Assembly (NCBI RefSeq): GCF_010729895.1 | Contig: NZ_AP022612.1 | Span: 186,001 to 250,000, forward strand | DNA: 64,000 bases | From: Mycolicibacterium confluentis | Lineage (GTDB): Bacteria; Actinomycetota; Actinomycetes; Mycobacteriales; Mycobacteriaceae | Direction of reading: 5' to 3' | In this document: in pieces, positions 1 to 64,000 of the stretch | Position numbering within the stretch: the first letter of the stretch is position 1 | Layout of the letters: each line of letters opens with the position of its first letter | Program-made: the position numbers and the translations under genes | The notes under the pieces: generated by a model | Database searches by the model: none | The model's input: only the letters and a program-made list of their open reading frames with translations | What the model was told of the DNA's origin: nothing

Positions 1-60
1 ACCTCGGGGGCGTCCCAGGTGGGGCGAGTAGAGTCCAGAGATCGGGGGAGGAGTAAACAC

Positions 61-390
61 ATGAGATCACTGTTTTCGGTGGGGCTGGCCGCTGCGGTGG
101 GCGGGGCGGGCCTATTGATGGGCGCCGGGATCGCCTCCGCGGCCCCAGATCTCGGTCCAGCCGTCAACACCACCTGCAACTATCCACAGGTGATGGCGGC
201 GCTGAACTCCGCGGATCCGGCGGCTGCGGCACAGTTCAATGCGTCCGGGTCGGGCGCATATCTGGGCCAATTCCTGGCTGCCCCAGTGGGTGAGCGACAG
301 ATGATGGCCCAGATGATTGTCAACATGCCGGGAAACCAGCAGTACATCGGGTTGCTGCAACAGGTGTTCACCACCTGCAACAACTTCTGA
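61..390 (+). CDS. Secreted hemophore-related protein (Rv0203/Rv1174c-like)
   Basis: A 109-residue exported protein. The N-terminus is basic-hydrophobic and ends in an AxA-type signal peptidase site near residue 27 (GIASA then AP). The mature part has two cysteines, C39 just before a YPQV motif and C106 near the C-terminus, which probably form the disulfide of this small helical family. Some members bind or shuttle haem; here that role is inferred from family resemblance only. The ATG at 61 follows a purine-rich GGGGAGGAG at good spacing, so an earlier in-frame GTG at 19 is not used. It converges on the IclR gene with a 6-bp gap. No regulatory site is visible in the short upstream sequence. 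Confidence 0.8.
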   Translation: MRSLFSVGLAAAVGGAGLLMGAGIASAAPDLGPAVNTTCNYPQVMAALNSADPAAAAQFNASGSGAYLGQFLAAPVGERQMMAQMIVNMPGNQQYIGLLQQVFTTCNNF

Positions 391-396
391 GCGAGA

Positions 397-1308
397 TCAC
401 GGACCAGTCCGCTTCGGTACGCCTCCGCCGAGTTGCTCGGTGATCGCGTCGGCAGTTGTCATGAGAGCCTGTGCGCGCTCGGTGATCTCGTTGTCGGTCA
501 AGGCTTTACCGATGTGCAGCGAGACGACCATCACCTGACGCCTGTGGTGATCGAAGACCGGCGCGGAGATGACGCTGATGTCGTGTGAACCGTCAGGCGT
601 GGCCTCGTCCCGCAGGTACACCCGTTCGCCGATATCGGACACCAACTCACCGAGCAGGGCGCGCAGTTCGTCCGGCAGTTCGGTCGACATACCCGCCATC
701 AGCGCGTAGAGGCGCCGGCCGCCGGGCGTCAGTCGCTCCACCAGATACCCGGCGGTGCGGCAGGTTTCAATCACCCGGTGCAGCCGAGCGGTCTTGGTGC
801 GCAGCGGCAGCGTCGGCTCCTTGGACAGCCATTCACGCAGCGCCTCGTCGTCCCACAACACGAACATCAGTCCGATCGGGGGCGCGAAGGGGTAGCTCTG
901 TCCGACCTCGACGCCCGACCGGGCACCGGGAGGCGCCACCAGTTCGATCAGCGTGATGCGGTCATCGATGACCCCGGACAGCGCGGCGGTGGCGCCGAAC
1001 CGCGCAGACAGCCGACTCAGTTCGTCACGTGCTCCGGGGCTCACACGCAGCGACTCCTGGGTCCGGTGCCCCAGCCTGATCAGGGCTGGGCCCAGGCGGT
1101 ATGTCTTGTCGACGTCGTCGCGCAGCACATATCCCGCATCGGCCAGTGCGGTGACGATGCCCAGGCACGTCGGCTTGCTCAGGCCGAGGCGGCGGGCCAG
1201 TTCGGAGACGCCGAACCGCTGGTCAGGGTGGTCGGCGAGGAAGTTGAGGATCTGGACCACCCGTTCGGTGGGCGGCGACGTGCGGCCTGAGGACCCGGGG
1301 GTGGACAC
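397..1308 (-). CDS. IclR-family transcriptional regulator
   Basis: A 303-residue protein with the two-domain IclR layout. A winged helix-turn-helix occupies about residues 14-75 (ERVVQILNFL, then SELARRLGLSKPTCLGIVTAL), and a C-terminal effector-binding domain runs to about residue 265. Start is GTG. It is divergent from the DUF1214 gene at 1394; the 85-bp gap holds a KstR box close to the other gene, so it may also act on that promoter, but no separate IclR palindrome could be recognised. The effector is unknown. The family assignment is firm; the link to sterol genes is positional inference. Confidence 0.85.
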   Translation of the reverse strand: MSTPGSSGRTSPPTERVVQILNFLADHPDQRFGVSELARRLGLSKPTCLGIVTALADAGYVLRDDVDKTYRLGPALIRLGHRTQESLRVSPGARDELSRLSARFGATAALSGVIDDRITLIELVAPPGARSGVEVGQSYPFAPPIGLMFVLWDDEALREWLSKEPTLPLRTKTARLHRVIETCRTAGYLVERLTPGGRRLYALMAGMSTELPDELRALLGELVSDIGERVYLRDEATPDGSHDISVISAPVFDHHRRQVMVVSLHIGKALTDNEITERAQALMTTADAITEQLGGGVPKRTGP

Positions 1309-1369
1309 GGCGCCAGGCTACCCCAACGGTTCATATATGTACCGCAATGGTCGAAATATTGACTCCTAT

Positions 1370-1383
1370 TGGAACGGGTTCTA
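1370..1383. promoter_or_regulatory. KstR operator box
   Basis: TGGAACGGGTTCTA matches the KstR consensus TnnAACnnGTTnnA at every fixed position. It ends 10 nt before the GTG start at 1394, and its last two bases begin the hexamer TAGTTT (1382-1387), a TAnnnT -10 element. A transcript starting about 6 nt further on would begin at the start codon. Confidence 0.85.
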
Positions 1384-1393
1384 GTTTCGAAGT

Positions 1394-2521
1394 GTGTACT
1401 CCAAGGCATTGACGGATGCGATCGCTGAGGCCGAGCACCTGGTGACGACGGCCCCGTTCATCGAATCGGACGCCGATCTCCTGGAAGGGCTGCAGTACCT
1501 GGCGGGTTGTATCGCCGGGTGCCTTCACCTGGCCTTCGACTACGAACGTGACCACCCCTTCTTCCAGTCGGGTACGGGCCCGTTCACCAAGATGGCGCTG
1601 GACAACCCGGACACGCTCTACTTCGGCACGCGGGTCCAGCCTGGCCACGAGTACGTCGTGACCGGTAAGCGCGGCAGCACCACGGACCTGAGTTTCCAAC
1701 TCCTCGGAGGCGAGTACACCGACGACAACGTGCCGGCCAGTCAGGCTGCGTTCGACGACCGCGAACTCGACATCGCCGAGGACGGCACGTTCGAATGGCG
1801 TATCACGCCGAACTCCCCATCCCAGCTGTTGGTGCGGGAGGTCTACAACGACTGGTCGGCCCAGCGCGGCCACATCAGCATCGCCCGGACGGACACCGCG
1901 GGCACTGCGCCGGCTCAGCTCTCCCGCGAGCTCGTCGAGAAGAGGTATGCGGTCGCCGCCAAGCAGTTGGTGCAGCGGGTCAAGACCTGGTTGCAGTTCC
2001 CGCAGTGGTTCTACAACACCCTTCCGGTCAACACGATGGTCGCGCCTCGGCTCACGCCGGGCGGTCTGGCGACACAGTATTCGTCGGTGGGGCACTTCGA
2101 CCTCAAGCCCGATGAGGCGATGATCATCACCGTTCCGGTGTCCGACGCGCCCTATATGGGATTCCAGCTGGGCAGCCTCTGGTACATCTCGCTGGACTAC
2201 ATCAACCACCAGACATCGCTGAACGGCACGCAGGCTCAAGCGGATCCGGACGGCAGGATCCGAATCGTGGTCTCGGACGCCAATCCCGGTGTGGCCAACT
2301 GGTGTGAAACGCTCGGGCACCGCAAGGGCTACCTGCAGTTCCGCTGGCAGCGCCTGTCCCGCGAGCTGACCGAGGCCGACGGCCCGACGGTCGAGGTGGT
2401 CGGCATCGACAAGGTCGCGGAGGTGCTGCCGCACTACGCGCACAACAAGATCTCCGGAGCGGACTGGCGCCAGCGGATTGCGCTGCGCCAGAAGCAGATC
2501 GCTGACAGGATGGTGGGCTGA
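1394..2521 (+). CDS. DUF1214-type protein of the KstR regulon (Rv3531c-like)
   Basis: A 375-residue protein without signal peptide or clear membrane segment. The C-terminal half resembles DUF1214, a fold with no assigned reaction. By length, context and its KstR box it corresponds to M. tuberculosis Rv3531c. The GTG start is chosen because the KstR box and the embedded -10 lie directly upstream, implying a leaderless message. The next gene (SDR) starts 2 bp after its stop and the sulfotransferase follows, so the three probably form one sterol-induced operon. No catalytic residue can be proposed from the sequence. Confidence 0.8.
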   Translation: MYSKALTDAIAEAEHLVTTAPFIESDADLLEGLQYLAGCIAGCLHLAFDYERDHPFFQSGTGPFTKMALDNPDTLYFGTRVQPGHEYVVTGKRGSTTDLSFQLLGGEYTDDNVPASQAAFDDRELDIAEDGTFEWRITPNSPSQLLVREVYNDWSAQRGHISIARTDTAGTAPAQLSRELVEKRYAVAAKQLVQRVKTWLQFPQWFYNTLPVNTMVAPRLTPGGLATQYSSVGHFDLKPDEAMIITVPVSDAPYMGFQLGSLWYISLDYINHQTSLNGTQAQADPDGRIRIVVSDANPGVANWCETLGHRKGYLQFRWQRLSRELTEADGPTVEVVGIDKVAEVLPHYAHNKISGADWRQRIALRQKQIADRMVG

Positions 2522-2523
2522 AG

Positions 2524-3315
2524 ATGACGGGTTCGTACGGACTTCTCGAAGGGAAGGTCGTGGTGATCAGCGGTGTCGGGCCTGCGCTGGGCACGACGCT
2601 GGCGCGGCGCTGCGCAGAGAACGGCGCCGACCTGGTGCTCGCCGCACGCACCGTGGAACGCCTCGAGGACGTGGCCAAACAGGTCACCGATCTGGGGCGA
2701 CGGGCGATCTCGGTGGGAACCGACATCACCGACGACGCTCAGGTCGAGAACCTGGTGAAGGCCACCCTCGATGCGTACGGCAGGGTCGATGTGTTGATCA
2801 ACAACGCATTTCGGGTGCCCTCGATGAAGCCGTTCGCCAACACCACCTACGAGCACATGCGCGACGCCATCGAACTGACCGTGTTCGGCGCACTTCGAAT
2901 GGTCCAGGGCTTCACCCCGGCGTTGGCAGAGTCCAAGGGCGCGGTGGTCAACGTCAACTCGATGGTGGTGCGGCATTCGCAGGCCAAGTACGGCGCCTAC
3001 AAGATGGCGAAGTCCGCACTGCTCGCGATGTCGCAGACCCTGGCCACCGAGTTGGGGGAACAGGGGATCCGGGTCAATTCCGTGCTGCCGGGCTACATCT
3101 GGGGCGGAACCCTGGAGTCCTACTTTTCGCATCAGGCCGGCAAGTACGGCACCTCGGTCGAGGAGATCTACAAGGCCGCCGCGGCCGCGTCCGACCTGAA
3201 ACGCCTGCCCACCGAGGATGAGGTGGCTTCGGCGATCCTGTTCATGGCCAGCGACCTGTCCAGTGGAATAACCGGGCAGGCGCTCGACGTCAACTGTGGG
3301 GAGTTCAAGGCATGA
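2524..3315 (+). CDS. Short-chain dehydrogenase/reductase (Rv3530c-like)
   Basis: A 263-residue classical SDR, here with a GVGPALG version of the glycine-rich loop near residues 18-24, an NNAF segment (usually NNAG), a catalytic YxxxK (YGAYKMAKS) and a C-terminal SGITGQALDVNCGE typical of cytosolic SDRs. NAD(P) dependence is expected. Substrate is not determined; the sterol operon suggests a hydroxy- or keto-steroid or a side-chain intermediate. It is separated by 2 bp from the DUF1214 gene, so coupling is likely. The glycine loop deviates from TGxxxGxG, having SGVGPALG, which is unusual but seen in some SDR subfamilies. Confidence 0.85.
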   Translation: MTGSYGLLEGKVVVISGVGPALGTTLARRCAENGADLVLAARTVERLEDVAKQVTDLGRRAISVGTDITDDAQVENLVKATLDAYGRVDVLINNAFRVPSMKPFANTTYEHMRDAIELTVFGALRMVQGFTPALAESKGAVVNVNSMVVRHSQAKYGAYKMAKSALLAMSQTLATELGEQGIRVNSVLPGYIWGGTLESYFSHQAGKYGTSVEEIYKAAAAASDLKRLPTEDEVASAILFMASDLSSGITGQALDVNCGEFKA

Positions 3316-3361
3316 CGCGAGCGGGGAAACAGCGAGGACCGGAGCTTGTCGGAGTCGAGGC

Positions 3362-4510
3362 ATGAGCCCCATACGCACCGATGTCGGTACGGTTGAGGAT
3401 CTGCACGCCTCGGCGGTAAAAGCCTGCGGTCTCGACGATTTCGGCTCCGATGACGACAACTACCGGGAGGCCCTCGGGGTGCTCCTCGAGTCGTACGCCC
3501 GTGATGCGGAACTGACCGAGTTCGGCAGCAAGATGCAGCGGTTCTTCGCCCGCAACGCCCTGGTGGCGCGACTGCTGAGCGAGGCGTCGTGGAAGCAGCA
3601 TCCGCAGCACGCGGACGTCGCCATCGAACGCCCCATCTTCGTCACCGGATTGCCGCGCACCGGCACCACGGCCCTGCACCGACTGCTGACCGCCGACCCG
3701 GACCACCAGGGCCTGGAACTGTGGCTCGCGGAGTTCCCGCAGCCACGCCCGCCACGCGAAAGCTGGCCGCAGAACCCGGTGTTCGCTGAACTCGATGCCC
3801 GCTTCAAGAAGGCCCACGAGGAGAACCCGGACTACACCGGTCTGCATTACATGACCGCCGACGAGGTCGAGGAATGCTGGCAGCTTCTGCGGCAGTCCCT
3901 GCACTCGGTGTCCTATGAGACGTTGGCTCATGTGCCCACCTACTCGCAGTGGCTGTCGCAGCAGGACTGGAGCCTGCCGTATCAGCGGCACCGCCGCAAC
4001 CTGCAGCTGATCGGCCTCAACGAGCCCGAAAAGCGTTGGGTGCTCAAGAATCCCAGCCACCTGTTCGCCCTCGACGCTCTGATGGCCACCTATCCCGACG
4101 CGTTGGTCATCCAATGCCATCGCCCAGCCGAGACCATCATGGCCTCGATGTGCTCACTGGCCGCGCACACCACCGCGGGCTGGTCCACCAAGTTCGTCGG
4201 CGCTCAGATCGGAGCGGATTCGCTCGAGACCTGGTCACGCGGCTTGGAGAAGTTCGACGCCGAACGCGCGAAACACAATCCGGCGCAGTTCTGCGACATC
4301 GACTACTTCGACTTCGTCGGCGACCCAGTCTCCTGCGTCGAGGGCATCTACCGCCACTTCGGCCTCGACCTGACCGATGCCGCCCGGAAGGCCATACGGG
4401 ATATGCACACCGAAAGCCAGGAGGGTCCGCGTGCCCCAAAGCACACCTACTCGCTGGACGACTACGGTCTGACCGCCGAACAGGTCAAGGAGCGCTTCGC
4501 AGGACTGTGA
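3362..4510 (+). CDS. Sulfotransferase-domain protein (Rv3529c-like)
   Basis: A 382-residue sulfotransferase family protein. The PAPS 5'-phosphosulfate loop is plain at residues 93-108 (FVTGLPRTGTTALHRL), followed by VLKNPSH and a downstream CHRPAETIMAS that would contact the 3'-phosphate. The ATG at 3362 is preferred to an in-frame upstream start at 3296 that would sit inside the SDR gene. It is the third gene of the KstR-controlled operon. The acceptor is unknown; a sterol hydroxyl is possible, yet the mycobacterial members of this group have no proven substrate known to me. It converges on the metallo-beta-lactamase-fold gene with a 6-bp gap. Confidence 0.8.
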   Translation: MSPIRTDVGTVEDLHASAVKACGLDDFGSDDDNYREALGVLLESYARDAELTEFGSKMQRFFARNALVARLLSEASWKQHPQHADVAIERPIFVTGLPRTGTTALHRLLTADPDHQGLELWLAEFPQPRPPRESWPQNPVFAELDARFKKAHEENPDYTGLHYMTADEVEECWQLLRQSLHSVSYETLAHVPTYSQWLSQQDWSLPYQRHRRNLQLIGLNEPEKRWVLKNPSHLFALDALMATYPDALVIQCHRPAETIMASMCSLAAHTTAGWSTKFVGAQIGADSLETWSRGLEKFDAERAKHNPAQFCDIDYFDFVGDPVSCVEGIYRHFGLDLTDAARKAIRDMHTESQEGPRAPKHTYSLDDYGLTAEQVKERFAGL

Positions 4511-4516
4511 CGTCCG

Positions 4517-5200
4517 TCAGGGCTGCAGGAACGGGTTGGTGCGGCGTTCCATCCCGATGGTCGTCGGGTCACCATGGCCGGGCAGCACCAGCGTGCGATC
4601 GTCGAGCACCAGCAGCTTCGAAATGATCGATCCCAGAAGGTGGTTGCCGCTGCCGCCGCCCAGATCGGTGCGCCCGACGGTGCCGCTGAAAAGCGTGTCG
4701 CCGGTGAACACGATGTCGGGGTGCCGTTCATCGGCGATGCGGAACGTCACCGATCCTGGGGTGTGCCCGGGAGTGTGATCGACATGCACCGGGATGCCGG
4801 CCACTGAGATTCGGTCCCCGTCGGCCATCTCGATGACCTGCTCGGGTTCGCGGCACAGGAGGCCGACGAGTCGCTGGGTGACAGCTGGGCCGACTCCTCG
4901 CAGTGGACTCCGCAGCATCGGGCGGTCCGCACCGTGGATGTAGCAGGGCACATTGTGTTGGTCGCTGAACCGTTGTGCGGTCCAGATGTGGTCGAGGTGA
5001 CCATGGGTGACCAGCGTGGCGCGCGGGGCCAGGCGGTGTTCCCGCAGCAGTTGGCGGAGACGAGGCAGCGCACCGTCTCCGGGATCGATCACGAGAGCTT
5101 CGCGGTCGCCGCTGCGGAACACCACGTAGCAGTTGGTGGAGACCCAACCGGTGCGGAAGCTGACGATCTCCAGGGGTCCGACGCGTTGGTGGACTGTCAC
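4517..5200 (-). CDS. MBL-fold metallohydrolase (glyoxalase II-like)
   Basis: A 227-residue metallo-beta-lactamase-fold hydrolase. The binuclear metal motif THGHLDH is at residues 65-71 (H66, H68, D70, H71), with further ligands in HTPGHTPGS, FTGDTLFSG and PGHGDPTT. The layout matches hydroxyacylglutathione-hydrolase-like enzymes that cut thioesters. Mycobacteria lack glutathione, so mycothiol or CoA thioesters are more plausible substrates. It starts with GTG and lies 12 bp downstream of the 154-residue gene on the same strand, so it may be the last gene of a kshA operon driven from the KstR box at 6869. Confidence 0.8.
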   Translation of the reverse strand: MTVHQRVGPLEIVSFRTGWVSTNCYVVFRSGDREALVIDPGDGALPRLRQLLREHRLAPRATLVTHGHLDHIWTAQRFSDQHNVPCYIHGADRPMLRSPLRGVGPAVTQRLVGLLCREPEQVIEMADGDRISVAGIPVHVDHTPGHTPGSVTFRIADERHPDIVFTGDTLFSGTVGRTDLGGGSGNHLLGSIISKLLVLDDRTLVLPGHGDPTTIGMERRTNPFLQP

Positions 5201-5212
5201 GGCCTGAATGGG

Positions 5213-5677
5213 TCAGCCGTCGCCGGGGGACGGCGCCGTGGACACCGCCTCGAGGCACCCTTCGGCGATCGCGTGCTTGATGCTGTCGCTCAACCGGGGG
5301 CAGGCCCGCAGCTGGGAACTCTGCTTGCCCTCGGCGCGGGCCTCGGCGAACACCGCACACCGCTGCGTGGCGTCGGAATTCCACTGCACGGCAGTGTGTT
5401 CGGGGCCCAGCTTCTTCACTGCGACGGTCGCGTGGCAGAACCGGCAGTCCACCGGCGTCAGGCCCGATGTGAGGTACCGGTCTCGGTCCGCCTGAGAGGC
5501 GGCACGGATCGCCGCGGCTCGGTCCGGGTCGGAGGCGTAATCGGGTGCCTTACGCCAACTCCCCGAACTCGGCCGCGACGGCTCGTGGTGCTCATCGTCG
5601 TCGTCGTGTCCGCCGTGCAGGAGCACCATCGATCGGGAGAGCCGATCGATGTCCGGTGCCTCCTTGCGCTGGTTCAT
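5213..5677 (-). CDS. Cysteine/histidine-rich hypothetical protein (Rv3527-like)
   Basis: A 154-residue soluble protein of unknown function. A His/Asp-rich stretch (residues 21-32, HGGHDDDDEHHE) is followed by C78xxC81, C107, C126 and C141, a set that could bind a metal or an Fe-S cluster. Its ATG overlaps the kshA stop codon by one base (TGATG), so the two are translationally coupled. Position next to kshA matches Rv3527 in M. tuberculosis. A part in KshAB activity or assembly is only a guess. Confidence 0.7.
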   Translation of the reverse strand: MNQRKEAPDIDRLSRSMVLLHGGHDDDDEHHEPSRPSSGSWRKAPDYASDPDRAAAIRAASQADRDRYLTSGLTPVDCRFCHATVAVKKLGPEHTAVQWNSDATQRCAVFAEARAEGKQSSQLRACPRLSDSIKHAIAEGCLEAVSTAPSPGDG

Positions 5678-6840
5678 CAGGACACTTCGGTCGGCTGCTC
5701 AGCTTCGAGTTCGGCCTTCCGGCGCAGGTTCTCCTCGACCTCCACGTGCCACTTCTCGTTGGCGGCGCTGGTGTCGACCTCCATCTCGAACCGGTCCGTC
5801 ATATCCGGAGTGATGTCGGCGACGTCGACGTAGAACTGCTGGTACCAGCGGCGCATCTGATATACCGCGCCGTCCTCCTCGACCAGCAGAGGGTTGTCGA
5901 TGCGCGTCTTGTGCTTCCAGATCTCGACGTCCTGCAGGAAGCCCTTGCTCACCCCGTCAGTGAACGCGTCCGCAAGCTTCTCGGTGGTGGCGTCGTCCAG
6001 GCCCTGCGGCTTCTCGACGATGACGCCCCACTGCAGAACGAAGCTGTCCTGGCTCACGGGGTAGTGGCAGTTGATCAGGATCGACTCGGCCTTGAAGTCG
6101 CCGTAGGTGTTGTGCAGCCAGTTGATCATGAACGACGGGCCGAAGTACGAGGCCTCGGAGTCCAGCTTGGCGTCGCCATACGCCGTGCCCATGTCATTGA
6201 TGTCAGGCCGGCCGACATTGTGCAGGTACTGGCTGGCGATGTGGCCTTCGAAGACGTTCTTGAAGTACGTCGGCAGGCCGAAGTGGATGTAGAAGAAGTG
6301 CGCCATGTCGGTGACGTTGTCGATGATCTCGCGGCAGTTGCTGCCCTCGATCAACAGCGTGTTCCACTTCCAGTCGGTCCACTCGCCGCTGGCCCATTCC
6401 GGGATGTCCGGGATGCGGACCTCGGGCTGGGGCGGATTGCCCTCGTGGTCATGCCAGACGAACAGCAGGCCACCGCGCACATCGGTGTGCCACGCCCGGG
6501 TGCGCGCCAGTCGCGGCGTGCGCTTGGCGTAGGGCACCAGCTTGCACTTGCCGTCGCCACCCCAGCGCCAGTCGTGGAACGGGCAGGCGATCTCGTCACC
6601 CTTGATCGTGCCCTGCGAGAGATCTCCACCCATGTGGCGGCAGTACGCATCGAGGATCTTCAGTTCACCCGACGAATCCGCGAACACCACAAGCTTGGTG
6701 CCGAACGCGGTGATCGGGTGCGGCTTGCCATCCAGGAAATCCTTCACCGGGCCCAGGCAGTGCCAGCCCCGGGCGTACCGGTCCGGCAGCGCGCCGGTAT
6801 CGATCTCGCGAATGCCGCCGCGGGCTGTTTCAGTCGTCAC
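5677..6840 (-). CDS. kshA: 3-ketosteroid 9-alpha-hydroxylase, oxygenase subunit KshA
   Basis: A 387-residue Rieske non-haem iron oxygenase. The [2Fe-2S] Rieske ligands are C67-x-H69 and C86-x2-H89 (CRHMGGD, CPFHDW). The mononuclear iron site is seen at D178, H181 and H186 within NVTDMAHFFYIHFG, with a further Asp expected nearer the C-terminus. With the reductase KshB, which is not in this window, it hydroxylates C9 of androstadienedione-type steroids and so triggers opening of ring B. Start is GTG with GGAGG upstream. A KstR box lies 28 nt before the start. It is followed by the coupled Rv3527-like gene and the MBL-fold gene. Confidence 0.95.
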   Translation of the reverse strand: MTTETARGGIREIDTGALPDRYARGWHCLGPVKDFLDGKPHPITAFGTKLVVFADSSGELKILDAYCRHMGGDLSQGTIKGDEIACPFHDWRWGGDGKCKLVPYAKRTPRLARTRAWHTDVRGGLLFVWHDHEGNPPQPEVRIPDIPEWASGEWTDWKWNTLLIEGSNCREIIDNVTDMAHFFYIHFGLPTYFKNVFEGHIASQYLHNVGRPDINDMGTAYGDAKLDSEASYFGPSFMINWLHNTYGDFKAESILINCHYPVSQDSFVLQWGVIVEKPQGLDDATTEKLADAFTDGVSKGFLQDVEIWKHKTRIDNPLLVEEDGAVYQMRRWYQQFYVDVADITPDMTDRFEMEVDTSAANEKWHVEVEENLRRKAELEAEQPTEVS

Positions 6841-6868
6841 TTCGCGCCTCCAGTTGATGCCTTCTAAC

Positions 6869-6882
6869 TAGAACACGTTACA
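6869..6882. promoter_or_regulatory. KstR operator box upstream of kshA
   Basis: TAGAACACGTTACA fits TnnAACnnGTTnnA at every fixed position. On the minus strand the box continues into TAGTTA, a possible -10 for kshA. The lipoprotein gene on the other side is also on the minus strand and points away from the box. Confidence 0.85.
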
Positions 6883-6952
6883 GTTTTACCCGGTTTAAAC
6901 GCAATGCAACCCAGGTCTAGCTGGAAAAACGGTGACTAAAGTCCCACCGGAT

Positions 6953-7582
6953 TCAGCTTTGCTCGGCCAATCCCACCCGCAGGGCGATCTGCTGCATCCT
7001 GCCGATGCTGGTCACGAACTCGTCGGTGGTGGCGTCGCCGGTGGCGCTCTGGAACTCAAGACGCACCAGCGCGGGTCCCTGCGTGAAGAACAGCAGCGTG
7101 ACGGCCTTCGCGCCGTCAGGTGCATCGCCCCGGATCACGGTGCCGTCCGTCCCCACCCGGGACGGCTGCGGCGTACCGCCGACGACCACCGAATCGACCG
7201 TGGTCAGGGCCTGTCGCAGCGTCGCGGTCGCGGTCGCGGGGTCGGGGTAGATCGCGAACGTCGCCGAGATGGCCCGGGTGTCGTCGGAGTTGACGAACAG
7301 CGCGCTGGCGCCCGGAAGGCCGCTGGGGTTCGGCGTCGACGACCGCGCCGCGAACGTGTCCTCCCCATCGGACAGGTCGTCGGCGGTCAGGAGAAGGGCG
7401 CTGTAGTCGACAGCGGCGTCGTCCTTCTTGGTGCTGGTCGTCGTCGGGGATGTGGTCGACGGGACGACGCTGGTCGACGGTGACAACTCGTTGAGATCCG
7501 AGGTGGTACTGCATCCGACGACGGACAGCGCCATGGTCACAGCGGTGACTGCGACGAGGCGACGGCGATTGATGAGGGGCAT
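6953..7582 (-). CDS. Putative secreted lipoprotein
   Basis: A 209-residue protein starting at the ATG at 7582, chosen because it gives a proper lipoprotein signal: an arginine-rich start (INRRRLVAV), a hydrophobic core and a VVGC lipobox at about residues 21-24. A Ser/Thr-rich linker follows, then a compact beta-rich domain with no motif I recognise. It would be anchored on the outer face of the cytoplasmic membrane. It lies on the same strand as kshA but downstream of SnoaL by 228 bp, in which nothing else is evident. Function unknown. Confidence 0.7.
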   Translation of the reverse strand: MPLINRRRLVAVTAVTMALSVVGCSTTSDLNELSPSTSVVPSTTSPTTTSTKKDDAAVDYSALLLTADDLSDGEDTFAARSSTPNPSGLPGASALFVNSDDTRAISATFAIYPDPATATATLRQALTTVDSVVVGGTPQPSRVGTDGTVIRGDAPDGAKAVTLLFFTQGPALVRLEFQSATGDATTDEFVTSIGRMQQIALRVGLAEQS

Positions 7583-7810
7583 GGGAAATTTCGACACAGG
7601 GGAGAAGTCTTTGCGGTGGCAGGGCGCACTGAACGGACATGAAGAGTGGGGATCAACCCCACCGTACCTGGGTGCGGTCGCGGCGTTGAGCCGCGACGGG
7701 GCCGCCCGCCACGGCGGTCCCGCGAAGGTGCAGGTCATGCGAGACACCCGACCGTCGGGCCCTGGTGAAACTCTCCTGGACGCGGAGGCGCGCGACGCGG
7801 GCTCAGCGCC

Positions 7811-8215
7811 TCAGATCTTCCGTGCCGACGCGGTCGCGCGGTCGACTTCCCAGTACGCGCGCAGTGCGGTGAGCTTTCCGGCGTCGTTGACTCGGTACGT
7901 GAACACTCCCTCGGCGACGACGCGGTAGCCGGCGGTCTCGATCACGATGTGCCCGACGTTCGCCTCCTCGTCGCCGCACTGGTACGTCTTCTCAAAATGA
8001 AAAGTCAGGGCGCTCGGCGCGATGGCCATATCGTAGAAGCGCGAGATCGCGTCCAAGCCGCGGTGGCCCCTGCCCTCGGGATCGAAATGCGAGGGGCCGA
8101 TCGGATCCTCGACGATCGCGTCGTCATCGAACAGCGCCAGCCATGCTTCCTTGTCGTGCGCGGTGGCCGCCGCACGGGAGCGTTCGCCGGCCAGGTGCAC
8201 CGCGGATGCGGTCAT
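7811..8215 (-). CDS. NTF2/SnoaL-like protein, steroid-isomerase-like
   Basis: A 134-residue protein of the NTF2 cone fold (HDKEAWLALFDDDAIVEDPIG, then EGRGHRG and a C-terminal AYWEVD). Members include ketosteroid isomerases and polyketide cyclases. An Asp/Glu-rich first helix and pocket tyrosines are present, but no catalytic residue can be assigned safely. Its ATG overlaps the stop codon of the upstream LLM gene (ATGA), so it is co-translated with it. Likely last gene of the operon DUF35-ltp4-ltp3-LLM-SnoaL led by the KstR box at 12373. Confidence 0.75.
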   Translation of the reverse strand: MTASAVHLAGERSRAAATAHDKEAWLALFDDDAIVEDPIGPSHFDPEGRGHRGLDAISRFYDMAIAPSALTFHFEKTYQCGDEEANVGHIVIETAGYRVVAEGVFTYRVNDAGKLTALRAYWEVDRATASARKI

Positions 8216-9090
8216 GCCTGCCAGCCCGAGTGGATGTAGGTGTCGGCGAACCGCTTGAGCGAGTCCTTCTTCTTCTCCACCGGAGCATCGAAGCTCAGCC
8301 CGTCGAAGATCCAGGGGATGACGATGTTGTCGGTGACGCCGGCTTCGGCGAGTTCGCGATGACCGTCGACGCCGAACTTGTCGATGCACACGGCCTGATA
8401 CTCGAACGGTTGGTCCGCGCGGCCGTACTCGGCGCGCAGCGCCTCCAGCTTGCCGATGGTCTCCGCGAGTTGGTCGCAGGTCATCATGGCGCTGGTCCAT
8501 CCGTCGCCGACTCGGGCGGCCCGTTTGAGGGCCACGTCGGTGTGTCCACCGACATAGAACGGCACAGGTTCGCTCGGCGCCGGGCTCATCTGCAGTCGGT
8601 CGAAGTCGAAGAACCTGCCGTGGAATTCGACCATGCCGCCCGCGAGCACCAGCTTGATGATTTCGATCATCTCGTCGACACGGGCGCCGCGTTTGGCGTA
8701 CGGCACGCCGCACCACTCGAACTCCTCAGGAGCCCATCCGATCCCGACGCCGAAACCGAACCGGTTGTTGGTGAGGTTGGCGACCGAGCCGACCTGACGC
8801 GCCAACAGCAGCGGATTGCGGGAACCCAACTTCAGGACGTTGGTGTAGAACCGCAGCGTCGACGTCACGGCACCCATCGCGCCCGCGGCGATCAGCGGAT
8901 CCACCCAGGGGGTGTCTTCGTTCCACATCCGGGAGCCGTCGGCCGTGTAGGGGTAGTCGGTCGACTGCTCCTCCATGTAGAAGAGCGAGTCGGGCAGTGC
9001 GATGGCGTCGAACCCGACCTCCTCTGCGGTGCGGGCGATGTCAATCAGCTGATCGATGGGCCCCATCGCCACACTGCAGGTGTACTTCAT
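8212..9090 (-). CDS. LLM-class F420-dependent oxidoreductase
   Basis: A 292-residue luciferase-like TIM-barrel protein (MKYTCSVAMGP, then NRFGFGVGIGWAPEEFEWCGV, a typical coenzyme-contact segment). Mycobacterial relatives mostly use F420 rather than FMN. The start at 9090 is preferred to a longer version beginning inside ltp3. It lies 5 bp after ltp3 and overlaps the SnoaL gene by 4 bp. Its place in the sterol operon implies redox work on a steroid or side-chain intermediate, but the substrate is unknown. It is the second of two LLM proteins in this cluster. Confidence 0.8.
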   Translation of the reverse strand: MKYTCSVAMGPIDQLIDIARTAEEVGFDAIALPDSLFYMEEQSTDYPYTADGSRMWNEDTPWVDPLIAAGAMGAVTSTLRFYTNVLKLGSRNPLLLARQVGSVANLTNNRFGFGVGIGWAPEEFEWCGVPYAKRGARVDEMIEIIKLVLAGGMVEFHGRFFDFDRLQMSPAPSEPVPFYVGGHTDVALKRAARVGDGWTSAMMTCDQLAETIGKLEALRAEYGRADQPFEYQAVCIDKFGVDGHRELAEAGVTDNIVIPWIFDGLSFDAPVEKKKDSLKRFADTYIHSGWQA

Positions 9091-9095
9091 CCGCG

Positions 9096-10277
9096 TCACG
9101 CCTTGTCGGCGGGCTTGTCGCTGGCGACCACCCACATCGAGAAGTACTGGGAGCCACCGCCGTAGGCGTGTCCGAGAGCTTTGCGCGCTCCGGCCACCTG
9201 GTGGTCTCCGGCCTTGCCCATCACCTGGATCGCCGACTCGGCGAACCGGATCATGCCCGACGCACCGATCGGGTTGGACGACAGCACGCCGCCGGACGGG
9301 TTGAACGGGATGCGCCCGCCGATCGCCGTCTCACCGGACTCGGTCAGCTTCCAGCCCTCGCCCTCCTGCGCGAAGCCGAGGTTCTCCAGCCACATCGGCT
9401 CGAACCACGAGAACGGCACATACACCTCGGCGACGTCGATCTCGTCGATGGGGCTGCTGATTCCGGCCGCGGCCCACAGCGCCTTCGCGGCGTCGCGTCC
9501 GGCCTGGGGATTGACCTGATCACGCCCGGCGTAGGCCAGGGGTTCGGTGCGCAGCGCCGTGGCGTGGATCCATGCGACGGGGTGGCCGTCGGCGACCCGG
9601 GCGTCGGCCGTTGCCTCGTCGCCGATCACCAGCGCGCAGGCGCCGTCGGACGACGGGCAGGTCTCGTCGAACCGGATGGGGTCCCACAGCATCTGCGAGG
9701 ACATCACCTTCTCCAGCGTGATGTCGGGCTGATGCAGGTGTGCCAGCGGATTCTTCGCGCCGTTGAGGCGGTCCTTGACGGCGACCATGGCGCCGATGTG
9801 GTTCGGTGCCCCGGAACGCCGGATGTAGGCCCGCACGTGCGGTGCGAAGTAGCCGCCCGCGCCCGCGCCGACCGGCTTGGTGAACGGCACCGGAATGCTC
9901 AAGGCCCACATGGCATTCGACTCGGACTGCTTCTCCCAGGCCATCGCCAGCACGCGCCGGTACTTGCCGGACTGCACCAGACTGGCCGCCACGATGGCGG
10001 TGGACCCGCCGACGGATCCGGCGGTGTGTACCCGGATCAGGGGCTTGCCCGTCGCGCCCACGGCGTCGGCCAGGAACAGCTCGGGCATCATGACGCCCTC
10101 GAAGAAGTCCGGCGCCTTTCCGACCACCACAGCGTCGATGTCGGCCATGGTCTGGCCCGAGTCCGCCAGCGCGCGGTCGATGGCCTCACGCACCAGGCCG
10201 GCCATCGAGACGTCGGTGCGCTTGGCGACGTACTTGGTCTGTCCGGTGCCCAGCACCGCAGCTTTGCGACCCGCCAT
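9096..10277 (-). CDS. ltp3: Thiolase-fold lipid-transfer protein Ltp3
   Basis: A 393-residue SCP2-type thiolase-fold protein (GTGQTKYVAKR at the start, NPSGGVLSSNPIGASG near the C-terminus). The segment that carries the nucleophilic cysteine in true thiolases reads HTAGSVGGSTAI, so Cys appears replaced by Ser. That argues against ordinary thiolysis and for the retro-aldol or acyl-handling activity known for Ltp2. Order and length match Rv3523. It is coupled to ltp4, whose stop and this start share position 10277, and is followed by the LLM gene. Expected to act in the cytosol on sterol side-chain CoA esters; the exact reaction is not established here. Confidence 0.85.
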   Translation of the reverse strand: MAGRKAAVLGTGQTKYVAKRTDVSMAGLVREAIDRALADSGQTMADIDAVVVGKAPDFFEGVMMPELFLADAVGATGKPLIRVHTAGSVGGSTAIVAASLVQSGKYRRVLAMAWEKQSESNAMWALSIPVPFTKPVGAGAGGYFAPHVRAYIRRSGAPNHIGAMVAVKDRLNGAKNPLAHLHQPDITLEKVMSSQMLWDPIRFDETCPSSDGACALVIGDEATADARVADGHPVAWIHATALRTEPLAYAGRDQVNPQAGRDAAKALWAAAGISSPIDEIDVAEVYVPFSWFEPMWLENLGFAQEGEGWKLTESGETAIGGRIPFNPSGGVLSSNPIGASGMIRFAESAIQVMGKAGDHQVAGARKALGHAYGGGSQYFSMWVVASDKPADKA

Positions 10278-11356
10278 CAGTTCTTACCGTCCCTTCCCTC
10301 GAGCACGGCGACGAGATTCTGCTGGAGCGCCGGACCGCTGGTCGCATGCGCCAGCACGCGCTGGGCCGACCCGTTGAAGATGTGCTGTGCGGCGAAGCCG
10401 ATTCGTTCGAGACCCGCGGAGAACATCGGGTTGGCGGCCAGAGGCCCGCCCGACGGGTTCACCTTCGTCGACCCGCTCAGCCCGATGGCCTCGGTGAGGA
10501 TCAGGTGCTGGTGCGTGAACGGCGCGTGGATCTCCGCGACCTCGATCGAACCCGCGTCACCACCGGTGGCCGCAGCCGCAGCCGCGGCCGTCGACACCGA
10601 CGTCGTCAGATCCCGCGCGCCCAGCACGGGTGTCTCGATCCGATGCTCGATCCCGGCGATCCAGGCGGGGTTCTCCCGCAGTTCGCGCGCACGATCTCCG
10701 GAGGCCAGCACGATCGCTGCGGCGCCGTCGGTGATCGGGGCGATGTCGTGGCGGCGCAGTGGGTCTGCGAAGAACGGCCGGGACAGCAGTTCGTCCACGC
10801 TGTTGGCGGACTTCTCCGAGTCGGTGCGGTCGGTGACCGCGAAGGAGTCGAGCGCGACCTGCGCCATCTGCTCGGCGGTCCACTTGCCTGCGTCGAGGCC
10901 GAACCGCGCCTGAAGACCCGCGATCGACACCGAGTCGGGCCACAGCGGTGCGACCGAATACGGATCGGTCTGCAGGGCGAGCACGCGGCGCAGGGTCCCG
11001 GCGCTGGACTTGCCGAACCCATACACGAGCGCGGTGTCGATCTCTCCGGTCAACAGCTTGATGTAGGCCTCGTACAGCGCCCAAGCGGCGTCCATCTCGA
11101 CGTGGGACTCGTTGATCGGCGGCACTGCGCCGATCGAGTCGATCGCCGAGATGAACGAGAACGCGCGCCCGGCAAGGTAATCCGAGGATCCGGAGCACCA
11201 GAACCCGATGTCGGTCTGCTTGATCCCGAGTTCCTCATAGATCGAGGCGAAGCACGGCATGAGCATCTCGACACCGTTGGTGGTGCCGTCGGTGCGGCGG
11301 ACGTGCGGGGCGTGGGCGAAACCCACGACGGCTACGTCTGGAAAGTCTTGCGTCAC
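10277..11356 (-). CDS. ltp4: Thiolase-fold lipid-transfer protein Ltp4
   Basis: A 359-residue relative of Ltp3, shorter at the N-terminus. FWCSGSSDYLAG is at about residues 51-62 and KVNPSGGPLAANPMFSAG lies near the C-terminus. The region aligned with the thiolase cysteine reads ESHVEMDAAW, so no nucleophilic Cys is visible. GTG at 11356 is the start: the open frame extends further up but would run through the DUF35 gene. It lies 8 bp below the DUF35 gene and abuts ltp3. The trio looks like a heteromeric assembly comparable to Ltp2 with its DUF35 partner ChsH2. Corresponds to Rv3522. Confidence 0.85.
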   Translation of the reverse strand: MTQDFPDVAVVGFAHAPHVRRTDGTTNGVEMLMPCFASIYEELGIKQTDIGFWCSGSSDYLAGRAFSFISAIDSIGAVPPINESHVEMDAAWALYEAYIKLLTGEIDTALVYGFGKSSAGTLRRVLALQTDPYSVAPLWPDSVSIAGLQARFGLDAGKWTAEQMAQVALDSFAVTDRTDSEKSANSVDELLSRPFFADPLRRHDIAPITDGAAAIVLASGDRARELRENPAWIAGIEHRIETPVLGARDLTTSVSTAAAAAAATGGDAGSIEVAEIHAPFTHQHLILTEAIGLSGSTKVNPSGGPLAANPMFSAGLERIGFAAQHIFNGSAQRVLAHATSGPALQQNLVAVLEGRDGKN

Positions 11357-11364
11357 AGTGTCCC

Positions 11365-12363
11365 TTAGAGGTGATGCTTGTAGGTGTCGTAGTCGGCGTC
11401 GGGTTCGCCGGTCGGCCGGAAGTGATCGATGTTGTCGATGCCCAGGCCCCATTCCTCCTGCGGCCTCCACACCGCCTCCACGCGCATCCCCATCCGGACC
11501 TCGGCCGCGTCGATCTCGGTGACCAGGTGCAGGAACGGGATATCGGCGCCGTCGAGCAGCACGTAGGCCGCCACGTACGGCGGTTTGATGCGCTGTCCGG
11601 CGAACGGGATGTTGATGATCGCGAACGTGGTCACGGTGCCCTTGTCGGGCAGTTCGAGGAACTGGTCGAGTTCGCGACCCGTCGCCGGGTCGGCCTCCTT
11701 GGGCGGGAAATACACCTTGCCGTCGTCGCCCGTGCGGCCGCCCAGCAGCTTGCCCTGTTCGAGGGCGCGCAGGAACCTGCTCTCCGGGCGGGACGCGGTG
11801 TGCTGGATCTCGATCGTGCTGGGCACCACGAGCATGGTCACCGGATCGCGGTCGTCGCCGGTCTCGGGGACGTCCTCGGCCTGGTCGCCGAGCGCGAAGT
11901 ACGCGATGTCGGTGATCGCGCCGACCGGCTCGTCGACCCAGTGCACGTGCACGCGCGCCCCGGTGCTGATGCCCGAAGGGCCAGCAGCTCCGACATCGAC
12001 GGCGTGCAGCAGCGCGGTGTCGGCGCCGTCCAGCTTGATCAGGGCCCACGCGAATGCGCGGTCCAGCGGCTGGCCCTCGAGAGGCTCGGGCTGCCACGTC
12101 CACGACACCACGGTGCCGACGCTGGCCACCGGTACGATCTCGGTCAGCTGTTCGTAGGTGACGGGGTCGTATTCGGCCGGGGGGACGTGCACCCGGCCGT
12201 CGGATCCCCGGGTGCCCACGACGCGGCGCTCACGAAGTGCGGTGAAGAACTGGCTGAGGATCGGCCCGACCGAACGGGTGTAGTCGAAGGACAGTTTCAA
12301 CGGTGCGGACAGCGGAGGCTCATGGTCCGCGATCTGCGCCGGGCTGCTCTGGCTGGCGGTCAC
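11365..12363 (-). CDS. Tandem DUF35/OB-fold protein without cysteines (Rv3521-like)
   Basis: A 332-residue protein made of two DUF35-like halves, about residues 35-170 and 195-320. Each half starts with a degenerate rubredoxin-like ribbon (RGSDGRVHVPP and TGDDGKVYFPP) and continues into an OB fold. In usual DUF35 proteins the ribbon has CxxCG and holds zinc; this protein has no cysteine at all. DUF35 domains bind acyl-CoA and partner thiolase-fold Ltp enzymes, and ltp4 and ltp3 follow directly. GTG at 12363 is chosen because the KstR box ends 9 nt upstream; longer readings overlap the divergent LLM gene. Confidence 0.8.
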   Translation of the reverse strand: MTASQSSPAQIADHEPPLSAPLKLSFDYTRSVGPILSQFFTALRERRVVGTRGSDGRVHVPPAEYDPVTYEQLTEIVPVASVGTVVSWTWQPEPLEGQPLDRAFAWALIKLDGADTALLHAVDVGAAGPSGISTGARVHVHWVDEPVGAITDIAYFALGDQAEDVPETGDDRDPVTMLVVPSTIEIQHTASRPESRFLRALEQGKLLGGRTGDDGKVYFPPKEADPATGRELDQFLELPDKGTVTTFAIINIPFAGQRIKPPYVAAYVLLDGADIPFLHLVTEIDAAEVRMGMRVEAVWRPQEEWGLGIDNIDHFRPTGEPDADYDTYKHHL

Positions 12364-12372
12364 AGCATCGAG

Positions 12373-12386
12373 TAGAACAGGTTCTA
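12373..12386. promoter_or_regulatory. KstR operator in the divergent DUF35/LLM promoter
   Basis: TAGAACAGGTTCTA matches the consensus fully with near-perfect dyad symmetry. It sits between the minus-strand DUF35-ltp operon (start 12363) and the plus-strand LLM gene (start 12430). On the plus side TAACCT (12385-12390) is a candidate -10. Confidence 0.85.
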
Positions 12387-12429
12387 ACCTTCGTTCGCAA
12401 GGACGGGTCGCAACACGAAAGGCAATCTC

Positions 12430-13461
12430 ATGAAGCTGGGCCTGCAGTTGGGTTACTGGGGTGCGCACGCACCCTCCAATCACGCCGAACTGGTGGCGGC
12501 CGCCGAGGACGCCGGGTTCGACACCGTCTTCACCGCCGAGGCCTGGGGATCGGACGCCTACACGCCGCTGGCGTGGTGGGGCCGCGAGACCAGCCGGCTG
12601 CGTCTGGGCACGTCCGTCGTGCAGTTGTCGGCGCGCACGCCCACGGCCTGTGCGATGGCCGCGCTGACGCTGGACCACCTCTCGGGCGGGCGGCACATCC
12701 TGGGTCTGGGCGTCTCGGGCCCGCAGGTGGTGGAGGGCTGGTACGGCCAGAAGTTCCCGAAGCCGTTGGCCCGCACGCGTGAGTACATCGACATCATCCG
12801 CCAGGTCTGGGCCCGCGAAGCGCCCGTGACGAGCGCGGGTCCGCACTATCCGCTCCCGCTGTCGGGGGAGGGCACCACCGGTCTGGGCAAGGCGCTCAAG
12901 CCGATCACGCATCCGCTTCGCGCCGACATTCCGATCATGCTGGGCGCTGAGGGGCCCAAGAACGTGGCGTTGGCCGCGGAGATCTGCGACGGGTGGCTGC
13001 CGATCTTCTACTCGCCGCGGTTGGCGCCGATGTACAACGAATGGCTCGACGAGGGCTTCGCCCGCCCGGGCGCGCGTCGTTCGCGTGAGGACTTCGAGAT
13101 CTGCGCGACGGCCCAGGTGGTCGTCACCGAGGACCGTCCGGCCGTGTTGGAGCTGATCAAGCCGCACCTGGCGCTCTACATGGGCGGTATGGGCGCCGAA
13201 GACACCAACTTCCACGCCGACGTCTACCGCCGGATGGGCTACTCCGAGGTGGTCGACGACGTCACCAAGCTCTTCCGGGCGGGCCGCAAGGACGAGGCGG
13301 CCAAGGTCATCCCCGACGAACTCGTCGACGACGCCGCGATCGTCGGCGATGTGGACTACGTCCGTAAGCAGATCGCCGCCTGGGAAGCCGCTGGAGTGAC
13401 CATGATGGTGGTCGGGGCTCGCTCAACCGAGCAGATCCGCGACCTCGTCGCGTTGATGTAA
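12430..13461 (+). CDS. LLM-class F420-dependent oxidoreductase (Rv3520c-like)
   Basis: A 343-residue luciferase-like barrel protein. MKLGLQLGYWG opens the first strand, and GGRHILGLGVSGPQVVEGWYG around residues 90-107 is the segment that contacts the F420 or flavin in this family. The gene has an AAAGG ribosome site and is read divergently from the DUF35 operon across one KstR box, as in M. tuberculosis where Rv3520c is its counterpart. A steroid substrate is inferred from regulation. It is followed after 30 bp by a KstR box and the decarboxylase-like gene, so it may be monocistronic. Confidence 0.85.
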   Translation: MKLGLQLGYWGAHAPSNHAELVAAAEDAGFDTVFTAEAWGSDAYTPLAWWGRETSRLRLGTSVVQLSARTPTACAMAALTLDHLSGGRHILGLGVSGPQVVEGWYGQKFPKPLARTREYIDIIRQVWAREAPVTSAGPHYPLPLSGEGTTGLGKALKPITHPLRADIPIMLGAEGPKNVALAAEICDGWLPIFYSPRLAPMYNEWLDEGFARPGARRSREDFEICATAQVVVTEDRPAVLELIKPHLALYMGGMGAEDTNFHADVYRRMGYSEVVDDVTKLFRAGRKDEAAKVIPDELVDDAAIVGDVDYVRKQIAAWEAAGVTMMVVGARSTEQIRDLVALM

Positions 13462-13491
13462 CGACAGACTGGACACTTGTTGCGCACTGTC

Positions 13492-13505
13492 TAGAACGCG
13501 TTCTA
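13492..13505. promoter_or_regulatory. KstR operator box upstream of Rv3519-like gene and cyp142
   Basis: TAGAACGCGTTCTA is a perfect 14-bp palindrome and a full consensus match. TAGATT (13504-13509) merges with its right end as a -10 hexamer, 6 nt before the ATG at 13516, implying a leaderless message. Confidence 0.9.
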
Positions 13506-13515
13506 GATTGGCGTG

Positions 13516-14259
13516 ATGCCGGACACATCGCAACACACGATCCAGGGCACCGTGCTGACGATGCCGGTGCGGATCCGCAGGGCCGACAACCACGTGGCGG
13601 TGTTCACCGTGCCGTTGGAGGCCGCGCAGAAGATGATCGATTACAGCGGGCTGGAGGCGTACCCGTTTCTGCCCGGCAAGGCCGTCGTGATGCTGATGCT
13701 GGTGCGCTACCACGACGGAGACCTCGGTAAGTACCACGAGTTCGGCACCGCCGTGATGGTCAATCCGCGCGGTGCGCGCCTCAAGGGACCCGCGGCGTTC
13801 GGGTCCGCGGCCGCGTTCATCCACCATCTGCCGGTGAATCAGGGGTTCACGCTCGAGGCCGGTCGGTCGATCTGGGGATTCCCGAAGATCATGGCCGACT
13901 TCACGGTGCGTGAGGACCGCGGGTTCGACTTCGACGTCTCGGAGAACGGCCAGCTGATCGCCGGGATCGAGTTTGGGGCCGGACTGCCGCTGCCGTCGCG
14001 GTTGACGTCCGCGCCGCGGACCATGACGCAGTACAGCCACCTCGACGGTGTCACGCGCGAAATCGTTTCGGAGATGCGTAATTCCGGTATGCGGGTGCGC
14101 CTCGGTGGAGCGCGGCTGCGGCTCGGCAGCCACCCCTACGCAGACGAACTCCGCGCGCTTGGCCTGCCCAAGCGCGCGTTCGCCACGCAATCGTCGGCCA
14201 ACGTCGAGATGACCTTCGGCGACGCCACCGAGATCACGAGGGAGTCCAACAACTCATGA
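13516..14259 (+). CDS. Acetoacetate-decarboxylase-fold protein (Rv3519-like)
   Basis: A 247-residue protein with the acetoacetate decarboxylase fold. GRSIWGFPKIMAD at about residues 117-129 contains the lysine (K124) that matches the Schiff-base lysine of the family, and EFGTAVMVNP precedes it. Bona fide activity is unproven; related proteins act on other oxo acids or as hydratases. ATG at 13516 is preferred to GTG at 13513 because it matches the predicted transcription start. Its stop overlaps the cyp142 ATG by 4 bp, so the two are coupled and KstR-controlled. Role in sterol degradation is by context. Confidence 0.8.
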   Translation: MPDTSQHTIQGTVLTMPVRIRRADNHVAVFTVPLEAAQKMIDYSGLEAYPFLPGKAVVMLMLVRYHDGDLGKYHEFGTAVMVNPRGARLKGPAAFGSAAAFIHHLPVNQGFTLEAGRSIWGFPKIMADFTVREDRGFDFDVSENGQLIAGIEFGAGLPLPSRLTSAPRTMTQYSHLDGVTREIVSEMRNSGMRVRLGGARLRLGSHPYADELRALGLPKRAFATQSSANVEMTFGDATEITRESNNS

Positions 14260-15449
14260 CGGTAACCGTTCTCGATGTGGACCTGACCGACGGAAACTTC
14301 TATGCCAGCGGTGAGGCACGCGACGCCTACAAGTGGATGCGGGCCAACCAGCCGGTGTTCCGGGATCGCAACGGATTGGCCGCGGCCGCCAGCTATCAAG
14401 CCGTTCTCGACGCCGAGCGCAACCCCGAACTGTTCTCCAGCACAGGCGGTATCCGGCCGGATCAGCCCGGTATGCCCTACATGATCGACATGGACGACCC
14501 CGCGCACGTGCTGCGGCGCAAGCTGGTCAACGCCGGGTTCACCCGCAAGCGCGTCATGGACCGGTTGCCGTCGATCGAGCAGTTGTGCGACACCCTGATC
14601 GACGGGGTGATCGAACGGGGCGAATGCGACTATGTCCGCAGCATCGCCGCACCGCTGCCCATGGCCGTGATCGGAGACATGCTCGGGGTGCGGCCCGAGG
14701 AACGCGACATGCTGCTCAAGTGGTCCGACGATCTGGTGTGCGGGCTGAGTTCGCACCTCGACGAGTCGGCTGTGCAGTCGCTCATGGAGACCTTCGCGGC
14801 CTACACGGCGTTCACCATGGACGTCATCGCCAAGCGGCGCGCCGAGCCCACCGACGACCTCTTCTCGGTGCTGGTGAACTCTGAGGTCGAGGGTTCGCGG
14901 ATGTCCGACGACGAGATCGTCATGGAGACCCTGCTGCTCCTGATCGGCGGCGACGAGACCACGCGGCACACCCTGTCCGGTGGCACCGAACAGCTTCTGC
15001 GGCACCGCGATCAGTGGGACAGCCTGGTGGCCGATCCGTCCCTGCTCCCCGGCGCGATCGAGGAGATGCTGCGCTGGACCTCGCCCGTGAAGAACATGTG
15101 CCGGACCCTGACCGCCGACACCGAGTTCCACGGCACGTCGCTGAAGGCCGGCGAGAAGATCATGCTGATGTTCGAGTCGGCGAACTTCGACGAGTCGGTG
15201 TTCGGTGATCCCGACGAGTTCCGCATCGATCGGAATCCGAACAGCCACTTGGCCTTCGGCTTCGGAACGCATTTCTGTCTGGGCAACCAGCTGGCCCGGC
15301 TGGAGCTGCGGATCATGCTCGAGCATGTGCTGCGGCGGATGCCGGACCTGCGGCTGGTCGATGAGGATCGCCTGCCGCTGCGGCCCGCGAACTTCGTCAG
15401 CGGGCTTGAGGAGATGCCGGTGGTCTTCACCCCGGGGGTTCTTTCTTAG
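14256..15449 (+). CDS. cyp142: Cytochrome P450 CYP142, steroid C26-monooxygenase
   Basis: A 397-residue bacterial class I P450. The I-helix shows GGDETTRH, the K-helix EEMLRW supplies ExxR, and the haem-ligand loop FGFGTHFCLG puts the thiolate at C341. CYP142 oxidises the terminal methyl of cholesterol or cholestenone, redundantly with CYP125 where both exist. Redox partners are not adjacent; the ferredoxin FdxD at 26022 is one candidate. Coupled by ATGA to the upstream gene and followed by a long palindrome at 15537 that may end transcription. Position corresponds to Rv3518c. Confidence 0.92.
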   Translation: MTVTVLDVDLTDGNFYASGEARDAYKWMRANQPVFRDRNGLAAAASYQAVLDAERNPELFSSTGGIRPDQPGMPYMIDMDDPAHVLRRKLVNAGFTRKRVMDRLPSIEQLCDTLIDGVIERGECDYVRSIAAPLPMAVIGDMLGVRPEERDMLLKWSDDLVCGLSSHLDESAVQSLMETFAAYTAFTMDVIAKRRAEPTDDLFSVLVNSEVEGSRMSDDEIVMETLLLLIGGDETTRHTLSGGTEQLLRHRDQWDSLVADPSLLPGAIEEMLRWTSPVKNMCRTLTADTEFHGTSLKAGEKIMLMFESANFDESVFGDPDEFRIDRNPNSHLAFGFGTHFCLGNQLARLELRIMLEHVLRRMPDLRLVDEDRLPLRPANFVSGLEEMPVVFTPGVLS

Positions 15450-15536
15450 CTCTCCCGTCGCCTTAGCTCTCCCGTCGCCACGGGTCGTCCCCGGCTGGCC
15501 CCCTCCCGTCGCTTGGCAACCCTCCCGGCGTCAAAC

Positions 15537-15584
15537 TGTGCGAAATTGCAGGCCTTTCAACGAAAAAGCCTACAATTCCGCACA
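15537..15584. repeat. Long imperfect palindrome, copy 1 (left of DUF559 gene)
   Basis: The arms TGTGCGAAATTGCAGGC and GCCTACAATTCCGCACA pair with two mismatches over 17 bp, with further A/T pairing towards the loop. The same element recurs almost base for base at 16511-16558. Between cyp142 and the 3' end of the DUF559 gene it could act as a bidirectional terminator, though no long U-tract follows. Confidence 0.85.
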
Positions 15585-15586
15585 TT

Positions 15587-16451
15587 TCACCACGTCTTGG
15601 GGCATCCCCGCGAGATCAGCGCCGCACCCACGCGATCGTAGAGCCACTCCACGCGGTTGTGCAGGATCCCGGCATTGACTCGGACGTCGATCCAGCCGAG
15701 CTCCGGCAGATACCCGTACCTCTCGATGTCCCTGCGGCGCTGCCGGGGGTCGGTCCAGTGGTGCGCACCGTCGAAGTCGACCCCCACCTGGTACTCACGC
15801 CAGCCCATGTCGAGGACCGCGAAGATCTCGCCGTGCTCATCGAGCACCACGATCTGCGTCTCCGGTTTGGGAAAGCCGCGCTGCACCAGCAGGTACCGAG
15901 TCAGCGACTCATAGGGTGACTCGGCGCCGCCGTCGACCAGCGGCAGGGTCGTACACAGTTTGCCCAAGCCCCATGCGCGGGGGTGCGCGGCGATCAGCGG
16001 TTCGATGTCCTCGGCCTTGACCTGCGTGGCGTTCATGAGGGCGTCGATCCGCTGCACAGCGGCGACCCCCTTGAGGCGACGGCCGAGGTCGAATACGGTG
16101 CGCTCTGGCGTGGTGAGTCGCATGCCGGCCCTCCGGGCGACCTCGCCCGGCAGCAGAGTGTCGGTGTGCACCACCAGTCCTGCGGGTGCGCGACGGTTGG
16201 TGTGTGCGAGTTCGGCGGGTTCGGATGCGTCGATCCACTTGGCGCCGTGCATCGCGGAGGCGGACAGGCCCGCGAGTACGCCTTTTCGGCGCGACCACTG
16301 CCACGCTGCTTCGGCTCGCAGTCATTGCGACGTCGCGGCCCACCCACACGCCCGGGTACACCGGCACGTGCCGTCGGTGCAGGCCGTCACGGTTGACAAG
16401 GCCAGCGGCCACGGCCTCGGAGGCGCGAAAGGGCCGATTGAACTGCTGCAT
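15587..16451 (-). pseudogene. DUF559 endonuclease-like protein, broken by a frameshift
   Basis: Two open frames together give one mycobacterial DUF559 protein of about 288 residues. The N-terminal part begins with ATG at 16451 (MQQFNRPFRASEAVAAG) and reads to about 16318. The remainder continues in another frame as RAEAAWQWSRRKGVLAGLSASA and runs to 15587. Removing one base near 16315-16322 restores a single frame, so this is a frameshifted gene or a sequencing error; internal restart at ATG 16252 would yield 221 residues. The C-terminal half has the Vsr/PD-(D/E)xK-like pattern (ESPYESL, VGVDFDGAHHW, QRRRDIERYGYL). No function is proven for the family. Two near-identical palindromes flank it. 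Confidence 0.7.
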
Positions 16452-16510
16452 GCCCGCACTGTGTCAGCCCCGGCGGAATCCGGCCGACCGCCATCCACAG
16501 GCGGGCAAAA

Positions 16511-16558
16511 TGTGCGGAATTGCAGGCTTTTTCGACGAAAAGCCTGCAATTCCGCACA
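16511..16558. repeat. Long perfect palindrome, copy 2 (right of DUF559 gene)
   Basis: A 21-bp perfect stem (16511-16531 with 16538-16558, TGTGCGGAATTGCAGGCTTT...) around a 6-nt loop. It differs from the palindrome at 15537 by only a few bases. It lies beyond the 5' end of the DUF559 gene and downstream of echA19, for which it could serve as terminator. Confidence 0.92.
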
Positions 16559-16583
16559 AGACTGGGGGTGGCAGGGAAAGCCC

Positions 16584-17384
16584 CTACTTCATCTTGAAGT
16601 TCGGCGCCCGCTTCTCCTTGAACGCCAACGGGCCCTCCTTGGCGTCATCGGACAGGAACACCGGGATGCCGTTGGCGGTGTCGGGCTTGAACGCCTCGTT
16701 CTCGTGCATGCCCTCGGTCTCGCGAATGGTCTTCAGGATCGCCTGCACGGCCAGCGGACCGTTGTTGTTGATCACCTCGGCGATCTCCAGCGCCTTGTCC
16801 AACGCCGAACCGTCGGGCACCACATAGCCGATCAGGCCGTACGACAGCGCCTCGGCCGCGGTGATGTGCCGTCCGGTGAGCAGCAGATCGCACGCGATCG
16901 TGTAGGGAATCTGACGCACCAGGCGCACCGCCGACCCGCCCATCGGGTACAGGCTCCACTTGGCTTCGGAGATGCCGAACTTGGCGCTCTCACCGGCGAT
17001 GCGGATGTCGGTGCCCTGCAGGATCTCGGTGCCGCCTGCGATCGCCGGACCCTCGACGGCCGCGATCAGCGGCTTGGTCAGGCGCCGGCCCTTGAGCAGA
17101 CCGTCGATGCGCGACGGGTCGTAGCTGCCGTCCTTGAACGAATCTCCCGGCGGCTTCTTGGTCGCGGACTTGAGGTCCATGCCCGCGCAGAAGTAGCCGC
17201 CGGCCCCGGTCAGGATGCAGGTCCGGATGTCCGGATCGTTGTCGACGCGGTCCCACGCCTCGACCATGATCGAGAGCATCTCAGTCGAGAGAGCGTTACG
17301 GGCCTCCGGCCGGTTCAACGTGACGATCAGGGTGTGTCCACGCTGTTCAACGAGGGCGTCGGGTCCTTTTTCAGGCTCGCTCAC
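16584..17384 (-). CDS. echA19: Enoyl-CoA hydratase EchA19
   Basis: A 266-residue crotonase-fold enzyme. Oxyanion-hole segments are FCAGMD (65-70) and GPAIAGG (112-118); the two catalytic glutamates of true hydratases are present at E120 and E140 ([15 protein letters not shown]). It would hydrate the alpha,beta-unsaturated sterol side-chain CoA ester made by FadE enzymes. Start is GTG with AGGAAGG upstream. It is divergent from fadD19 over a 68-bp gap with a single KstR box, and the minus-strand end of that box reads into TACATT, a likely -10. Matches Rv3516. Confidence 0.9.
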
Positions 17385-17428
17385 CGGGGCCCACCTTCCT
17401 GCATCATTGCCAGAAACTTGTCACGAAA

Positions 17429-17442
17429 TGTAACACGTTCTA
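17429..17442. promoter_or_regulatory. KstR operator in the echA19/fadD19 divergent promoter
   Basis: TGTAACACGTTCTA matches the consensus fully. TAGTTT (17441-17446) merges with the right end, 6 nt before the fadD19 ATG; TACATT on the minus strand merges with the left end for echA19. One box therefore appears to control both genes. Confidence 0.9.
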
Positions 17443-17452
17443 GTTTAGGGCC

Positions 17453-19105
17453 ATGGCCTTGAACATCGCGGATCTCGCCGAGCATGCCATCGATGCCGTG
17501 CCGGACCGTGTCGCACTCATCTGCGGCGACCAGAAGCTGACCTATGCCGAACTCGAGGAGAAAGCCAACCGCCTGGCGCACTACCTCATCGACCAGGGCG
17601 TCAAGAAGGACGACAAAGTCGGCCTGTACTGCCGAAACCGCATCGAGATCGTCGTCGCGATGCTCGGCATCGTCAAAGCCGGCGCGATCCTCGTCAACGT
17701 CAACTTCCGCTACGTCGAGGGCGAGCTGAAGTACCTGTTCGAGAACTCCGACATGGTCGCGCTGGTGCATGAGCGGCGCTACGCCGACCGCGTGACCAAC
17801 GTGCTCCCGGAGACTCCGAACATCAAGACCGTCCTGGTGGTCGAGGACGGCTCCGACGACGACTACCAGCGCTACGGCGGTGTCGAGTTCGAGGCCGCGC
17901 TGGCGCAGGCCTCGCCGGACCGCGACTTCGGCCCGCGCAGCGAGGACGACATCTACCTGCTCTACACCGGTGGCACCACGGGCTTCCCCAAGGGCGTCAT
18001 GTGGCGCCATGAGGACATCTACCGAGTCCTGTTCGGCGGCACCGACTTTGCGACGGGCGAGCCGATCGCCGACGAGTACGGACTGGCCAAGCAGGCCAAG
18101 GAGAACGCGCCGATGGTGCGTCTGCCGATCCCGCCGATGATCCACGGTGCCACGCAGTCGGCCACCTGGATGGCGCTGTTCTCCGGCCAGACCGTCGTGC
18201 TCGCACCGGAGTTCGACGCCGATCAGGTGTGGCGGATGATCCACGAGCACAAGGTGAACCTGCTGTTCTTCACCGGTGACGCGATGGCCCGCCCGCTTCT
18301 GGACGCCCTTCTGGCACATCAGGACGCCGGTAACGAGTACGACCTGTCGTCGCTGTTCCTGCTCGCCAGCACGGCCGCGCTGTTCTCCACGAGCCTCAAG
18401 GAGAAGTTCCTCGAACTGCTGCCCAACCGCATCATCACCGACTCGATCGGATCGTCGGAGACGGGATTCGGCGGCACCAGCATCGTGGCCAAGGGCGAGT
18501 CGCACACCGGCGGTCCCCGTGTCACGATCGACAAGAACACCGTCGTGCTCGACGAGGACGGCAACGAGGTCAAGCCTGGTTCCGGGGTGCGCGGCATCAT
18601 CGCCAAGCGCGGCCACATTCCCGTCGGCTACTACAAGGACGAGAAGAAGACCGCCGAGACGTTCCAGACGATCAACGGCGTGCGCTACGCGATCCCGGGC
18701 GACTACGCCGAGGTCGAGGCCGACGGCAGCGTGACGATGCTCGGCCGCGGATCGGTGTCGATCAACAGCGGCGGCGAGAAGATCTACCCCGAAGAGGTCG
18801 AGGCCGCGCTCAAGGGCCACCCCGACGTGTTCGACGCACTGGTCGTCGGCGTGCCCGACGAGCGGTTCGGCCAACATGTCGCCGCCGTCGTGCAACCGCG
18901 TGAGGGCACCCGCCCGACGCTCGCCGAACTCGATGCCTTCGCCCGTACTCAGATCGCGGGATACAAAGTGCCGCGCAGCCTTTGGCTGGTCGACGAGGTC
19001 AAGCGGTCACCCGCGGGCAAGCCCGACTACCGATGGGCCAAGGACACCACCGAGGAGCGGACCGCAGACGAAGTGCATGCCAACCACGTGGGAGCCAAAG
19101 CCTGA
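17453..19105 (+). CDS. fadD19: Steroid-24-oyl-CoA synthetase FadD19
   Basis: A 550-residue ANL-superfamily ligase. The AMP-binding P-loop YTGGTTGFPKG is at residues 171-181; GSSETGFGG and GDYAEVEADG follow, with the hinge and C-terminal RGSVSINSGGEKIYPEEVE and the catalytic lysine in SPAGKPDYRW. It activates C24/C27 sterol side-chain acids to CoA esters, and in relatives it is needed for branched sterol side chains. The ATG lies 10 nt from the KstR box, consistent with a leaderless message. Its stop overlaps the next start (TGATG), coupling it to the nitronate-monooxygenase-like gene. Matches Rv3515c. Confidence 0.92.
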   Translation: MALNIADLAEHAIDAVPDRVALICGDQKLTYAELEEKANRLAHYLIDQGVKKDDKVGLYCRNRIEIVVAMLGIVKAGAILVNVNFRYVEGELKYLFENSDMVALVHERRYADRVTNVLPETPNIKTVLVVEDGSDDDYQRYGGVEFEAALAQASPDRDFGPRSEDDIYLLYTGGTTGFPKGVMWRHEDIYRVLFGGTDFATGEPIADEYGLAKQAKENAPMVRLPIPPMIHGATQSATWMALFSGQTVVLAPEFDADQVWRMIHEHKVNLLFFTGDAMARPLLDALLAHQDAGNEYDLSSLFLLASTAALFSTSLKEKFLELLPNRIITDSIGSSETGFGGTSIVAKGESHTGGPRVTIDKNTVVLDEDGNEVKPGSGVRGIIAKRGHIPVGYYKDEKKTAETFQTINGVRYAIPGDYAEVEADGSVTMLGRGSVSINSGGEKIYPEEVEAALKGHPDVFDALVVGVPDERFGQHVAAVVQPREGTRPTLAELDAFARTQIAGYKVPRSLWLVDEVKRSPAGKPDYRWAKDTTEERTADEVHANHVGAKA

Positions 19106-20226
19106 TGAAAACAGAACTGACGGAAAGGTTCGGGATCGAATACCCGATCTTCGTCTTCACGCCGTCGGAGAAGGTCGCGGCCGCGGTCAGCAAGGCCGGT
19201 GGACTGGGCGTGCTCGGCTGCGTCCGGTTCAACGACGCGGACGACCTCGAAGAGGTCCTGCAGTGGATGGACGCCAACACCGACGGTAAGCCGTACGGCG
19301 TCGACATCGTGATGCCCGCCAAGGTGCCCACCGAGGGCACGGCCGTCGACATCAACAAGCTGGTCCCGCAGACTCACCGCGACTTCGTCGCCAAGACGCT
19401 CGCCGACCTCGGTGTGCCACCCCTGGCCGAGGACGAGGCCCGCAACGAGGGCGTCCTGGGCTGGCTGCACTCGGTGGCGCGCAGCCACGTCGACGTCGCG
19501 CTCAAGCACCCGATCAAGCTCATCGCCAACGCGCTGGGTTCACCGCCCAAGGACGTCATCGACCAGGCACACCAGGCCGGTGTCCCGGTGGCGGCGCTCG
19601 CGGGCAGCGCCAAACACGCTCTGCGCCATGTGGAGAACGGTGTCGACATCGTCGTCGCGCAGGGGCATGAGGCCGGCGGACACACTGGCGAGATCGGTTC
19701 CATGGTGCTGTGGCCCGAGATCGTCGACGCGCTCGACGGCAAGGCCCCCGTGCTGGCCGCGGGTGGCATCGGCACGGGCCGCCAGGTCGCCGCGGCGCTC
19801 GCGCTGGGCGCGCAGGGCGTCTGGATGGGCTCGGCGTTCCTGACGTCGGCCGAGTACGACCTGGGCGTGCGGTTGGACTCCGGTCGCTCGGTGGTGCAGG
19901 AGGCCATGCTCAACGCCACGTCGGCCGACACCGTGCGCCGTCGCATCTACACCGGCAAGCCCGCGCGCCTGCTCAAGAGTCGCTGGACCGACGCGTGGGA
20001 CGCCGAGGGCGCACCCGAACCGCTGCCCATGCCGCTGCAGAACATCCTGGTCAGCGAGGCCCATCAGCGGATGAGCGAGTCGAAGGACCCGACCGCGGTG
20101 GCCATGCCGGTCGGACAGATCGTCGGCCGGATGAACGAGATTCGCCCCGTCGCCGACATCATCGCCGAACTGGTGAGCGGTTTCGAGGACGCCACCAAGC
20201 GCCTCGACGGCATCCGCGAGAGCTGA
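19105..20226 (+). CDS. Nitronate monooxygenase-like FMN flavoprotein
   Basis: A 373-residue TIM-barrel flavoprotein of the 2-nitropropane dioxygenase/NPD family: KAGGLGVLG near the start, VAQGHEAGGHTG for the active-site His region, and AAGGIGTGRQVAAALALGAQGVWMGSAF for the FMN phosphate loop. The same family contains IpdC, which works on a late ring-degradation intermediate in sterol catabolism, so a steroid CoA substrate is plausible; a sequence comparison would settle how close they are. Translational coupling to fadD19 implies action on a related side-chain or ring intermediate. A strong palindrome follows the stop. Confidence 0.8.
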   Translation: MKTELTERFGIEYPIFVFTPSEKVAAAVSKAGGLGVLGCVRFNDADDLEEVLQWMDANTDGKPYGVDIVMPAKVPTEGTAVDINKLVPQTHRDFVAKTLADLGVPPLAEDEARNEGVLGWLHSVARSHVDVALKHPIKLIANALGSPPKDVIDQAHQAGVPVAALAGSAKHALRHVENGVDIVVAQGHEAGGHTGEIGSMVLWPEIVDALDGKAPVLAAGGIGTGRQVAAALALGAQGVWMGSAFLTSAEYDLGVRLDSGRSVVQEAMLNATSADTVRRRIYTGKPARLLKSRWTDAWDAEGAPEPLPMPLQNILVSEAHQRMSESKDPTAVAMPVGQIVGRMNEIRPVADIIAELVSGFEDATKRLDGIRES

Positions 20227-20249
20227 CCCGCCTCCTGCGCTCCGCCGAG

Positions 20250-20297
20250 ACTGCTGTGAATGCGAAATAACTCTCGGAATTTCGCATTCGCAGCAGT
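20250..20297. terminator. Palindrome after the NPD-like gene, probable terminator
   Basis: ACTGCTGTGAATGCGAAAT (20250-20268) pairs with 20279-20297 over 19 bp with one mismatch and a 10-nt loop. It lies 24 bp after the stop at 20226 and ahead of the ilvX-like gene. There is no U-tract, as is usual for mycobacterial terminators. Its sequence differs from the DUF559-flanking palindromes, but size and A/T-rich inner stem are alike. Confidence 0.75.
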
Positions 20298-20330
20298 TTC
20301 GCGGCCAGGGGAGGGTGGTGAGGGGACAGG

Positions 20331-21896
20331 ATGGGGACTGTGAACGGTGCCCAAGCCCTCCTCGCCAGTCTGCTGAACCACGACGTCGACGTCTGCTTCG
20401 CCAATCCGGGCACCTCGGAGATGCACTTCGTGGCCGCCCTCGACCGGGTGCCCGCGATGCGCGGTGTGCTCGGCCTCTTCGAGGGCGTGGCCACCGGCGC
20501 CGCCGACGGCTACGCGCGGATGGCCGACAAACCCGCGGCGGTCCTGCTGCATCTCGGCCCAGGACTCGGCAACGGCCTGGCCAACCTGCACAACGCGCGG
20601 CGCGCGCACGTCCCGATGGTCGTAGTCGTCGGAGACCACGCGACCCACCACAAGAAGTACGACGCACCACTGGAATCCGACATTGACGCAGTGGCGGGCA
20701 CGGTTTCGGGCTGGGTCCGTCGAACGCAACGCGTCGCCGACGTCGGCGTCGACGCTGCGGCCGCCATCGAGGCCAGCCGCAATGGAGAGATCGCCACGCT
20801 GATCCTGCCCGCCGACGTGTCGTGGTCCGAGGGCGGCGACCCCGCAGAACCCGGCCCGGTCTCGTCGGATCCGCAGGTCGACACCGATGCCGTGCGCGCC
20901 GCCGCGAAGGCGCTTCGGTCTGGGGATCCCACAGTCATCCTGATCGGCGGCGACGCCACGCGCGCGTCAGGTCTGTCGGCCGCGGTGCGCATCGCCGAGC
21001 GCACCGGTGCCCGTGTGCTGTGCGAGACATTCCCGACGAGGCTGGAGCGCGGCGCGGGTGTGCCGGCCGTCGACCGGCTCGCCTACTTCGCCGAGGCTGC
21101 CGAGGCGCAACTGGCGGGCACACAGCATCTGATCCTGGCCGGCGCCCGATCGCCGGTGTCCTTCTTCGCCTATCCGGGTAAGCGCAGCGACCTGGTGCCC
21201 GACGGCTGCGCCCCGCTCACCCTGGCAGGCCACCGGGGCGCCGCCGAGGCACTCGAACTCCTCGCCGACGAACTCGCTCCAGACACCACCGCCGCCCTCG
21301 CGCCTGCGGCGCGCCCGGAGCTGCCGACGGGACCGTTGACCGCGGTGTCCGTGGCCGCGGCTGTGGGTGCGATGCTGCCGGAGGGGACGGTCATCGTCGA
21401 CGAATCCAACACCGCGGGTGTGATGTTGGCGGCCAGCACTGCCGGGGCGCCGGCGCACGACGTGCTGACGCTGACCGGTGGCGCCATCGGCTACGGAATG
21501 CCCGCGGCCATCGGCGCCGCGATCGCCGCCCCGGACCGGCCCATCCTGTCGCTGCAGGCCGACGGTTCGGCGATGTACACGGTGTCGGCGCTGTGGACCC
21601 AGGCCCGGGAGAACCTGAACGTGACGACCGTGATCCTCAACAACGGCGCCTATGACATCCTGCGCATCGAACTGCAGCGCGTGGGCGCCGAGAATGCCGA
21701 CACACCCGGCCCGCGCGCACTCGATCTTCTCGACTTGGGCCGTCCGGCAATTGATTTCGTCAAGATCGCCGAGGGCATGGGAGTCCCGGCCCGGCGCGTC
21801 ACCACGGCCGAGGACCTGACCGCTGCGCTCGCCGAGGCCTTCGCCGAAACCGGACCGCACCTGATCGAGGCCGTCATCCCGTCGATCGTCGGGTGA
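20331..21896 (+). CDS. ilvX: Acetolactate synthase-like TPP enzyme IlvX
   Basis: A 521-residue thiamine-diphosphate enzyme with the three-domain layout of acetolactate synthase and benzoylformate decarboxylase. E51 in GLFEGVATGAADGYARM is the conserved Glu that activates the cofactor, and ADGSAMYTVSALWTQ with VILNNGAYD forms the TPP/Mg motif (ADG instead of GDG). Adjacent to sterol genes as Rv3509c is in M. tuberculosis. It is too divergent to be assigned to branched-chain amino acid synthesis with confidence, and no small regulatory subunit is nearby. Converges on fadD17 with 83 bp between, where nothing else is evident. Confidence 0.8.
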   Translation: MGTVNGAQALLASLLNHDVDVCFANPGTSEMHFVAALDRVPAMRGVLGLFEGVATGAADGYARMADKPAAVLLHLGPGLGNGLANLHNARRAHVPMVVVVGDHATHHKKYDAPLESDIDAVAGTVSGWVRRTQRVADVGVDAAAAIEASRNGEIATLILPADVSWSEGGDPAEPGPVSSDPQVDTDAVRAAAKALRSGDPTVILIGGDATRASGLSAAVRIAERTGARVLCETFPTRLERGAGVPAVDRLAYFAEAAEAQLAGTQHLILAGARSPVSFFAYPGKRSDLVPDGCAPLTLAGHRGAAEALELLADELAPDTTAALAPAARPELPTGPLTAVSVAAAVGAMLPEGTVIVDESNTAGVMLAASTAGAPAHDVLTLTGGAIGYGMPAAIGAAIAAPDRPILSLQADGSAMYTVSALWTQARENLNVTTVILNNGAYDILRIELQRVGAENADTPGPRALDLLDLGRPAIDFVKIAEGMGVPARRVTTAEDLTAALAEAFAETGPHLIEAVIPSIVG

Positions 21897-21979
21897 AACC
21901 CAGCACCTGATTGACGCGATGGGCCGAAACTACTCGGCCTTCTGGACAAGCCTTGTTCTGGGCGCCACCGAGAAGCGCG

Positions 21980-23506
21980 TCATCTCCGTCGGGTGATCGG
22001 GTACACCGGGTCGGGACATGAGGTGGCCTCGGCCGCCAACTGTCGTTTGAGCACCTTGAAGGTTTCGGTGCGGGGCAGTGCGGAGCTGACCCTGACGAAC
22101 GACGGCCACTGCTTGGGGCCGAGATCGGTCTGCGCACTGAGGAACTCGTGGAACTCGCCGATGTCGAAGGGTGCCCCGTCGGCCAGCACGAGGGCCGCCA
22201 TCACCTGATCACCCACGGCCGGATCGGGGATCGGGTACACGGCCACTTCGGTCACCCCGGAGAACCGCAGCAGGATGCGTTCGATGGGCGCGGTGCCGAG
22301 GTTCTCGCCGTCTACGCGCATCCAATCACCAAGGCGGCCCGCGAAGTGGGCGAACCCGTTCTCGTCGCGGTAGGCCAGGTCGCCGCTGTGGTACACGCCG
22401 CCGCGAAGGCGCTCGGCCTCGGCGTCGGGATCGTTGTAGTAGCCGCGGAACTGGCCACGCCCCGTGGTGTTCACCAGTTCACCGACCAGGCCGGGCGGGC
22501 AGGGCTTCCCCGTGTCGACGTCGATGATGTCGACACCGTTAACCAGTGGGCCGAGCGCACCCTCCGGGGTGTCTGGTGTGCGCGCGATCGCGACGCCACC
22601 CTCGCTGGATCCGAAGCCGTCGACCACCTGGACTCCGAAGCGTTCGGCGAACCGGGTCAAATCACGCGGCGCACCCTCGTTGCCGTACGCGACGCGCAGG
22701 GGGTTGTCGGCGTCATCGGGTTGTGGCGGGGTCGCCAGAACGTAGGACAGCGGCTTGCCGACATAGTTGGCATACGTCGCACCGAAGCGACGAACATCGG
22801 GGAAGAACTGCGATGCGGAGAATCTGCGCCGCAGGGCAATTGACGCGCCAGCCGCCACGGCTGGACCCCAGCCGGCCATGATCGCGTTGGAGTGGAACAG
22901 CGGCATCGACAGGTAACAGGTGTCGGCCGGGCCCAGACCGAATCTCTCCGCCAGCATGATTCCGGGGAACGCCACCTTCTCGTGCGTGCACCGCACGGCC
23001 TTCGGGTCGCCGCTCGTGCCGGAGGTGAAGATCAGCATGAACAGGTCGTCAGGATCGGCGGTGCGGAACGTGACGTCGGCGTCTCGGTGGCGGGCGAGTT
23101 CGGCGGCGAACGCGTCGGATTCCACATCCACCGTGTCGATCCCGACACCCGCCTCGGGCGCGCTGCTGTCGGCGAGCACCAGTTGGCAGTCGGCCAAGTC
23201 GGCGTCACGCTGCAGTGCGGCACCGCGGCGGGTGGGGTTCAGGCCCACCGGCACGATGCCCGACAACGCTGCAGCGACCAGCACGGTGCTGAAGAACGGT
23301 GTGTTGCCGAGCAGCACTCCCACATGCGGGGGTTGGGCGGGGTCGAGTCGATCCCGCAGCGTCGCCGCAAGTGCGGCGCCGTCCCGAATGTGGTTGCGCC
23401 AACTGACGAACGAGGTGCCGGCCTGCGGATCGTCCCCGGAGTACACGCCGCGGTCGTCGACCTCGGCCAGTGCGGACAGCAGGCGTGAGACGGTCGGGTC
23501 AGCCAC
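21980..23506 (-). CDS. fadD17: Acyl-CoA synthetase FadD17
   Basis: A 508-residue ANL ligase. P-loop FTSGTSGDPKAV, GFGSSEGGVAI and GDLAYRDENGFAHFAGR (the hinge) are in order, with a C-terminal LPRTETFKVLKR giving the catalytic lysine. Start is GTG at 23506, 3 bp beyond the fadE27 stop, so fadE26-fadE27-fadD17 form a tight operon from the KstR box at 25892. FadD17 activates sterol side-chain carboxylates to CoA thioesters, probably a different chain length from FadD19. Matches Rv3506. Confidence 0.88.
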   Translation of the reverse strand: MADPTVSRLLSALAEVDDRGVYSGDDPQAGTSFVSWRNHIRDGAALAATLRDRLDPAQPPHVGVLLGNTPFFSTVLVAAALSGIVPVGLNPTRRGAALQRDADLADCQLVLADSSAPEAGVGIDTVDVESDAFAAELARHRDADVTFRTADPDDLFMLIFTSGTSGDPKAVRCTHEKVAFPGIMLAERFGLGPADTCYLSMPLFHSNAIMAGWGPAVAAGASIALRRRFSASQFFPDVRRFGATYANYVGKPLSYVLATPPQPDDADNPLRVAYGNEGAPRDLTRFAERFGVQVVDGFGSSEGGVAIARTPDTPEGALGPLVNGVDIIDVDTGKPCPPGLVGELVNTTGRGQFRGYYNDPDAEAERLRGGVYHSGDLAYRDENGFAHFAGRLGDWMRVDGENLGTAPIERILLRFSGVTEVAVYPIPDPAVGDQVMAALVLADGAPFDIGEFHEFLSAQTDLGPKQWPSFVRVSSALPRTETFKVLKRQLAAEATSCPDPVYPITRRR

Positions 23507-23509
23507 AGG

Positions 23510-24619
23510 TCAGACGGGTGTGTCGGCCAGGTCGCGGCCGATGGCCAGCAGTTGACCAGTCGCGCTGCCGAGCGCGAACTCGGTCTGCTTGGCGGCCAGG
23601 AAGTACCGGTGGATCGGGTGGTCCATGTCGATTCCCACGCCGCCGTGCACGTGCACTGCGGTGTGAGCGACCCGATGCCCGGCCTCGGCGGCCCAGAACG
23701 CGGCGGTCCGCACGTCGACGTCGGCAGGCAGGTCCTCCGAGAGTCGCCAGGCGGCCTGGGTGAGAGTCAGTCGCAGGCCCTTGATGTCGATGTAACCGTC
23801 GGCCAGGCGTGCGGACACGGCCTGGAAGCTGCCGATGGGACGGTCGAACTGTTCGCGCTCCCGGGCGTAGATCGAGGTGAGTTCGAGTGCGCGGTCCAAG
23901 ACTCCGAGTTGGCGGGCCGACAGCGCGAGCAGGTGCCGGGTGGTCAGCCACGCCAGCACCGCGCCGCCCTGCTCGACGGAGCCCACCAGGCGGTCGGGCC
24001 CGACGGCCACGTCCTGCAGTTCCACATGACCGACGCTGCCGTGTCCTGTGGTGTCCAAGGTGGACACCGTGACCCCGGCATCGTCCTTGGTCACCACGAA
24101 CACCGCTGTCCCCGAACCGGTCTCGGCGGGCACCAGGAACGCGTCGGCGAGGGGTGCGAACGCGACCTGGGTGCGGCTCCCGGTCAGGCGGTGGCCGGTA
24201 CCGTCTTCAGCGGCCCGCACGGGCCCCTCGCCCATCACCCCGACGAGCGCGGGGGTCAACACTTTGGTTCCGGCGACCGCGGGTTTGCCCCAGTCCTCCT
24301 GCAGCGCCTGCGCACCGAATTCGGCCAGCGCGCCCGCCGCGACCACCACGGACTCGAGGTAGGGGACGGCGCCCAGTTGACGGCCCAGTGCCTCGAGCAC
24401 CGCGGTCTGCTCCAGCACTCCGTAACCGCCTCCGCCGAGCACCTCCGGCGCTGCGGCCGACAGCACGTCGGCGTCGATCAGCTTGCTCCACAGTGTCTCG
24501 TCGAAACGCTGTGGGAGTCCGTCGAGTTCACGCTGGCGCTCAGGTGTGCACACCGACTCGGTGATGGTGCGGACCAGTCCGCCGAGGTCGCCGGACGCTT
24601 CAGTGGTTGAAAAATCCAT
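23510..24619 (-). CDS. fadE27: Acyl-CoA dehydrogenase FadE27 (ChsE5-like)
   Basis: A 369-residue acyl-CoA dehydrogenase subunit. Helical N- and C-terminal domains flank a beta domain (LTGSRTQVAFAPLADAFLVPA), and the C-terminal LGVLDRALELTSIYAREREQFDRPIGSFQAV is typical. The usual catalytic Glu position is not obvious, as expected for the non-catalytic partner of the alpha2-beta2 FadE26-FadE27 enzyme. Start is ATG 24619; longer readings run into fadE26. It follows fadE26 by 17 bp. The pair desaturates the terminal part of the C26-CoA sterol side chain. Confidence 0.88.
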   Translation of the reverse strand: MDFSTTEASGDLGGLVRTITESVCTPERQRELDGLPQRFDETLWSKLIDADVLSAAAPEVLGGGGYGVLEQTAVLEALGRQLGAVPYLESVVVAAGALAEFGAQALQEDWGKPAVAGTKVLTPALVGVMGEGPVRAAEDGTGHRLTGSRTQVAFAPLADAFLVPAETGSGTAVFVVTKDDAGVTVSTLDTTGHGSVGHVELQDVAVGPDRLVGSVEQGGAVLAWLTTRHLLALSARQLGVLDRALELTSIYAREREQFDRPIGSFQAVSARLADGYIDIKGLRLTLTQAAWRLSEDLPADVDVRTAAFWAAEAGHRVAHTAVHVHGGVGIDMDHPIHRYFLAAKQTEFALGSATGQLLAIGRDLADTPV

Positions 24620-24636
24620 GAAAGTTCCCGTCTCCC

Positions 24637-25818
24637 TCAGCGGTTCACGCGGGGCAGGCCGAGTGCGACCATGCCGATGATGTCTCGTTGGATCTCGTTG
24701 GTGCCGCCGCCGAAGGTGAGGATCAGGCACGACCGGTGCATGCGCTCGATGCGGCCGCGCAGGAGTGCTCCGGGCGAGTTGGGACGCAGTGTGGCGGCGG
24801 TGCCCAGCACCTCCATCAGCAGCCGGTAGGCCTCAGTCGCCAGTTCGGTGCCGAACACCTTGGCGGCCGAGGCGTCGGCCGGCGAGGGAGCGGTGTGCTC
24901 CGCAGAGGCGAGTTCCCAGTTGATCAGCTTGAGCACTTCGGCCTTGGCGTGCACCCGCGCCAGGTTCAGCTGCACCCACTCGGAGTCGATGAGCCGATTG
25001 CCGTGTGCGTCCTTGGTGTTCTGTGCCCAGTCGCGGACACCGTCCAGCGCAACGAAGATCGGCTGCGCCGACACCAGCGCGACGCGCTCGTGGTTCAACT
25101 GGTTCGTGACGAGCTTCCAGCCCGCGTTCTCCTCGCCCACGAGGTTGGTCACGGGCACGCGCACGTCCTGGTAGTAGGTGGCGCTGGTGTCGACACCGGA
25201 CATGGTGTGCACCGGAGTCCAGGAGAAGCCCTCGGCCGTGGTGGGCACGATCAGCATCGAGATGCCGCGGTGCTTCTTGGCTTCGGGATTGGTGCGGACG
25301 GCCAGCCATACGTAGTCGGCGTAGGCGATCAGGCTGGTCCACATCTTCTGGCCATTGATGACGTAGTCGTCGCCGTCGCGGACGGCCGTCGTGCGCAGCG
25401 CCGCCAAGTCGGTGCCCGCGCCGGGCTCCGAGTATCCAATGGAGAAGTGCAGGTCACCCGCGGCGATCTTGGGCAGGAAGAACTTCTTCTGTTCGTCGGT
25501 GCCGTACGCCATGATCGTGGGCGCCACGCTGTTGATGGTCAGGAAGGGCACCGGCACATTGGCGATCGCGGCCTCGTCGTTGAAGATCAGCCCGTCCATC
25601 GGGGGACGAGCCTGTCCGCCGAACTCCTTGGGCCACGACAGGGTCAGCCAGCCGTCCTTGCCCATCTGGGCAACGGTCTCGCGATAGACGTTGCCGCGCC
25701 CGACTTCGCCGTCGTTGGAGGCCAGCGCCTCGGCCCGCTCCGGAGTCATGAGCTTGGTGAAGTAGGCGCGCAGCTCGCGGCGCAGCTCCTCCTGCTCTGG
25801 GGTGTAGCCGATCCGCAT
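24637..25818 (-). CDS. fadE26: Acyl-CoA dehydrogenase FadE26 (ChsE4-like)
   Basis: A 393-residue acyl-CoA dehydrogenase subunit with FAD-site motifs GYSEPGAGTDLAALRTTA and YVINGQKMWTS and the C-terminal FGGGTNEIQRDIIG that reaches the adenine. LNHERVAL carries the glutamate expected to be the base. With FadE27 it makes the heterotetramer that starts beta-oxidation of the sterol side chain. First gene of a KstR-controlled operon; the box lies 73 bp upstream and is shared with fdxD. Matches Rv3504. Confidence 0.9.
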   Translation of the reverse strand: MRIGYTPEQEELRRELRAYFTKLMTPERAEALASNDGEVGRGNVYRETVAQMGKDGWLTLSWPKEFGGQARPPMDGLIFNDEAAIANVPVPFLTINSVAPTIMAYGTDEQKKFFLPKIAAGDLHFSIGYSEPGAGTDLAALRTTAVRDGDDYVINGQKMWTSLIAYADYVWLAVRTNPEAKKHRGISMLIVPTTAEGFSWTPVHTMSGVDTSATYYQDVRVPVTNLVGEENAGWKLVTNQLNHERVALVSAQPIFVALDGVRDWAQNTKDAHGNRLIDSEWVQLNLARVHAKAEVLKLINWELASAEHTAPSPADASAAKVFGTELATEAYRLLMEVLGTAATLRPNSPGALLRGRIERMHRSCLILTFGGGTNEIQRDIIGMVALGLPRVNR

Positions 25819-25891
25819 CGAACGTCCTCACTTCTCCGGTGCTGTTCTGCGATCTGTGCGGGACTCTGCTCGCCCCATGCACCAACCTCGT

Positions 25892-25905
25892 TGTAACACG
25901 TTCTA
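25892..25905. promoter_or_regulatory. KstR operator in the fadE26/fdxD divergent promoter
   Basis: TGTAACACGTTCTA is a full match, identical to the box at 17429. TAGTCT (25904-25909) on the plus strand is a TAnnnT -10 candidate for fdxD-hsd4A. Confidence 0.85.
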
Positions 25906-26021
25906 GTCTTGGGGTCCAGAACGGTGCAACACTGGCTTGACACGGCAGACGTCCTATTCTGTTGGCCAGCCCTGTCGGCGGCTGGTCCGTCGGCGCCGTG
26001 AAGTGCGGGAGGAGAGTGCTC

Positions 26022-26213
26022 ATGCGAGTCGAAGTTGACCGCGATCGCTGTGAAGGCAACGCGGTATGCGTGGGAATCGCGCCAGACCTGTTCGACCTCG
26101 ACGACGACGATTACGCCGTGATGAAGGTCGATGTCGTGCCCGCCGATCAGGAGGGCCTGGCCGAGCAGGCGATCGCCGAATGCCCCCGCGCCGCCCTGAA
26201 CCGCCGAGACTAG
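26022..26213 (+). CDS. fdxD: 3Fe-4S ferredoxin FdxD
   Basis: A 63-residue ferredoxin. Cysteines are C10, C16 and C54, with the usual fourth ligand position replaced (C-E-G-N-A-V-C), which gives a [3Fe-4S] cluster as in P450-partner ferredoxins; C54-P matches the C-terminal ligand motif. ATG at 26022 has GGGAGGAG upstream and gives the standard family length. It is 12 bp ahead of hsd4A in the same KstR-controlled unit. Likely electron donor to sterol P450s such as CYP142 or CYP125; which one is not shown by the sequence. Matches Rv3503c. Confidence 0.88.
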   Translation: MRVEVDRDRCEGNAVCVGIAPDLFDLDDDDYAVMKVDVVPADQEGLAEQAIAECPRAALNRRD

Positions 26214-26225
26214 AGGTATTCATAA

Positions 26226-27152
26226 GTGACATCGAATGTAAAGCAGGATCAGGGTGCCCTCGATCTGTCGGGGAAGGTCGCGGTCGTCACCGGCGCCGCG
26301 GCAGGCCTGGGTCGGGCTGAGGCCGTCGGCCTTGCCCGCGCCGGCGCGACGGTGGTGGTCAACGACATCGCCAAGGCACTCGACGCCTCCGACGTGATCG
26401 ACGAGATCATCGCCGCGGGAGGCAAGGGTGTGGCCGTCGCCGGCGACATCAGTGCGCGCTCGACGGCCGACGAACTGGTCGCCACCGCCGACGGACTCGG
26501 CGGTCTGCACATCGTCGTGAACAACGCGGGCATCACCCGGGACCGGATGCTGTTCAACATGTCCGACGAGGACTTCGACTCGGTCATCGCGGTGCATCTG
26601 CGCGGTCACTTCCTGCTGACGCGCAACGCCGCGACCTACTGGCGGGACAAGGCCAAAGAGGGCGACGGGACCGTCTACGGACGTCTGGTCAACACGTCGT
26701 CTGAGGCGGGACTGGGTGGCCCGCCCGGTCAGGCCAACTACGGCGCAGCCAAGGCCGGCATCACGGCTCTCACGGTGTCGGCCGCCCGCGGGCTCGCCCG
26801 CTACGGCGTGCGGGCGAATGCGATCTGCCCTCGGGCGCGCACGCCCATGACCGCAGAGACGTTCGGGTCGGCTCCGGAACTGGCCGAGGGTGAGGTGGAC
26901 AGCCTGTCACCCGAGCATGTCGTGACGCTGGTGCACTACCTGGCCTCTCCTGCGGCCGAGGCCGTCAACGGCCAGGTGTTCATCGTCTATGGGCCGTCGG
27001 TGGCGCTGGTGGCGCCGCCGGTAGTCGAGGAGAGGTTCGACGCCGAGGGCGGCGCGTGGGACCCCGCAGCGTTGGGTTCGGCCGTGGGCTCCTACTTTGC
27101 CGATCGGGATCCGTCGCGGATGTTTTCCGCAGTCGGGCTTCTCGATAATTGA
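26226..27152 (+). CDS. hsd4A: Short-chain hydroxysteroid dehydrogenase Hsd4A
   Basis: A 308-residue SDR with TGAAAGLGRAEAVG for the cofactor loop, NNAGITRDRM, and the catalytic YGAAKAG with the upstream NTSSEAG serine. The C-terminal extension beyond the core (VNGQVFIVYGPSVALVAPP) is typical of the 17-beta-HSD4-like group. Acts on sterol C22 side-chain hydroxyacyl-CoA and 17-hydroxysteroids, according to work on relatives. Start is GTG with AGAGG 8 nt upstream. The mce4 promoter region lies directly downstream. Matches Rv3502c. Confidence 0.88.
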   Translation: MTSNVKQDQGALDLSGKVAVVTGAAAGLGRAEAVGLARAGATVVVNDIAKALDASDVIDEIIAAGGKGVAVAGDISARSTADELVATADGLGGLHIVVNNAGITRDRMLFNMSDEDFDSVIAVHLRGHFLLTRNAATYWRDKAKEGDGTVYGRLVNTSSEAGLGGPPGQANYGAAKAGITALTVSAARGLARYGVRANAICPRARTPMTAETFGSAPELAEGEVDSLSPEHVVTLVHYLASPAAEAVNGQVFIVYGPSVALVAPPVVEERFDAEGGAWDPAALGSAVGSYFADRDPSRMFSAVGLLDN

Positions 27153-27187
27153 CGGCTCCTAAAGGGGTTGCGGGCGCCCGGCGAGAC

Positions 27188-27201
27188 TAGAACACGTTCT
27201 A
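27188..27201. promoter_or_regulatory. KstR operator box, distal site before mce4
   Basis: TAGAACACGTTCTA matches the consensus fully and is palindromic apart from the centre. TAAGGT overlaps its right end. It is the first of two sites in the 285-bp hsd4A-yrbE4A gap, whose remainder shows no gene. Confidence 0.85.
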
Positions 27202-27276
27202 AGGTGATCTAGGTCACACATGCCTTGACCTGGACAGATATATCGTTCCTGTCTCATCTCTGCGTTCTTTGACACT

Positions 27277-27290
27277 GGGAACGTGTTCTA
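27277..27290. promoter_or_regulatory. KstR-like operator box, proximal site before mce4
   Basis: GGGAACGTGTTCTA departs from the consensus only at the first position (G for T). TAGTTT (27289-27294) merges with it as the -10, predicting a transcript from about 27301 and a leader of some 137 nt before yrbE4A. Confidence 0.75.
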
Positions 27291-27437
27291 GTTTAATATG
27301 GGCGATCTCACAGGTTCGAAGGTCGAATCGGGTGAGAAAGCACCGCGAGCAGCAGTCAGCAAATACTTCGCCAAGGCAACAATTACGCGGCAAGAGTTCG
27401 TACATCTGCACTACGCCGGACGAGAAGGGGACCGAGG

Positions 27438-28202
27438 TTGATCGAACAGCTCGCGGTTCCGGCTCGGGCCGTGGGCGGCTTCTTCGAGATGTCGATCGAC
27501 ACCTTCCGGGCGATGTTCGCGCGACCCTTTCAGTTTCGCGAGTTCCTCGACCAGACCTGGATGATTGCCCGCGTCTCGCTGATCCCGACGCTGCTGGTCT
27601 CGATTCCGTTCACCGTGCTGGTCGCATTCACGCTGAACATCCTGTTGCGCGAGATCGGCGCCGCCGACCTGTCCGGCGCGGGCACCGCATTCGGCACCGT
27701 CACCCAGTTGGGCCCCGTGGTCACGGTGCTCGTGGTGGCCGGCGCCGGCGCGACGGCCATCTGTGCCGATCTGGGCGCCCGCACCATCCGCGAAGAGATC
27801 GACGCGTTGCGCGTGCTCGGCATCGATCCGATCCAGCGACTCGTCGTGCCCCGGGTGCTCGCCTCGACGTTCGTCGCGCTGCTCCTCAACGGCCTGGTGT
27901 GCGCAATCGGCATCGCCGGTGGCTACGTGTTCTCAGTCTTCCTGCAGGGCGTCAACCCCGGCGCATTCATCAACGGCCTCACCGTGCTCACCGGCCTGCC
28001 GGAACTGCTGCTCGCTGAGGTCAAGGCCCTGCTGTTCGGTGTGGTCGCCGGCCTCGTCGGCTGCTATCGCGGGCTGACCGTGCAGGGTGGCCCCAAGGGT
28101 GTGGGCGTGGCGGTCAACGAAACCGTGGTCTACGCCTTTATCTGCCTGTTCGTCATCAACGTCATCATGACCGCGATCGGCGTGAGGGTGTTGGAGCGAT
28201 GA
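27438..28202 (+). CDS. yrbE4A: Mce4 permease subunit YrbE4A
   Basis: A 254-residue MlaE-family permease with about five or six hydrophobic segments. GARTIREEIDALRVLGIDPIQRLVVPRVLA is the conserved cytoplasmic loop that docks the ATPase (the Mce ATPase MceG/Mkl is encoded elsewhere). The start is TTG at 27438 with GAGG just upstream. With YrbE4B it forms the inner-membrane channel of the Mce4 cholesterol importer. Its stop overlaps the yrbE4B ATG. The leader is long compared with the leaderless genes of the same regulon. Confidence 0.92.
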   Translation: MIEQLAVPARAVGGFFEMSIDTFRAMFARPFQFREFLDQTWMIARVSLIPTLLVSIPFTVLVAFTLNILLREIGAADLSGAGTAFGTVTQLGPVVTVLVVAGAGATAICADLGARTIREEIDALRVLGIDPIQRLVVPRVLASTFVALLLNGLVCAIGIAGGYVFSVFLQGVNPGAFINGLTVLTGLPELLLAEVKALLFGVVAGLVGCYRGLTVQGGPKGVGVAVNETVVYAFICLFVINVIMTAIGVRVLER

Positions 28203-29053
28203 GCGGCTTCAGCAGTTACGACGCCACACTGCGCCTGCGCCGTTTCGTCGCGGGGCTGCCCCGGGTGGTCGACGGGTTCGGCGAGCAGGCGCTGTTCTAC
28301 GGCGAGTCGGTGCGCTACATCCCGAACGCGCTGAGGAAGTACCGCCGCGAGACCGTCCGCCTCATCGCCGAGATGACCATGGGCACCGGCGCGCTGGCGA
28401 TCATCGGTGGCACCGTGGGTGTCGCGGCGTTCCTGACGCTGGCCTCCGGTGGTGTCATCGCGGTGCAGGGTTACTCGTCGCTGGGCAACATCGGCATCGA
28501 GGCCCTGACCGGATTCCTCTCAGCGTTCCTGAACGTGCGTGTGGTTGCGCCGATCGTCGCCGGGATCGCCCTGGCCGCCACGATCGGTGCCGGAACCACG
28601 GCCCAGTTGGGCGCGATGCGAGTGGCCGAGGAGATCGACGCAGTCGAGTCGATGGCCGTGCACTCGGTGTCCTATCTGGTGTCCACGCGCCTGATGGCCG
28701 GCCTGATCGCGATCATCCCGCTGTACTCGCTGTCGGTGCTGGCGGCGTTCTTCGCGGCCCGGTTCACCACAGTCTTCATCAACGGTCAGTCGGCGGGCCT
28801 CTACGACCACTACTTCAACACCTTCCTGGTGCCCAGTGACCTGCTGTGGTCGTTCCTGCAGGCGATCGTGATGTCTATCGCGGTCATGCTCGTGCACACC
28901 TACTACGGCTACAACGCCTCCGGCGGACCGGTCGGCGTGGGCATCGCGGTCGGCAACGCGGTGCGCACCTCGTTGATCGTGGTCGTCGTCATCACGCTGT
29001 TCATCTCACTCGCCGTGTACGGCGGGTCCGGCAACTTCAACCTCTCCGGGTAG
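28199..29053 (+). CDS. yrbE4B: Mce4 permease subunit YrbE4B
   Basis: A 284-residue partner permease. The docking loop MRVAEEIDAVESMAVHSVSYLVSTRLMAG is conserved, with transmembrane segments around residues 60-95, 115-135, 165-190 and 220-275. It overlaps yrbE4A by 4 bp and lies 6 bp before mce4A. Together with YrbE4A it should form a heterodimeric channel on which the MCE proteins sit. Confidence 0.92.
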   Translation: MSGFSSYDATLRLRRFVAGLPRVVDGFGEQALFYGESVRYIPNALRKYRRETVRLIAEMTMGTGALAIIGGTVGVAAFLTLASGGVIAVQGYSSLGNIGIEALTGFLSAFLNVRVVAPIVAGIALAATIGAGTTAQLGAMRVAEEIDAVESMAVHSVSYLVSTRLMAGLIAIIPLYSLSVLAAFFAARFTTVFINGQSAGLYDHYFNTFLVPSDLLWSFLQAIVMSIAVMLVHTYYGYNASGGPVGVGIAVGNAVRTSLIVVVVITLFISLAVYGGSGNFNLSG

Positions 29054-29059
29054 CGCGAC

Positions 29060-30259
29060 ATGGCAGAAGGCGAAGCGAAACGCACGCATGTGAGGGTGGC
29101 CGCGGCCATCCTCGGTTCGATCATCGCGGCTGCCGCGGTGTTCACCTACCTCGGCTACACCGCCGCGTTCACCTCGACCGACGCGATCACCGTGATCTCA
29201 CCCCGCGCGGGCCTGGTCATGGAGCAGGACGCCAAGGTGAAATACCGCGGCATCCAGGTCGGCAAGGTCAAGAAGATCGAGTACGAGGGCGATCGCGCCA
29301 AGCTGACCCTCGCCGTCGACAGCAGCCAACTGCGCCACATCCCGGCCAACGCGGATGTGCAGATCGCCGGCAACACGGTGTTCGGCGCCAAGTCGGTCGA
29401 GTTCCTCACGCCCACGGACCCCGAAGGCCGGATGCAACCCGGCGCGAGGATCGACGACGCCAGCGTGCAACTCGAGGTCAACACGCTGTTCCAGACGCTC
29501 ACCGACGTGCTCCACAAAATCGACCCGATCCACCTCAACGCCACCCTGACCGCACTCGGTGACGGGTTGCGCGGCAACGGTGACAACTTGGGTGCGGCGC
29601 TGGCCGGTCTGAACGGCTACCTGGACCAGATCAACCCCAAGCTGCCCACGCTGCAGTCCGACTTTCAGCAGGCCGCGGTCGTGGCCAACATCTACGCCGA
29701 CGCCGCGCCAGATCTGGCGCGGGTGTTCGACAGCGCACCGGCGCTGAGTCAGACCATCATCGACGAGCAGGACAACCTCAACGCGACCCTGCTCGCGGCG
29801 ACGGGGTTGGCCAACAACGCCCACGACACGCTTGCGCCCGCCGCCGAGGACTACATCGCGGCGATCCAGAGGGCCCGGGCCCCGGCCAAGGTGCTGGGCG
29901 ACTACTCACCGGTGTTCGGCTGCCTGCTGGAGGCCATGGTGGACGCGGCCTCCAAGTTCGGCCCCATCATCGGTGGCACCCGACCGGGCCTGTTCGTGTC
30001 GTCGAACTTCCTGCCCGGCTCGCCTGCGTACACCTACCCGGAGAGCCTGCCGATCGTGAACGCCACCGGTGGCCCCAACTGCCGTGGCCTGCCTGATATC
30101 CCGAGCAAGCAGTTCGGTGGCTCCTGGTACCGGGCGCCGTTCCTGGTGACCGACAACGCCTACGTGCCCTTCCAGCCCAACACCGAGTTGCAGTTCGACG
30201 CACCGTCGACTCTGCAGTTCCTGTTCAACGGTGCCTTTGCCGAGCGAGATGACTTCTGA
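29060..30259 (+). CDS. mce4A: MCE-family protein Mce4A
   Basis: A 399-residue substrate-binding protein of the Mce4 complex. One N-terminal transmembrane helix (about 12-35) is followed by the MCE beta-barrel domain (about 40-117, with KVKYRGIQVGKVKKI) and a long helical part that builds the periplasmic needle. The C-terminal domain contains paired cysteines (FGCLLEA, GPNCRGL). Six such proteins, A to F, form a heterohexamer that carries sterols across the envelope. The mce4B ATG overlaps its stop by one base. Confidence 0.93.
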   Translation: MAEGEAKRTHVRVAAAILGSIIAAAAVFTYLGYTAAFTSTDAITVISPRAGLVMEQDAKVKYRGIQVGKVKKIEYEGDRAKLTLAVDSSQLRHIPANADVQIAGNTVFGAKSVEFLTPTDPEGRMQPGARIDDASVQLEVNTLFQTLTDVLHKIDPIHLNATLTALGDGLRGNGDNLGAALAGLNGYLDQINPKLPTLQSDFQQAAVVANIYADAAPDLARVFDSAPALSQTIIDEQDNLNATLLAATGLANNAHDTLAPAAEDYIAAIQRARAPAKVLGDYSPVFGCLLEAMVDAASKFGPIIGGTRPGLFVSSNFLPGSPAYTYPESLPIVNATGGPNCRGLPDIPSKQFGGSWYRAPFLVTDNAYVPFQPNTELQFDAPSTLQFLFNGAFAERDDF

Positions 30260-31299
30260 TGGGCGAGAACGGAACCCTGGTCAAGGTCGGCGTGTTCACC
30301 ACCGTCATGCTGCTGGTGGCCGCCAGCCTGGTGGTGGTGTTCGGCGAGTTCCGGTTCGCGGCGGGCAACACTTATCACGCGATCTTCGAGAACGCCTCCC
30401 GGCTCAAGAGCGGTCAGGACGTGCGCATCGCCGGTGTGCCGGTCGGCACGGTCAAGTCGATCAAGCTGGCCGAGGACAACACCGTCGACGTGACGTTCGA
30501 CGTGAACAAGAAGTATCAGCTCTACACCTCGACTCGGGCGCTGATCCGTTACGAGAACCTGGTGGGGGATCGGTACCTCGAAATCACTTCCGGCCAAGGC
30601 GAACTGAGGAAGCTCCCCGGCGGCGGCACGATCGGCCTGGACAACACCGAGCCCGCACTCGACCTCGACGCGCTGCTGGGTGGCCTGCGTCCTGTGCTCA
30701 AGGGCCTGGACGGCAACAAGGTGAACGAGGTCAGCAACGCGGTCATCGAGATGCTCCAGGGCCAGGGTGGCGCGCTTGCCGAGACACTGTCGAGCACAAG
30801 TGCTTTCACCACCGACCTGGCCGCGCGTGACCAACTGATCGGTGACGTCATCAGCAACCTCAACACGGTGATCAAGACCGTCGACGACAAGGGTGCGCAG
30901 TTCGACAAGAGTGTCGATCAGCTGCAGCAGCTGATCACCGGCCTCGCGCAGAACGCGGATCCGATCGCCAACGCCATTCCGCCGCTCGCGGCGGCCGAGG
31001 CGGACCTCACCGACATGCTGGCCAAGAGTCGCCGGCCGGTCCAGGGTGTCATCGAGAATCTGCGTCCGCTGGCCGCAAAGCTCGACGAGCGCAAGCAGGA
31101 CGTCAACGACACCCTCGACCCATTGGCCGAGAACTACCTGCGCCTCAACGCACTCGGCGCCTACGGCTCGTTCTTCAACATCTATTACTGCTCGGTCCGA
31201 CTGAAGATCAACGGACCCGCGGGCAGTGACATCCTGATCCCGTTCGGCGGACCGCCGGACCCGTCTCAGGGGAGGTGCTCTCCTGCCAAGGACAACTGA
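30259..31299 (+). CDS. mce4B: MCE-family protein Mce4B
   Basis: A 346-residue MCE protein. A transmembrane helix lies at about 8-28, then the MCE domain (about 38-115, with SGQDVRIAGVPVGTVKSI) and a helical region. The C-terminal YYCSVRLKINGP with RCSPAKDN holds two cysteines. TGATG links it to mce4A. Its last 17 bases are covered by the proposed mce4C start. Confidence 0.93.
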   Translation: MGENGTLVKVGVFTTVMLLVAASLVVVFGEFRFAAGNTYHAIFENASRLKSGQDVRIAGVPVGTVKSIKLAEDNTVDVTFDVNKKYQLYTSTRALIRYENLVGDRYLEITSGQGELRKLPGGGTIGLDNTEPALDLDALLGGLRPVLKGLDGNKVNEVSNAVIEMLQGQGGALAETLSSTSAFTTDLAARDQLIGDVISNLNTVIKTVDDKGAQFDKSVDQLQQLITGLAQNADPIANAIPPLAAAEADLTDMLAKSRRPVQGVIENLRPLAAKLDERKQDVNDTLDPLAENYLRLNALGAYGSFFNIYYCSVRLKINGPAGSDILIPFGGPPDPSQGRCSPAKDN

Positions 31300-32344
31300 C
31301 GGGTCCAATCCCGTCCGGACCGGTGTCTTCGGCATCGTGGTGGTCGTGTGCCTGATCCTCGTGTCGTTCGGCTACACCAAGCTGCCGTTCTGGCCCCAGG
31401 GCAAGACCTACGAGGCCTACTTCAGCGATGCCGGCGGCATCTCGCCGGGCAACGACGTCAACATCTCCGGCATCAAGGTCGGTCATGTCGAATCGATCGG
31501 CCTGGCGGGCAACGCCGCAAAGGTCAGCTTCACGGTCGACCGCGGAATCCAGGTTGGGGACCAGACCCTGGTCGCCATCAAGACCGACACGGTGCTCGGG
31601 CAGAAGTCGCTCGACGTCAAACCGGCCGGTGGCGGCGAGGCGACCACAATCCCGTTGGGGCGCACCACGACCCCGTACACCCTTAACGCCGCCCTGCAGG
31701 ACCTCGGCGCCAACACCGCGGCACTCGACAAGCCCCAGTTGGAGCAGGCGCTGCGCACGCTGACCGACTCGTTGCGTGAGGCGACACCGCAGTTGCGGGG
31801 TGCCCTCGACGGCATCGCCGACCTGTCGCGCAGCATCAACGCGCGCGACGAGGCCCTCGGTGAGCTGTTGGCGCACAGCAGGTCCGTCACCAACACGCTC
31901 GGACAGCGCGCCAAGCAGGTCAACCAGCTGATCGTCGACGGCAACCAACTCTTCGCCGCGCTCGACGAACGCCGCGCCGCACTGTCCTCGCTGATTGCCG
32001 GAATCGACGATGTGTCCCAGCAGATCTCGGGATTCGTCGCCGACAACCGCAAGGAGTTCGGTCCGGCGCTGACCAAGCTCAATCTGGTCCTGGACAACCT
32101 CAACAGCCGCCGTGAGCAGATCAGCCAGGCCCTCAAGCGCCTGCCCGGTTACGCCACCGCGCTCGGTGAGGTGGTGGGCTCGGCGCCCGGCTTCCAGATC
32201 AACCTGTACGGCCTGCCGCCGGCGACGATCTCAGAAGTCCTGCTGGACAGCTACTTCCAACCCGGCAAGCTTCCTGACAGCCTCTCCGACTACCTGAAGG
32301 GCATGATCGCCGAACGTCTCATCCTGAGGCCGAAGTCACCATGA
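31283..32344 (+). CDS. mce4C: MCE-family protein Mce4C, probable CTG start
   Basis: A 353-residue MCE protein if read from CTG at 31283. The only ATG/GTG/TTG start is GTG 31337, which would begin inside the transmembrane helix and remove the positively charged N-terminus (PRTTDGSNPVRTG). A strong ribosome site, GGGGAGG at 31269-31275, stands 7 nt before the CTG, and the resulting length agrees with other Mce C proteins. The MCE domain (ISPGNDVNISGIKVGHVESI) and helical needle segments follow. The stop overlaps the mce4D ATG by 4 bp. Confidence 0.75.
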   Translation: MPRTTDGSNPVRTGVFGIVVVVCLILVSFGYTKLPFWPQGKTYEAYFSDAGGISPGNDVNISGIKVGHVESIGLAGNAAKVSFTVDRGIQVGDQTLVAIKTDTVLGQKSLDVKPAGGGEATTIPLGRTTTPYTLNAALQDLGANTAALDKPQLEQALRTLTDSLREATPQLRGALDGIADLSRSINARDEALGELLAHSRSVTNTLGQRAKQVNQLIVDGNQLFAALDERRAALSSLIAGIDDVSQQISGFVADNRKEFGPALTKLNLVLDNLNSRREQISQALKRLPGYATALGEVVGSAPGFQINLYGLPPATISEVLLDSYFQPGKLPDSLSDYLKGMIAERLILRPKSP

Positions 32345-33765
32345 CCGATACCCAGACTGCCACGCCCTGGCACCGCAATCGTGGGCTGCTGATCGCCCTG
32401 GTCACCGCGTTGGTGGCCGCGCTGGCCGTCGGCCTGTACGTGCTGTGGCCGGGTCGGTCCACCTACAAGGTCATCGGCTACTTCTCGTCCGCGGTGGGTC
32501 TGTACCCGGGCGACGAGGTGCGGGTGGTCGGTGTCCCCGTCGGCACCATCGACTCGATCGAACCGCGGGTCTCCGACGTCAAGATCACGATGTCGGTCTC
32601 CGGCGACGTCGTGGTGCCCGCCGACGCTCAGGCCATCGTCGTGTCACCGAATCTGGTGGCGGCGCGCTTCATTCAGCTCACCCCGGCCTACGAGCCGGGC
32701 TCGAACGCCCAGGTGCTCGCCGACGGCGCGACCATCGGCCTGGACCGCACGGGTGTGCCGGTGGAGTGGGACGAGGTCAAAACCGAACTCTCCAAGCTGT
32801 CGGAGACACTGGGCCCCGAGCAGGGCAGCCTGCAGGGGCCACTGACCGAGTTCGTCGACCAGGCCGCCACCACGTTCGACGGGAACGGCGACTCGTTCCG
32901 AGACGTGCTGCGGGAGTTGTCGCAGACCGCGGGCCGACTCGGTGACTCGCGCACGGACCTGTTCGGGACGGTCAAGAACCTGCAGCTTCTGGTGAACGCG
33001 CTGTCGCAGAGCAACGAACAGATCGTGCAGTTCTCCAACCACGTGGCGTCGGTGTCTCAGGTGCTCGCCGCGAGCACCTCGGGCCTGGACTCCACCCTGG
33101 GCACCCTCAACCAGGCTCTGAGCGACGTGCGCGGGTTCCTCGACGAGAACAACGAGACGCTGATCGGTTCGGTCAACAAGCTGACCGAGCTGACGTCGCT
33201 GATGTCCAACCAGAGTGACGACCTCGAACAGATCCTGCACGTCACGCCGAACGGCCTGGCGAACTTCTACAACATCTACAACCCCGCGCAGGGCACCGTC
33301 GGCGGCGTGCTGTCTCTGCCGAACTTCGCCAACCCCGTGCAGTTCATCTGCGGTGGCACGTTCGACACCGGCGCCACCGCCAACGGCGACAACATCAAGC
33401 GCGCCGAGATCTGCAAGCAGCGGATGGGTCCGGTGCTGCGCCGGATCACGATGAACTTCCCGCCCCTGCTGTTCCACCCGATCAACAGCATCACGGCCTA
33501 CAAGGGTCAGATCATCTACGACACCCCGGAGACCGAGGCCAAGGCCCAGACGCCGGTGCCCTACCTGCAATGGCAGCCCGCCCCGGGCGTGACACCGCCG
33601 GCGATCCCGCCGGGCGCGACGCTCGGTGACATGGTTCTGCCCCCGGCCGCCGATCCTGGCCAGATCTCACCCGGGCCGCCCTTCATCGTCGGCAGCGGAC
33701 CCGCGCCGGGTCCCGCACCCGAGGCGCCGCCAGCGCCGGCGGCGGCACCGGGAGGTGGTGGCTGA
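32341..33765 (+). CDS. mce4D: MCE-family protein Mce4D
   Basis: A 474-residue MCE protein with a transmembrane helix at about 14-36, the MCE domain (GDEVRVVGVPVGTIDSI), coiled helical segments, and a C-terminal tail of about 90 residues rich in proline and glycine (PAPGPAPEAPPAP). Paired cysteines lie in FICGGTFDTG and EICKQRMG. The Pro-rich tail may cross or contact cell-wall layers. Coupled by ATGA to mce4C and by TGATG to mce4E. Confidence 0.93.
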   Translation: MTDTQTATPWHRNRGLLIALVTALVAALAVGLYVLWPGRSTYKVIGYFSSAVGLYPGDEVRVVGVPVGTIDSIEPRVSDVKITMSVSGDVVVPADAQAIVVSPNLVAARFIQLTPAYEPGSNAQVLADGATIGLDRTGVPVEWDEVKTELSKLSETLGPEQGSLQGPLTEFVDQAATTFDGNGDSFRDVLRELSQTAGRLGDSRTDLFGTVKNLQLLVNALSQSNEQIVQFSNHVASVSQVLAASTSGLDSTLGTLNQALSDVRGFLDENNETLIGSVNKLTELTSLMSNQSDDLEQILHVTPNGLANFYNIYNPAQGTVGGVLSLPNFANPVQFICGGTFDTGATANGDNIKRAEICKQRMGPVLRRITMNFPPLLFHPINSITAYKGQIIYDTPETEAKAQTPVPYLQWQPAPGVTPPAIPPGATLGDMVLPPAADPGQISPGPPFIVGSGPAPGPAPEAPPAPAAAPGGGG

Positions 33766-34976
33766 TGGTCACCGGAGGACGACGAACGAAGGCGGGGAAC
33801 GTGGTCGCGTGGCGCAGGGGTGGACACCGGGCCGTTGTGCTGGGTGTCAGCGCGACTATGCTGGCGGGTTGCTCGTTCGGCGGGCTGAACTCGATCAACA
33901 TGCCCGGCACCAAAGGGCATGGCCCAGGCTCGTATTCGGTCACTGTGGAGCTTCCCGACGTCGCGACCCTGCCGCAGAACTCGCCAGTGCTGGTCGACGA
34001 CGTCACGGTGGGCAGCGTCTCGGGGATCGAAGCGGTCCAGCGCGCCGACGGGACGTTCTTCGCCGCGGTGAAGCTCTCGGTCGACTCGCACGTCGAACTT
34101 CCCGCCAACGCCATCGCGCGTGTCGCGCAGACGTCGCTGTTGGGTTCTCAGCACATCGAACTCGCGCCCCCGGTCGGGGAACCCGCCGAGGGAAGGCTGG
34201 TCGACGGCGCCAACATTCCGGAGAGCCGGGCCGGCCGCTATCCGACCACCGAAGAGGTGCTGTCGTCGCTGGGCTTCGTGGTCAACAAGGGCAATCTCGG
34301 TGCGCTGCAGGACATCACCGATGAGGCCTACGCCGCGGTGGCGGGCCGGGCCGGCAGTTTCGCGGGCCTGATGCCCAAGCTGGCTGAGCTGACCAACTCG
34401 CTGCAAATGCAGACCAACGACATCATTGCGGCGTTGGATGGTCTGAACCGCCTTTCGTCGACCCTGGCCAACAGCCGGGACAGCCTGGGGCGCACGCTCG
34501 AGACGCTGCCAGAGGCGCTCGAGGTGCTCAACCGCAACCGCGCCAACATCGTCGACGCCCTGACCGCGTTGGGGCGGGTGGGAACCGTCGCGGCCAACGT
34601 GCTGTCCAAGACCAAGGACGACTTCGCCGCGGACTTCAAGGATCTCTATCCGGTGATCCGGGCGTTCGCGGAGAACGCCGACAACCTGATCACGGGTTTG
34701 ACGTTCATCCCGACCTTCCCCTTCGACCGCCGGTACATGCGCAACGCGGTCCGTGGCGACTATCTGAACGTGTACGCGACCTTCGACTTGACGCTGCGGC
34801 GCCTGGGCGAGTCGGTCTTCACCACATCGGGGCTCGATCCGAACATGAAGCATATGAGCGAGGTCCTCAATCCGCCGGACTTCCTGACCGGGCAGATGGC
34901 CAACCTCTCGGGTCAGGCCGCCGATCCGTTCAAGATCCCCGCAGGTGACGTTCCCGGTGAGAAGGGACCGCGCTGA
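33765..34976 (+). CDS. mce4E: MCE-family lipoprotein Mce4E (LprN-like)
   Basis: A 403-residue MCE protein that is a lipoprotein: LAGC puts the lipidated cysteine at residue 36 after a hydrophobic stretch. The MCE domain (NSPVLVDDVTVGSVSGI) follows, then the helical region. The E subunit of each Mce complex is the lipid-anchored one. One-base overlaps (TGATG) join it to mce4D and mce4F. Confidence 0.92.
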   Translation: MVTGGRRTKAGNVVAWRRGGHRAVVLGVSATMLAGCSFGGLNSINMPGTKGHGPGSYSVTVELPDVATLPQNSPVLVDDVTVGSVSGIEAVQRADGTFFAAVKLSVDSHVELPANAIARVAQTSLLGSQHIELAPPVGEPAEGRLVDGANIPESRAGRYPTTEEVLSSLGFVVNKGNLGALQDITDEAYAAVAGRAGSFAGLMPKLAELTNSLQMQTNDIIAALDGLNRLSSTLANSRDSLGRTLETLPEALEVLNRNRANIVDALTALGRVGTVAANVLSKTKDDFAADFKDLYPVIRAFAENADNLITGLTFIPTFPFDRRYMRNAVRGDYLNVYATFDLTLRRLGESVFTTSGLDPNMKHMSEVLNPPDFLTGQMANLSGQAADPFKIPAGDVPGEKGPR

Positions 34977-36682
34977 TGATCGATCGTCTCTCACGGATCC
35001 AGCTGTTGATCTTCTCGATCGTCACGGTGCTCACGGTCACCGCCATTGCGGTGTTCTACCTGCATCTGCCGGCCAAGGTGGGCATCGGCTCCTACAAGAT
35101 CGACGCCAACTTCTCCGCAGGCGGCGGTATCTACGAGAACGCCAACGTCACCTACCGCGGCGTGACGATCGGGCGCGTCGAGTCGGTGGGGCTCACCGAC
35201 AACGGCGTGGTCGCTCAGATGCGGCTCAACAGCAACACCCCGGTCCCCGACAACGTCACTGCGACGGTGAAGAGCGTCTCGGCCGTCGGTGAGCAGTACA
35301 TCGACCTGGTGCCGCCGGAGGGTACGGAGGCCACGACCGAGAAACTGCGCAACGGCGCCAGCATCGGCCAGGACCGGACCGCGGTGGGCCAGGACATCTC
35401 GAGCCTGCTGCGGCAGGCCAACGCGCTGGTGGACAGCGTCAGCAACAGTCGACTGCAGGACGTCCTGCGGGAGGCGTTCAAGGCGTTCAACGGGTCCGGG
35501 CCGGAACTGGCCCGAATGATCCAGTCGACGCGACTGCTGATCGATGAGGCCAACGCCAGTGCCGGACAGACCACCCAGTTGATCGACCAGGCCGGCCCCT
35601 TCCTGCAGTCTCAGATCCGCGCGGGCGACGACATCAAGTCGCTGGCCGACGGCCTCGCGCGGGTCACGACACAGTTCAACAACGCTGATCCGCAGTTCCG
35701 CAGCGTGCTGGCCACCGCGCCGGGTGCGGCAGACGCGGCCAATACGGCGTTCAGCGGCATTCGCCCGGACTTCCCGATGCTTGCCGCCAACCTGGCCAAC
35801 CTCGGTCGGGTCGGCGTGATCTATCACAAGTCGATCGAGCAGGCGCTGGTCATCTTCCCGGCCCTGATCGCGGCCCTGATCACGGTCGCCGGCGGCGTGC
35901 CGACCGATGAGGGCGGCAAGCTGGACTTCAAGATCGACCTCGGCGACCCGCCGCCGTGCCAGGTCGGCTTCCTACCGGCCACGACGATCCGTTCCCCGGC
36001 CGACGAGACGGTCCGGGAACTGCCCAACGACCTGTACTGCAAGACCGCGCAGAATGACCCGACGGTGGTGCGCGGCGCGCGCAACTACCCGTGCATGGAG
36101 GTGCCGGGTAAGCGGGCACCGACCGTGCAGCTGTGCCGCGACCCGAAGGGATTCGTCCCGATCGGCAGCAACCCGTGGCGCGGCCCGCCGATCCCGTACG
36201 GGACGCCGGTGCAGGACGGACGCAACATCACGCCGCCCAACAAGTTCCCGAACATCCCGCCGGCCGCCGACTACGACCCGGGTCCGCCCGTGGTGCAGCT
36301 GCCGCCGGGTGTGCCGCCGGGCCCCGGTCCGGCCCCGCACGCGCCGTTCCCGCTGCCGGTGCCGCCGAACGACAACGGCGCCCCGCCGCCGTGGCCGTTC
36401 TTCGCGCCCGAGGACCAGGTTGTGCCGCCGTACGCGCGCCAGCCCGCAGACGCGCCGCCGCCGGTGGCGCCGCCTGCGGATCCCGCGCCACCGGCCGACG
36501 CACAGCTGCCTGCTGAGGCCCCAGCGCCGCAGGCCAGTGGGCCCTCTTACGCCACGTATGATCAGAACGGCAAGTTCGTCGACCCCAACGGCGGTGGCAC
36601 GGGTGTGCTGACCTCGGCCGCGGAGAATTACCGGCCCGCTGAGAGTTGGGTCGATCTGATGCTCGATCCGAGGCAGGTGTAA
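34976..36682 (+). CDS. mce4F: MCE-family protein Mce4F with proline-rich tail
   Basis: A 568-residue MCE protein. A transmembrane helix lies at about 10-29, followed by the MCE domain (ENANVTYRGVTIGRVESV) and a helical part. Two cysteine-bearing segments (PPCQVGF, DLYCKTA, NYPCMEV, VQLCRDP) could form two disulfides. After about residue 420 the sequence is dominated by Pro and Ala for some 100 residues. It is the last and longest of the six MCE genes. The stop TAA overlaps the next ATG. Confidence 0.92.
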   Translation: MIDRLSRIQLLIFSIVTVLTVTAIAVFYLHLPAKVGIGSYKIDANFSAGGGIYENANVTYRGVTIGRVESVGLTDNGVVAQMRLNSNTPVPDNVTATVKSVSAVGEQYIDLVPPEGTEATTEKLRNGASIGQDRTAVGQDISSLLRQANALVDSVSNSRLQDVLREAFKAFNGSGPELARMIQSTRLLIDEANASAGQTTQLIDQAGPFLQSQIRAGDDIKSLADGLARVTTQFNNADPQFRSVLATAPGAADAANTAFSGIRPDFPMLAANLANLGRVGVIYHKSIEQALVIFPALIAALITVAGGVPTDEGGKLDFKIDLGDPPPCQVGFLPATTIRSPADETVRELPNDLYCKTAQNDPTVVRGARNYPCMEVPGKRAPTVQLCRDPKGFVPIGSNPWRGPPIPYGTPVQDGRNITPPNKFPNIPPAADYDPGPPVVQLPPGVPPGPGPAPHAPFPLPVPPNDNGAPPPWPFFAPEDQVVPPYARQPADAPPPVAPPADPAPPADAQLPAEAPAPQASGPSYATYDQNGKFVDPNGGGTGVLTSAAENYRPAESWVDLMLDPRQV

Positions 36683-37389
36683 TGACCGAATCTCCGACTT
36701 CGACGTCCGAGAAGACGCCGAAGCCGGCGAGACGCCGTGCCTCGCGCGCGGCGGGACCGGCGTCCCCGGACAGCGCGCCGGCGGTGGTCACCGCACGTGT
36801 GGACTCCGCGCAGTCGTCACCGGCGCAGGCCTCATCGTGGACTCGCGCCGCCGCGCCGCCGCCGCGCAGACAGCCCAACCGCCGAACGACCACACTGATC
36901 GCCGCAGTGGCGGCCCTCGTGCTGCTCGCCGCCTTCGGCGGGGTGGCCGCGGTGCTGTTCCACCAGAAGCAGGGGGCGGACGCGCTCGCCGAACGGGACC
37001 AGCGTTACGTCGACACCGCGTCGCAGACCGTGGTCAACATGTTCACCTACACGCCCGACACCATCGAGCAGAGCGTCAACCGCTTCGTCGACGGCACCAG
37101 CGGCCCGTTGCGGGACATGATCAGCCAGAACAACAACGTCGAGAACCTCAAGGCGCTCTTCCGCGACACCAACGCCACCTCCGAGGCGGTCGTCAACGGT
37201 GCGGCCCTCGAGGACATCGACGAGGACCGGAACAACGCCTCGGTGATGGTCGCGGTGCGGGTCACCGTGACCGACATCGACGGGGTGAACAAGCCGTCGC
37301 AGGCCTACCGTCTGCGCGTGATCGTGCATGAGGACGACAACGGCCGGATGACGGGTTACGACCTCAAGTACCCCGACGGGGGCAACTGA
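36682..37389 (+). CDS. Mce-associated membrane protein Mam4A
   Basis: A 235-residue bitopic membrane protein. A basic, Ser/Ala/Pro-rich cytoplasmic segment of about 70 residues precedes one transmembrane helix (about 72-95), followed by an extracytoplasmic NTF2-like domain (DTASQTVVNMFTYTPDTIEQSVNRF). The ATG at 36682 overlaps the mce4F stop, so earlier in-frame starts inside mce4F are rejected. Counterpart of Rv3493c. Mam proteins stabilise or assist Mce transporters. Confidence 0.85.
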   Translation: MTESPTSTSEKTPKPARRRASRAAGPASPDSAPAVVTARVDSAQSSPAQASSWTRAAAPPPRRQPNRRTTTLIAAVAALVLLAAFGGVAAVLFHQKQGADALAERDQRYVDTASQTVVNMFTYTPDTIEQSVNRFVDGTSGPLRDMISQNNNVENLKALFRDTNATSEAVVNGAALEDIDEDRNNASVMVAVRVTVTDIDGVNKPSQAYRLRVIVHEDDNGRMTGYDLKYPDGGN

Positions 37390-37883
37390 TGAACAGATGG
37401 GCACGTCTGTCGGTGACCGCGCTGTCGGTGCTGGTCGTCGCGGCGATCGTGGGCCTCGGGGGCGTGGTCGGCTGGCTGTACTGGAACCGGGTCGAGACGA
37501 CGGGCGCACAGGCCACCCAGTCGGAGCTGGAACGCGTTGCCGCCGAGCAGATCCCGCAGGTCTTCGGATACGACTACCAGACCGTCGAGCGCAGCCTCAC
37601 CGACGCCTACAACCTGCTCACGCCGGAGTACCGCCGGGAGTTCGTCGACCGCGCGACCAAGGACATCATCCCGCAGGCCCGGGAGCGTCAGGTGATCAGC
37701 CAGGCCCGCGTCGTGGGCGTCGGTGTGCTTGAGGCGCAGCGCAATTCGGGCTCAGTGATGGTCTACCTGAACCGCACCGTGACCGATAAGTCCAAACAGC
37801 CCGCCTACGACGGCAGCCGCCTTCGCGTCGACTATCAGAAGGTCGACGGCAAGTGGCTGATTCAGTACATCCAGCCCATCTGA
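37389..37883 (+). CDS. Mce-associated membrane protein Mam4B
   Basis: A 164-residue protein with a transmembrane helix at about 10-33 and an NTF2-like extracytoplasmic domain (QVFGYDYQTVERSLTDAYNLLTPEYRREFVDRA). One-base overlap with the previous gene. Counterpart of Rv3492c and the end of the mce4 operon. A tandem repeat starts 7 bp after its stop, where convergent transcription from otsA also has to end. Confidence 0.85.
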   Translation: MNRWARLSVTALSVLVVAAIVGLGGVVGWLYWNRVETTGAQATQSELERVAAEQIPQVFGYDYQTVERSLTDAYNLLTPEYRREFVDRATKDIIPQARERQVISQARVVGVGVLEAQRNSGSVMVYLNRTVTDKSKQPAYDGSRLRVDYQKVDGKWLIQYIQPI

Positions 37884-37890
37884 GCGCGTC

Positions 37891-38175
37891 CCAGAACGCC
37901 CTCGCGCTGGGGTTTGTGTTCTGGGCGAGGGCGTCCTTGGCCGCTGTTGTGGTTCAGTTCTTCGTGGCGGCCAGGGCGTCCAAGAACGCCCTCGCGCTGG
38001 GGTTTGTGTTCTGGGCGAGGGCGTCCTTGGCCGCTGTTGTGGATCAGTTCTTCGTGGCGGCCAGGGCGTCCAAGAACGCCCTCGCGCTGGGGTTTGTGTT
38101 CTGGGCGAGGGCGTCCTTGGCCGCTGTTGTGGTTCAGTTCTTCGTGGCGGCCAGAGCGTCCAAGAACGCCCTCGC
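37891..38175. repeat. 90-bp tandem repeat derived from the otsA 3' end, with hairpins
   Basis: Three units of exactly 90 bp (37891-37980, 37981-38070, 38071-38160), nearly identical, plus the first 15 bp of a fourth. On the minus strand each unit holds the last codons of otsA ([10 protein letters not shown]), its TGA, and a hairpin with 10-bp arms ACGCCCTCGC/GCGAGGGCGT (for example 37896-37905 with 37925-37934). The rightmost unit is the functional otsA end. The array lies between convergent mam4B and otsA and gives three successive bidirectional hairpins. Differences between units are few (ggttcag/ggatcag, ccagggc/ccagagc), so the expansion is recent. Confidence 0.95.
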
Positions 38176-39594
38176 CCAGCGGTCCACGTCGTGCACCAGC
38201 ACCTGCCGCCGCAGCGCACGCATCCGCCGCCGGCCCTCTTCGGGTTCCTGGGTCAGGGCGTCCACGATGGTGTCCTTGACGCCGTCCAGATCGTGCGGGT
38301 TGACCAGGTAGGCCTGGCGGAGTTCGGCGGCGGCGCCGGTGAACTCCGAGAGCACCAACGCGCCACCGAGGTCGCTGCGGCAGGCCACATACTCCTTGGC
38401 CACCAGATTCATACCGTCGCGCAACGGCGTCACCAGCATGATGTCGGCCGCGACGAAGAATGCGATGAGCTCGTCTCGGGGGACTGGACGGTGCAGGTAC
38501 TGCACGACGGGGTGGCCGACCTCGCCGAACTCACCGTTGAGGTGGCCGACCTGGCGCTCGATGTCGTCGCGCAGCACGCGGTAGGCCTCGACGCGTTCCC
38601 GACTCGGGGTGGCCAACTGGACCAGCACCGTGTCCTCGCGGTTCACGCGGCCCTCGGCGAGCAGTTCGGTGAACGCCTTGAGGCGGACATCGATGCCTTT
38701 GGTGTAGTCCAACCGGTCGACGCCGAGCAGGATCTTGCGGGGGTTGCCCAGTTCGGCCCGGATCGCCCGCGCACGCCGACGGATGTCGCGGTTGCGCGCC
38801 TTCTGGTCGAGTTCGTCGGAGTCAATCGAGATGGGGAAGGCCCCGACCTTGATGGTGCGGAAGCCCACCTGCACCTCACCGAACCGCGAGCGCACACCCA
38901 CCGAGGCGCGCGAGGTGTTGGCGCCGATCAGTCGGCGTGCCAGGAACAGGAAGTTCTCCGCACCGCCAGGCAGATGGAAGCCGACCAGGTCGGCGCCGAG
39001 CAGGCCCTCGGTGATCTCGGTGCGCCACGGCATCTGCATGAACAATTCGACCGGCGGGAACGGGATGTGCAGGAAGAAGCCGATGACAAGATCGGGCCGC
39101 AGCATCCGCAGCATCTTGGGCACCAGCTGCAGCTGGTAGTCCTGGACCCAGATCGTGGCGCCCTGGGCGGCCTCCTTGGCGGTGGCCTCGGCGAACCGGC
39201 GGTTGACATCGACATACCGGTCCCACCACTCGCGGTGGTACACCGGCTTGACGATGACGTCGTGGTACAGCGGCCACAGCGTCGCGTTCGAGAAACCCTC
39301 GTAGTACTCGGCGACGTCCTGCGCACTCAGCCGGACCGGCTGCATCCGCAGGTCATCCTCGACGATGGGGTCGTCGATGACGTCGACGTCGTCCTCGGCC
39401 ACGCCGGCCCAGCCGATCCAGGCGCCGCGACGCTTGCGCAGCAGGGGCTCAAGGGCCGTGACGAGGCCACCCGGACTGCGCTTCCATGTAACGCTGCCGT
39501 CCGGGTGGCGCTCCATGTCGATCGGCAGCCGGTTGGCCACCACCACGAAGTCAGACTCTCCGGATCGGGCGCGGTCACCGTCCCCGGCTGTCAC
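38134..39594 (-). CDS. otsA: Trehalose-6-phosphate synthase OtsA
   Basis: A 486-residue GT20 glycosyltransferase. [16 protein letters not shown] near the N-terminus binds the sugar nucleotide, [10 protein letters not shown] and [18 protein letters not shown] mark the acceptor and donor sites, and [18 protein letters not shown] is the C-terminal nucleotide-sugar motif. It makes trehalose 6-phosphate from glucose 6-phosphate and UDP- or ADP-glucose. GTG start, immediately after the stop of the 54-codon gene. Its last codons form part of the 90-bp repeat. Matches Rv3490. Confidence 0.93.
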
Positions 39595-39759
39595 CTACGC
39601 CTCGAGCTTTGACGGTCCAATGCCGAGCATCGCGAGGAAGACCCGACATTCATCGGCATCGGTGGCGTACGCGGCGACGACGCGTCGAGCCTGGCTGGCG
39701 GTGCTGTCAGCCAACGGCTCGACGTCGCCGAGGTCTGCAGGATCACTTTTTGCGGGCAT
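39595..39759 (-). CDS. 54-residue protein preceding otsA (Rv3489-like)
   Basis: A short open frame from ATG 39759 to TAG 39595, ending one base before the otsA GTG. The product begins MPAKSDPADLGDVEPL, then has a helical part with AAYATDADECRVFLAMLGIG and a single cysteine. Strong GC preference at third positions and the exact junction with otsA support it as a real gene. M. tuberculosis has a 54-residue protein, Rv3489, at the same place. Function unknown; a role in OtsA control is a guess. Confidence 0.8.
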   Translation of the reverse strand: MPAKSDPADLGDVEPLADSTASQARRVVAAYATDADECRVFLAMLGIGPSKLEA

Positions 39760-39816
39760 CACTCAACCATAGGTGACACGCCAAAGTTTCCCACCAGGGA
39801 GAGGGCCGCACACCGG

Positions 39817-40215
39817 TCAGCGCGCGGCGTTCTCACCGCCGAGTTCGGCCTGGGCACCCGGGTGCAGGGTCTCGTTGCCGACCTGGCCCGGCGTGGGCGC
39901 GCCACCGGGCGAGCGCTCGAGGCACACGCCGGGGACGGAGCCCGGGCACGGCACGCCCTCGAGCTTGGGAGCGTTGGTCTCAGCCCCGACGTTGGGCGAA
40001 CCGGTCGGGTAGAGGCCGCCGTGGACGTTGGGCGACACCGAGGAGATGCAGCGAAGGGTGAAGAGATCCTCGACCTCACCGGCGGGGCACGCCGCAACGG
40101 GCGTCGCTGCGGGCGAGCCGGGCACCAGGATGGCAGCGGCGGGTACGGCCGAGAGGGCAAGGGCGAAACTGCCCGCGACGACAACCCGTCGGGTACGACT
40201 GTTCAGGTTGAGCAT
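39817..40215 (-). CDS. Small secreted protein, Ibp1-like
   Basis: A 132-residue exported protein. RTRRVVVAGSFALALSAVPAAA is a signal peptide with cleavage near residue 28. The mature part has two cysteine pairs (ACPAGEVEDLFTLRC and VPCPGSVPGVC) and is rich in Gly, Pro and Asn. The pattern recalls mycobacterial proteins annotated as intersectin-EH-binding protein Ibp1, a name not supported by function here. The ATG at 40215 is preferred since an upstream start would put extra residues before the signal. No operon partner. Confidence 0.65.
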   Translation of the reverse strand: MLNLNSRTRRVVVAGSFALALSAVPAAAILVPGSPAATPVAACPAGEVEDLFTLRCISSVSPNVHGGLYPTGSPNVGAETNAPKLEGVPCPGSVPGVCLERSPGGAPTPGQVGNETLHPGAQAELGGENAAR

Positions 40216-40405
40216 TCTCACGCTTTCTGTGGGGTTCCAACTGAAACTGGCAGGACTCACGCAGGAAAGAATGGTAGTGGTCGCAGCGCCTGCTCGCGCG
40301 CCGCTTGGGCCGACTGGTGGGCCGCGGGGGACCCCAGAACGCCGCGGGCGGGCCTCGAATGGCCCAGGGGTTTACGTACCGGCGTGAAGTTGTAATGTGC
40401 ATGGA

Positions 40406-41341
40406 ATGGCCACGCCTGAGCAGACCGACGGTGAATCCACTGCGCCCAGCGCACCCGAGTTCGTCACTTACGAGACGGTCGACGAGGGCCGGATCGCGCG
40501 GGTCTGGTTGAACCGTCCCGCGGAGCACAACGCGCAGAACCGGACGCTGCTGGTGCAGCTCGACGAGGCCTTCCGCCGTGCCGAGGCGGACGACGACGTG
40601 CGGGTGATCATCCTGGGTGCCCGCGGCAAGAATTTCTCCGCGGGACACGACCTCGGGTCGGATGCCGCGCTGCGCGAACGTACGCCCGGTCCCGGCATGC
40701 ACCCCAGCTTCGCGATCGACGGCGCCACCCGGCCGGGCATGGTCGAGAAGCTCTACCTGCAGGAATGGCACTACTACTTCGAGAACACCTTCCGGTGGCG
40801 GGATCTGCGCAAGATCACGATCGCCTCGGTGCAGGGCAACGCGATCTCGGCCGGGCTCATGCTGATCTGGGCCTGCGACCTGATCGTCGCGGCCGACAAC
40901 GCGAAGTTCAGCGACGTCGTGGCGTCGCGGCTGGGTATGCCCGGTGTCGAGTACTTCGCCCACCCGTGGGAGTTCGGTCCGCGCAAGGCCAAGGAACTGC
41001 TGCTGACCGGTGATTCGATCGACGCCGACGAGGCCTACCGCCTCGGCATGGTCTCCAAGGTCTTCCCCGTCGCCGAGTTGGAGGACAAGACCCTCGAATT
41101 CGCCAAGCGCATCGCCGCCCGTCCCACCATGGCCACGCTGCTGATCAAGGACTCGGTCAACGCGGCCTCCGACGCGATGGGCTTCACCGAGGCTCTGCGT
41201 CATGCGTTCCACATTCATGAACTGGGGCACGCACATTGGGCGGCGCACAACGAGAACCGTTTCCCCGTCGCCCAGGTGCCCGATGTGGAGGACTGGCGCA
41301 CCGCGCCGCGGACTCAGCCGGCGCGGCGCGATACGCCATAA
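40406..41341 (+). CDS. Enoyl-CoA hydratase/isomerase family protein
   Basis: A 311-residue crotonase-fold protein. The oxyanion-hole loops are NFSAGHDLGS and GNAISAGLM; the position of the first catalytic glutamate carries Met/Leu rather than Glu (AGLMLIWACD), and around the second, VASRLGMPGVEYF, Glu is offset. It may therefore be an isomerase or have another crotonase activity. The insert between loops is longer than in short hydratases. ATG at 40406 is chosen; GTG at 40397 would add three residues. The KstR box at 41377 lies after this gene, so sterol control of it is not indicated. Confidence 0.75.
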   Translation: MATPEQTDGESTAPSAPEFVTYETVDEGRIARVWLNRPAEHNAQNRTLLVQLDEAFRRAEADDDVRVIILGARGKNFSAGHDLGSDAALRERTPGPGMHPSFAIDGATRPGMVEKLYLQEWHYYFENTFRWRDLRKITIASVQGNAISAGLMLIWACDLIVAADNAKFSDVVASRLGMPGVEYFAHPWEFGPRKAKELLLTGDSIDADEAYRLGMVSKVFPVAELEDKTLEFAKRIAARPTMATLLIKDSVNAASDAMGFTEALRHAFHIHELGHAHWAAHNENRFPVAQVPDVEDWRTAPRTQPARRDTP

Positions 41342-41376
41342 CCGTCCGGCCGCCGACGCGGTCGTGATTGCATTAT

Positions 41377-41390
41377 TGGAACGTGTTCCA
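41377..41390. promoter_or_regulatory. KstR operator box upstream of the SDR at 41410
   Basis: TGGAACGTGTTCCA is a perfect consensus match and a near-perfect dyad. CAGTTT after it replaces the TAGTTT seen at other sites. GAGGAG precedes the GTG start at 41410, so this message has a short leader. Confidence 0.85.
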
Positions 41391-41409
41391 GTTTTCTTGA
41401 GGAGTCGGT

Positions 41410-42237
41410 GTGCAGTTGTCGTTTGAGGATCGGACCTACCTGGTCACCGGTGGTGGAAGCGGAATCGGCAGGGGTGTCGCGGAAGCGTTGTCCGCCGCAG
41501 GCGCCAACGTGATGATCATCGGTCGCAACGCCGACCGCTTGGCGGCCGCCGCCGACGAGATCACCGCGCAGGGCCCGGGAACGGTTCGCTACGAACCCGC
41601 CGACGTCACCAACGAGGACGAGGTGTCCCGCGCTGTCGAGGCCGCCACGGCTTGGACGGGCAGACTGCACGGCGTCGTACACAGCGCGGGCGGCAGCCAC
41701 ACCATCGGCCCGATCACACAGACCGACTCCGAACTGTGGCGCAGCACTGTGGATCTCAACGTCAACGGCACCATGTACGTGCTCAAGCACTCGGCGCGGG
41801 AGATGGTGCGGGGCGGCGGCGGATCCTTCGTCGGCATCTCCTCGATCGCGGCCAGCAACACCCATCGTTGGTTCGGGGCCTACGGACCAGCCAAGTCGGC
41901 CCTGGACGCTCTGCTCAAGCTCGCGGCCGACGAACTCGGGCCGTCATGGGTCCGCGTCAACGGCATTCGGCCCGGTTTGACCCGCACCGACATGGTCGGC
42001 CCGATCATGGAACTCCCGGCCACCCTGGAGGACTACCGGCAGTGCACTCCGCTGCCACGGGTGGGCGAGGTGTCCGACATCGCAAACGTCGCACTGTTCC
42101 TGCTCTCGGACGCCGCTGAATACGTCACCGGACAGGTGATCAATGTCGACGGCGGGCATGGGCTGCGCCGAGGTCCGGACATCTCGGGTCTGCTCGAACC
42201 CGCGTTCGGCGCCGACGGGTTACGCGGAGTCGTCTGA
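41410..42237 (+). CDS. KstR-associated short-chain dehydrogenase
   Basis: A 275-residue classical SDR: TGGGSGIGRGVAEAL loop, NxxG-type HSAGGSHT segment, catalytic serine in GISSIAASN and YGPAKSALD. The tail VTGQVINVDGGHGLRRGP is typical of bacterial SDRs. It sits well outside the main sterol cluster yet has its own KstR box, so a sterol or acyl-CoA substrate is likely but unknown. GTG start, GAGGAG ribosome site. Its 3' end overlaps the convergent dehydrogenase gene by 18 bp. Confidence 0.85.
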   Translation: MQLSFEDRTYLVTGGGSGIGRGVAEALSAAGANVMIIGRNADRLAAAADEITAQGPGTVRYEPADVTNEDEVSRAVEAATAWTGRLHGVVHSAGGSHTIGPITQTDSELWRSTVDLNVNGTMYVLKHSAREMVRGGGGSFVGISSIAASNTHRWFGAYGPAKSALDALLKLAADELGPSWVRVNGIRPGLTRTDMVGPIMELPATLEDYRQCTPLPRVGEVSDIANVALFLLSDAAEYVTGQVINVDGGHGLRRGPDISGLLEPAFGADGLRGVV

Positions 42238-43125
42238 CCCGGTGCCGGCGTCGCTGGCCGACAGGGTCGCGATGGCGGACCAGTCCAAATGTTCACCGCC
42301 ATTGGCGATCAGGGTCAGGAACCGGTCCCGTAGCAGCCCGGCGATCGGCAGCGGCACCGCCAACTGCTCACCGGCCTCGAGCACCAGGCGGATGTCCTTC
42401 AGCCCCAGCGGCGCCGCGAATCCCGCCGGTTCGAACTGTTCGTCGGCGATCAGCCCGCCGTAGGTCTTGTACACCGGGGCGCCGAACAGGGTAGAGGTCA
42501 GGATGTCCACGTACTGGTGGGTCTCGACGCCGGCCTTGCCGACCAGAGCGATTGCCTCCCCGAGGGATTCGATCACCGAGGCGATCAAGAAGTTGCCGCT
42601 GAGCTTGATCAGGTTGGCCGCGGGAGGATCTTCGGCGACGACGAACGTGCGCTGTCCGATCGCGTCGAACAGTCCCTCGACGTCCGCGACGGCCGAGGGT
42701 GCGCCCGCCGCGACCACGAACAGTGTGGCGGCCGCGGCGGCCTCGGGTCGGCCGAAGACCGGGGCCGCGACGAAGCGCTGACCCGCGTCGGCGTGCGCCT
42801 GCGCCAGTTGCGCGCTCAGTCTGACGCTGATGGTGCTGCACGAGATGTGCACACCGGGCGAGGGCAGGCTGTCAAGGATGCCGTTGGCGAGATCGACGTC
42901 GCCGAACGTGACACCGCGCACCGCATCGTCGTCGGCGAGCATCGTGAACACGACATCGCCCCGACAGGCGTCGGCCACGGTGTCGGCGCGGTGCGCGCCC
43001 TGCTGTTCCAGGGCGTCCACCTTGTCGGGTGATCGGTTGTACGCAGTCACCTCGTGACCCGCGCGGAGCAGATTGGCGGCGATTCCTGCGCCCATGCGGC
43101 CCAGTCCGATGAATCCGATTCTCAT
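42220..43125 (-). CDS. Beta-hydroxyacid dehydrogenase family protein (HIBADH-like)
   Basis: A 301-residue NAD(P)-dependent dehydrogenase. MRIGFIGLGRMGAGIAANLLRAGHEVTAYNR is the N-terminal Rossmann motif. PVFGRPEAA stands where the family has G-x-x-G-x-x-x-A, and the catalytic lysine is in KLSGNFLIASV. Substrates in the family include 3-hydroxyisobutyrate and tartronate semialdehyde; also related are imine reductases. ATG at 43125 is preferred because of the Rossmann motif. It ends 18 bp inside the convergent SDR gene. Confidence 0.8.
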   Translation of the reverse strand: MRIGFIGLGRMGAGIAANLLRAGHEVTAYNRSPDKVDALEQQGAHRADTVADACRGDVVFTMLADDDAVRGVTFGDVDLANGILDSLPSPGVHISCSTISVRLSAQLAQAHADAGQRFVAAPVFGRPEAAAAATLFVVAAGAPSAVADVEGLFDAIGQRTFVVAEDPPAANLIKLSGNFLIASVIESLGEAIALVGKAGVETHQYVDILTSTLFGAPVYKTYGGLIADEQFEPAGFAAPLGLKDIRLVLEAGEQLAVPLPIAGLLRDRFLTLIANGGEHLDWSAIATLSASDAGTGSDDSA

Positions 43126-43204
43126 CACTACACCCTCGCCCAGATCGGATGCCGCCGTCGCCGGAACGCGGTGTTGGGCACAAAAGTGCGAGAGAGTGGA
43201 CACC

Positions 43205-44110
43205 ATGGGGGAAATATGGGGTTCGTGGACCCGTCCACACAGGACAGGTTGGGTCGTGGGGTTGCTGGGCGGCCTGGTCGCAGTGCTGGCGGTGGGGTGC
43301 ACTGACCGCGAACCGGATTCGCTGTTCGACGCCGCGGGCTACCACGTGCGCGGTGACACGGTCTTCCACCTCAAGGCGTTCCCCGGCAGCGCCGTCACCG
43401 TTGAGGGTGCGGACGCCGCCACGTTCGAGGCTCTGGACCGCACCTACGGCCGAGACAGCACACGGGTCTACTACGACGGCAACGCGCTGCCCGAGGCTGA
43501 TCCGGGCAGCTTCGTGCTGCTGGACCGATCCGGCTTCGCCCGCGACGACAAGAACGTCCACCAGGCTGACCGGCTGCTCAGTGACGACCCCGACCACTTC
43601 GAATTTCTGGCTGGCGATATGGCCAAGGACCGCGCGGCGGTCTACTGGTCCGACGGCAGCATCCTGTCGAGAGACCCGAAGGGGTTCGCGATCGTCTCCG
43701 ATGGCGACCACTACCTGTTCACCAAGGGCAGCGCCGACGTCCACGTCAACGGTGTGAAGATCGCCGATGCCAACCCTTCCAGCTTCCGGCTGCTCTCCGG
43801 GGCGTACTCGCGCGACGACCGGTCGATCTTCTACTTCACCGACCGAGTCGCCGAGGCGGCTCCCGCGAATTTTGAGGTGATCGACGGTCCCTATGCGACC
43901 GACGACCGACGGGTGTACTGGATGGGAAGGGTCATCGACGGAGCCGACCCGCTGTCGTTCCGTGTGCTCAACGTCGACTTCGAATGTGCGGGCGACACGC
44001 GGCGTGCCTATTACCGGCAGACACCGATCGACGACACCGATCCGGCGACCTTCCCGGACGGACTCGCCGTCTCCGGCTGCTCCGCGACGTCGATCTCGTT
44101 CGCGCCGTGA
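43205..44110 (+). CDS. DKNYY-repeat lipoprotein
   Basis: A 301-residue predicted lipoprotein: hydrophobic segment with VLAVGC at about residues 27-32. The rest consists of about six copies of a 33-35-residue unit of the DKNYY type (for example DSTRVYYDG, DDKNVHQADR, DRAAVYWSDG, DDRSIFYFTD, DDRRVYWMGR, each followed by ADPxSF). Such units form beta-rich repeats of unknown function on cell surfaces. ATG at 43205 fits the signal. Divergent from the dehydrogenase gene; the MFS gene follows after 49 bp on the same strand. Confidence 0.75.
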   Translation: MGEIWGSWTRPHRTGWVVGLLGGLVAVLAVGCTDREPDSLFDAAGYHVRGDTVFHLKAFPGSAVTVEGADAATFEALDRTYGRDSTRVYYDGNALPEADPGSFVLLDRSGFARDDKNVHQADRLLSDDPDHFEFLAGDMAKDRAAVYWSDGSILSRDPKGFAIVSDGDHYLFTKGSADVHVNGVKIADANPSSFRLLSGAYSRDDRSIFYFTDRVAEAAPANFEVIDGPYATDDRRVYWMGRVIDGADPLSFRVLNVDFECAGDTRRAYYRQTPIDDTDPATFPDGLAVSGCSATSISFAP

Positions 44111-44159
44111 GTACTTCGAAAACGTGACAACCGACGGGGTGGTCTGTAAAGCTACCCCG

Positions 44160-45476
44160 ATGCGGACCGCTGGTGACGACACGGCTGTGACCGATCCCGC
44201 CCATCAGTCAACACACACGCCACGGCACGCATGGACCGCCGTCATCCTGCTGGCCCTCGTGGGGACGCTGAACTACGCCGACCGCTTCCTGCCGGCCGTG
44301 CTCGCCGAACCGATCAAGAACGACCTTGCCTTGTCCGACACCGCAATCGGAGTCATCAACGGGTTCGGGTTCCTGATCGTCTACGCGATACTCGGCATCG
44401 TCATCGCGCGGGTCGCCGACCGCGGGGCATTCGGATTGGTGATCTCGTCCTGCCTGACGTTGTGGGGCGCGATGACCATGCTCGGCGGTTGGGTGCAGTC
44501 CGGCTTCCAACTGGCGCTGACTCGCGTCGGCGTCGCCATCGGCGAGGCGGGCAGCACCCCGGCCGCTCACGCGTATGTGGCGCGAAACTTCGCCCCACAC
44601 AAGCGGGCAGCGCCGTTGGCCGTGATCACGCTGTCGATTCCGCTCGCCAGTGCGGCCAGCCTCATCGGCGGCGGTCTGCTGGCGCAGTCGCTGGGATGGC
44701 GGACGGCGTTCGTGGTCATGGGCGCGTTGAGCATCGCCGTGGCTCCGCTGGTCCTTCTCGTCCTGGGACGGAGGCAGGCGCTGCCCGCCCAAGCGCCCAC
44801 CGAACGGGTCGTGTCGGGGCGTTGGTGGGATCTGTTGAGCAAGCCCAGTTATCGAGCCGTCGTGGCCGGAGCGGCGTGCATCTCGGTCGCCGGTTACGCC
44901 CTCACGACGTTCGCGCCTGCGTTCCTGATGCGCAGTCGCGGAATGTCTCTCGGCGAAGTGGCCTGGCAGTACGGCGTCGCCAGCGGCGTGACGGGCGTGC
45001 TTGGGCTTCTGGTCGTCGGCCGCCTCGCCGACCGGTTATCCGCGCGTGACCCGCGCTGGCTGCTGTGGCTCGTGGCGATCACGACCGCGGCCATGGTGCC
45101 GTTCTCACTCGCCGCACTGCTGGTCGACGATGCGGTAGTCACCGTGTGGTGCATCGCGCTGAGTTATGTCATCGGCACCGCCTACATGGCGCCGTCGATC
45201 GCCGCGATCCAGCGCCTGGTGCGTCCGGAGCAGCGGGCCACGGCCTCGGCGATCTTCCTTTTCTTCGGCGCGGTCGTGGGATCGCTCGGGCCGTTCCTGA
45301 CCGGCATGATCAGCGATGCCCTGACCGCTGAACTGGGCAACATGGCGTTGGAGCGCGCGCTGTTTCTCGTGCCGGTGTTCCAGGTGATCTCCGTCGGCTG
45401 CTATCTGTGGGCGAACCGCCGGTTCGCGCAGGAGATCGTCGACATCCCTGAGGCGGTGGCCACGCCGGTGGGGTGA
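44160..45476 (+). CDS. MFS transporter
   Basis: A 438-residue major facilitator with 12 predicted helices. LNYADRFLPAVLAEPIKNDLALSDTAIGVINGFGFLIVYAILG resembles the Spinster-like/hexuronate group, and the loop 2-3 signature reads ARVADRGAFGLV. Substrate unknown. ATG at 44160 is chosen; GTG 44187 is an alternative. A 275-bp gap to moxR follows. Confidence 0.85.
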   Translation: MRTAGDDTAVTDPAHQSTHTPRHAWTAVILLALVGTLNYADRFLPAVLAEPIKNDLALSDTAIGVINGFGFLIVYAILGIVIARVADRGAFGLVISSCLTLWGAMTMLGGWVQSGFQLALTRVGVAIGEAGSTPAAHAYVARNFAPHKRAAPLAVITLSIPLASAASLIGGGLLAQSLGWRTAFVVMGALSIAVAPLVLLVLGRRQALPAQAPTERVVSGRWWDLLSKPSYRAVVAGAACISVAGYALTTFAPAFLMRSRGMSLGEVAWQYGVASGVTGVLGLLVVGRLADRLSARDPRWLLWLVAITTAAMVPFSLAALLVDDAVVTVWCIALSYVIGTAYMAPSIAAIQRLVRPEQRATASAIFLFFGAVVGSLGPFLTGMISDALTAELGNMALERALFLVPVFQVISVGCYLWANRRFAQEIVDIPEAVATPVG

Positions 45477-45497
45477 CCCGACGGTTCCATCGGCCTC

Positions 45498-45650
45498 CTA
45501 CCGTCCACCCATGGCGGCGACGATCCCACCGACATCGGTGATCTGCCAGGCGTTGTTGCCGTCGTCTTCGGTGTCGACCATGTGGCTGACGGTTCCGTCA
45601 GGTGATGGTGATAACACATCGGGCAGCGTGAGGGCACTGCCCGTGACCAG
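45498..45650 (-). other. Possible remnant or short coding segment
   Basis: Within the MFS-moxR gap, a minus-strand frame ends with TAG at 45498 and reads LVTGSALTLPDVLSPSPD, then MVDTEDDGNNAWQITDVGG and IVAAMGGR. Codon third positions and composition look protein-like for about 50 codons, but no convincing start with a ribosome site is seen. It may be the 3' remnant of a lost gene, a small protein, or chance. Confidence 0.25.
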
Positions 45651-45751
45651 CGGTTGCCGCCCGTGCCGCGCCTGCCGTCGTCCCGGCGCGCAGGCATGAA
45701 GTCGAATCCGTCGGGTATACCGCGGATACTGATTCCAACCGGAAGGCCTTC

Positions 45752-46753
45752 ATGACCGCAGCACGCTCGCAACTGGACCGTCGCGATCTGGCCGAGGCGC
45801 AGGGCATCATCGGCACCGTGGGCTCGGCCTTCTCGGCCCGGGTGGTGGGACAGGATCACCTTCGGGAGTCGATGTTGCTGGCCCTGCTGGCAGGCGGGCA
45901 TCTGCTGCTCGAAAGCGTGCCCGGGTTGGCGAAGACCACCGCGGCGCGTGTGGTCGCGCAGTCCATCGACGGCAGCTTCCGCCGGATCCAGTGCACCCCG
46001 GATCTGCTGCCCAGCGACATCATCGGCACCCAGATCTACGAGGCCGCCACCAACTCGTTCGTCACCGTGCTCGGCCCCGTGCACGCCAACATCGTGCTGC
46101 TCGACGAGATCAACCGGTCCAGCGCCAAGACCCAGAGCGCGATGCTCGAGGCCATGGAGGAGCGCCAGACCACCGTCGCCGGCGTCGAACACCCGATCCC
46201 GGACCCATTCCTCGTGATCGCCACGCAGAACCCGGTGGATCAGGAGGGCACGTATCCGTTGTCCGAGGCGCAGACGGACCGGTTCATGCTCAAGGAGGTG
46301 GTGCGCTACCCCTCGGTGGAGGATGAGGTAGAGGTCATCGCCCGCATGGACGCCGGCCTGTACAACAAGGACCACAGCGTGCCGCCGGTGGTGGGCCTGC
46401 CGGAGATCCGGCGGGTGCAGATGCTCGCCGGCGCCGTCCACATGGATACCGACCTGGTCCGCTACGCCAGCAGCCTGGTCTCCGTGACGCGGACGCCCGA
46501 GCGTCATCTCCCGACCCATCTGGCGCGACTCATCGAGTACGGCGCGAGTCCCCGCGCCACCATCGCGTTCTGCCGGACCGCGCGGGCATTGGCGGTGTTG
46601 CGCGGTCGGGGGCACGTGATCCCCCAGGACATCGCACACCTGGCGCACCGCGTCCTGCGGCATCGGCTCATCCTCGGTTTCCAGGCCACGACCGAACGAG
46701 TCACGCCGGACACGATCGTCGACGCTGTGCTGCAAGCGGTCCGGGTTCCGTGA
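45752..46753 (+). CDS. MoxR-family AAA+ ATPase
   Basis: A 333-residue MoxR ATPase. Walker A is ESVPGLAKTT, Walker B is IVLLDEINRS, sensor 1 ATQNPVDQEGTYPLSEAQTDRF is textbook for the family, and a C-terminal lid domain follows. MoxR ATPases act as chaperones that insert metals or mature VWA-domain partners. It heads a six-gene unit (moxR, DUF58, two- and three-helix membrane proteins, a VWA-like protein and a TPR-like protein) with 7-bp spacing or overlaps. Confidence 0.9.
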   Translation: MTAARSQLDRRDLAEAQGIIGTVGSAFSARVVGQDHLRESMLLALLAGGHLLLESVPGLAKTTAARVVAQSIDGSFRRIQCTPDLLPSDIIGTQIYEAATNSFVTVLGPVHANIVLLDEINRSSAKTQSAMLEAMEERQTTVAGVEHPIPDPFLVIATQNPVDQEGTYPLSEAQTDRFMLKEVVRYPSVEDEVEVIARMDAGLYNKDHSVPPVVGLPEIRRVQMLAGAVHMDTDLVRYASSLVSVTRTPERHLPTHLARLIEYGASPRATIAFCRTARALAVLRGRGHVIPQDIAHLAHRVLRHRLILGFQATTERVTPDTIVDAVLQAVRVP

Positions 46754-46760
46754 GGCCGCC

Positions 46761-47633
46761 GTGGGTAAGCATCTGGACGCCGCACGCGCACACTTCGGCC
46801 GCGACACCGGTGGATTTCTGGAGGGCGGACGGTATGCCCTGGTGCACACCCGCAGCCTGGAGTTCGACGACCTCCGGCCCTACGTGCCGGGTGACGACGT
46901 TCGTGACATCGATTGGAAGGCCACCGCACGGTCCGGGCACACCCTGATCAAGCGTTTCGTGTCGGAGAAGCACCACAAGATCCTGGTGATCGCCGACGCG
47001 GGCCGCGACACCGCGGGCCTGGCGCCCTCAGGTGAACTCCGGCGGGACGTGGCCATGCATGTGATCGGTGCGCTGGGGCTGATCACGCTGCGCCGCTCGG
47101 ATCAGATCGGGATGGTGTTCGGCGACGCCCGCGGATGTGTCGACATCCCGTTGCGGCGCGGTGAGACGCATGTGGAGCGCATGCTGCATCGGTTCGTTCA
47201 GCACACCACGGAGGTCCCGGCGCGCAGCGACGTGCTCGAGCAGTTGGACTGGGTGGCAAGGCATCACCGGCATCCGATGCTGATCTTCGTGGTGTCCGAC
47301 GAACCGGACGTCGGCGATCGACTCAGCGAGGTGTTGCGCCCCTTGGCGACGCTGCACGACGTGATGTGGGCGATGGTCAGCGATATGCCGGTCATCAGTT
47401 CGGTCGAGGATGATCAGGCCGGTTACGACGTGGCCGACGGACGCGTCGTCTTCAGTGGCGCAGAACTGGGCCCGGCTGTGCTGGATGCGTATCGCCGCGC
47501 CGAACTGGATCGGCGGCAGCGACTTTCGGAGTTCATGGCCGCACATGGCGTGCCGCACGCGCTGATCGGGGGCAGCCGCCAAATCCGGATGGCGCTGACC
47601 GAGATGACCGAGGTCTACGGCCGTGCCGGATGA
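46761..47633 (+). CDS. DUF58 protein of the MoxR operon
   Basis: A 290-residue DUF58 protein. LEFDDLRPYVPGDDVRDIDWKATARSG is the family signature, followed by KILVIADAGRDTAG. It lacks the N-terminal membrane anchors of longer DUF58 proteins and so should be cytosolic. DUF58 genes follow moxR almost universally and are thought to be partners or substrates of the ATPase. GTG start 7 bp after moxR; 11-bp overlap with the next gene. Confidence 0.88.
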   Translation: MGKHLDAARAHFGRDTGGFLEGGRYALVHTRSLEFDDLRPYVPGDDVRDIDWKATARSGHTLIKRFVSEKHHKILVIADAGRDTAGLAPSGELRRDVAMHVIGALGLITLRRSDQIGMVFGDARGCVDIPLRRGETHVERMLHRFVQHTTEVPARSDVLEQLDWVARHHRHPMLIFVVSDEPDVGDRLSEVLRPLATLHDVMWAMVSDMPVISSVEDDQAGYDVADGRVVFSGAELGPAVLDAYRRAELDRRQRLSEFMAAHGVPHALIGGSRQIRMALTEMTEVYGRAG

Positions 47634-48096
47634 TCTGCTCCGCTACGTCAGCGGTCCGGCGCCGTTCTCGTGGTGGTGGTTGGTGGTGGCGGCCCTGCTG
47701 ATCGCCGTGGTGATCGGCTGGTATTCGGCGGTGTTCGCACTGACCGCACCCGATCGGCGCGTCCGCGACCTCCCCGTCGTCGGGTCCGCCAAGATCGCCC
47801 TGGCTAAACGCCGGTATGTGCGTGCTGTCAAAGCGATTCGCGCGCGGCACCGTTCCGGAGACCTGGCCGGCGCGTCCGCGAGTGCCGCGATCAGCACGCA
47901 GTTGCGGGCGTTTCTGACCGACGCCACCGGGGTGCGCGCGCAGTACATGCAGGTCGCCGACATCGCCGCGAGTGACCTGCGTTCCGCCGCACCGCTGCTC
48001 GCCGACCTCAACGACGCACAGTTCAACGCCGCGTCCACGGTCGACGTCAACGCGACGGCGGATGCGGTCGAGGAGTTGATCCGGGCATGGAACTGA
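47623..48096 (+). CDS. Small membrane protein of the MoxR operon (DUF4381-like)
   Basis: A 157-residue protein with one hydrophobic segment (about 17-38, WWWLVVAALLIAVVIG) and a cytoplasmic helical domain (KRRYVRAVKAIRARHRSGDLAGASASAAISTQLRAFL). In position and size it corresponds to the DUF4381 components of Bat-like operons. Function unknown. GTG start overlaps DUF58; the next gene overlaps it by 10 bp. Confidence 0.7.
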   Translation: MPDDLLRYVSGPAPFSWWWLVVAALLIAVVIGWYSAVFALTAPDRRVRDLPVVGSAKIALAKRRYVRAVKAIRARHRSGDLAGASASAAISTQLRAFLTDATGVRAQYMQVADIAASDLRSAAPLLADLNDAQFNAASTVDVNATADAVEELIRAWN

Positions 48097-49055
48097 CCTG
48101 GTGGCTGGTCGCGATCCTCGGCATGGTCGCGCTGGCGGTCTGCGTGGCGGGGGCCCTGCTGTGGCCATGGTCGGCAGCAAAGCGTGTGCTGCGCCCCCTG
48201 GCGAACGTGTCTCGTCTGACTCGTCTGCCGGAGTACCGCCGTGCCGTCCGCATGCGGACCATCGCCGCGATCGCGGCCGTCGCACTGCTGCTGGTGACCT
48301 TCGTCGCGGCGGTCGTCGCCGCCTCACGTCCCACCGGGGGACCCACCCTCTCTCCGTATTCCGACAGCGCCGCCCCCGAGGACATCATGGTGTGCGTCGG
48401 CGCACCGCCGACGGATCCGGCCATGGGGGAGGCCCTGCAGTTCTTCGCCGACGCCATCCCGACCTTCGGCACCGAACGCATCGGGCTGACTTCGGCCAAC
48501 CGTCGAGTGGTGCCGTTGACTCGCGACTATCAGTACGCCGCAGCACAGTTCGCCGACTATGCGCGGCCCGTCGAACAGCAGGGTGATTCGCCCGCGTTCG
48601 TGCGCCCGGTGTCCTACGCCGATTACGCTGTGACTCTCCCGGACCTGCTGGGCCTCTGCTTGACGGGGTTCCCGCAGTTCGAGGAGCCCAGTGCGCAACG
48701 GCGTTCGCTGATCTACATCGGGCCCGGGGCCCTGTCCGATGCCGAACCGTCGCTTTTCTCCATTGGTGAGGTCACCGAATTGGCCTCGCACGCTGGTATA
48801 CAGCTCAACTCCGTGGTGACCGGAGGCGACGACGCGGATGTCGCGGCCATGGCGGAGGCCACGGGAGGACGGACGTACCCCGCGGAAGACGGGGTGCCCG
48901 AACGCCTTGCCGACATCCGAAGTCATCTGCCCGGCGCATCGGTCGAGGCCGCCGCAGGACCCGTCCGCGCCACCGAGACGCCGGACGTGCCGTTGACGGT
49001 GGCGCTGATCGCGCTGCTCGCGTTGGCCCTGTGGCCGGTGGTGATGCACCGATGA
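48087..49055 (+). CDS. Membrane protein with degenerate VWA-like domain
   Basis: A 322-residue protein with N-terminal helices at about 5-28 and 52-75, a large extracytoplasmic domain, and a C-terminal helix at about 300-318. The layout is that of BatA/BatB-type VWA proteins, but the first strand reads IMVCVGAPPTD where a metal-binding DxSxS would be, so no MIDAS site is evident. It is coupled on both sides. The loss suggests a structural role in the complex. Confidence 0.65.
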   Translation: MELTWWLVAILGMVALAVCVAGALLWPWSAAKRVLRPLANVSRLTRLPEYRRAVRMRTIAAIAAVALLLVTFVAAVVAASRPTGGPTLSPYSDSAAPEDIMVCVGAPPTDPAMGEALQFFADAIPTFGTERIGLTSANRRVVPLTRDYQYAAAQFADYARPVEQQGDSPAFVRPVSYADYAVTLPDLLGLCLTGFPQFEEPSAQRRSLIYIGPGALSDAEPSLFSIGEVTELASHAGIQLNSVVTGGDDADVAAMAEATGGRTYPAEDGVPERLADIRSHLPGASVEAAAGPVRATETPDVPLTVALIALLALALWPVVMHR

Positions 49056-49930
49056 CCCTGCATCCGGTCTTGCCGCCCCTGATTCTGGCGCTCATCGCGG
49101 TGGCCCTGCTGACCGCGCGGGTGATCACGTTCCGGCGCCTGCGTCGTGACGGGCATTCGCGACTGGCGATGTGGCGTTGGGGCGCAGTCACTTCGGCCGC
49201 AGTGCTGTTGGTCCTTGCGGCGATGCGACCCGTGTTCGGTGACGACGGTGCGCCCCCGCGCGTCGCCGGTGAGACCGCCCCGAATGTGTTCGTCCTGCTC
49301 GACCGATCCGCGGGTATGGACATGCCTGCGGCCCGCGACGACATCGACGAACTCCTCGACCGCCATCCTGATGCCCGGTTCGCTCTGATCGGGTTCACGT
49401 CCCGGCCCTCGGTGGACTGGCCGCTTTCGGCCGACACCTGGAGCCTGCGCTCGATCGTGGCCGCGATGACCGCGTCGGGGTCCGATGCCGGCGATGTCGG
49501 GGCCGCAGCCAACCTGCTCCGATACCAGCTCATCAGTGCCGCGCAACAGTACCCGCGGGCCCGCAATCTGGTCTACTACCTGGGCGCCGGAGCATCCGAA
49601 ACTGACATCCCACCAAGGAAATTCACCCTGCCAGAGGGAGAGGTCTCGGGTGGAGCGGTGGTGGGTTACACGCCGATGGGGGAGGCGTCCCTGCGGGCTG
49701 TCGCCGATCAGATCGGGGTGCCGTTCGTGCCCCGCTTCGACGGAGCCGCGCTGCCTGCCGACACCGGCCCGGCTCAGGAGGGGCAGACCACCCAGACCGC
49801 GGCGGGGGAGCGCTACGAGGTGTACTGGGCCTTGGCCGCGTTGGCCGGCGTGCTCGTGCTCGCAGAACTGTTCCTGGTGCTGCGCGACCTCCGCCGGACC
49901 AGGCTGCCCGTGGGCCAGGTGCCGCCATGA
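49052..49930 (+). CDS. Membrane VWA-domain protein of the MoxR operon
   Basis: A 292-residue protein with helices at about 5-25 and 43-60, a VWA domain beginning NVFVLLDRSAGMDMPAARDDI, and a C-terminal helix at about 260-280. The MIDAS motif is DRSAG instead of DxSxS, so one ligand is missing. ATG at 49052 overlaps the previous stop by 4 bp. Probable partner of the MoxR ATPase. Confidence 0.75.
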   Translation: MTLHPVLPPLILALIAVALLTARVITFRRLRRDGHSRLAMWRWGAVTSAAVLLVLAAMRPVFGDDGAPPRVAGETAPNVFVLLDRSAGMDMPAARDDIDELLDRHPDARFALIGFTSRPSVDWPLSADTWSLRSIVAAMTASGSDAGDVGAAANLLRYQLISAAQQYPRARNLVYYLGAGASETDIPPRKFTLPEGEVSGGAVVGYTPMGEASLRAVADQIGVPFVPRFDGAALPADTGPAQEGQTTQTAAGERYEVYWALAALAGVLVLAELFLVLRDLRRTRLPVGQVPP

Positions 49931-50628
49931 CCCCCAGGCTGGTGTTGCGTCGCCGACTGCTGATCTTCTCGGCACCGGTCGCGGTTCTGCTGGTGGCCGT
50001 CGTGATCAAGCTGGTGTCGGTGGTGATCGCCGGGCAGTGGGCGGCTTCGGCTTTCGACGACCGGGACGCCGGGGGAGTGCGCGCCGCGGCGGGCGTGCTG
50101 GGCACAGTGAACATCATCGAACCCGCCCAGGCGCACAGCGCCGCGGGCGCCGCCGCGATGTTGGACAACAGACTCGGGGAAGCCGACACCCGGTTCACGC
50201 AGGCACTGTCTCTGGTTGGGGCCGAGGAGTCCTGCCCGGTTCGGATCAACCTGGCGCTGGTCCGTGAGACGCTCGGCGACCGCGCGTTCGCGGCGTTGGA
50301 CGGCCATCAGGCCACCGAGCAGTACCTGCGAGCGTTGGAGGTCGTCGAGCAGGCACCCTCGGGCTGCTTCGCCGGGAACACCGACGACGATTCGGACCGG
50401 CAGGCCGTGCGCCAGAACGCAGTACCGAGATTGACCGCCAAACTCGAGGCGGCCCGGTCGGCGGTGCCGCCGCCCCCATCCCCGCCGCCGGCGGGTGCGC
50501 CCCCTCCGTCTCCGGCTTCAGGTTCCGACGAGGGGTCCACCGAGGAGGACACCCGTCTGCGCCTGGAACCGGGCGCAGGTGACCCGCTGGACAAGCTGGG
50601 GCAGATCCTGCGCGACGCCGCGAGCTGA
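49927..50628 (+). CDS. TPR-like membrane-anchored protein of the MoxR operon
   Basis: A 233-residue protein with one N-terminal transmembrane helix (about 12-36), then helix pairs that look TPR-like (AHSAAGAAAMLDNRLGEADTRFTQALSLV, YLRALEVVEQAP) and a Pro-rich, acidic C-terminal tail. In Bat-type operons a TPR protein (BatC/BatE-like) occupies the same last place. ATGA overlap with the VWA gene. Converges on the LLM gene with a 4-bp gap. Confidence 0.7.
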   Translation: MTPRLVLRRRLLIFSAPVAVLLVAVVIKLVSVVIAGQWAASAFDDRDAGGVRAAAGVLGTVNIIEPAQAHSAAGAAAMLDNRLGEADTRFTQALSLVGAEESCPVRINLALVRETLGDRAFAALDGHQATEQYLRALEVVEQAPSGCFAGNTDDDSDRQAVRQNAVPRLTAKLEAARSAVPPPPSPPPAGAPPPSPASGSDEGSTEEDTRLRLEPGAGDPLDKLGQILRDAAS

Positions 50629-50632
50629 GCCG

Positions 50633-52012
50633 TCAGCTCGCGACAGTGGACGCGCGGTTGCCGCTGCGATGTGGCTGGGCCAACCCGAGATGGTCCCGCA
50701 GTGTGGTGCCGGTGTAGTCGGAGCGGAACACGCCGCGCTCCTGAAGCAGGGGCACCACCTTGTCCACGAACGGGTCGAGACCGCCCGGCGTGACATGCGG
50801 CACCAGGATGAACCCGTCGCTCGCATCGGCCTGCACCAGGCGATTGATCGACTCAGCGACCGTCTCGGGTGATCCGACGAAGTTCTGTCGTCCAGTGACT
50901 TCGATGATCAGTTCACGGGTGGTCAGGTTCTCGGCCTCGGCCTTCGCGCGCCACTGGTTGGCCACCGCGATCGGATCGCGGTGCATCCGCACGCTGGCCC
51001 GGCCCCGCGCGATGGTGTTCTCCCCGACGACCGGGTCCACCGCCGGCAGCGGGCCGTCCGGGTCGTGGTCGGACAGGTCGCGGTTCCACAGTTGTTCGAG
51101 GAACTTGATCGCGGTCTGCGGGGACACCTGCGCCAACCGCACCTCATGCGCGAGGTCGGCGGCCTCGGCGTCGGTGTCGCCCAGCACGAATGTCGCGGCG
51201 GGCAGGATCAGCAGGTCGTCGTACCGGCGGCCGTACTTGGCCAGTCGGCCCTTGACGTCGTTGAAGAACGCCTGCCCCTCTTCGAGGGTGCCGTATCGGG
51301 AGAAGATCGCATCGGCCGCCGCGGCGGCGAACTCGCGTCCGCGGTCGGAGTCGCCGGCCTGGAAGATCACGGGGCGGCCCTGCGGGCTGCGCGGCACGTT
51401 GAACCGTCCGCTGATGTCGAAATGATCGTCTCGGTAGGAGAATTCGCCGGCCTGCGGATCGGTCAGGAATGTGCCGCTGTTCTTGTCGGCGGCGATCCCG
51501 TCGCCGTTCCATGAGTCGAACAGCGTGTGGGTGGCGGCCAGGAAACTCTCGGCCCGCTCATAGCGCTGGCTCTCGGGCAGGAACCCGCCGCGGCGGAAGT
51601 TCTCACCGGTGAACGCATCCCAGGACGTCACGACGTTCCAGGCCGCACGCCCCTCCGACAGATGGTCGAGCGACGCGAACTGGCGGGCCACCTCGTACGG
51701 TTCGTTGAACGTCGAGTTGATGGTGCCGGTCAAGCCGAGACGGTCGGTGACCGCGGCCAGTGCGGCCAGCACCGTGAAGGTGTCCGGTCGGCCGACGACG
51801 TCGAGGTCGTAGATCTGCCCGCCCTGTTCCCGCAGACGCAGGCCCTCGGCCAGAAACAGGAAGTCGAACTTTCCGCGTTCGGCGGTCTGGGCGAAGTGCA
51901 CGAACGACGAGAAGTCGATGTGGCTGCCGGAGTTCGGGTCGCTCCACACCGTGGTGTTGTTCACGCCGGGGAAGTGGGCGGCCAGATGAATCTGCTTGAC
52001 GGGCTTGGTCAT
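50633..52012 (-). CDS. FMN-dependent LLM monooxygenase (NtaA/DszA-like)
   Basis: A 459-residue member of the NtaA/SnaA/DszA branch of luciferase-like monooxygenases: AEGLRLREQGGQIYDLDVVGRPDTF, then GRAAWNVVTSWD and QAGDSDRGREFAAAAADAIF. These enzymes use FMNH2 from a separate reductase and cleave C-S or C-N bonds of small organics. Substrate unknown. It lies 8 bp after a second LLM gene, so the two form an operon; no reductase or transporter accompanies them in the window. Confidence 0.82.
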   Translation of the reverse strand: MTKPVKQIHLAAHFPGVNNTTVWSDPNSGSHIDFSSFVHFAQTAERGKFDFLFLAEGLRLREQGGQIYDLDVVGRPDTFTVLAALAAVTDRLGLTGTINSTFNEPYEVARQFASLDHLSEGRAAWNVVTSWDAFTGENFRRGGFLPESQRYERAESFLAATHTLFDSWNGDGIAADKNSGTFLTDPQAGEFSYRDDHFDISGRFNVPRSPQGRPVIFQAGDSDRGREFAAAAADAIFSRYGTLEEGQAFFNDVKGRLAKYGRRYDDLLILPAATFVLGDTDAEAADLAHEVRLAQVSPQTAIKFLEQLWNRDLSDHDPDGPLPAVDPVVGENTIARGRASVRMHRDPIAVANQWRAKAEAENLTTRELIIEVTGRQNFVGSPETVAESINRLVQADASDGFILVPHVTPGGLDPFVDKVVPLLQERGVFRSDYTGTTLRDHLGLAQPHRSGNRASTVAS

Positions 52013-52020
52013 GAGAGTCC

Positions 52021-53178
52021 TCAGGCGGTGGCGTAGCGGTTGGCCGGGCGGGGAAGGCCGAGTTGTTCGCGCAGCGTCGCGCCCGTGTACTCGGTGTGGA
52101 AGGCATTGCGCCGCTGGAGTTCCGGCACCAGATGCGCGGTGATCTGCAGCAGGTCGTACGGCAGGGTCGCGGGCCGCAGCCGGAATCCGGACAGGCCCGC
52201 GGACTGCCGGTCGGTGAGCAGGTCGGCGAGCTGGGCCGGTGTGCCGACGAAAACCTCGGCATCGCTGGAGTATTCGTCCCCGACGATGCCGTCGAGCCGC
52301 GCCTTCCGGGCCTGGGCCTCGGCGGGAGTGTCGGCGAGGAAGACCACCAGGTCGGCGAACACGCGGACCGGGTGCGGACCGCTGCGCAGCGCGGCGATCG
52401 CCTCGACGGCCTGTGCGGCCTCCGTGGTGTCGCGTGGCGTGATGAAGCCGACGTCGGTGCTGCCGGCCAGCAGCGGAAATCCGGAGGCGCGGTGGGACAG
52501 GGCGGCGACGATCGGCTGCGCCTGCGGCGGGCGGGGTGTGATGGACGGGCCCTTCACGGAGAACCTGGCACCCTGGAAGTCGATGTAGTGCAGCTTTTTC
52601 CGGTCGACGAACCGGCCCGTGGCGGCGTCGCGGATCTCGGCGTCGTCCTCCCAGCTGTCCCAGAGTCGCCGCAGTACCTCGACGTAGTCCGCCGCCTCGT
52701 CGAACAGTTCGGTCGCCAGGTCCTCGGAGCGGTCGGGGATGACGCGCCGGCCGAAGTGGCGGGCCGTCTGCGGGCTGGGCGCCACCTGGACGCGGACTCC
52801 GGCGCGGCCGAGGCTGACGTAGTCCAGCGTCGCGATCGCCTTGGACAGGTGGAACGGTTCGGTGTGGGTGACGACCGCCGTGGGCAGCAACCCGATCCGG
52901 CTGGTCCGCGGGGCCACGCGCGACGCGATCAGCACCGCGTCGAGGCGGCCGCGGACCCGGTCGGTGCGGGTGTCGGGGTGCAGTGGGTCGTCGGACTGCA
53001 GTGCCAGCGAGTCCTCGATCGTCACGAACGTCAGCAGCCCGCGCTCGGCCTCGGTGACCAGGTCGGTCCAGTAGTGCGGGCTCAGGAGGTCTGCGGGACG
53101 GGCGTCGGCCTCACGCCAGGAGGCCGGGTGCCAGCCCGTGCCGTCCAAGGCCACGGCCACGTGGAGGTGTTCGGTCAC
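52021..53178 (-). CDS. LLM-class flavin-dependent oxidoreductase
   Basis: A 385-residue luciferase-like protein (HVAVALDGTGWHPASWRE, VSLGRAGVRVQVAP, and a C-terminal AFHTEYTGATLREQLGLPRP). The last motif is shared with the neighbouring NtaA-like protein (SDYTGTTLRDHLGL), so the two are related by duplication or common ancestry. First gene of the pair. Upstream 199 bp show no recognised operator. Confidence 0.8.
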   Translation of the reverse strand: MTEHLHVAVALDGTGWHPASWREADARPADLLSPHYWTDLVTEAERGLLTFVTIEDSLALQSDDPLHPDTRTDRVRGRLDAVLIASRVAPRTSRIGLLPTAVVTHTEPFHLSKAIATLDYVSLGRAGVRVQVAPSPQTARHFGRRVIPDRSEDLATELFDEAADYVEVLRRLWDSWEDDAEIRDAATGRFVDRKKLHYIDFQGARFSVKGPSITPRPPQAQPIVAALSHRASGFPLLAGSTDVGFITPRDTTEAAQAVEAIAALRSGPHPVRVFADLVVFLADTPAEAQARKARLDGIVGDEYSSDAEVFVGTPAQLADLLTDRQSAGLSGFRLRPATLPYDLLQITAHLVPELQRRNAFHTEYTGATLREQLGLPRPANRYATA

Positions 53179-53377
53179 CGGTCGCCCTCACTTTCCTGCG
53201 CGGTTTCAGCGACAACGCCATGCTGGCGGCGCGGCATTCCCCCTCAGTGTTCTGCGGTGGCGGACTGCGGGGAAGCGATGGACGCAGCCTGATGCAAACT
53301 GGCGCGTTCAACCGGGATGGACGTGATGGCGAAGTGGGGCGTTTAGCCGGGGTGGAATGGGGAGAACCAGCGTCGGT

Positions 53378-53533
53378 ATGGAACAGCAGGCCAGCCCGCC
53401 ACCCCACCCGAAGGATGCGACCCAGGCGACCGAGGAGCAGCGGGAACTGCAGCGACAACTTGAGCACCAGGACGAGGACCCGGACGGGCCCGGTCTGCAG
53501 CAGAGCCGGCGGCAGGTCGCCGACGAGAACTAG
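53378..53533 (+). CDS. 51-residue acidic, Gln-rich protein
   Basis: An open frame from ATG 53378 to TAG 53533. The product is strongly hydrophilic, with MEQQASPPPHPKDATQ, then a helical EEQRELQRQLEHQDED and QQSRRQVADEN at the end. Codon third positions are almost all G or C, as in real genes of this genome. The ribosome site (GGGGAGA) is about 12 nt away, further than usual. No family recognised. Confidence 0.6.
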   Translation: MEQQASPPPHPKDATQATEEQRELQRQLEHQDEDPDGPGLQQSRRQVADEN

Positions 53534-53603
53534 GTGCTGCTTCCGCCCGACCCTGGCCCGGCCGAGGTGCGTCGGCCCTCCTGCCCGCCAGCCTGACGGC
53601 GAG

Positions 53604-53652
53604 ACTTAAACGTCTGCGACGACCCTCGGCGTGTTTTCGCAGAGGTTTAAGT
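53604..53652. repeat. Intergenic palindrome near tRNA-Thr
   Basis: ACTTAAAC-g-TCTGCGA (53604-53619) pairs with TCGCAGA-g-GTTTAAGT (53637-53652): 15 of 16 bp with a single central mismatch and a 17-nt loop. Unusually A/T-rich for this genome. It lies downstream of both the 51-codon gene and the minus-strand tRNA gene and may end both transcripts. Confidence 0.8.
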
Positions 53653-53736
53653 GTCGCGCGGGAGAGAGGGCGGGGGTGCGCCGGAATGCGGGGATACGGG
53701 CCGCGGTCAGCGTGGGAGAGTGCCCGGTCAGCGTGG

Positions 53737-53808
53737 AGCCCCCTGTCAGGATTGAACTGACGACCTTTCGCTTACAAGGCGAGTGCTCTACCACTGAGCT
53801 AAGGAGGC
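53737..53808 (-). tRNA. tRNA-Thr (anticodon TGT)
   Basis: A complete cloverleaf of 72 nt: acceptor GCCTCCT/AGGGGGC, D-arm GCTC..GAGC, anticodon loop CTTGTAA with anticodon TGT, and T-arm GTCAG-TTCAATC-CTGAC. The discriminator is U and CCA is encoded next to it (53734-53736). One weak pair (C-A) closes the anticodon stem at the top. Confidence 0.95.
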
Positions 53809-53848
53809 AGCGTCGCGGCGTGCCGCGAACGAAGGTAAGCGTAGCGGG

Positions 53849-54589
53849 TCAGGTGTCGTGGTCGATCACCCGTTGCGAGCTGACCGGACGCGGCGTGGGA
53901 CGCCGGCTGCGGGTGCGGCCCGGCAGCGGGATGCGATCGGCGATGCTGCTCAGTGGGTTGACCACCTGGCTGAGCGCGATGACGGCCTCGCGCAGGGTCT
54001 CGATGGTCGGTGTCAGGGCCTCCAACCCGGGGGCCAGCCGGTTCAGGGTGTCGGCCACGTCGGCCAACTGCTCCAGCGGGCCGTTGCGGGCGGTGAGCTT
54101 CTCGATCACCCCGCCCTCGGCCAGCAGGCGGTCGGCCAGGCCGTCCTCGGCCAGCAGACGGTCGATCAGGCCGTCCTCAGCCAGCAGCTGATCCACCAGG
54201 CCGCCCGGCGCCAGTGCCCGCTCGAGGCCGCCGCCCTCGGCGGTCAGCTTGTCCAGCAGACCGTCCTTCGCCGTGACGCGGTCGATCAGGCCGCCGGGTC
54301 GCATGAGCCGGTCGATCGGGCCGTCGGGAGCCAGCGCCCGGGTCAGCGGCGCATCCTCAGCCAGCAGGTCGTCGGCCAATTTGGCCATCCGGTTCGCGCG
54401 GGCAACGGTGTCGTTGAGTCCACGCAGATTGGTGACGGCGGTGGCGGCGTCCTGCCCGGCCACCTCGCCCAGACCGCGTTTGGCCAGGCCCAACGCAGTC
54501 TGGGCGACGTCGAGACCGGCTTCGGTGGCGGCCAGCCCCACGCGCACCGGCGCTGCAGCCAGGTCGACCAGGGTCTTGCCGAGGTTCAT
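53849..54589 (-). CDS. 11-residue-repeat protein upstream of phoP (Rv0756c-like)
   Basis: A 246-residue protein without cysteine or signal. After an N-terminal helical part (LVDLAAAPVRVGLAATEAG), residues about 80-180 consist of some nine copies of an 11-residue unit of the form GLIDRLLAEDG (for example LVDQLLAEDG, LIDRLLAEDG, LADRLLAEGG), suggesting an amphipathic helix of 11-mer periodicity. Residues 185-225 form another helical part, then a basic Pro-rich tail. ATG at 54589 is the first that does not enter the phoP promoter. Position matches Rv0756c. Function unknown; membrane-surface binding is possible by analogy with other 11-mer proteins. Confidence 0.75.
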   Translation of the reverse strand: MNLGKTLVDLAAAPVRVGLAATEAGLDVAQTALGLAKRGLGEVAGQDAATAVTNLRGLNDTVARANRMAKLADDLLAEDAPLTRALAPDGPIDRLMRPGGLIDRVTAKDGLLDKLTAEGGGLERALAPGGLVDQLLAEDGLIDRLLAEDGLADRLLAEGGVIEKLTARNGPLEQLADVADTLNRLAPGLEALTPTIETLREAVIALSQVVNPLSSIADRIPLPGRTRSRRPTPRPVSSQRVIDHDT

Positions 54590-54657
54590 GTCCGCCAGTG
54601 TATGGGCGTCGACAGGGGCGGACCGCGAGTATCGGCAATCCACAGCCGACACCAAAC

Positions 54658-54675
54658 TCACAGGAAGTGCACAGC
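54658..54675 (+). promoter_or_regulatory. Candidate PhoP autoregulatory direct repeat
   Basis: TCACAGG-AAGT-GCACAGC has the PhoP layout of two 7-bp half-sites with a 4-bp spacer (consensus TCACAGC). It lies 45 bp before the phoP ATG, and a further CCACAGC occurs just upstream. Autoregulation by PhoP is known in M. tuberculosis; binding here is inferred. Confidence 0.65.
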
Positions 54676-54720
54676 GGTCCGGTAGTGCCGTCGCAAGAAA
54701 CTGCGAGGACATTTGAAGCT

Positions 54721-55440
54721 ATGGGGGCAACAGCAAGCACAGAGACCAAGCCGGAAGCCCGCGTTCTGGTCGTCGACGACGAGGCCAACATCGTCGAACT
54801 TCTGTCGGTGAGCCTGAAGTTCCAGGGCTTCGAGGTCTACACCGCAGGCAGTGGACCCGCAGCGCTCGACACCGCCCGTGAAGTCAAACCGGATGCCGTC
54901 ATCCTCGACGTGATGATGCCCGGGATGGACGGTTTCGGTGTGCTGCGCCGGATGCGCGCCGACGGCATCGACGCACCCGCGCTGTTCCTGACCGCCCGTG
55001 ACACCCTGCAGGACAAGATCACCGGTCTGACGATCGGTGGCGACGACTACGTCACCAAGCCGTTCAGCCTCGAAGAGGTGGTGGCCCGACTGCGGGTCAT
55101 CCTGCGCCGCACGCACAGAGACATCGAAGAACAGCTCACCTCCCGCCTGACCTTCTCCGACATCGAACTCGACGAGGACACCCACGAGGTCTGGAAGGCC
55201 GGTGAGCCGGTGTCCCTGTCGCCGACGGAGTTCACGCTGCTGCGGTATTTCGTCATCAACGCCGGCACCGTCCTGAGCAAGCCCAAGATCCTCGACCACG
55301 TGTGGCGCTACGACTTCGGCGGCGACGTCAATGTGGTCGAGTCCTACGTGTCCTACCTGCGGCGCAAGATCGACACCGGGGAGAAGCGCCTGCTGCATAC
55401 ATTGCGCGGAGTCGGATACGTCCTTCGGGAACCCCGCTGA
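54721..55440 (+). CDS. phoP: Response regulator PhoP
   Basis: A 239-residue OmpR-type regulator. The receiver domain (14-125) has DD at 19-20, the phosphorylated D63 (ILDVMMPG) and K in DDYVTKPFS; the winged-helix DNA-binding domain follows, with SPTEFTLLRYFVINAGTVLSK and a recognition helix in NVVESYVSYLRRKID. PhoP controls virulence lipids, pH and phosphate-related genes in M. tuberculosis. ATG 54721 gives a short N-terminal extension before the receiver domain. phoR follows after 16 bp. Confidence 0.95.
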   Translation: MGATASTETKPEARVLVVDDEANIVELLSVSLKFQGFEVYTAGSGPAALDTAREVKPDAVILDVMMPGMDGFGVLRRMRADGIDAPALFLTARDTLQDKITGLTIGGDDYVTKPFSLEEVVARLRVILRRTHRDIEEQLTSRLTFSDIELDEDTHEVWKAGEPVSLSPTEFTLLRYFVINAGTVLSKPKILDHVWRYDFGGDVNVVESYVSYLRRKIDTGEKRLLHTLRGVGYVLREPR

Positions 55441-55456
55441 CTTGTCACGCGTGACA

Positions 55457-56956
55457 ATGGACGGCATGAGGCCTCAGATCAGCCGGGGCGTGCCACTGCG
55501 TGTGTCGCTCGTGGCCGCGACGCTGCTGCTCGTGGCCTGCGGTCTGCTCGCCTCGGGCATCGCCGTCACCACAATCCTGAAGCACAGCCTGATGGTCCGC
55601 GTCGACCAGACGCTCATCGATGCCTCCACCGGGTGGGCGCAGGAACCACGGCCAGACGCGACGCCGGCCAACGAGAACCCCAACCCGACTCGGCCGCCGT
55701 CCAACTTCTACGTCCGCGGCGTCGGGGACAACGGTGAGGTGTGGATCGGCGGTCGCGACCATGCCGCGGAACCCAACCTGCCCTCGGACAATGACGTCGG
55801 TTCGGTGCCCACCACCGTCGACTCGGTCGACTCCCTCGCACAGTGGCGCGCGGTGTCGGTGCGCGGATCCCACGGCGAGCTGATCACCGTGGCCATCGAA
55901 CTTTCCGACATGCAGTCCACGGTGCGGGCGCTGGTCTATGCCCAGGCTGGGATCGGCATCGCGGTGCTGGTGGTGCTCGGCATCGTGGGCTACGTCGTGG
56001 TGCACCGCAGCCTCCGGCCCCTCGACGAGGTGGAGGAGACGGCGGCGGCGATCGCCGACGGGGAACTCGATCGTCGTGTGCCGCAACGTGATCCGCGCAC
56101 CGAGGTGGGTCGTCTCTCGGTCGCGCTGAACGGCATGCTGGCCCAGATTCAACGCGCGGTCGCGGCATCAGACGCGTCGGCCGAGCAGGCACGCACGTCC
56201 GAGGAGCGCATGCGCCGCTTCATCACCGACGCCAGCCACGAACTGCGTACGCCGCTGACCACCATCCGCGGCTTCGCCGAGTTGTACCGCCAGGGCGCGG
56301 CCCGCGATATCGAGATGCTGATGTCGCGGATCGAGAGCGAGTCTCGGCGGATGGGCCTGCTGGTCGAGGACCTGCTGCTGCTGGCCCGTTTGGACGCGCA
56401 ACGTCCGCTCGAACAGCGCCGCGTGGATCTTCTGTTGCTCGCCACCGACGCGGTCCACGACGCGAAGTCGATCGCCCCCGACCGTCACATCACGTTGGAG
56501 GTGATCGACGGTCCCGGCACGCCCGAGGTGATCGGCGACGAGTCCAGGCTGCGGCAGGTGCTCGGGAATCTGGTGGCCAACGCGCTGCAGCACACCCCGG
56601 CCACGGCAGCGGTCAACGTGCGGGTCGGGACGGTCGGGGACGACGCCATCCTCGAGGTCGCCGACGAGGGGCCCGGGATGACGGCCGAGGATGCGCAACG
56701 GGCGTTCGAACGCTTCTACCGGACCGACACGTCCCGCACGCGATCCAGTGGCGGCACCGGACTGGGCCTGTCGATCGTTGACTCGCTGGTGCTGGCCCAC
56801 GGTGGGACCGTGACCGTGGCGACGGCCCCGGGGGAGGGCAGCCGATTCCGGGTCAGCCTGCCCCGCATCGCCCAGGGCGAGGCCGCCCCTGAAGTCGTGG
56901 GGACCAGGCCAGCTGAGGCCGGGGGGACTAGGCCAGCTGAGCCAGCGCGGCCTTGA
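55457..56956 (+). CDS. phoR: Sensor histidine kinase PhoR
   Basis: A 499-residue sensor kinase. A transmembrane helix at about 16-36, an extracytoplasmic loop of about 125 residues, a second helix at about 160-182, a HAMP domain, the H-box [15 protein letters not shown], the N-box [11 protein letters not shown], and [15 protein letters not shown] 55457 is used; GTG 55451 and ATG 55466 are close alternatives. The C-terminal tail contains two 8-residue repeats ([16 protein letters not shown]) made by a 24-bp duplication in the segment overlapping the convergent HIT gene. Confidence 0.93.
56901..56948. repeat. 24-bp direct repeat at the phoR/HIT overlap
   Basis: GGACCAGGCCAGCTGAG at 56901-56917 recurs as GGACTAGGCCAGCTGAG at 56925-56941 with a 24-bp period. 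One copy carries the HIT gene stop codon, so the repeat copies the HIT 3' end and lengthens the phoR tail by eight codons in frame. Confidence 0.85.
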
Positions 56957-57332
56957 TCTTGGCCTGAGCCTCGTCGAGGGACTCCGGTGACGGGTTGCGG
57001 TCCACTCCCGCGAAGCCGAAGTCGGTCAGCTGATAGGCCGGGAACACATGCACGTGCAGGTGGGGCACCTCCAGACCGGCGATGAGCAGGCCGGCGCGGG
57101 GCGCGTCGAATGCGCGGACCACAGCCTGCCCGATGCGCTGCGACACCGTCATCAGGCGCCCGTAGGTCGCGGAGTCGATGTCCTGCCACTGGTCGATCTC
57201 AGCGCGCGGCACCACCAGGGTGTGGCCCTGGGTCATGGGCTCGATCGTCAGGAAGGCGACGAACTCGTCGTCCTCGTAGACGAAACGGCCGGGAAGCTCG
57301 CGGTTGATGATCTTGGTGAACACGGTGGACAT
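56928..57332 (-). CDS. HIT-family hydrolase (Rv0759c-like)
   Basis: A 134-residue histidine-triad protein. The triad is H91-L-H93-V-H95 in [12 protein letters not shown] proteins hydrolyse nucleotide-linked phosphoramidates or diadenosine polyphosphates. It overlaps the 3' end of phoR by 29 bp in convergent orientation. Upstream lies the 17-bp hairpin that follows adhB. Confidence 0.9.
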
Positions 57333-57374
57333 GGGTCACCAGCATAGGCCCACCGACTCTCTGGCGAGCAGACG

Positions 57375-57412
57375 CAGAATCGCCCAATTCCATCCGGAAT
57401 TGGGCGATTCTG
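57375..57412. terminator. 17-bp perfect hairpin after adhB
   Basis: CAGAATCGCCCAATTCC (57375-57391) pairs perfectly with 57396-57412 around the 4-nt loop ATCC. It lies downstream of adhB (stop 57457) and upstream of the HIT start, so it probably ends the long minus-strand operon. A short T-run follows on neither side. Confidence 0.85.
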
Positions 57413-57456
57413 TTGGGGTTCCCTCGCGTGCAGGGTCCTGCTCGCAGAAGAGAGAT

Positions 57457-58587
57457 CTACCGGTCGGCGTCGGTGTAGCGGATGACGCCGCGGATGTTGC
57501 GACCCTCCAGCATGTCCTTGTAGCCGTCGTTGATCTGCTCCAGCTTGTACTGGCGCGTGACCATGTCGTCGAGGTTGAGGCGGCCGGCCTTGTACATCGA
57601 CAGCAGCAGCGGGATGTCGTGGTGCGGGTTGCCGCCGCCGAAGATGGTGCCCTGCAGGTTCTTCTGCAGCAGCGTCAGCATCGACAGGTTCAGCGTGACG
57701 TTGGTGTCCAGCATGCTGCCGACCGCGGTCACGACGGCCGTGCCGCCCTTCGAGGTCAGGTTCAGGTAGCTGTCGATGTCCGAACCCTTGAGTTCGCCGA
57801 CCGTGATGATGGTCTTGCGGGCCATGCCGCCGGCGGTCACCTCGGCGATACCCGCCATGGCGGAGTCGATGTCGGGGTAGGCGTGGGTGGCACCGAACTT
57901 CAGCGCCTGATCACGCTTCCACTCGATCGGGTCGATGGCGAAGATGTTGCGGGCTCCGGCGTTGACCGCACCCTGCAGGGCGCCCATGCCGACACCGCCG
58001 ATGCCGATGATCGCGACGTCCTCGCCCGGGCGGATGTCGCCGCTGCGGACGGCCGAACCGTAGCCGGTGGTGACACCGCAGCCGACGAGGCAGGCGACCT
58101 CGAACGGGATGGTCGGATCGATCTTCACGACCGAGCTCTTGTGCACGACCATGTACGGGCTGAAGGTGCCCAGCAGGGTCATGGGGAACACCGGGTCGCC
58201 GGAGGCGGTGTGGATGCGGTGCGTGCCGTCGGACACCGCGACACCGGCGAGCAGGCCCGCACCCAGGTCACACAGGTTGCGCAGGCCGGCCTGACACGAC
58301 GGGCATTCGCCGCAGGACGGGATGAACGACAGCACGACGTGATCGCCGGGCTTGATGTTCTCCACACCGGGGCCGACCTCGGTCACGATGCCCGCGCCCT
58401 CATGCCCGCCGAGCACCGGGAAGCCGAACATCGGGATGTCACCGGTCACCAGATGGTGATCCGAGTGGCACATGCCCGAGGCCTCCATCTGGATCTTGAC
58501 CTCATCCTTGACCGGGTCCCCGATCTCGATCTCCTCGATCGACCAGGGCTGATTGAACTCCCGGATGATGGCGCCTTTTGTCTTCAT
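57457..58587 (-). CDS. adhB: Zn-dependent, NDMA-type alcohol dehydrogenase AdhB
   Basis: A 376-residue class III-like alcohol dehydrogenase. Catalytic zinc ligands are C40 (GMCHSDHH) and H62 (GGHEGAG), the structural zinc loop is CGECPSCQAGLRNLC, and GIGGVGMGALQGA is the NAD loop. This subgroup reacts with N,N-dimethyl-4-nitrosoaniline and in mycobacteria depends on the redox cofactor mycofactocin. ATG at 58587. It is last in the TetR-cyp123-SDR-cyp51-fdx-SnoaL-adhB run, with 108 bp before it in which TTGACA on the minus strand could be a separate -35. Matches Rv0761c. Confidence 0.9.
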   Translation of the reverse strand: MKTKGAIIREFNQPWSIEEIEIGDPVKDEVKIQMEASGMCHSDHHLVTGDIPMFGFPVLGGHEGAGIVTEVGPGVENIKPGDHVVLSFIPSCGECPSCQAGLRNLCDLGAGLLAGVAVSDGTHRIHTASGDPVFPMTLLGTFSPYMVVHKSSVVKIDPTIPFEVACLVGCGVTTGYGSAVRSGDIRPGEDVAIIGIGGVGMGALQGAVNAGARNIFAIDPIEWKRDQALKFGATHAYPDIDSAMAGIAEVTAGGMARKTIITVGELKGSDIDSYLNLTSKGGTAVVTAVGSMLDTNVTLNLSMLTLLQKNLQGTIFGGGNPHHDIPLLLSMYKAGRLNLDDMVTRQYKLEQINDGYKDMLEGRNIRGVIRYTDADR

Positions 58588-58695
58588 GATGCTCGCGTTC
58601 CTGCTTTCCTCGGAGAGCCGATCTCGTCTAGCTCCAGATACTAGTGACGAAGCTCTCACCTAAACTAGACGGGTGTCAAGTCTGTTGTTCGAAGC

Positions 58696-59244
58696 TCACC
58701 AGATGGGTGCTGGCGACGTTCCAATCGGGTAGTAGCCGGGCAGTTTCTCACCGGACAGGGCACGCTCAATGCGTTTCTGCATCGCGGGAGTCAGGTCGCC
58801 GGACTCAATGAGCTTCATGTAGCCCTTCTGTACGTGGCCGAAGTCGAAGAAGTCGCGCTGCCACTCGATGAGCAGAGCCCCGTCCTGGTCGGTGAGGCGG
58901 AACCAGCTTCCCCCGATGCCGTAGATCTCGGCGGTGCTGCCGTCGCTCTTGTTGGCGATCTGCTTCCAGAAGCCGACGATCTCGTTCTGCTTGTCATCGA
59001 TGAGCGTCCGCTGATACTCGTAGTACCAGTTCTCCAGACCGAGCATCTCGAGGCCGAGGGCGATGTCGCGGATCTCGTCCTTGCCGATGCACATGACGTC
59101 CTCTTTGGGACCGATGTTCCAGCCGTAGGTGGCGTCGTCGGTGTAGAAGTCGGCCAGGTTCGTCCAGTCACCGGCCGCCTCGGCGTCCTTGTTGGCCTGC
59201 AGCCAACGCTGGACCCAGTCCTCCAGTTGTTCACGTGACGCCAT
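58696..59244 (-). CDS. SnoaL/NTF2-like protein (Rv0762c-like)
   Basis: A 182-residue protein with an NTF2-like fold (WLQANKDAEAAGDWTNLADFYTDDATYGWNIGPKEDVM; then FWKQIANKSDGS). ATG at 59244 has AAAGGA seven bases upstream, whereas ATG at 59250 would touch it, so 59244 is chosen. It sits between the ferredoxin and adhB. A 61-bp duplication of the ferredoxin end lies between it and the ferredoxin gene. Substrate unknown; a hydrophobic ligand is likely. Confidence 0.8.
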   Translation of the reverse strand: MASREQLEDWVQRWLQANKDAEAAGDWTNLADFYTDDATYGWNIGPKEDVMCIGKDEIRDIALGLEMLGLENWYYEYQRTLIDDKQNEIVGFWKQIANKSDGSTAEIYGIGGSWFRLTDQDGALLIEWQRDFFDFGHVQKGYMKLIESGDLTPAMQKRIERALSGEKLPGYYPIGTSPAPIW

Positions 59245-59259
59245 TGTCATTCCTTTTCT

Positions 59260-59577
<318 letters not shown>

Positions 59578-60936
59578 TCAGCCCTTGACGCGCCTGCGGT
59601 AGCGGACCTTGGCCGGCTGAGCCAGCTGCACCACCATCTTCGAATGGTCGTTCTGGTAGGTCTCCGATGGCTGCGACATCTCAAACTCGTACTCGCGCAA
59701 CAGGACCGAGAAGATCGCCTTGATCTGCATCTGCGCGAACGCGGCGCCCACGCACCGGTGCTTGCCCGCACCGAACGGGATCCACGTCCACCGGTTGATC
59801 AGGTCCTCCTGACGCGGCTTCTCGTAGCGGTCGGGGTCGAAGGCGTCCGGGTCGGGGAAGTCCTCGGGGATGCGGTTGGAGATCGCTGGGGAGGCCGCCA
59901 CCATCTGGCCCTTGTGGATCGGGTGCCCCGCGACTTCGAACTCGTCCTGGGCCACGCGCATCAGGATGATCAGCGGCGGGTGCAGGCGCAGAGTCTCCTT
60001 GAGCGCGTTGTCCAGGTTCGGAATCTGGCGCAGCGCATGGAAACTCACCTCCTGCCCGTCGGCGTAGAGGTCGTCGAGTTCCTGCTGGACCTTGGCGTAG
60101 AAGTCCGGGTGGCGCAGCAGTTCGATCAGCGTCCACGATGACGTGCCCGAACTCGTGTGGTGCCCGGCGAACATCAGAGAGATGAACATGCCGGTGACCT
60201 CGTTGGCGGTGAAGCGGGGATTGCCCTCCTCGTCCTTGATCGAGACCAGCACGTCGAGCAGGTCGCGATCCTCCTTGCCCTTGGGAGGATTGGCGATCCG
60301 GCCGTTCATGATCTCCTGCACCAACGCGACGAGCTTCACCCGCGACTCGTCGCGGATCCGGAAGCTCTCGATGTCGAGGTACGGGTCGACATAGCAGAGC
60401 GGGTCGGTGCCGCGTTCCAGTTGGTGGTAGTACTGGGCGAACCGGTTGTCGAGCTGTTCGCGGAACTTCAAGCCGATGAGGCAGGCCGTCGAGGTGTAGA
60501 TCGTCAGTTCCGAGAAGAAGTCGAGAAGTTCGATCTCTCCTTCATCGCCCCAGTCGGCGATGATCTTCTTGACCTCGTTCTCGATGGTGGCCGCGTGCCC
60601 CTTCATCTGCTCGCCGCGAAGTGCGGTGTTGTGCAACATCTCCGCGCGGCGCTCGGGGTCGGCGTCGAACACCACGCCCTCCCCGAAGATCGGGGTCATG
60701 AAGGGGTAGGCCTCGGCCTGGTTGAGCTCGCTGTCGCTGGATCGGAAGAAGAACTCGTTGGCCTCCGCGCCGGACAGCAGCACCACCTGTTTGCCCGCAA
60801 GCTGGAACCACCCGACGTCGCCGCACTCTTCGCGGACGCGCTTCATCAGGCCGATCGGGTCGGTACGGAATTCCTCCAGGTGGCCGTGCTCTTCGTCCTC
60901 GCCACCGGAGACGCGGGGCACGATCGCGGTCGTCAT
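59578..60936 (-). CDS. cyp51: Sterol 14-alpha-demethylase CYP51
   Basis: A 452-residue P450. I-helix FAGHHTSSGTSSW (the HTSSGT pattern is typical of CYP51 rather than the bacterial AGxET), K-helix KETLRLHP, and haem loop FGAGKHRCVG with C395. It removes the 14-alpha-methyl group of sterols such as obtusifoliol; the native substrate in mycobacteria is unsettled. Coupled by ATGA to the upstream SDR and close to its ferredoxin. Matches Rv0764c. Confidence 0.95.
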   Translation of the reverse strand: MTTAIVPRVSGGEDEEHGHLEEFRTDPIGLMKRVREECGDVGWFQLAGKQVVLLSGAEANEFFFRSSDSELNQAEAYPFMTPIFGEGVVFDADPERRAEMLHNTALRGEQMKGHAATIENEVKKIIADWGDEGEIELLDFFSELTIYTSTACLIGLKFREQLDNRFAQYYHQLERGTDPLCYVDPYLDIESFRIRDESRVKLVALVQEIMNGRIANPPKGKEDRDLLDVLVSIKDEEGNPRFTANEVTGMFISLMFAGHHTSSGTSSWTLIELLRHPDFYAKVQQELDDLYADGQEVSFHALRQIPNLDNALKETLRLHPPLIILMRVAQDEFEVAGHPIHKGQMVAASPAISNRIPEDFPDPDAFDPDRYEKPRQEDLINRWTWIPFGAGKHRCVGAAFAQMQIKAIFSVLLREYEFEMSQPSETYQNDHSKMVVQLAQPAKVRYRRRVKG

Positions 60937-61757
60937 GACGGCATTCCCTCCTCACCAAGTGCGAGTTTCTGACGGTCTTTGACTTCAGCCAGCGGGGCTT
61001 CGGGCTGTAGTTCGATATTCGCGATGTAGTGGCCGCGCGGGGTCTCGGCCACGAAGGCGATGGCCCGGGCCAGGTCGGCGGCGCGCATGAAGTAGTCGTG
61101 GCGGGCCTGCCCCCATTTGGCCCAGTCCTCCAGGGCGGGGCCGATCTTCTCGGCGGGCAGGCTCCATCCCATCGAGGTCATGGTGGGGCCGGGATGCACG
61201 ATCGAAGCGCGCACCCCGGTGCCCTCGAGTTCCATCTGCAGGTTGGTCACCATGGCGACCAGACCGGCCTTGGCCGCGCCGTAGGCACCCATGTGCGGTC
61301 GCTGCCGCAGTGCCACATCGGATCCGACGAAGATCAGGTCACCGCGGCGACGTTCGATCATGCCGGGCAGCACCGCGGTGGCCATCCGGTTGGCACCGAC
61401 CAGGTGGATCTGCAGCTGGTCGGTGAACTCATCGGTGCTCATCTCGTGCAACTTGCCGAAGTTGGTGTCGCCGGCGCCGGCGACCAGCACCTCGATCTCA
61501 CCGAGTTCGGAGGTGGTCTGCTCGACGGCGGCCTTCACCGAATCGGGATCGGTGACATCGAGGTGCACCGCGATGGCTTCGCCGCCGTCGGCGCGGATCT
61601 TGTCGACGATCTCCTGGAGCTTCTCCACCCGACGGGCACCGAGCGCGACCGGAAACCCGTTGGCGGCGAGCTTGATCGCGGTCGCCTCGCCGATTCCGGA
61701 CGATGCGCCGGCGACCAGTGCCGGCCGACGGTCGGGCAGGGGATCAAAACGGGGCAT
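60933..61757 (-). CDS. Short-chain dehydrogenase (Rv0765c-like)
   Basis: A 274-residue classical SDR: AGASSGIGEATAIKL, AGAGDTNFG, and YGAAKAGLVAM. In the operon between cyp123 and cyp51 it may oxidise the hydroxylated product of one of them. The conserved tail of hydroxysteroid SDRs is absent, so substrate stays open. Confidence 0.85.
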   Translation of the reverse strand: MPRFDPLPDRRPALVAGASSGIGEATAIKLAANGFPVALGARRVEKLQEIVDKIRADGGEAIAVHLDVTDPDSVKAAVEQTTSELGEIEVLVAGAGDTNFGKLHEMSTDEFTDQLQIHLVGANRMATAVLPGMIERRRGDLIFVGSDVALRQRPHMGAYGAAKAGLVAMVTNLQMELEGTGVRASIVHPGPTMTSMGWSLPAEKIGPALEDWAKWGQARHDYFMRAADLARAIAFVAETPRGHYIANIELQPEAPLAEVKDRQKLALGEEGMPS

Positions 61758-61776
61758 GAAACGGGGCCTTTCGGGC

Positions 61777-62979
61777 TCAGCGGAGCTGGACGGTGATCGG
61801 GAGGTGAGCGAATCCGCGCACGCTGCTGGAGTGGACGCGGACGGAATTCGCCTCGTCGACCTGGTATCCGCGGATTCGCTTGAACAGTTCGGTCAGAGCC
61901 ACCCGGGCCTCCATCCTGGCCAGGTGCGCGCCGAGGCAGAAGTGCACACCGCTGCCGAAACTGACCAGCTTCGGCCCGATTTCGCGGTCGATGCGGTAGG
62001 CGTCGGGGTCATCAAAGGCCCGTTCGTCGCGGTTGGCGGAGCCGATCAGCAGAACGAGTACGTCTCCTGCGGGGACGGTGGTGTCGTAGAAAGTGATGTC
62101 TTCGACGACCGCGCGGGCCAGGATCTGGCTGGAGGCGTCGTAACGCAGCGTCTCCTCGACCCAGGGCGTGATGAGGCCGTGGTTGTCGAAGACCGGGGCC
62201 AGCTGATCCGGGTTCTTGTAACCCCAGTATGCGGCGTTGGCAAGCAGTTTCGTCGTCGTCTCGTTGCCGGCGACGACCATCAGGAACAGGAACGCCATGA
62301 TCTCGTCGTCGGTCAGCTTGTCCCCGTTGATCTCGGCCTCCACGAGCGCGGACGTCAGATCGTCGGTGGGGCGCTTACGGCGCTGTTTGACCATGTCGGC
62401 GTAATAGACCAGCAGCTCGCCGGAGGCCTCGATGGCGGAGGTGGGAACGTCGGCGACGCCGTCCTCGCGGTGCATCACCGCATCGGCCTGCGCCCGGATC
62501 CGGACCCGATCCTCGTCGGGCACACCCATCAACTCCGAGATCACGTCCATCGGCAGCTTTCCGGCGAACTCGTCCACGTAGTCGAAGGACTCAGACTGCA
62601 GGGCGACGTCGAGGTGTTGGACCGCGATCTCGGTAACCCGGGCCTCGAGCTCGCGGATGCGTCGCGGGGTGAAGCCCTTGGACACCAGGGTGCGCAGGCG
62701 CAGATGGCCGGGATCATCGAGGGCCAGGAACGACATCACCCGATGGGCTTCGTCATTGCGTGAGATCGGATCCAGTGACACACCATGCTTGTTGGACAGG
62801 GTGACGCTGTTTCTGAAACCCGCAACCACGTCGGCATGCCGGGACAGCGCCCAGAACTTGAGCTCCTCGTTGTGATACAGCGGGGCCTCGTCGCGCAGAC
62901 GCTTGTAGTAGGGGTACGGGTCCTCGTGGAAGTCGTAGCTGTACGGGTCGAGGATCGGTTTGTCGATCTGGATGGTCAT
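61777..62979 (-). CDS. cyp123: Cytochrome P450 CYP123
   Basis: A 400-residue P450. I-helix VVAGNETTTKL, K-helix EETLRYD, haem loop FGSGVHFCLG with C348. Substrate unknown. It is coupled to the tetR gene by ATGA and sits 19 bp before the SDR. Matches Rv0766c by position and length. Confidence 0.9.
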   Translation of the reverse strand: MTIQIDKPILDPYSYDFHEDPYPYYKRLRDEAPLYHNEELKFWALSRHADVVAGFRNSVTLSNKHGVSLDPISRNDEAHRVMSFLALDDPGHLRLRTLVSKGFTPRRIRELEARVTEIAVQHLDVALQSESFDYVDEFAGKLPMDVISELMGVPDEDRVRIRAQADAVMHREDGVADVPTSAIEASGELLVYYADMVKQRRKRPTDDLTSALVEAEINGDKLTDDEIMAFLFLMVVAGNETTTKLLANAAYWGYKNPDQLAPVFDNHGLITPWVEETLRYDASSQILARAVVEDITFYDTTVPAGDVLVLLIGSANRDERAFDDPDAYRIDREIGPKLVSFGSGVHFCLGAHLARMEARVALTELFKRIRGYQVDEANSVRVHSSSVRGFAHLPITVQLR

Positions 62980-63578
62980 CGAGCTCCTTGGGCCGGGAGG
63001 ATCAGGCCGACCACGTAAGTCAGCTGATCGGTCGTCTGCTGGTAGGTGAAGGCGCCGCTGCCGGCCTGCACCAGCGCGCCGAAGAAAGCCATCTGCAGTG
63101 CGGCCACCGAGCGCGCGTCGGCGCCGGGGCCCATCGCCGAACTGATCCGCCGGTGGATCTCGACACCGATGCGGTCCCGCACCGTCAGCACCGCGGGGTC
63201 TCCGCCGGACATCAGCGCCGTCGTGCAGGCCGCGGCGACCTCGGGATCGTCGGCGACGACGAGGGCGAGGCTGCGCAGGGCGTTCTCAACGCGGGTGCGT
63301 TGGCTGTCGTTGACGTCGGTGAAATAGGGCACGCGTTTGATCAGGTCGAGGTACACCTCGGCGATCAGGTGGTTCTTCGACGAGAAGTAGGTGTAGGCCG
63401 TGGCCGGTGCGACCTGGGCCCGCTTGGCCACGGCGCGCACCGTCAGGTCGGCGTAGGAGGTCTCACGCAGCATCTCCCGCCCGGCGTCGAGGACCTTGCG
63501 AAAGGTCTCCTCCTGACGCCGATTGCGGGTGCTCTCCGGGGCTGCACCGGACGCAGCTAACGCGGAATCGCTGGACAC
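62976..63578 (-). CDS. TetR-family regulator (Rv0767c-like)
   Basis: A 200-residue TetR regulator. The N-terminal DNA-binding domain (TFRKVLDAGREMLRETSYADLTVRAVAKRAQVAPATAYTYFSSKNHL) is at about residues 24-70, and a helical ligand domain follows. GTG start at 63578 overlaps one of two identical inverted repeats; the second lies 41 bp before aldA. The most natural reading is self-control and control of aldA and the cyp123-cyp51 operon. Confidence 0.88.
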   Translation of the reverse strand: MSSDSALAASGAAPESTRNRRQEETFRKVLDAGREMLRETSYADLTVRAVAKRAQVAPATAYTYFSSKNHLIAEVYLDLIKRVPYFTDVNDSQRTRVENALRSLALVVADDPEVAAACTTALMSGGDPAVLTVRDRIGVEIHRRISSAMGPGADARSVAALQMAFFGALVQAGSGAFTYQQTTDQLTYVVGLILPAQGAR

Positions 63579-63585
63579 ATGTCCA
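63572..63585. promoter_or_regulatory. Candidate TetR operator 1, overlapping the tetR start
   Basis: TGGACACATGTCCA has 6-bp arms TGGACA/TGTCCA around CA. It covers the GTG start codon of the tetR gene, so binding would block transcription initiation of a leaderless message. Confidence 0.65.
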
Positions 63586-63728
63586 ACCTAGATCAGGCCT
63601 CGGTGTTGAGGCAAGATGTGGGTGCATATACGCAGTAAATCGGCATCTGCACCAGTCTGGGCGTCGCCGGTTCCGCTGTCGACCTTGCCCATTCCGGGGT
63701 GGTGAGGCTATGTTCGGACGGCGTACAT

Positions 63729-63742
63729 CGGACACATGTCCA
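63729..63742. promoter_or_regulatory. Candidate TetR operator 2, upstream of aldA
   Basis: CGGACACATGTCCA repeats operator 1 except for the first base. It is 41 bp before the aldA ATG, in the place expected for repression of that promoter. Confidence 0.65.
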
Positions 63743-63782
63743 GATACACAGGTCCCCGCACCCGAGACCGTTGGAGTTGCTC

Positions 63783-64000
63783 ATGGCATTACTGGCCGAC
63801 AAGCGCAGTCACCTGCTGATCGACGGGAAACTGGCCGCCGGCAGTGCCGGTGAGTTCGACACCGTCAACCCCGCCACCGAGGAGGTGCTCGGCACCGCCG
63901 CCGACGCCGACGCCGAGGACATGGGCAGTGCGATCGAGGCGGCCCGGCGGGCGTTCGACGACACCGACTGGTCCCGCAACACTGAACTGCGGGTGCGCTG
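63783..64000 (+). CDS. aldA: Aldehyde dehydrogenase AldA, N-terminal part
   Basis: Only the first 72 codons are inside the window. MALLADKRSHLLIDGKL, then TVNPATEEVLGTAADADAEDM and AIEAARRAFDDTDWS, form the N-terminal segment of NAD(P)-dependent aldehyde dehydrogenases; the catalytic Cys/Glu lie beyond the edge. GGAG stands 7 nt before the ATG. Divergent from tetR, in the place of Rv0768. It may oxidise the aldehydes formed by AdhB. Confidence 0.85.
   Translation, partial: MALLADKRSHLLIDGKLAAGSAGEFDTVNPATEEVLGTAADADAEDMGSAIEAARRAFDDTDWSRNTELRVR

Follow-up and report, generated by a model that had tools for sequence, protein, structure and literature searches.

In the REP/RAYT systems (REPtrons) and in the TIR-flanked TIRtrons, a nuclease gene is flanked by short repeats, of which solo copies are dispersed through intergenic regions. 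The RAYT nucleases are IS200/IS605-like proteins with a Y1 HUH fold, and the REP repeats bear a GTAG tag at one end. Homing endonucleases offer a further point of comparison, in that a homing gene normally splits the site that its enzyme recognizes; so do the Vsr, MTES_1575, and DUF559 REase-like proteins, of which E. coli Vsr acts at T:G mismatches and for which we know of no flanking repeats. The AbiEi antitoxins of type IV toxin-antitoxin systems bind inverted repeats at their own promoters, according to the accessible portion of PMC7319586, and REPtrons are reported in the accessible portion of PMC3733652 not to self-propagate. The mycobacterial island described here resembles a REPtron in its workings yet lacks two features that define that family, the HUH transposase and the GTAG tag; likewise, it has homing-endonuclease-like parts without their usual placement.

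The island lies in a window of 64,000 nucleotides, the whole stretch of DNA that was analyzed, from the 5.88-Mb single-contig genome of Mycolicibacterium confluentis (G000). It is bounded by cyp142 (14256-15449, plus strand) and echA19 (16584-17384, minus strand), gene names that we retain from an earlier note on this DNA, both of which have their 3' ends towards it. Between them stand two 48-bp palindromes of one family and a single DUF559/Vsr-like nuclease gene on the minus strand (15587-16451). The left palindrome (15537-15584), on the cyp142 side, is imperfect and ends 2 bp from the stop codon of the nuclease gene, and the right one (16511-16558), between the start of that gene and the 3' end of echA19, has arms that are perfect over 21 bp. 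Aligned as direct repeats over 53 nt, the two share 81% identity, and as inverted repeats over 51 nt, 90%. A pattern covering both matches those two places only within the window and finds no match in 100 shuffles, which excludes chance for both palindromes. The nuclease gene is frameshifted: the protein of an intact homologue aligns in two frames, with its N-terminal part at 16293-16451 and the remainder at 15590-16327. Thus, the paired palindromes and the lone frameshifted gene between them, as the earlier note had described this island, are real. A 17-bp tandem duplication (CTTAGCTCTCCCGTCGC) at 15445-15478 spans the cyp142 stop codon.

The same note had assigned the gene to DUF559 with a Vsr-like C-terminus, of which the second part is upheld by fold and residues and the first proves to be a loose label. 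Some homologues are annotated as DUF559 domain-containing protein or very-short-patch-repair endonuclease; a Pfam scan of the larger piece of the broken gene returned MTES_1575 (the Vsr-type REase family) alone, and this under the cut-off, and that of the smaller piece nothing. The C-terminal open piece (15587-16252) retains the E, D, H, and D residues conserved among homologues, and the N-terminal piece (16293-16451) is in the other frame. In a modelled intact homologue, the C-terminal domain, which has these conserved residues in a Vsr-like fold, finds its closest folds in the catalytic domain of the homing endonuclease I-Bth0305I and in Vsr; precomputed Pfam labels also support a Vsr-type nuclease domain. 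The N-terminal part is AbiEi-like by both fold and profile matches. The likeness to the Vsr, MTES_1575, and DUF559 REase-like proteins resides in the sequence and fold of the nuclease domain, and that to the EDxHD enzyme I-Bth0305I would extend, by the model, from the C-terminal fold and the E, D, H, and D residues to a long target of comparable length. Unlike I-Bth0305I, the gene stands alone between two whole repeats, outside any intron or intein, and has the AbiEi-like part added. In contrast to the AbiEi antitoxins, that part is fused to a nuclease, and no gene for an AbiEii (DUF1814) partner toxin could be discerned in the open frames that separate cyp142 from echA19. Whereas RAYTs have the Y1 HUH fold, the proteins here have a Vsr/EDxHD-like one, and no Y1 transposase is listed in the Pfam scan of the intact homologue. 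The 48-bp repeat (TGTGCGG...CCGCACA) lacks the GTAG tag, and a single genome carries many units, every one with a repeat of its own.

The palindrome belongs to a family with 15 places in the G000 genome, the one at 332078 (E 0.67) being doubtful; two further matches of 14-15 bases were ignored. All 15 copies measure 48 bp and consist of two 14-nt arms, with the consensus TGTGCGGAATTGCA and its complement, around a variable 20-nt middle that is only partly self-complementary; with a spacer of 14-28 nt permitted, all seven exact-arm places have exactly 20. At the L026 copy, pairing is maintained despite changes in both arms. By the gene caller, nine copies lie between convergent genes, five between tandem genes, and one, the doubtful copy, between divergent genes. 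The right-hand palindrome of the island forms a strong hairpin followed by TTTT on the minus strand, the left one is weaker, and other families vary in this regard; the palindromes may act as terminators too, which is compatible with the nuclease-repeat reading developed below. At the 13 other family places there was none (0/13) of the 13 DUF559-like genes that a protein search found in this genome, and the palindrome was accordingly rejected as a general DUF559 marker. Sequence-identical palindromes in relatives were likewise rejected: the exact-arm pattern occurs in 1/297 genomes of the genus, G000 alone, and 40 relatives, a set that leaves out the sister species G182, yielded nothing in a similarity search. 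That species has two diverged copies at the same cyp142-echA19 locus, missed by the exact-arm pattern.

The association emerges when the repeat sequence is allowed to differ from gene to gene. The protein search, with the intact G182 homologue as query, recovered 13 DUF559-like genes in G000 (the broken gene in two pieces). Across 40 mycobacterial genomes, such proteins have 4-17 matches per genome, consistent with the earlier statement that such proteins are many-copied in mycobacteria. We aligned the 450 bp left of each gene to the 450 bp right of it and used a threshold score of 22, which was picked after the distributions were seen; counts at 19 are also reported. In the own genome, 10/13 DUF559-like genes score at least 22 and 12/13 exceed all 30 shuffles, and in other mycobacterial species 48/67 reach the threshold, this being a nonrandom sample made up of the best match in each of 29 genomes and 38 hand-picked matches, excluding L354, whose locus is identical to L231. 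Among controls, genes of 600-1300 nt without DUF559 likeness, 13/621 do so (5/149 in the own genome and 8/472 in loci of named species). At a score of 19, the counts are 12/13, 52/67, and 54/621, respectively. When flanks were paired at random between DUF559-like loci, 17/300 reached 22; of 18 DUF559-like genes that the control set happened to include, all at the cyp142 site, only 7 did. The earlier note's doubt, that the palindrome might have no link to DUF559 genes, is half borne out, in that 13/15 family places lack such a gene, and is countered by this widened test.

The aligned repeats have a median length of 64, and their best self-complementarity score has a median of 8 against 4 in shuffles, with 50/118 repeats above the 99th percentile; their quasi-palindromic character varies in degree, and many are poor hairpins. 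In the TGTGCGG family the 5' repeat is forward in 9/9 cases and the 3' repeat reverse in 8/9, with several of these loci sharing one site, and in the CGACGC family both repeats are forward in 7/7. The gene-caller reading of L003 looks antisense by eye and was kept as called, and dN/dS for L181/L269 was left out as unreliable. Outside the genus, at the level of the order, 24/29 loci reach 22 with 700-bp flanks, but so do 76/300 shuffled pairs, and three of the loci (L369, L371, and L378) lie at contig ends with wrong coordinates; distinct repeat pairs are seen by eye at L356, L363, L366, and L372. Palindromes of a similar kind are common between genes in those other families of the order, where DUF559-like genes (L356, L363, L366, L370, and L372) likewise have matched palindromic flanks.

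The flanking repeat differs between genes, and its sequence tracks the relatedness of the proteins. One candidate for a repeat shared by different loci, that of the closest relatives (L206, L207, L209, and L211), was rejected because all four share one site, and for that reason the cognate test, on 59 loci with matched repeats, was limited to pairs with dissimilar outer flanks. Repeats were alike (score of at least 22) in 4/1485 pairs at protein identity below 55%, in 36/165 at 55-70%, and in 5/5 at 70% or more, so that at nonhomologous sites likeness is almost confined to proteins at least 55% identical. The Mantel correlation between repeat and protein similarity is 0.289, the maximum over 5000 permutations being 0.188. 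This is as expected if the protein recognizes the repeat. Across 52 within-genome pairs of loci that have matched repeats, the identity between gene copies never exceeds 61%, and many DUF559-like genes of the same family occupy homologous sites. Both observations suggest that the gene is for the most part inherited, whereas its repeat spreads.

The comparison of filled and empty cyp142-echA19 sites proposed in the earlier note does reveal variation across species: the gene is present, inverted, or absent with one palindrome. Among 97 such loci (two genomes counted twice, and both neighbors within reach in 79), a DUF559-like gene is present in 25, with the opposite orientation in three species. 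Only four of these 25 (L074, L085, L132, and L161) have a hairpin scoring at least 11 on both sides; in L150, L153, and L159 repeats on both sides were seen by eye only, and L141 and L125 have the gene with a right-hand repeat. Of the 18 loci with less than 130 bp between cyp142 and echA19, 13 have one hairpin scoring at least 11, three of these being of the ordinary terminator type and one genome being counted twice. M. colombiense 852002-51834 (L152) has a single intact repeat where M. vulneris (L132) has repeat, gene, and repeat of the same family, as judged by eye. A hairpin around GAGGCCCTGCTCGA, in many cases followed by a T-run, is also common to the echA19 3' ends, as seen by eye, of L078, L079, L081, L082, L087, L089, L090, L099, L104, L127, and L154, and is probably an ordinary terminator; in several of these loci a small gene resembling those for proline-rich secreted proteins stands alongside, again by eye.

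The sister species provides a closer view of turnover. In G182, the nuclease gene is inverted between the same two palindromes and is intact, so that the frameshift, taken in the earlier note for a sign of a decaying element, has that meaning for the copy in the window and not beyond it. Elsewhere in G182, a different DUF559-like gene occupies the L178 site, the one at the L177 site is diverged and inverted, the gene of the L174 site is gone through an imprecise deletion, and the counterparts of L172, L176, L181, L182, and L183 are in place. The L173 site is empty in G012 and G278, with no hairpin there. The G182 gene at the L178 site (L265) has, by eye, perfect 19-bp terminal inverted repeats instead of palindromes. 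In G182, the position of the own-genome unit at C1:1612898 (L305, L175) is taken by the remainder of a VIT1/CCC1-like gene (so named by eye), and the unit may be linked to the loss of the 3' part of that gene.

Solo repeats are not peculiar to the 48-bp family. With the 11 other repeat families of the own genome as queries, yielding 51 match rows with 40/131 candidates scored, at least 24 places (one partial) were found without a flanked DUF559-like gene; 3/13 solo copies of these other families lie between divergent genes. Two such places are in the window: a repeat at 20246-20301, of the family flanking the DUF559-like gene at G000:C1:783476-784258, and one at 53599-53657, of the family flanking that at G000:C1:5736192-5737022. 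The former is also present in G182 at an identical site. Among 82 sequences, 11 others have both flanks of this site adjacent, of which eight hold 16-31 bp and three hold other DNA, and the simplest reading of these alignments is that the repeat was gained in the lineage without a gene. The notion that solo repeats are mere scars of lost genes was rejected at least for this site, where gain is the simpler reading. A tRNA-Thr gene (53734-53808) adjoins a solo repeat of the L178 family, and the segment 37976-38124 has two identical hairpin-forming 59-bp stretches whose starts are 90 bp apart.

On balance, we lean towards regarding the island as one of a family of nuclease-plus-repeat units, REP/RAYT-like in their workings, in which a Vsr/EDxHD-type enzyme unrelated to the RAYTs would recognize and multiply its own repeat. 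Here the palindrome-borne, REP-like cassette of the earlier note finds support in a wider form, through the matched flanks and the repeats that track protein relatedness, with its mobility still deduced. To these are added the solo copies together with an apparent gain of one of them, an inversion, the turnover of genes at their sites, and the fold of the modelled homologue, and from them we infer that the nuclease binds, cuts, and spreads the repeat. The AbiEi-like N-terminal part would bind the quasi-palindrome of ~50-65 bp, probably as a dimer, and the Vsr/EDxHD-type C-terminal nuclease would cut or nick the bound repeat, whereupon host repair or recombination would copy this short sequence into new intergenic sites. 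The same host processes would sometimes delete, invert, or exchange the gene that lies between two repeats. The nuclease gene would mostly remain at inherited sites, with the cognate repeat spreading as solo copies; in the TGTGCGGAATTGCA unit of G000, the nuclease is frameshifted and there are 13 solo repeats (one doubtful).

A homing-type cassette, in which the gene itself is mobile, the enzyme cuts gene-less alleles or solo repeats, and repair inserts repeat, gene, and repeat together, the solo repeats being targets or scars, appears unlikely. It could draw on the homing endonuclease catalytic domain as the closest fold of the C-terminal domain, on the cyp142 site, where a single repeat in L152 is matched by a gene with a same-family pair in L132 and by a gene with a right-hand repeat in L141 and L125, and on the different and the diverged, inverted genes at the L178 and L177 sites of G182, respectively. 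However, both flanking repeats are whole, unlike in the normal placement of a homing gene, the 52 within-genome pairs do not exceed 61% identity, and one solo repeat seems to have arrived unaccompanied by a gene. Moreover, DUF559-like proteins are rare on plasmids (6/72,556 records) and phages (1/50,697), which speaks against a mobile gene.

The two other rivals fare worse. That the palindromes terminate transcription in both directions at gene 3' ends, with a DUF559-like gene merely inserted between two of them, we consider distinctly improbable, even though the hairpins are stable, 9/15 family copies lie between convergent genes against 24/157 gaps of at least 60 bp in an own-genome sample, and unrelated hairpins occur at the same 3' end in other species. 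Terminators leave unexplained why matched repeats are frequent at DUF559-like genes and seldom seen at ordinary genes, and why the repeats follow the protein subfamily; nor do they sit well with the solo copies between divergent genes and the many repeats that are poor hairpins. No likelier is a purely regulatory role, in which the repeats are autoregulatory sites of the AbiEi-like protein, spread passively by host recombination, and the nuclease serves in defense or some other task. The AbiEi-like fold and profile matches agree with it, as does the binding of AbiEi antitoxins to promoter inverted repeats (accessible portion of PMC7319586), but the repeat occurs on both sides of the gene rather than upstream alone, solo copies lie elsewhere, in many cases at the 3' ends of genes, and the open frames between cyp142 and echA19 include no apparent AbiEii toxin gene.

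A literature search, mainly of openly accessible journals, found neither a function for DUF559-like proteins nor a link between them and repeats, and the accessible portions of PMC2267715, PMC12306157, PMC10117815, PMC3710099, and PMC10448857 contain no such link. If the nuclease-plus-repeat reading is true, it would add a second, unrelated enzyme class for the nuclease-driven spread of short repeats. We tentatively propose, with rather less assurance than for the island itself, that the mycobacterial, and probably other actinobacterial, AbiEi-Vsr fusions evolved independently of the RAYT/REP systems as their counterpart. Each fusion nuclease would own, recognize, and multiply one family of ~50-65-bp quasi-palindromes, and together they would explain many intergenic palindromes. 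This would offer an origin for such palindromes in mycobacterial genomes, and the many natural pairs of protein and target would be useful for the study of how nuclease specificity evolves. Tying each DUF559-like protein to its own repeat family provides a testable role for these many-copied mycobacterial proteins.
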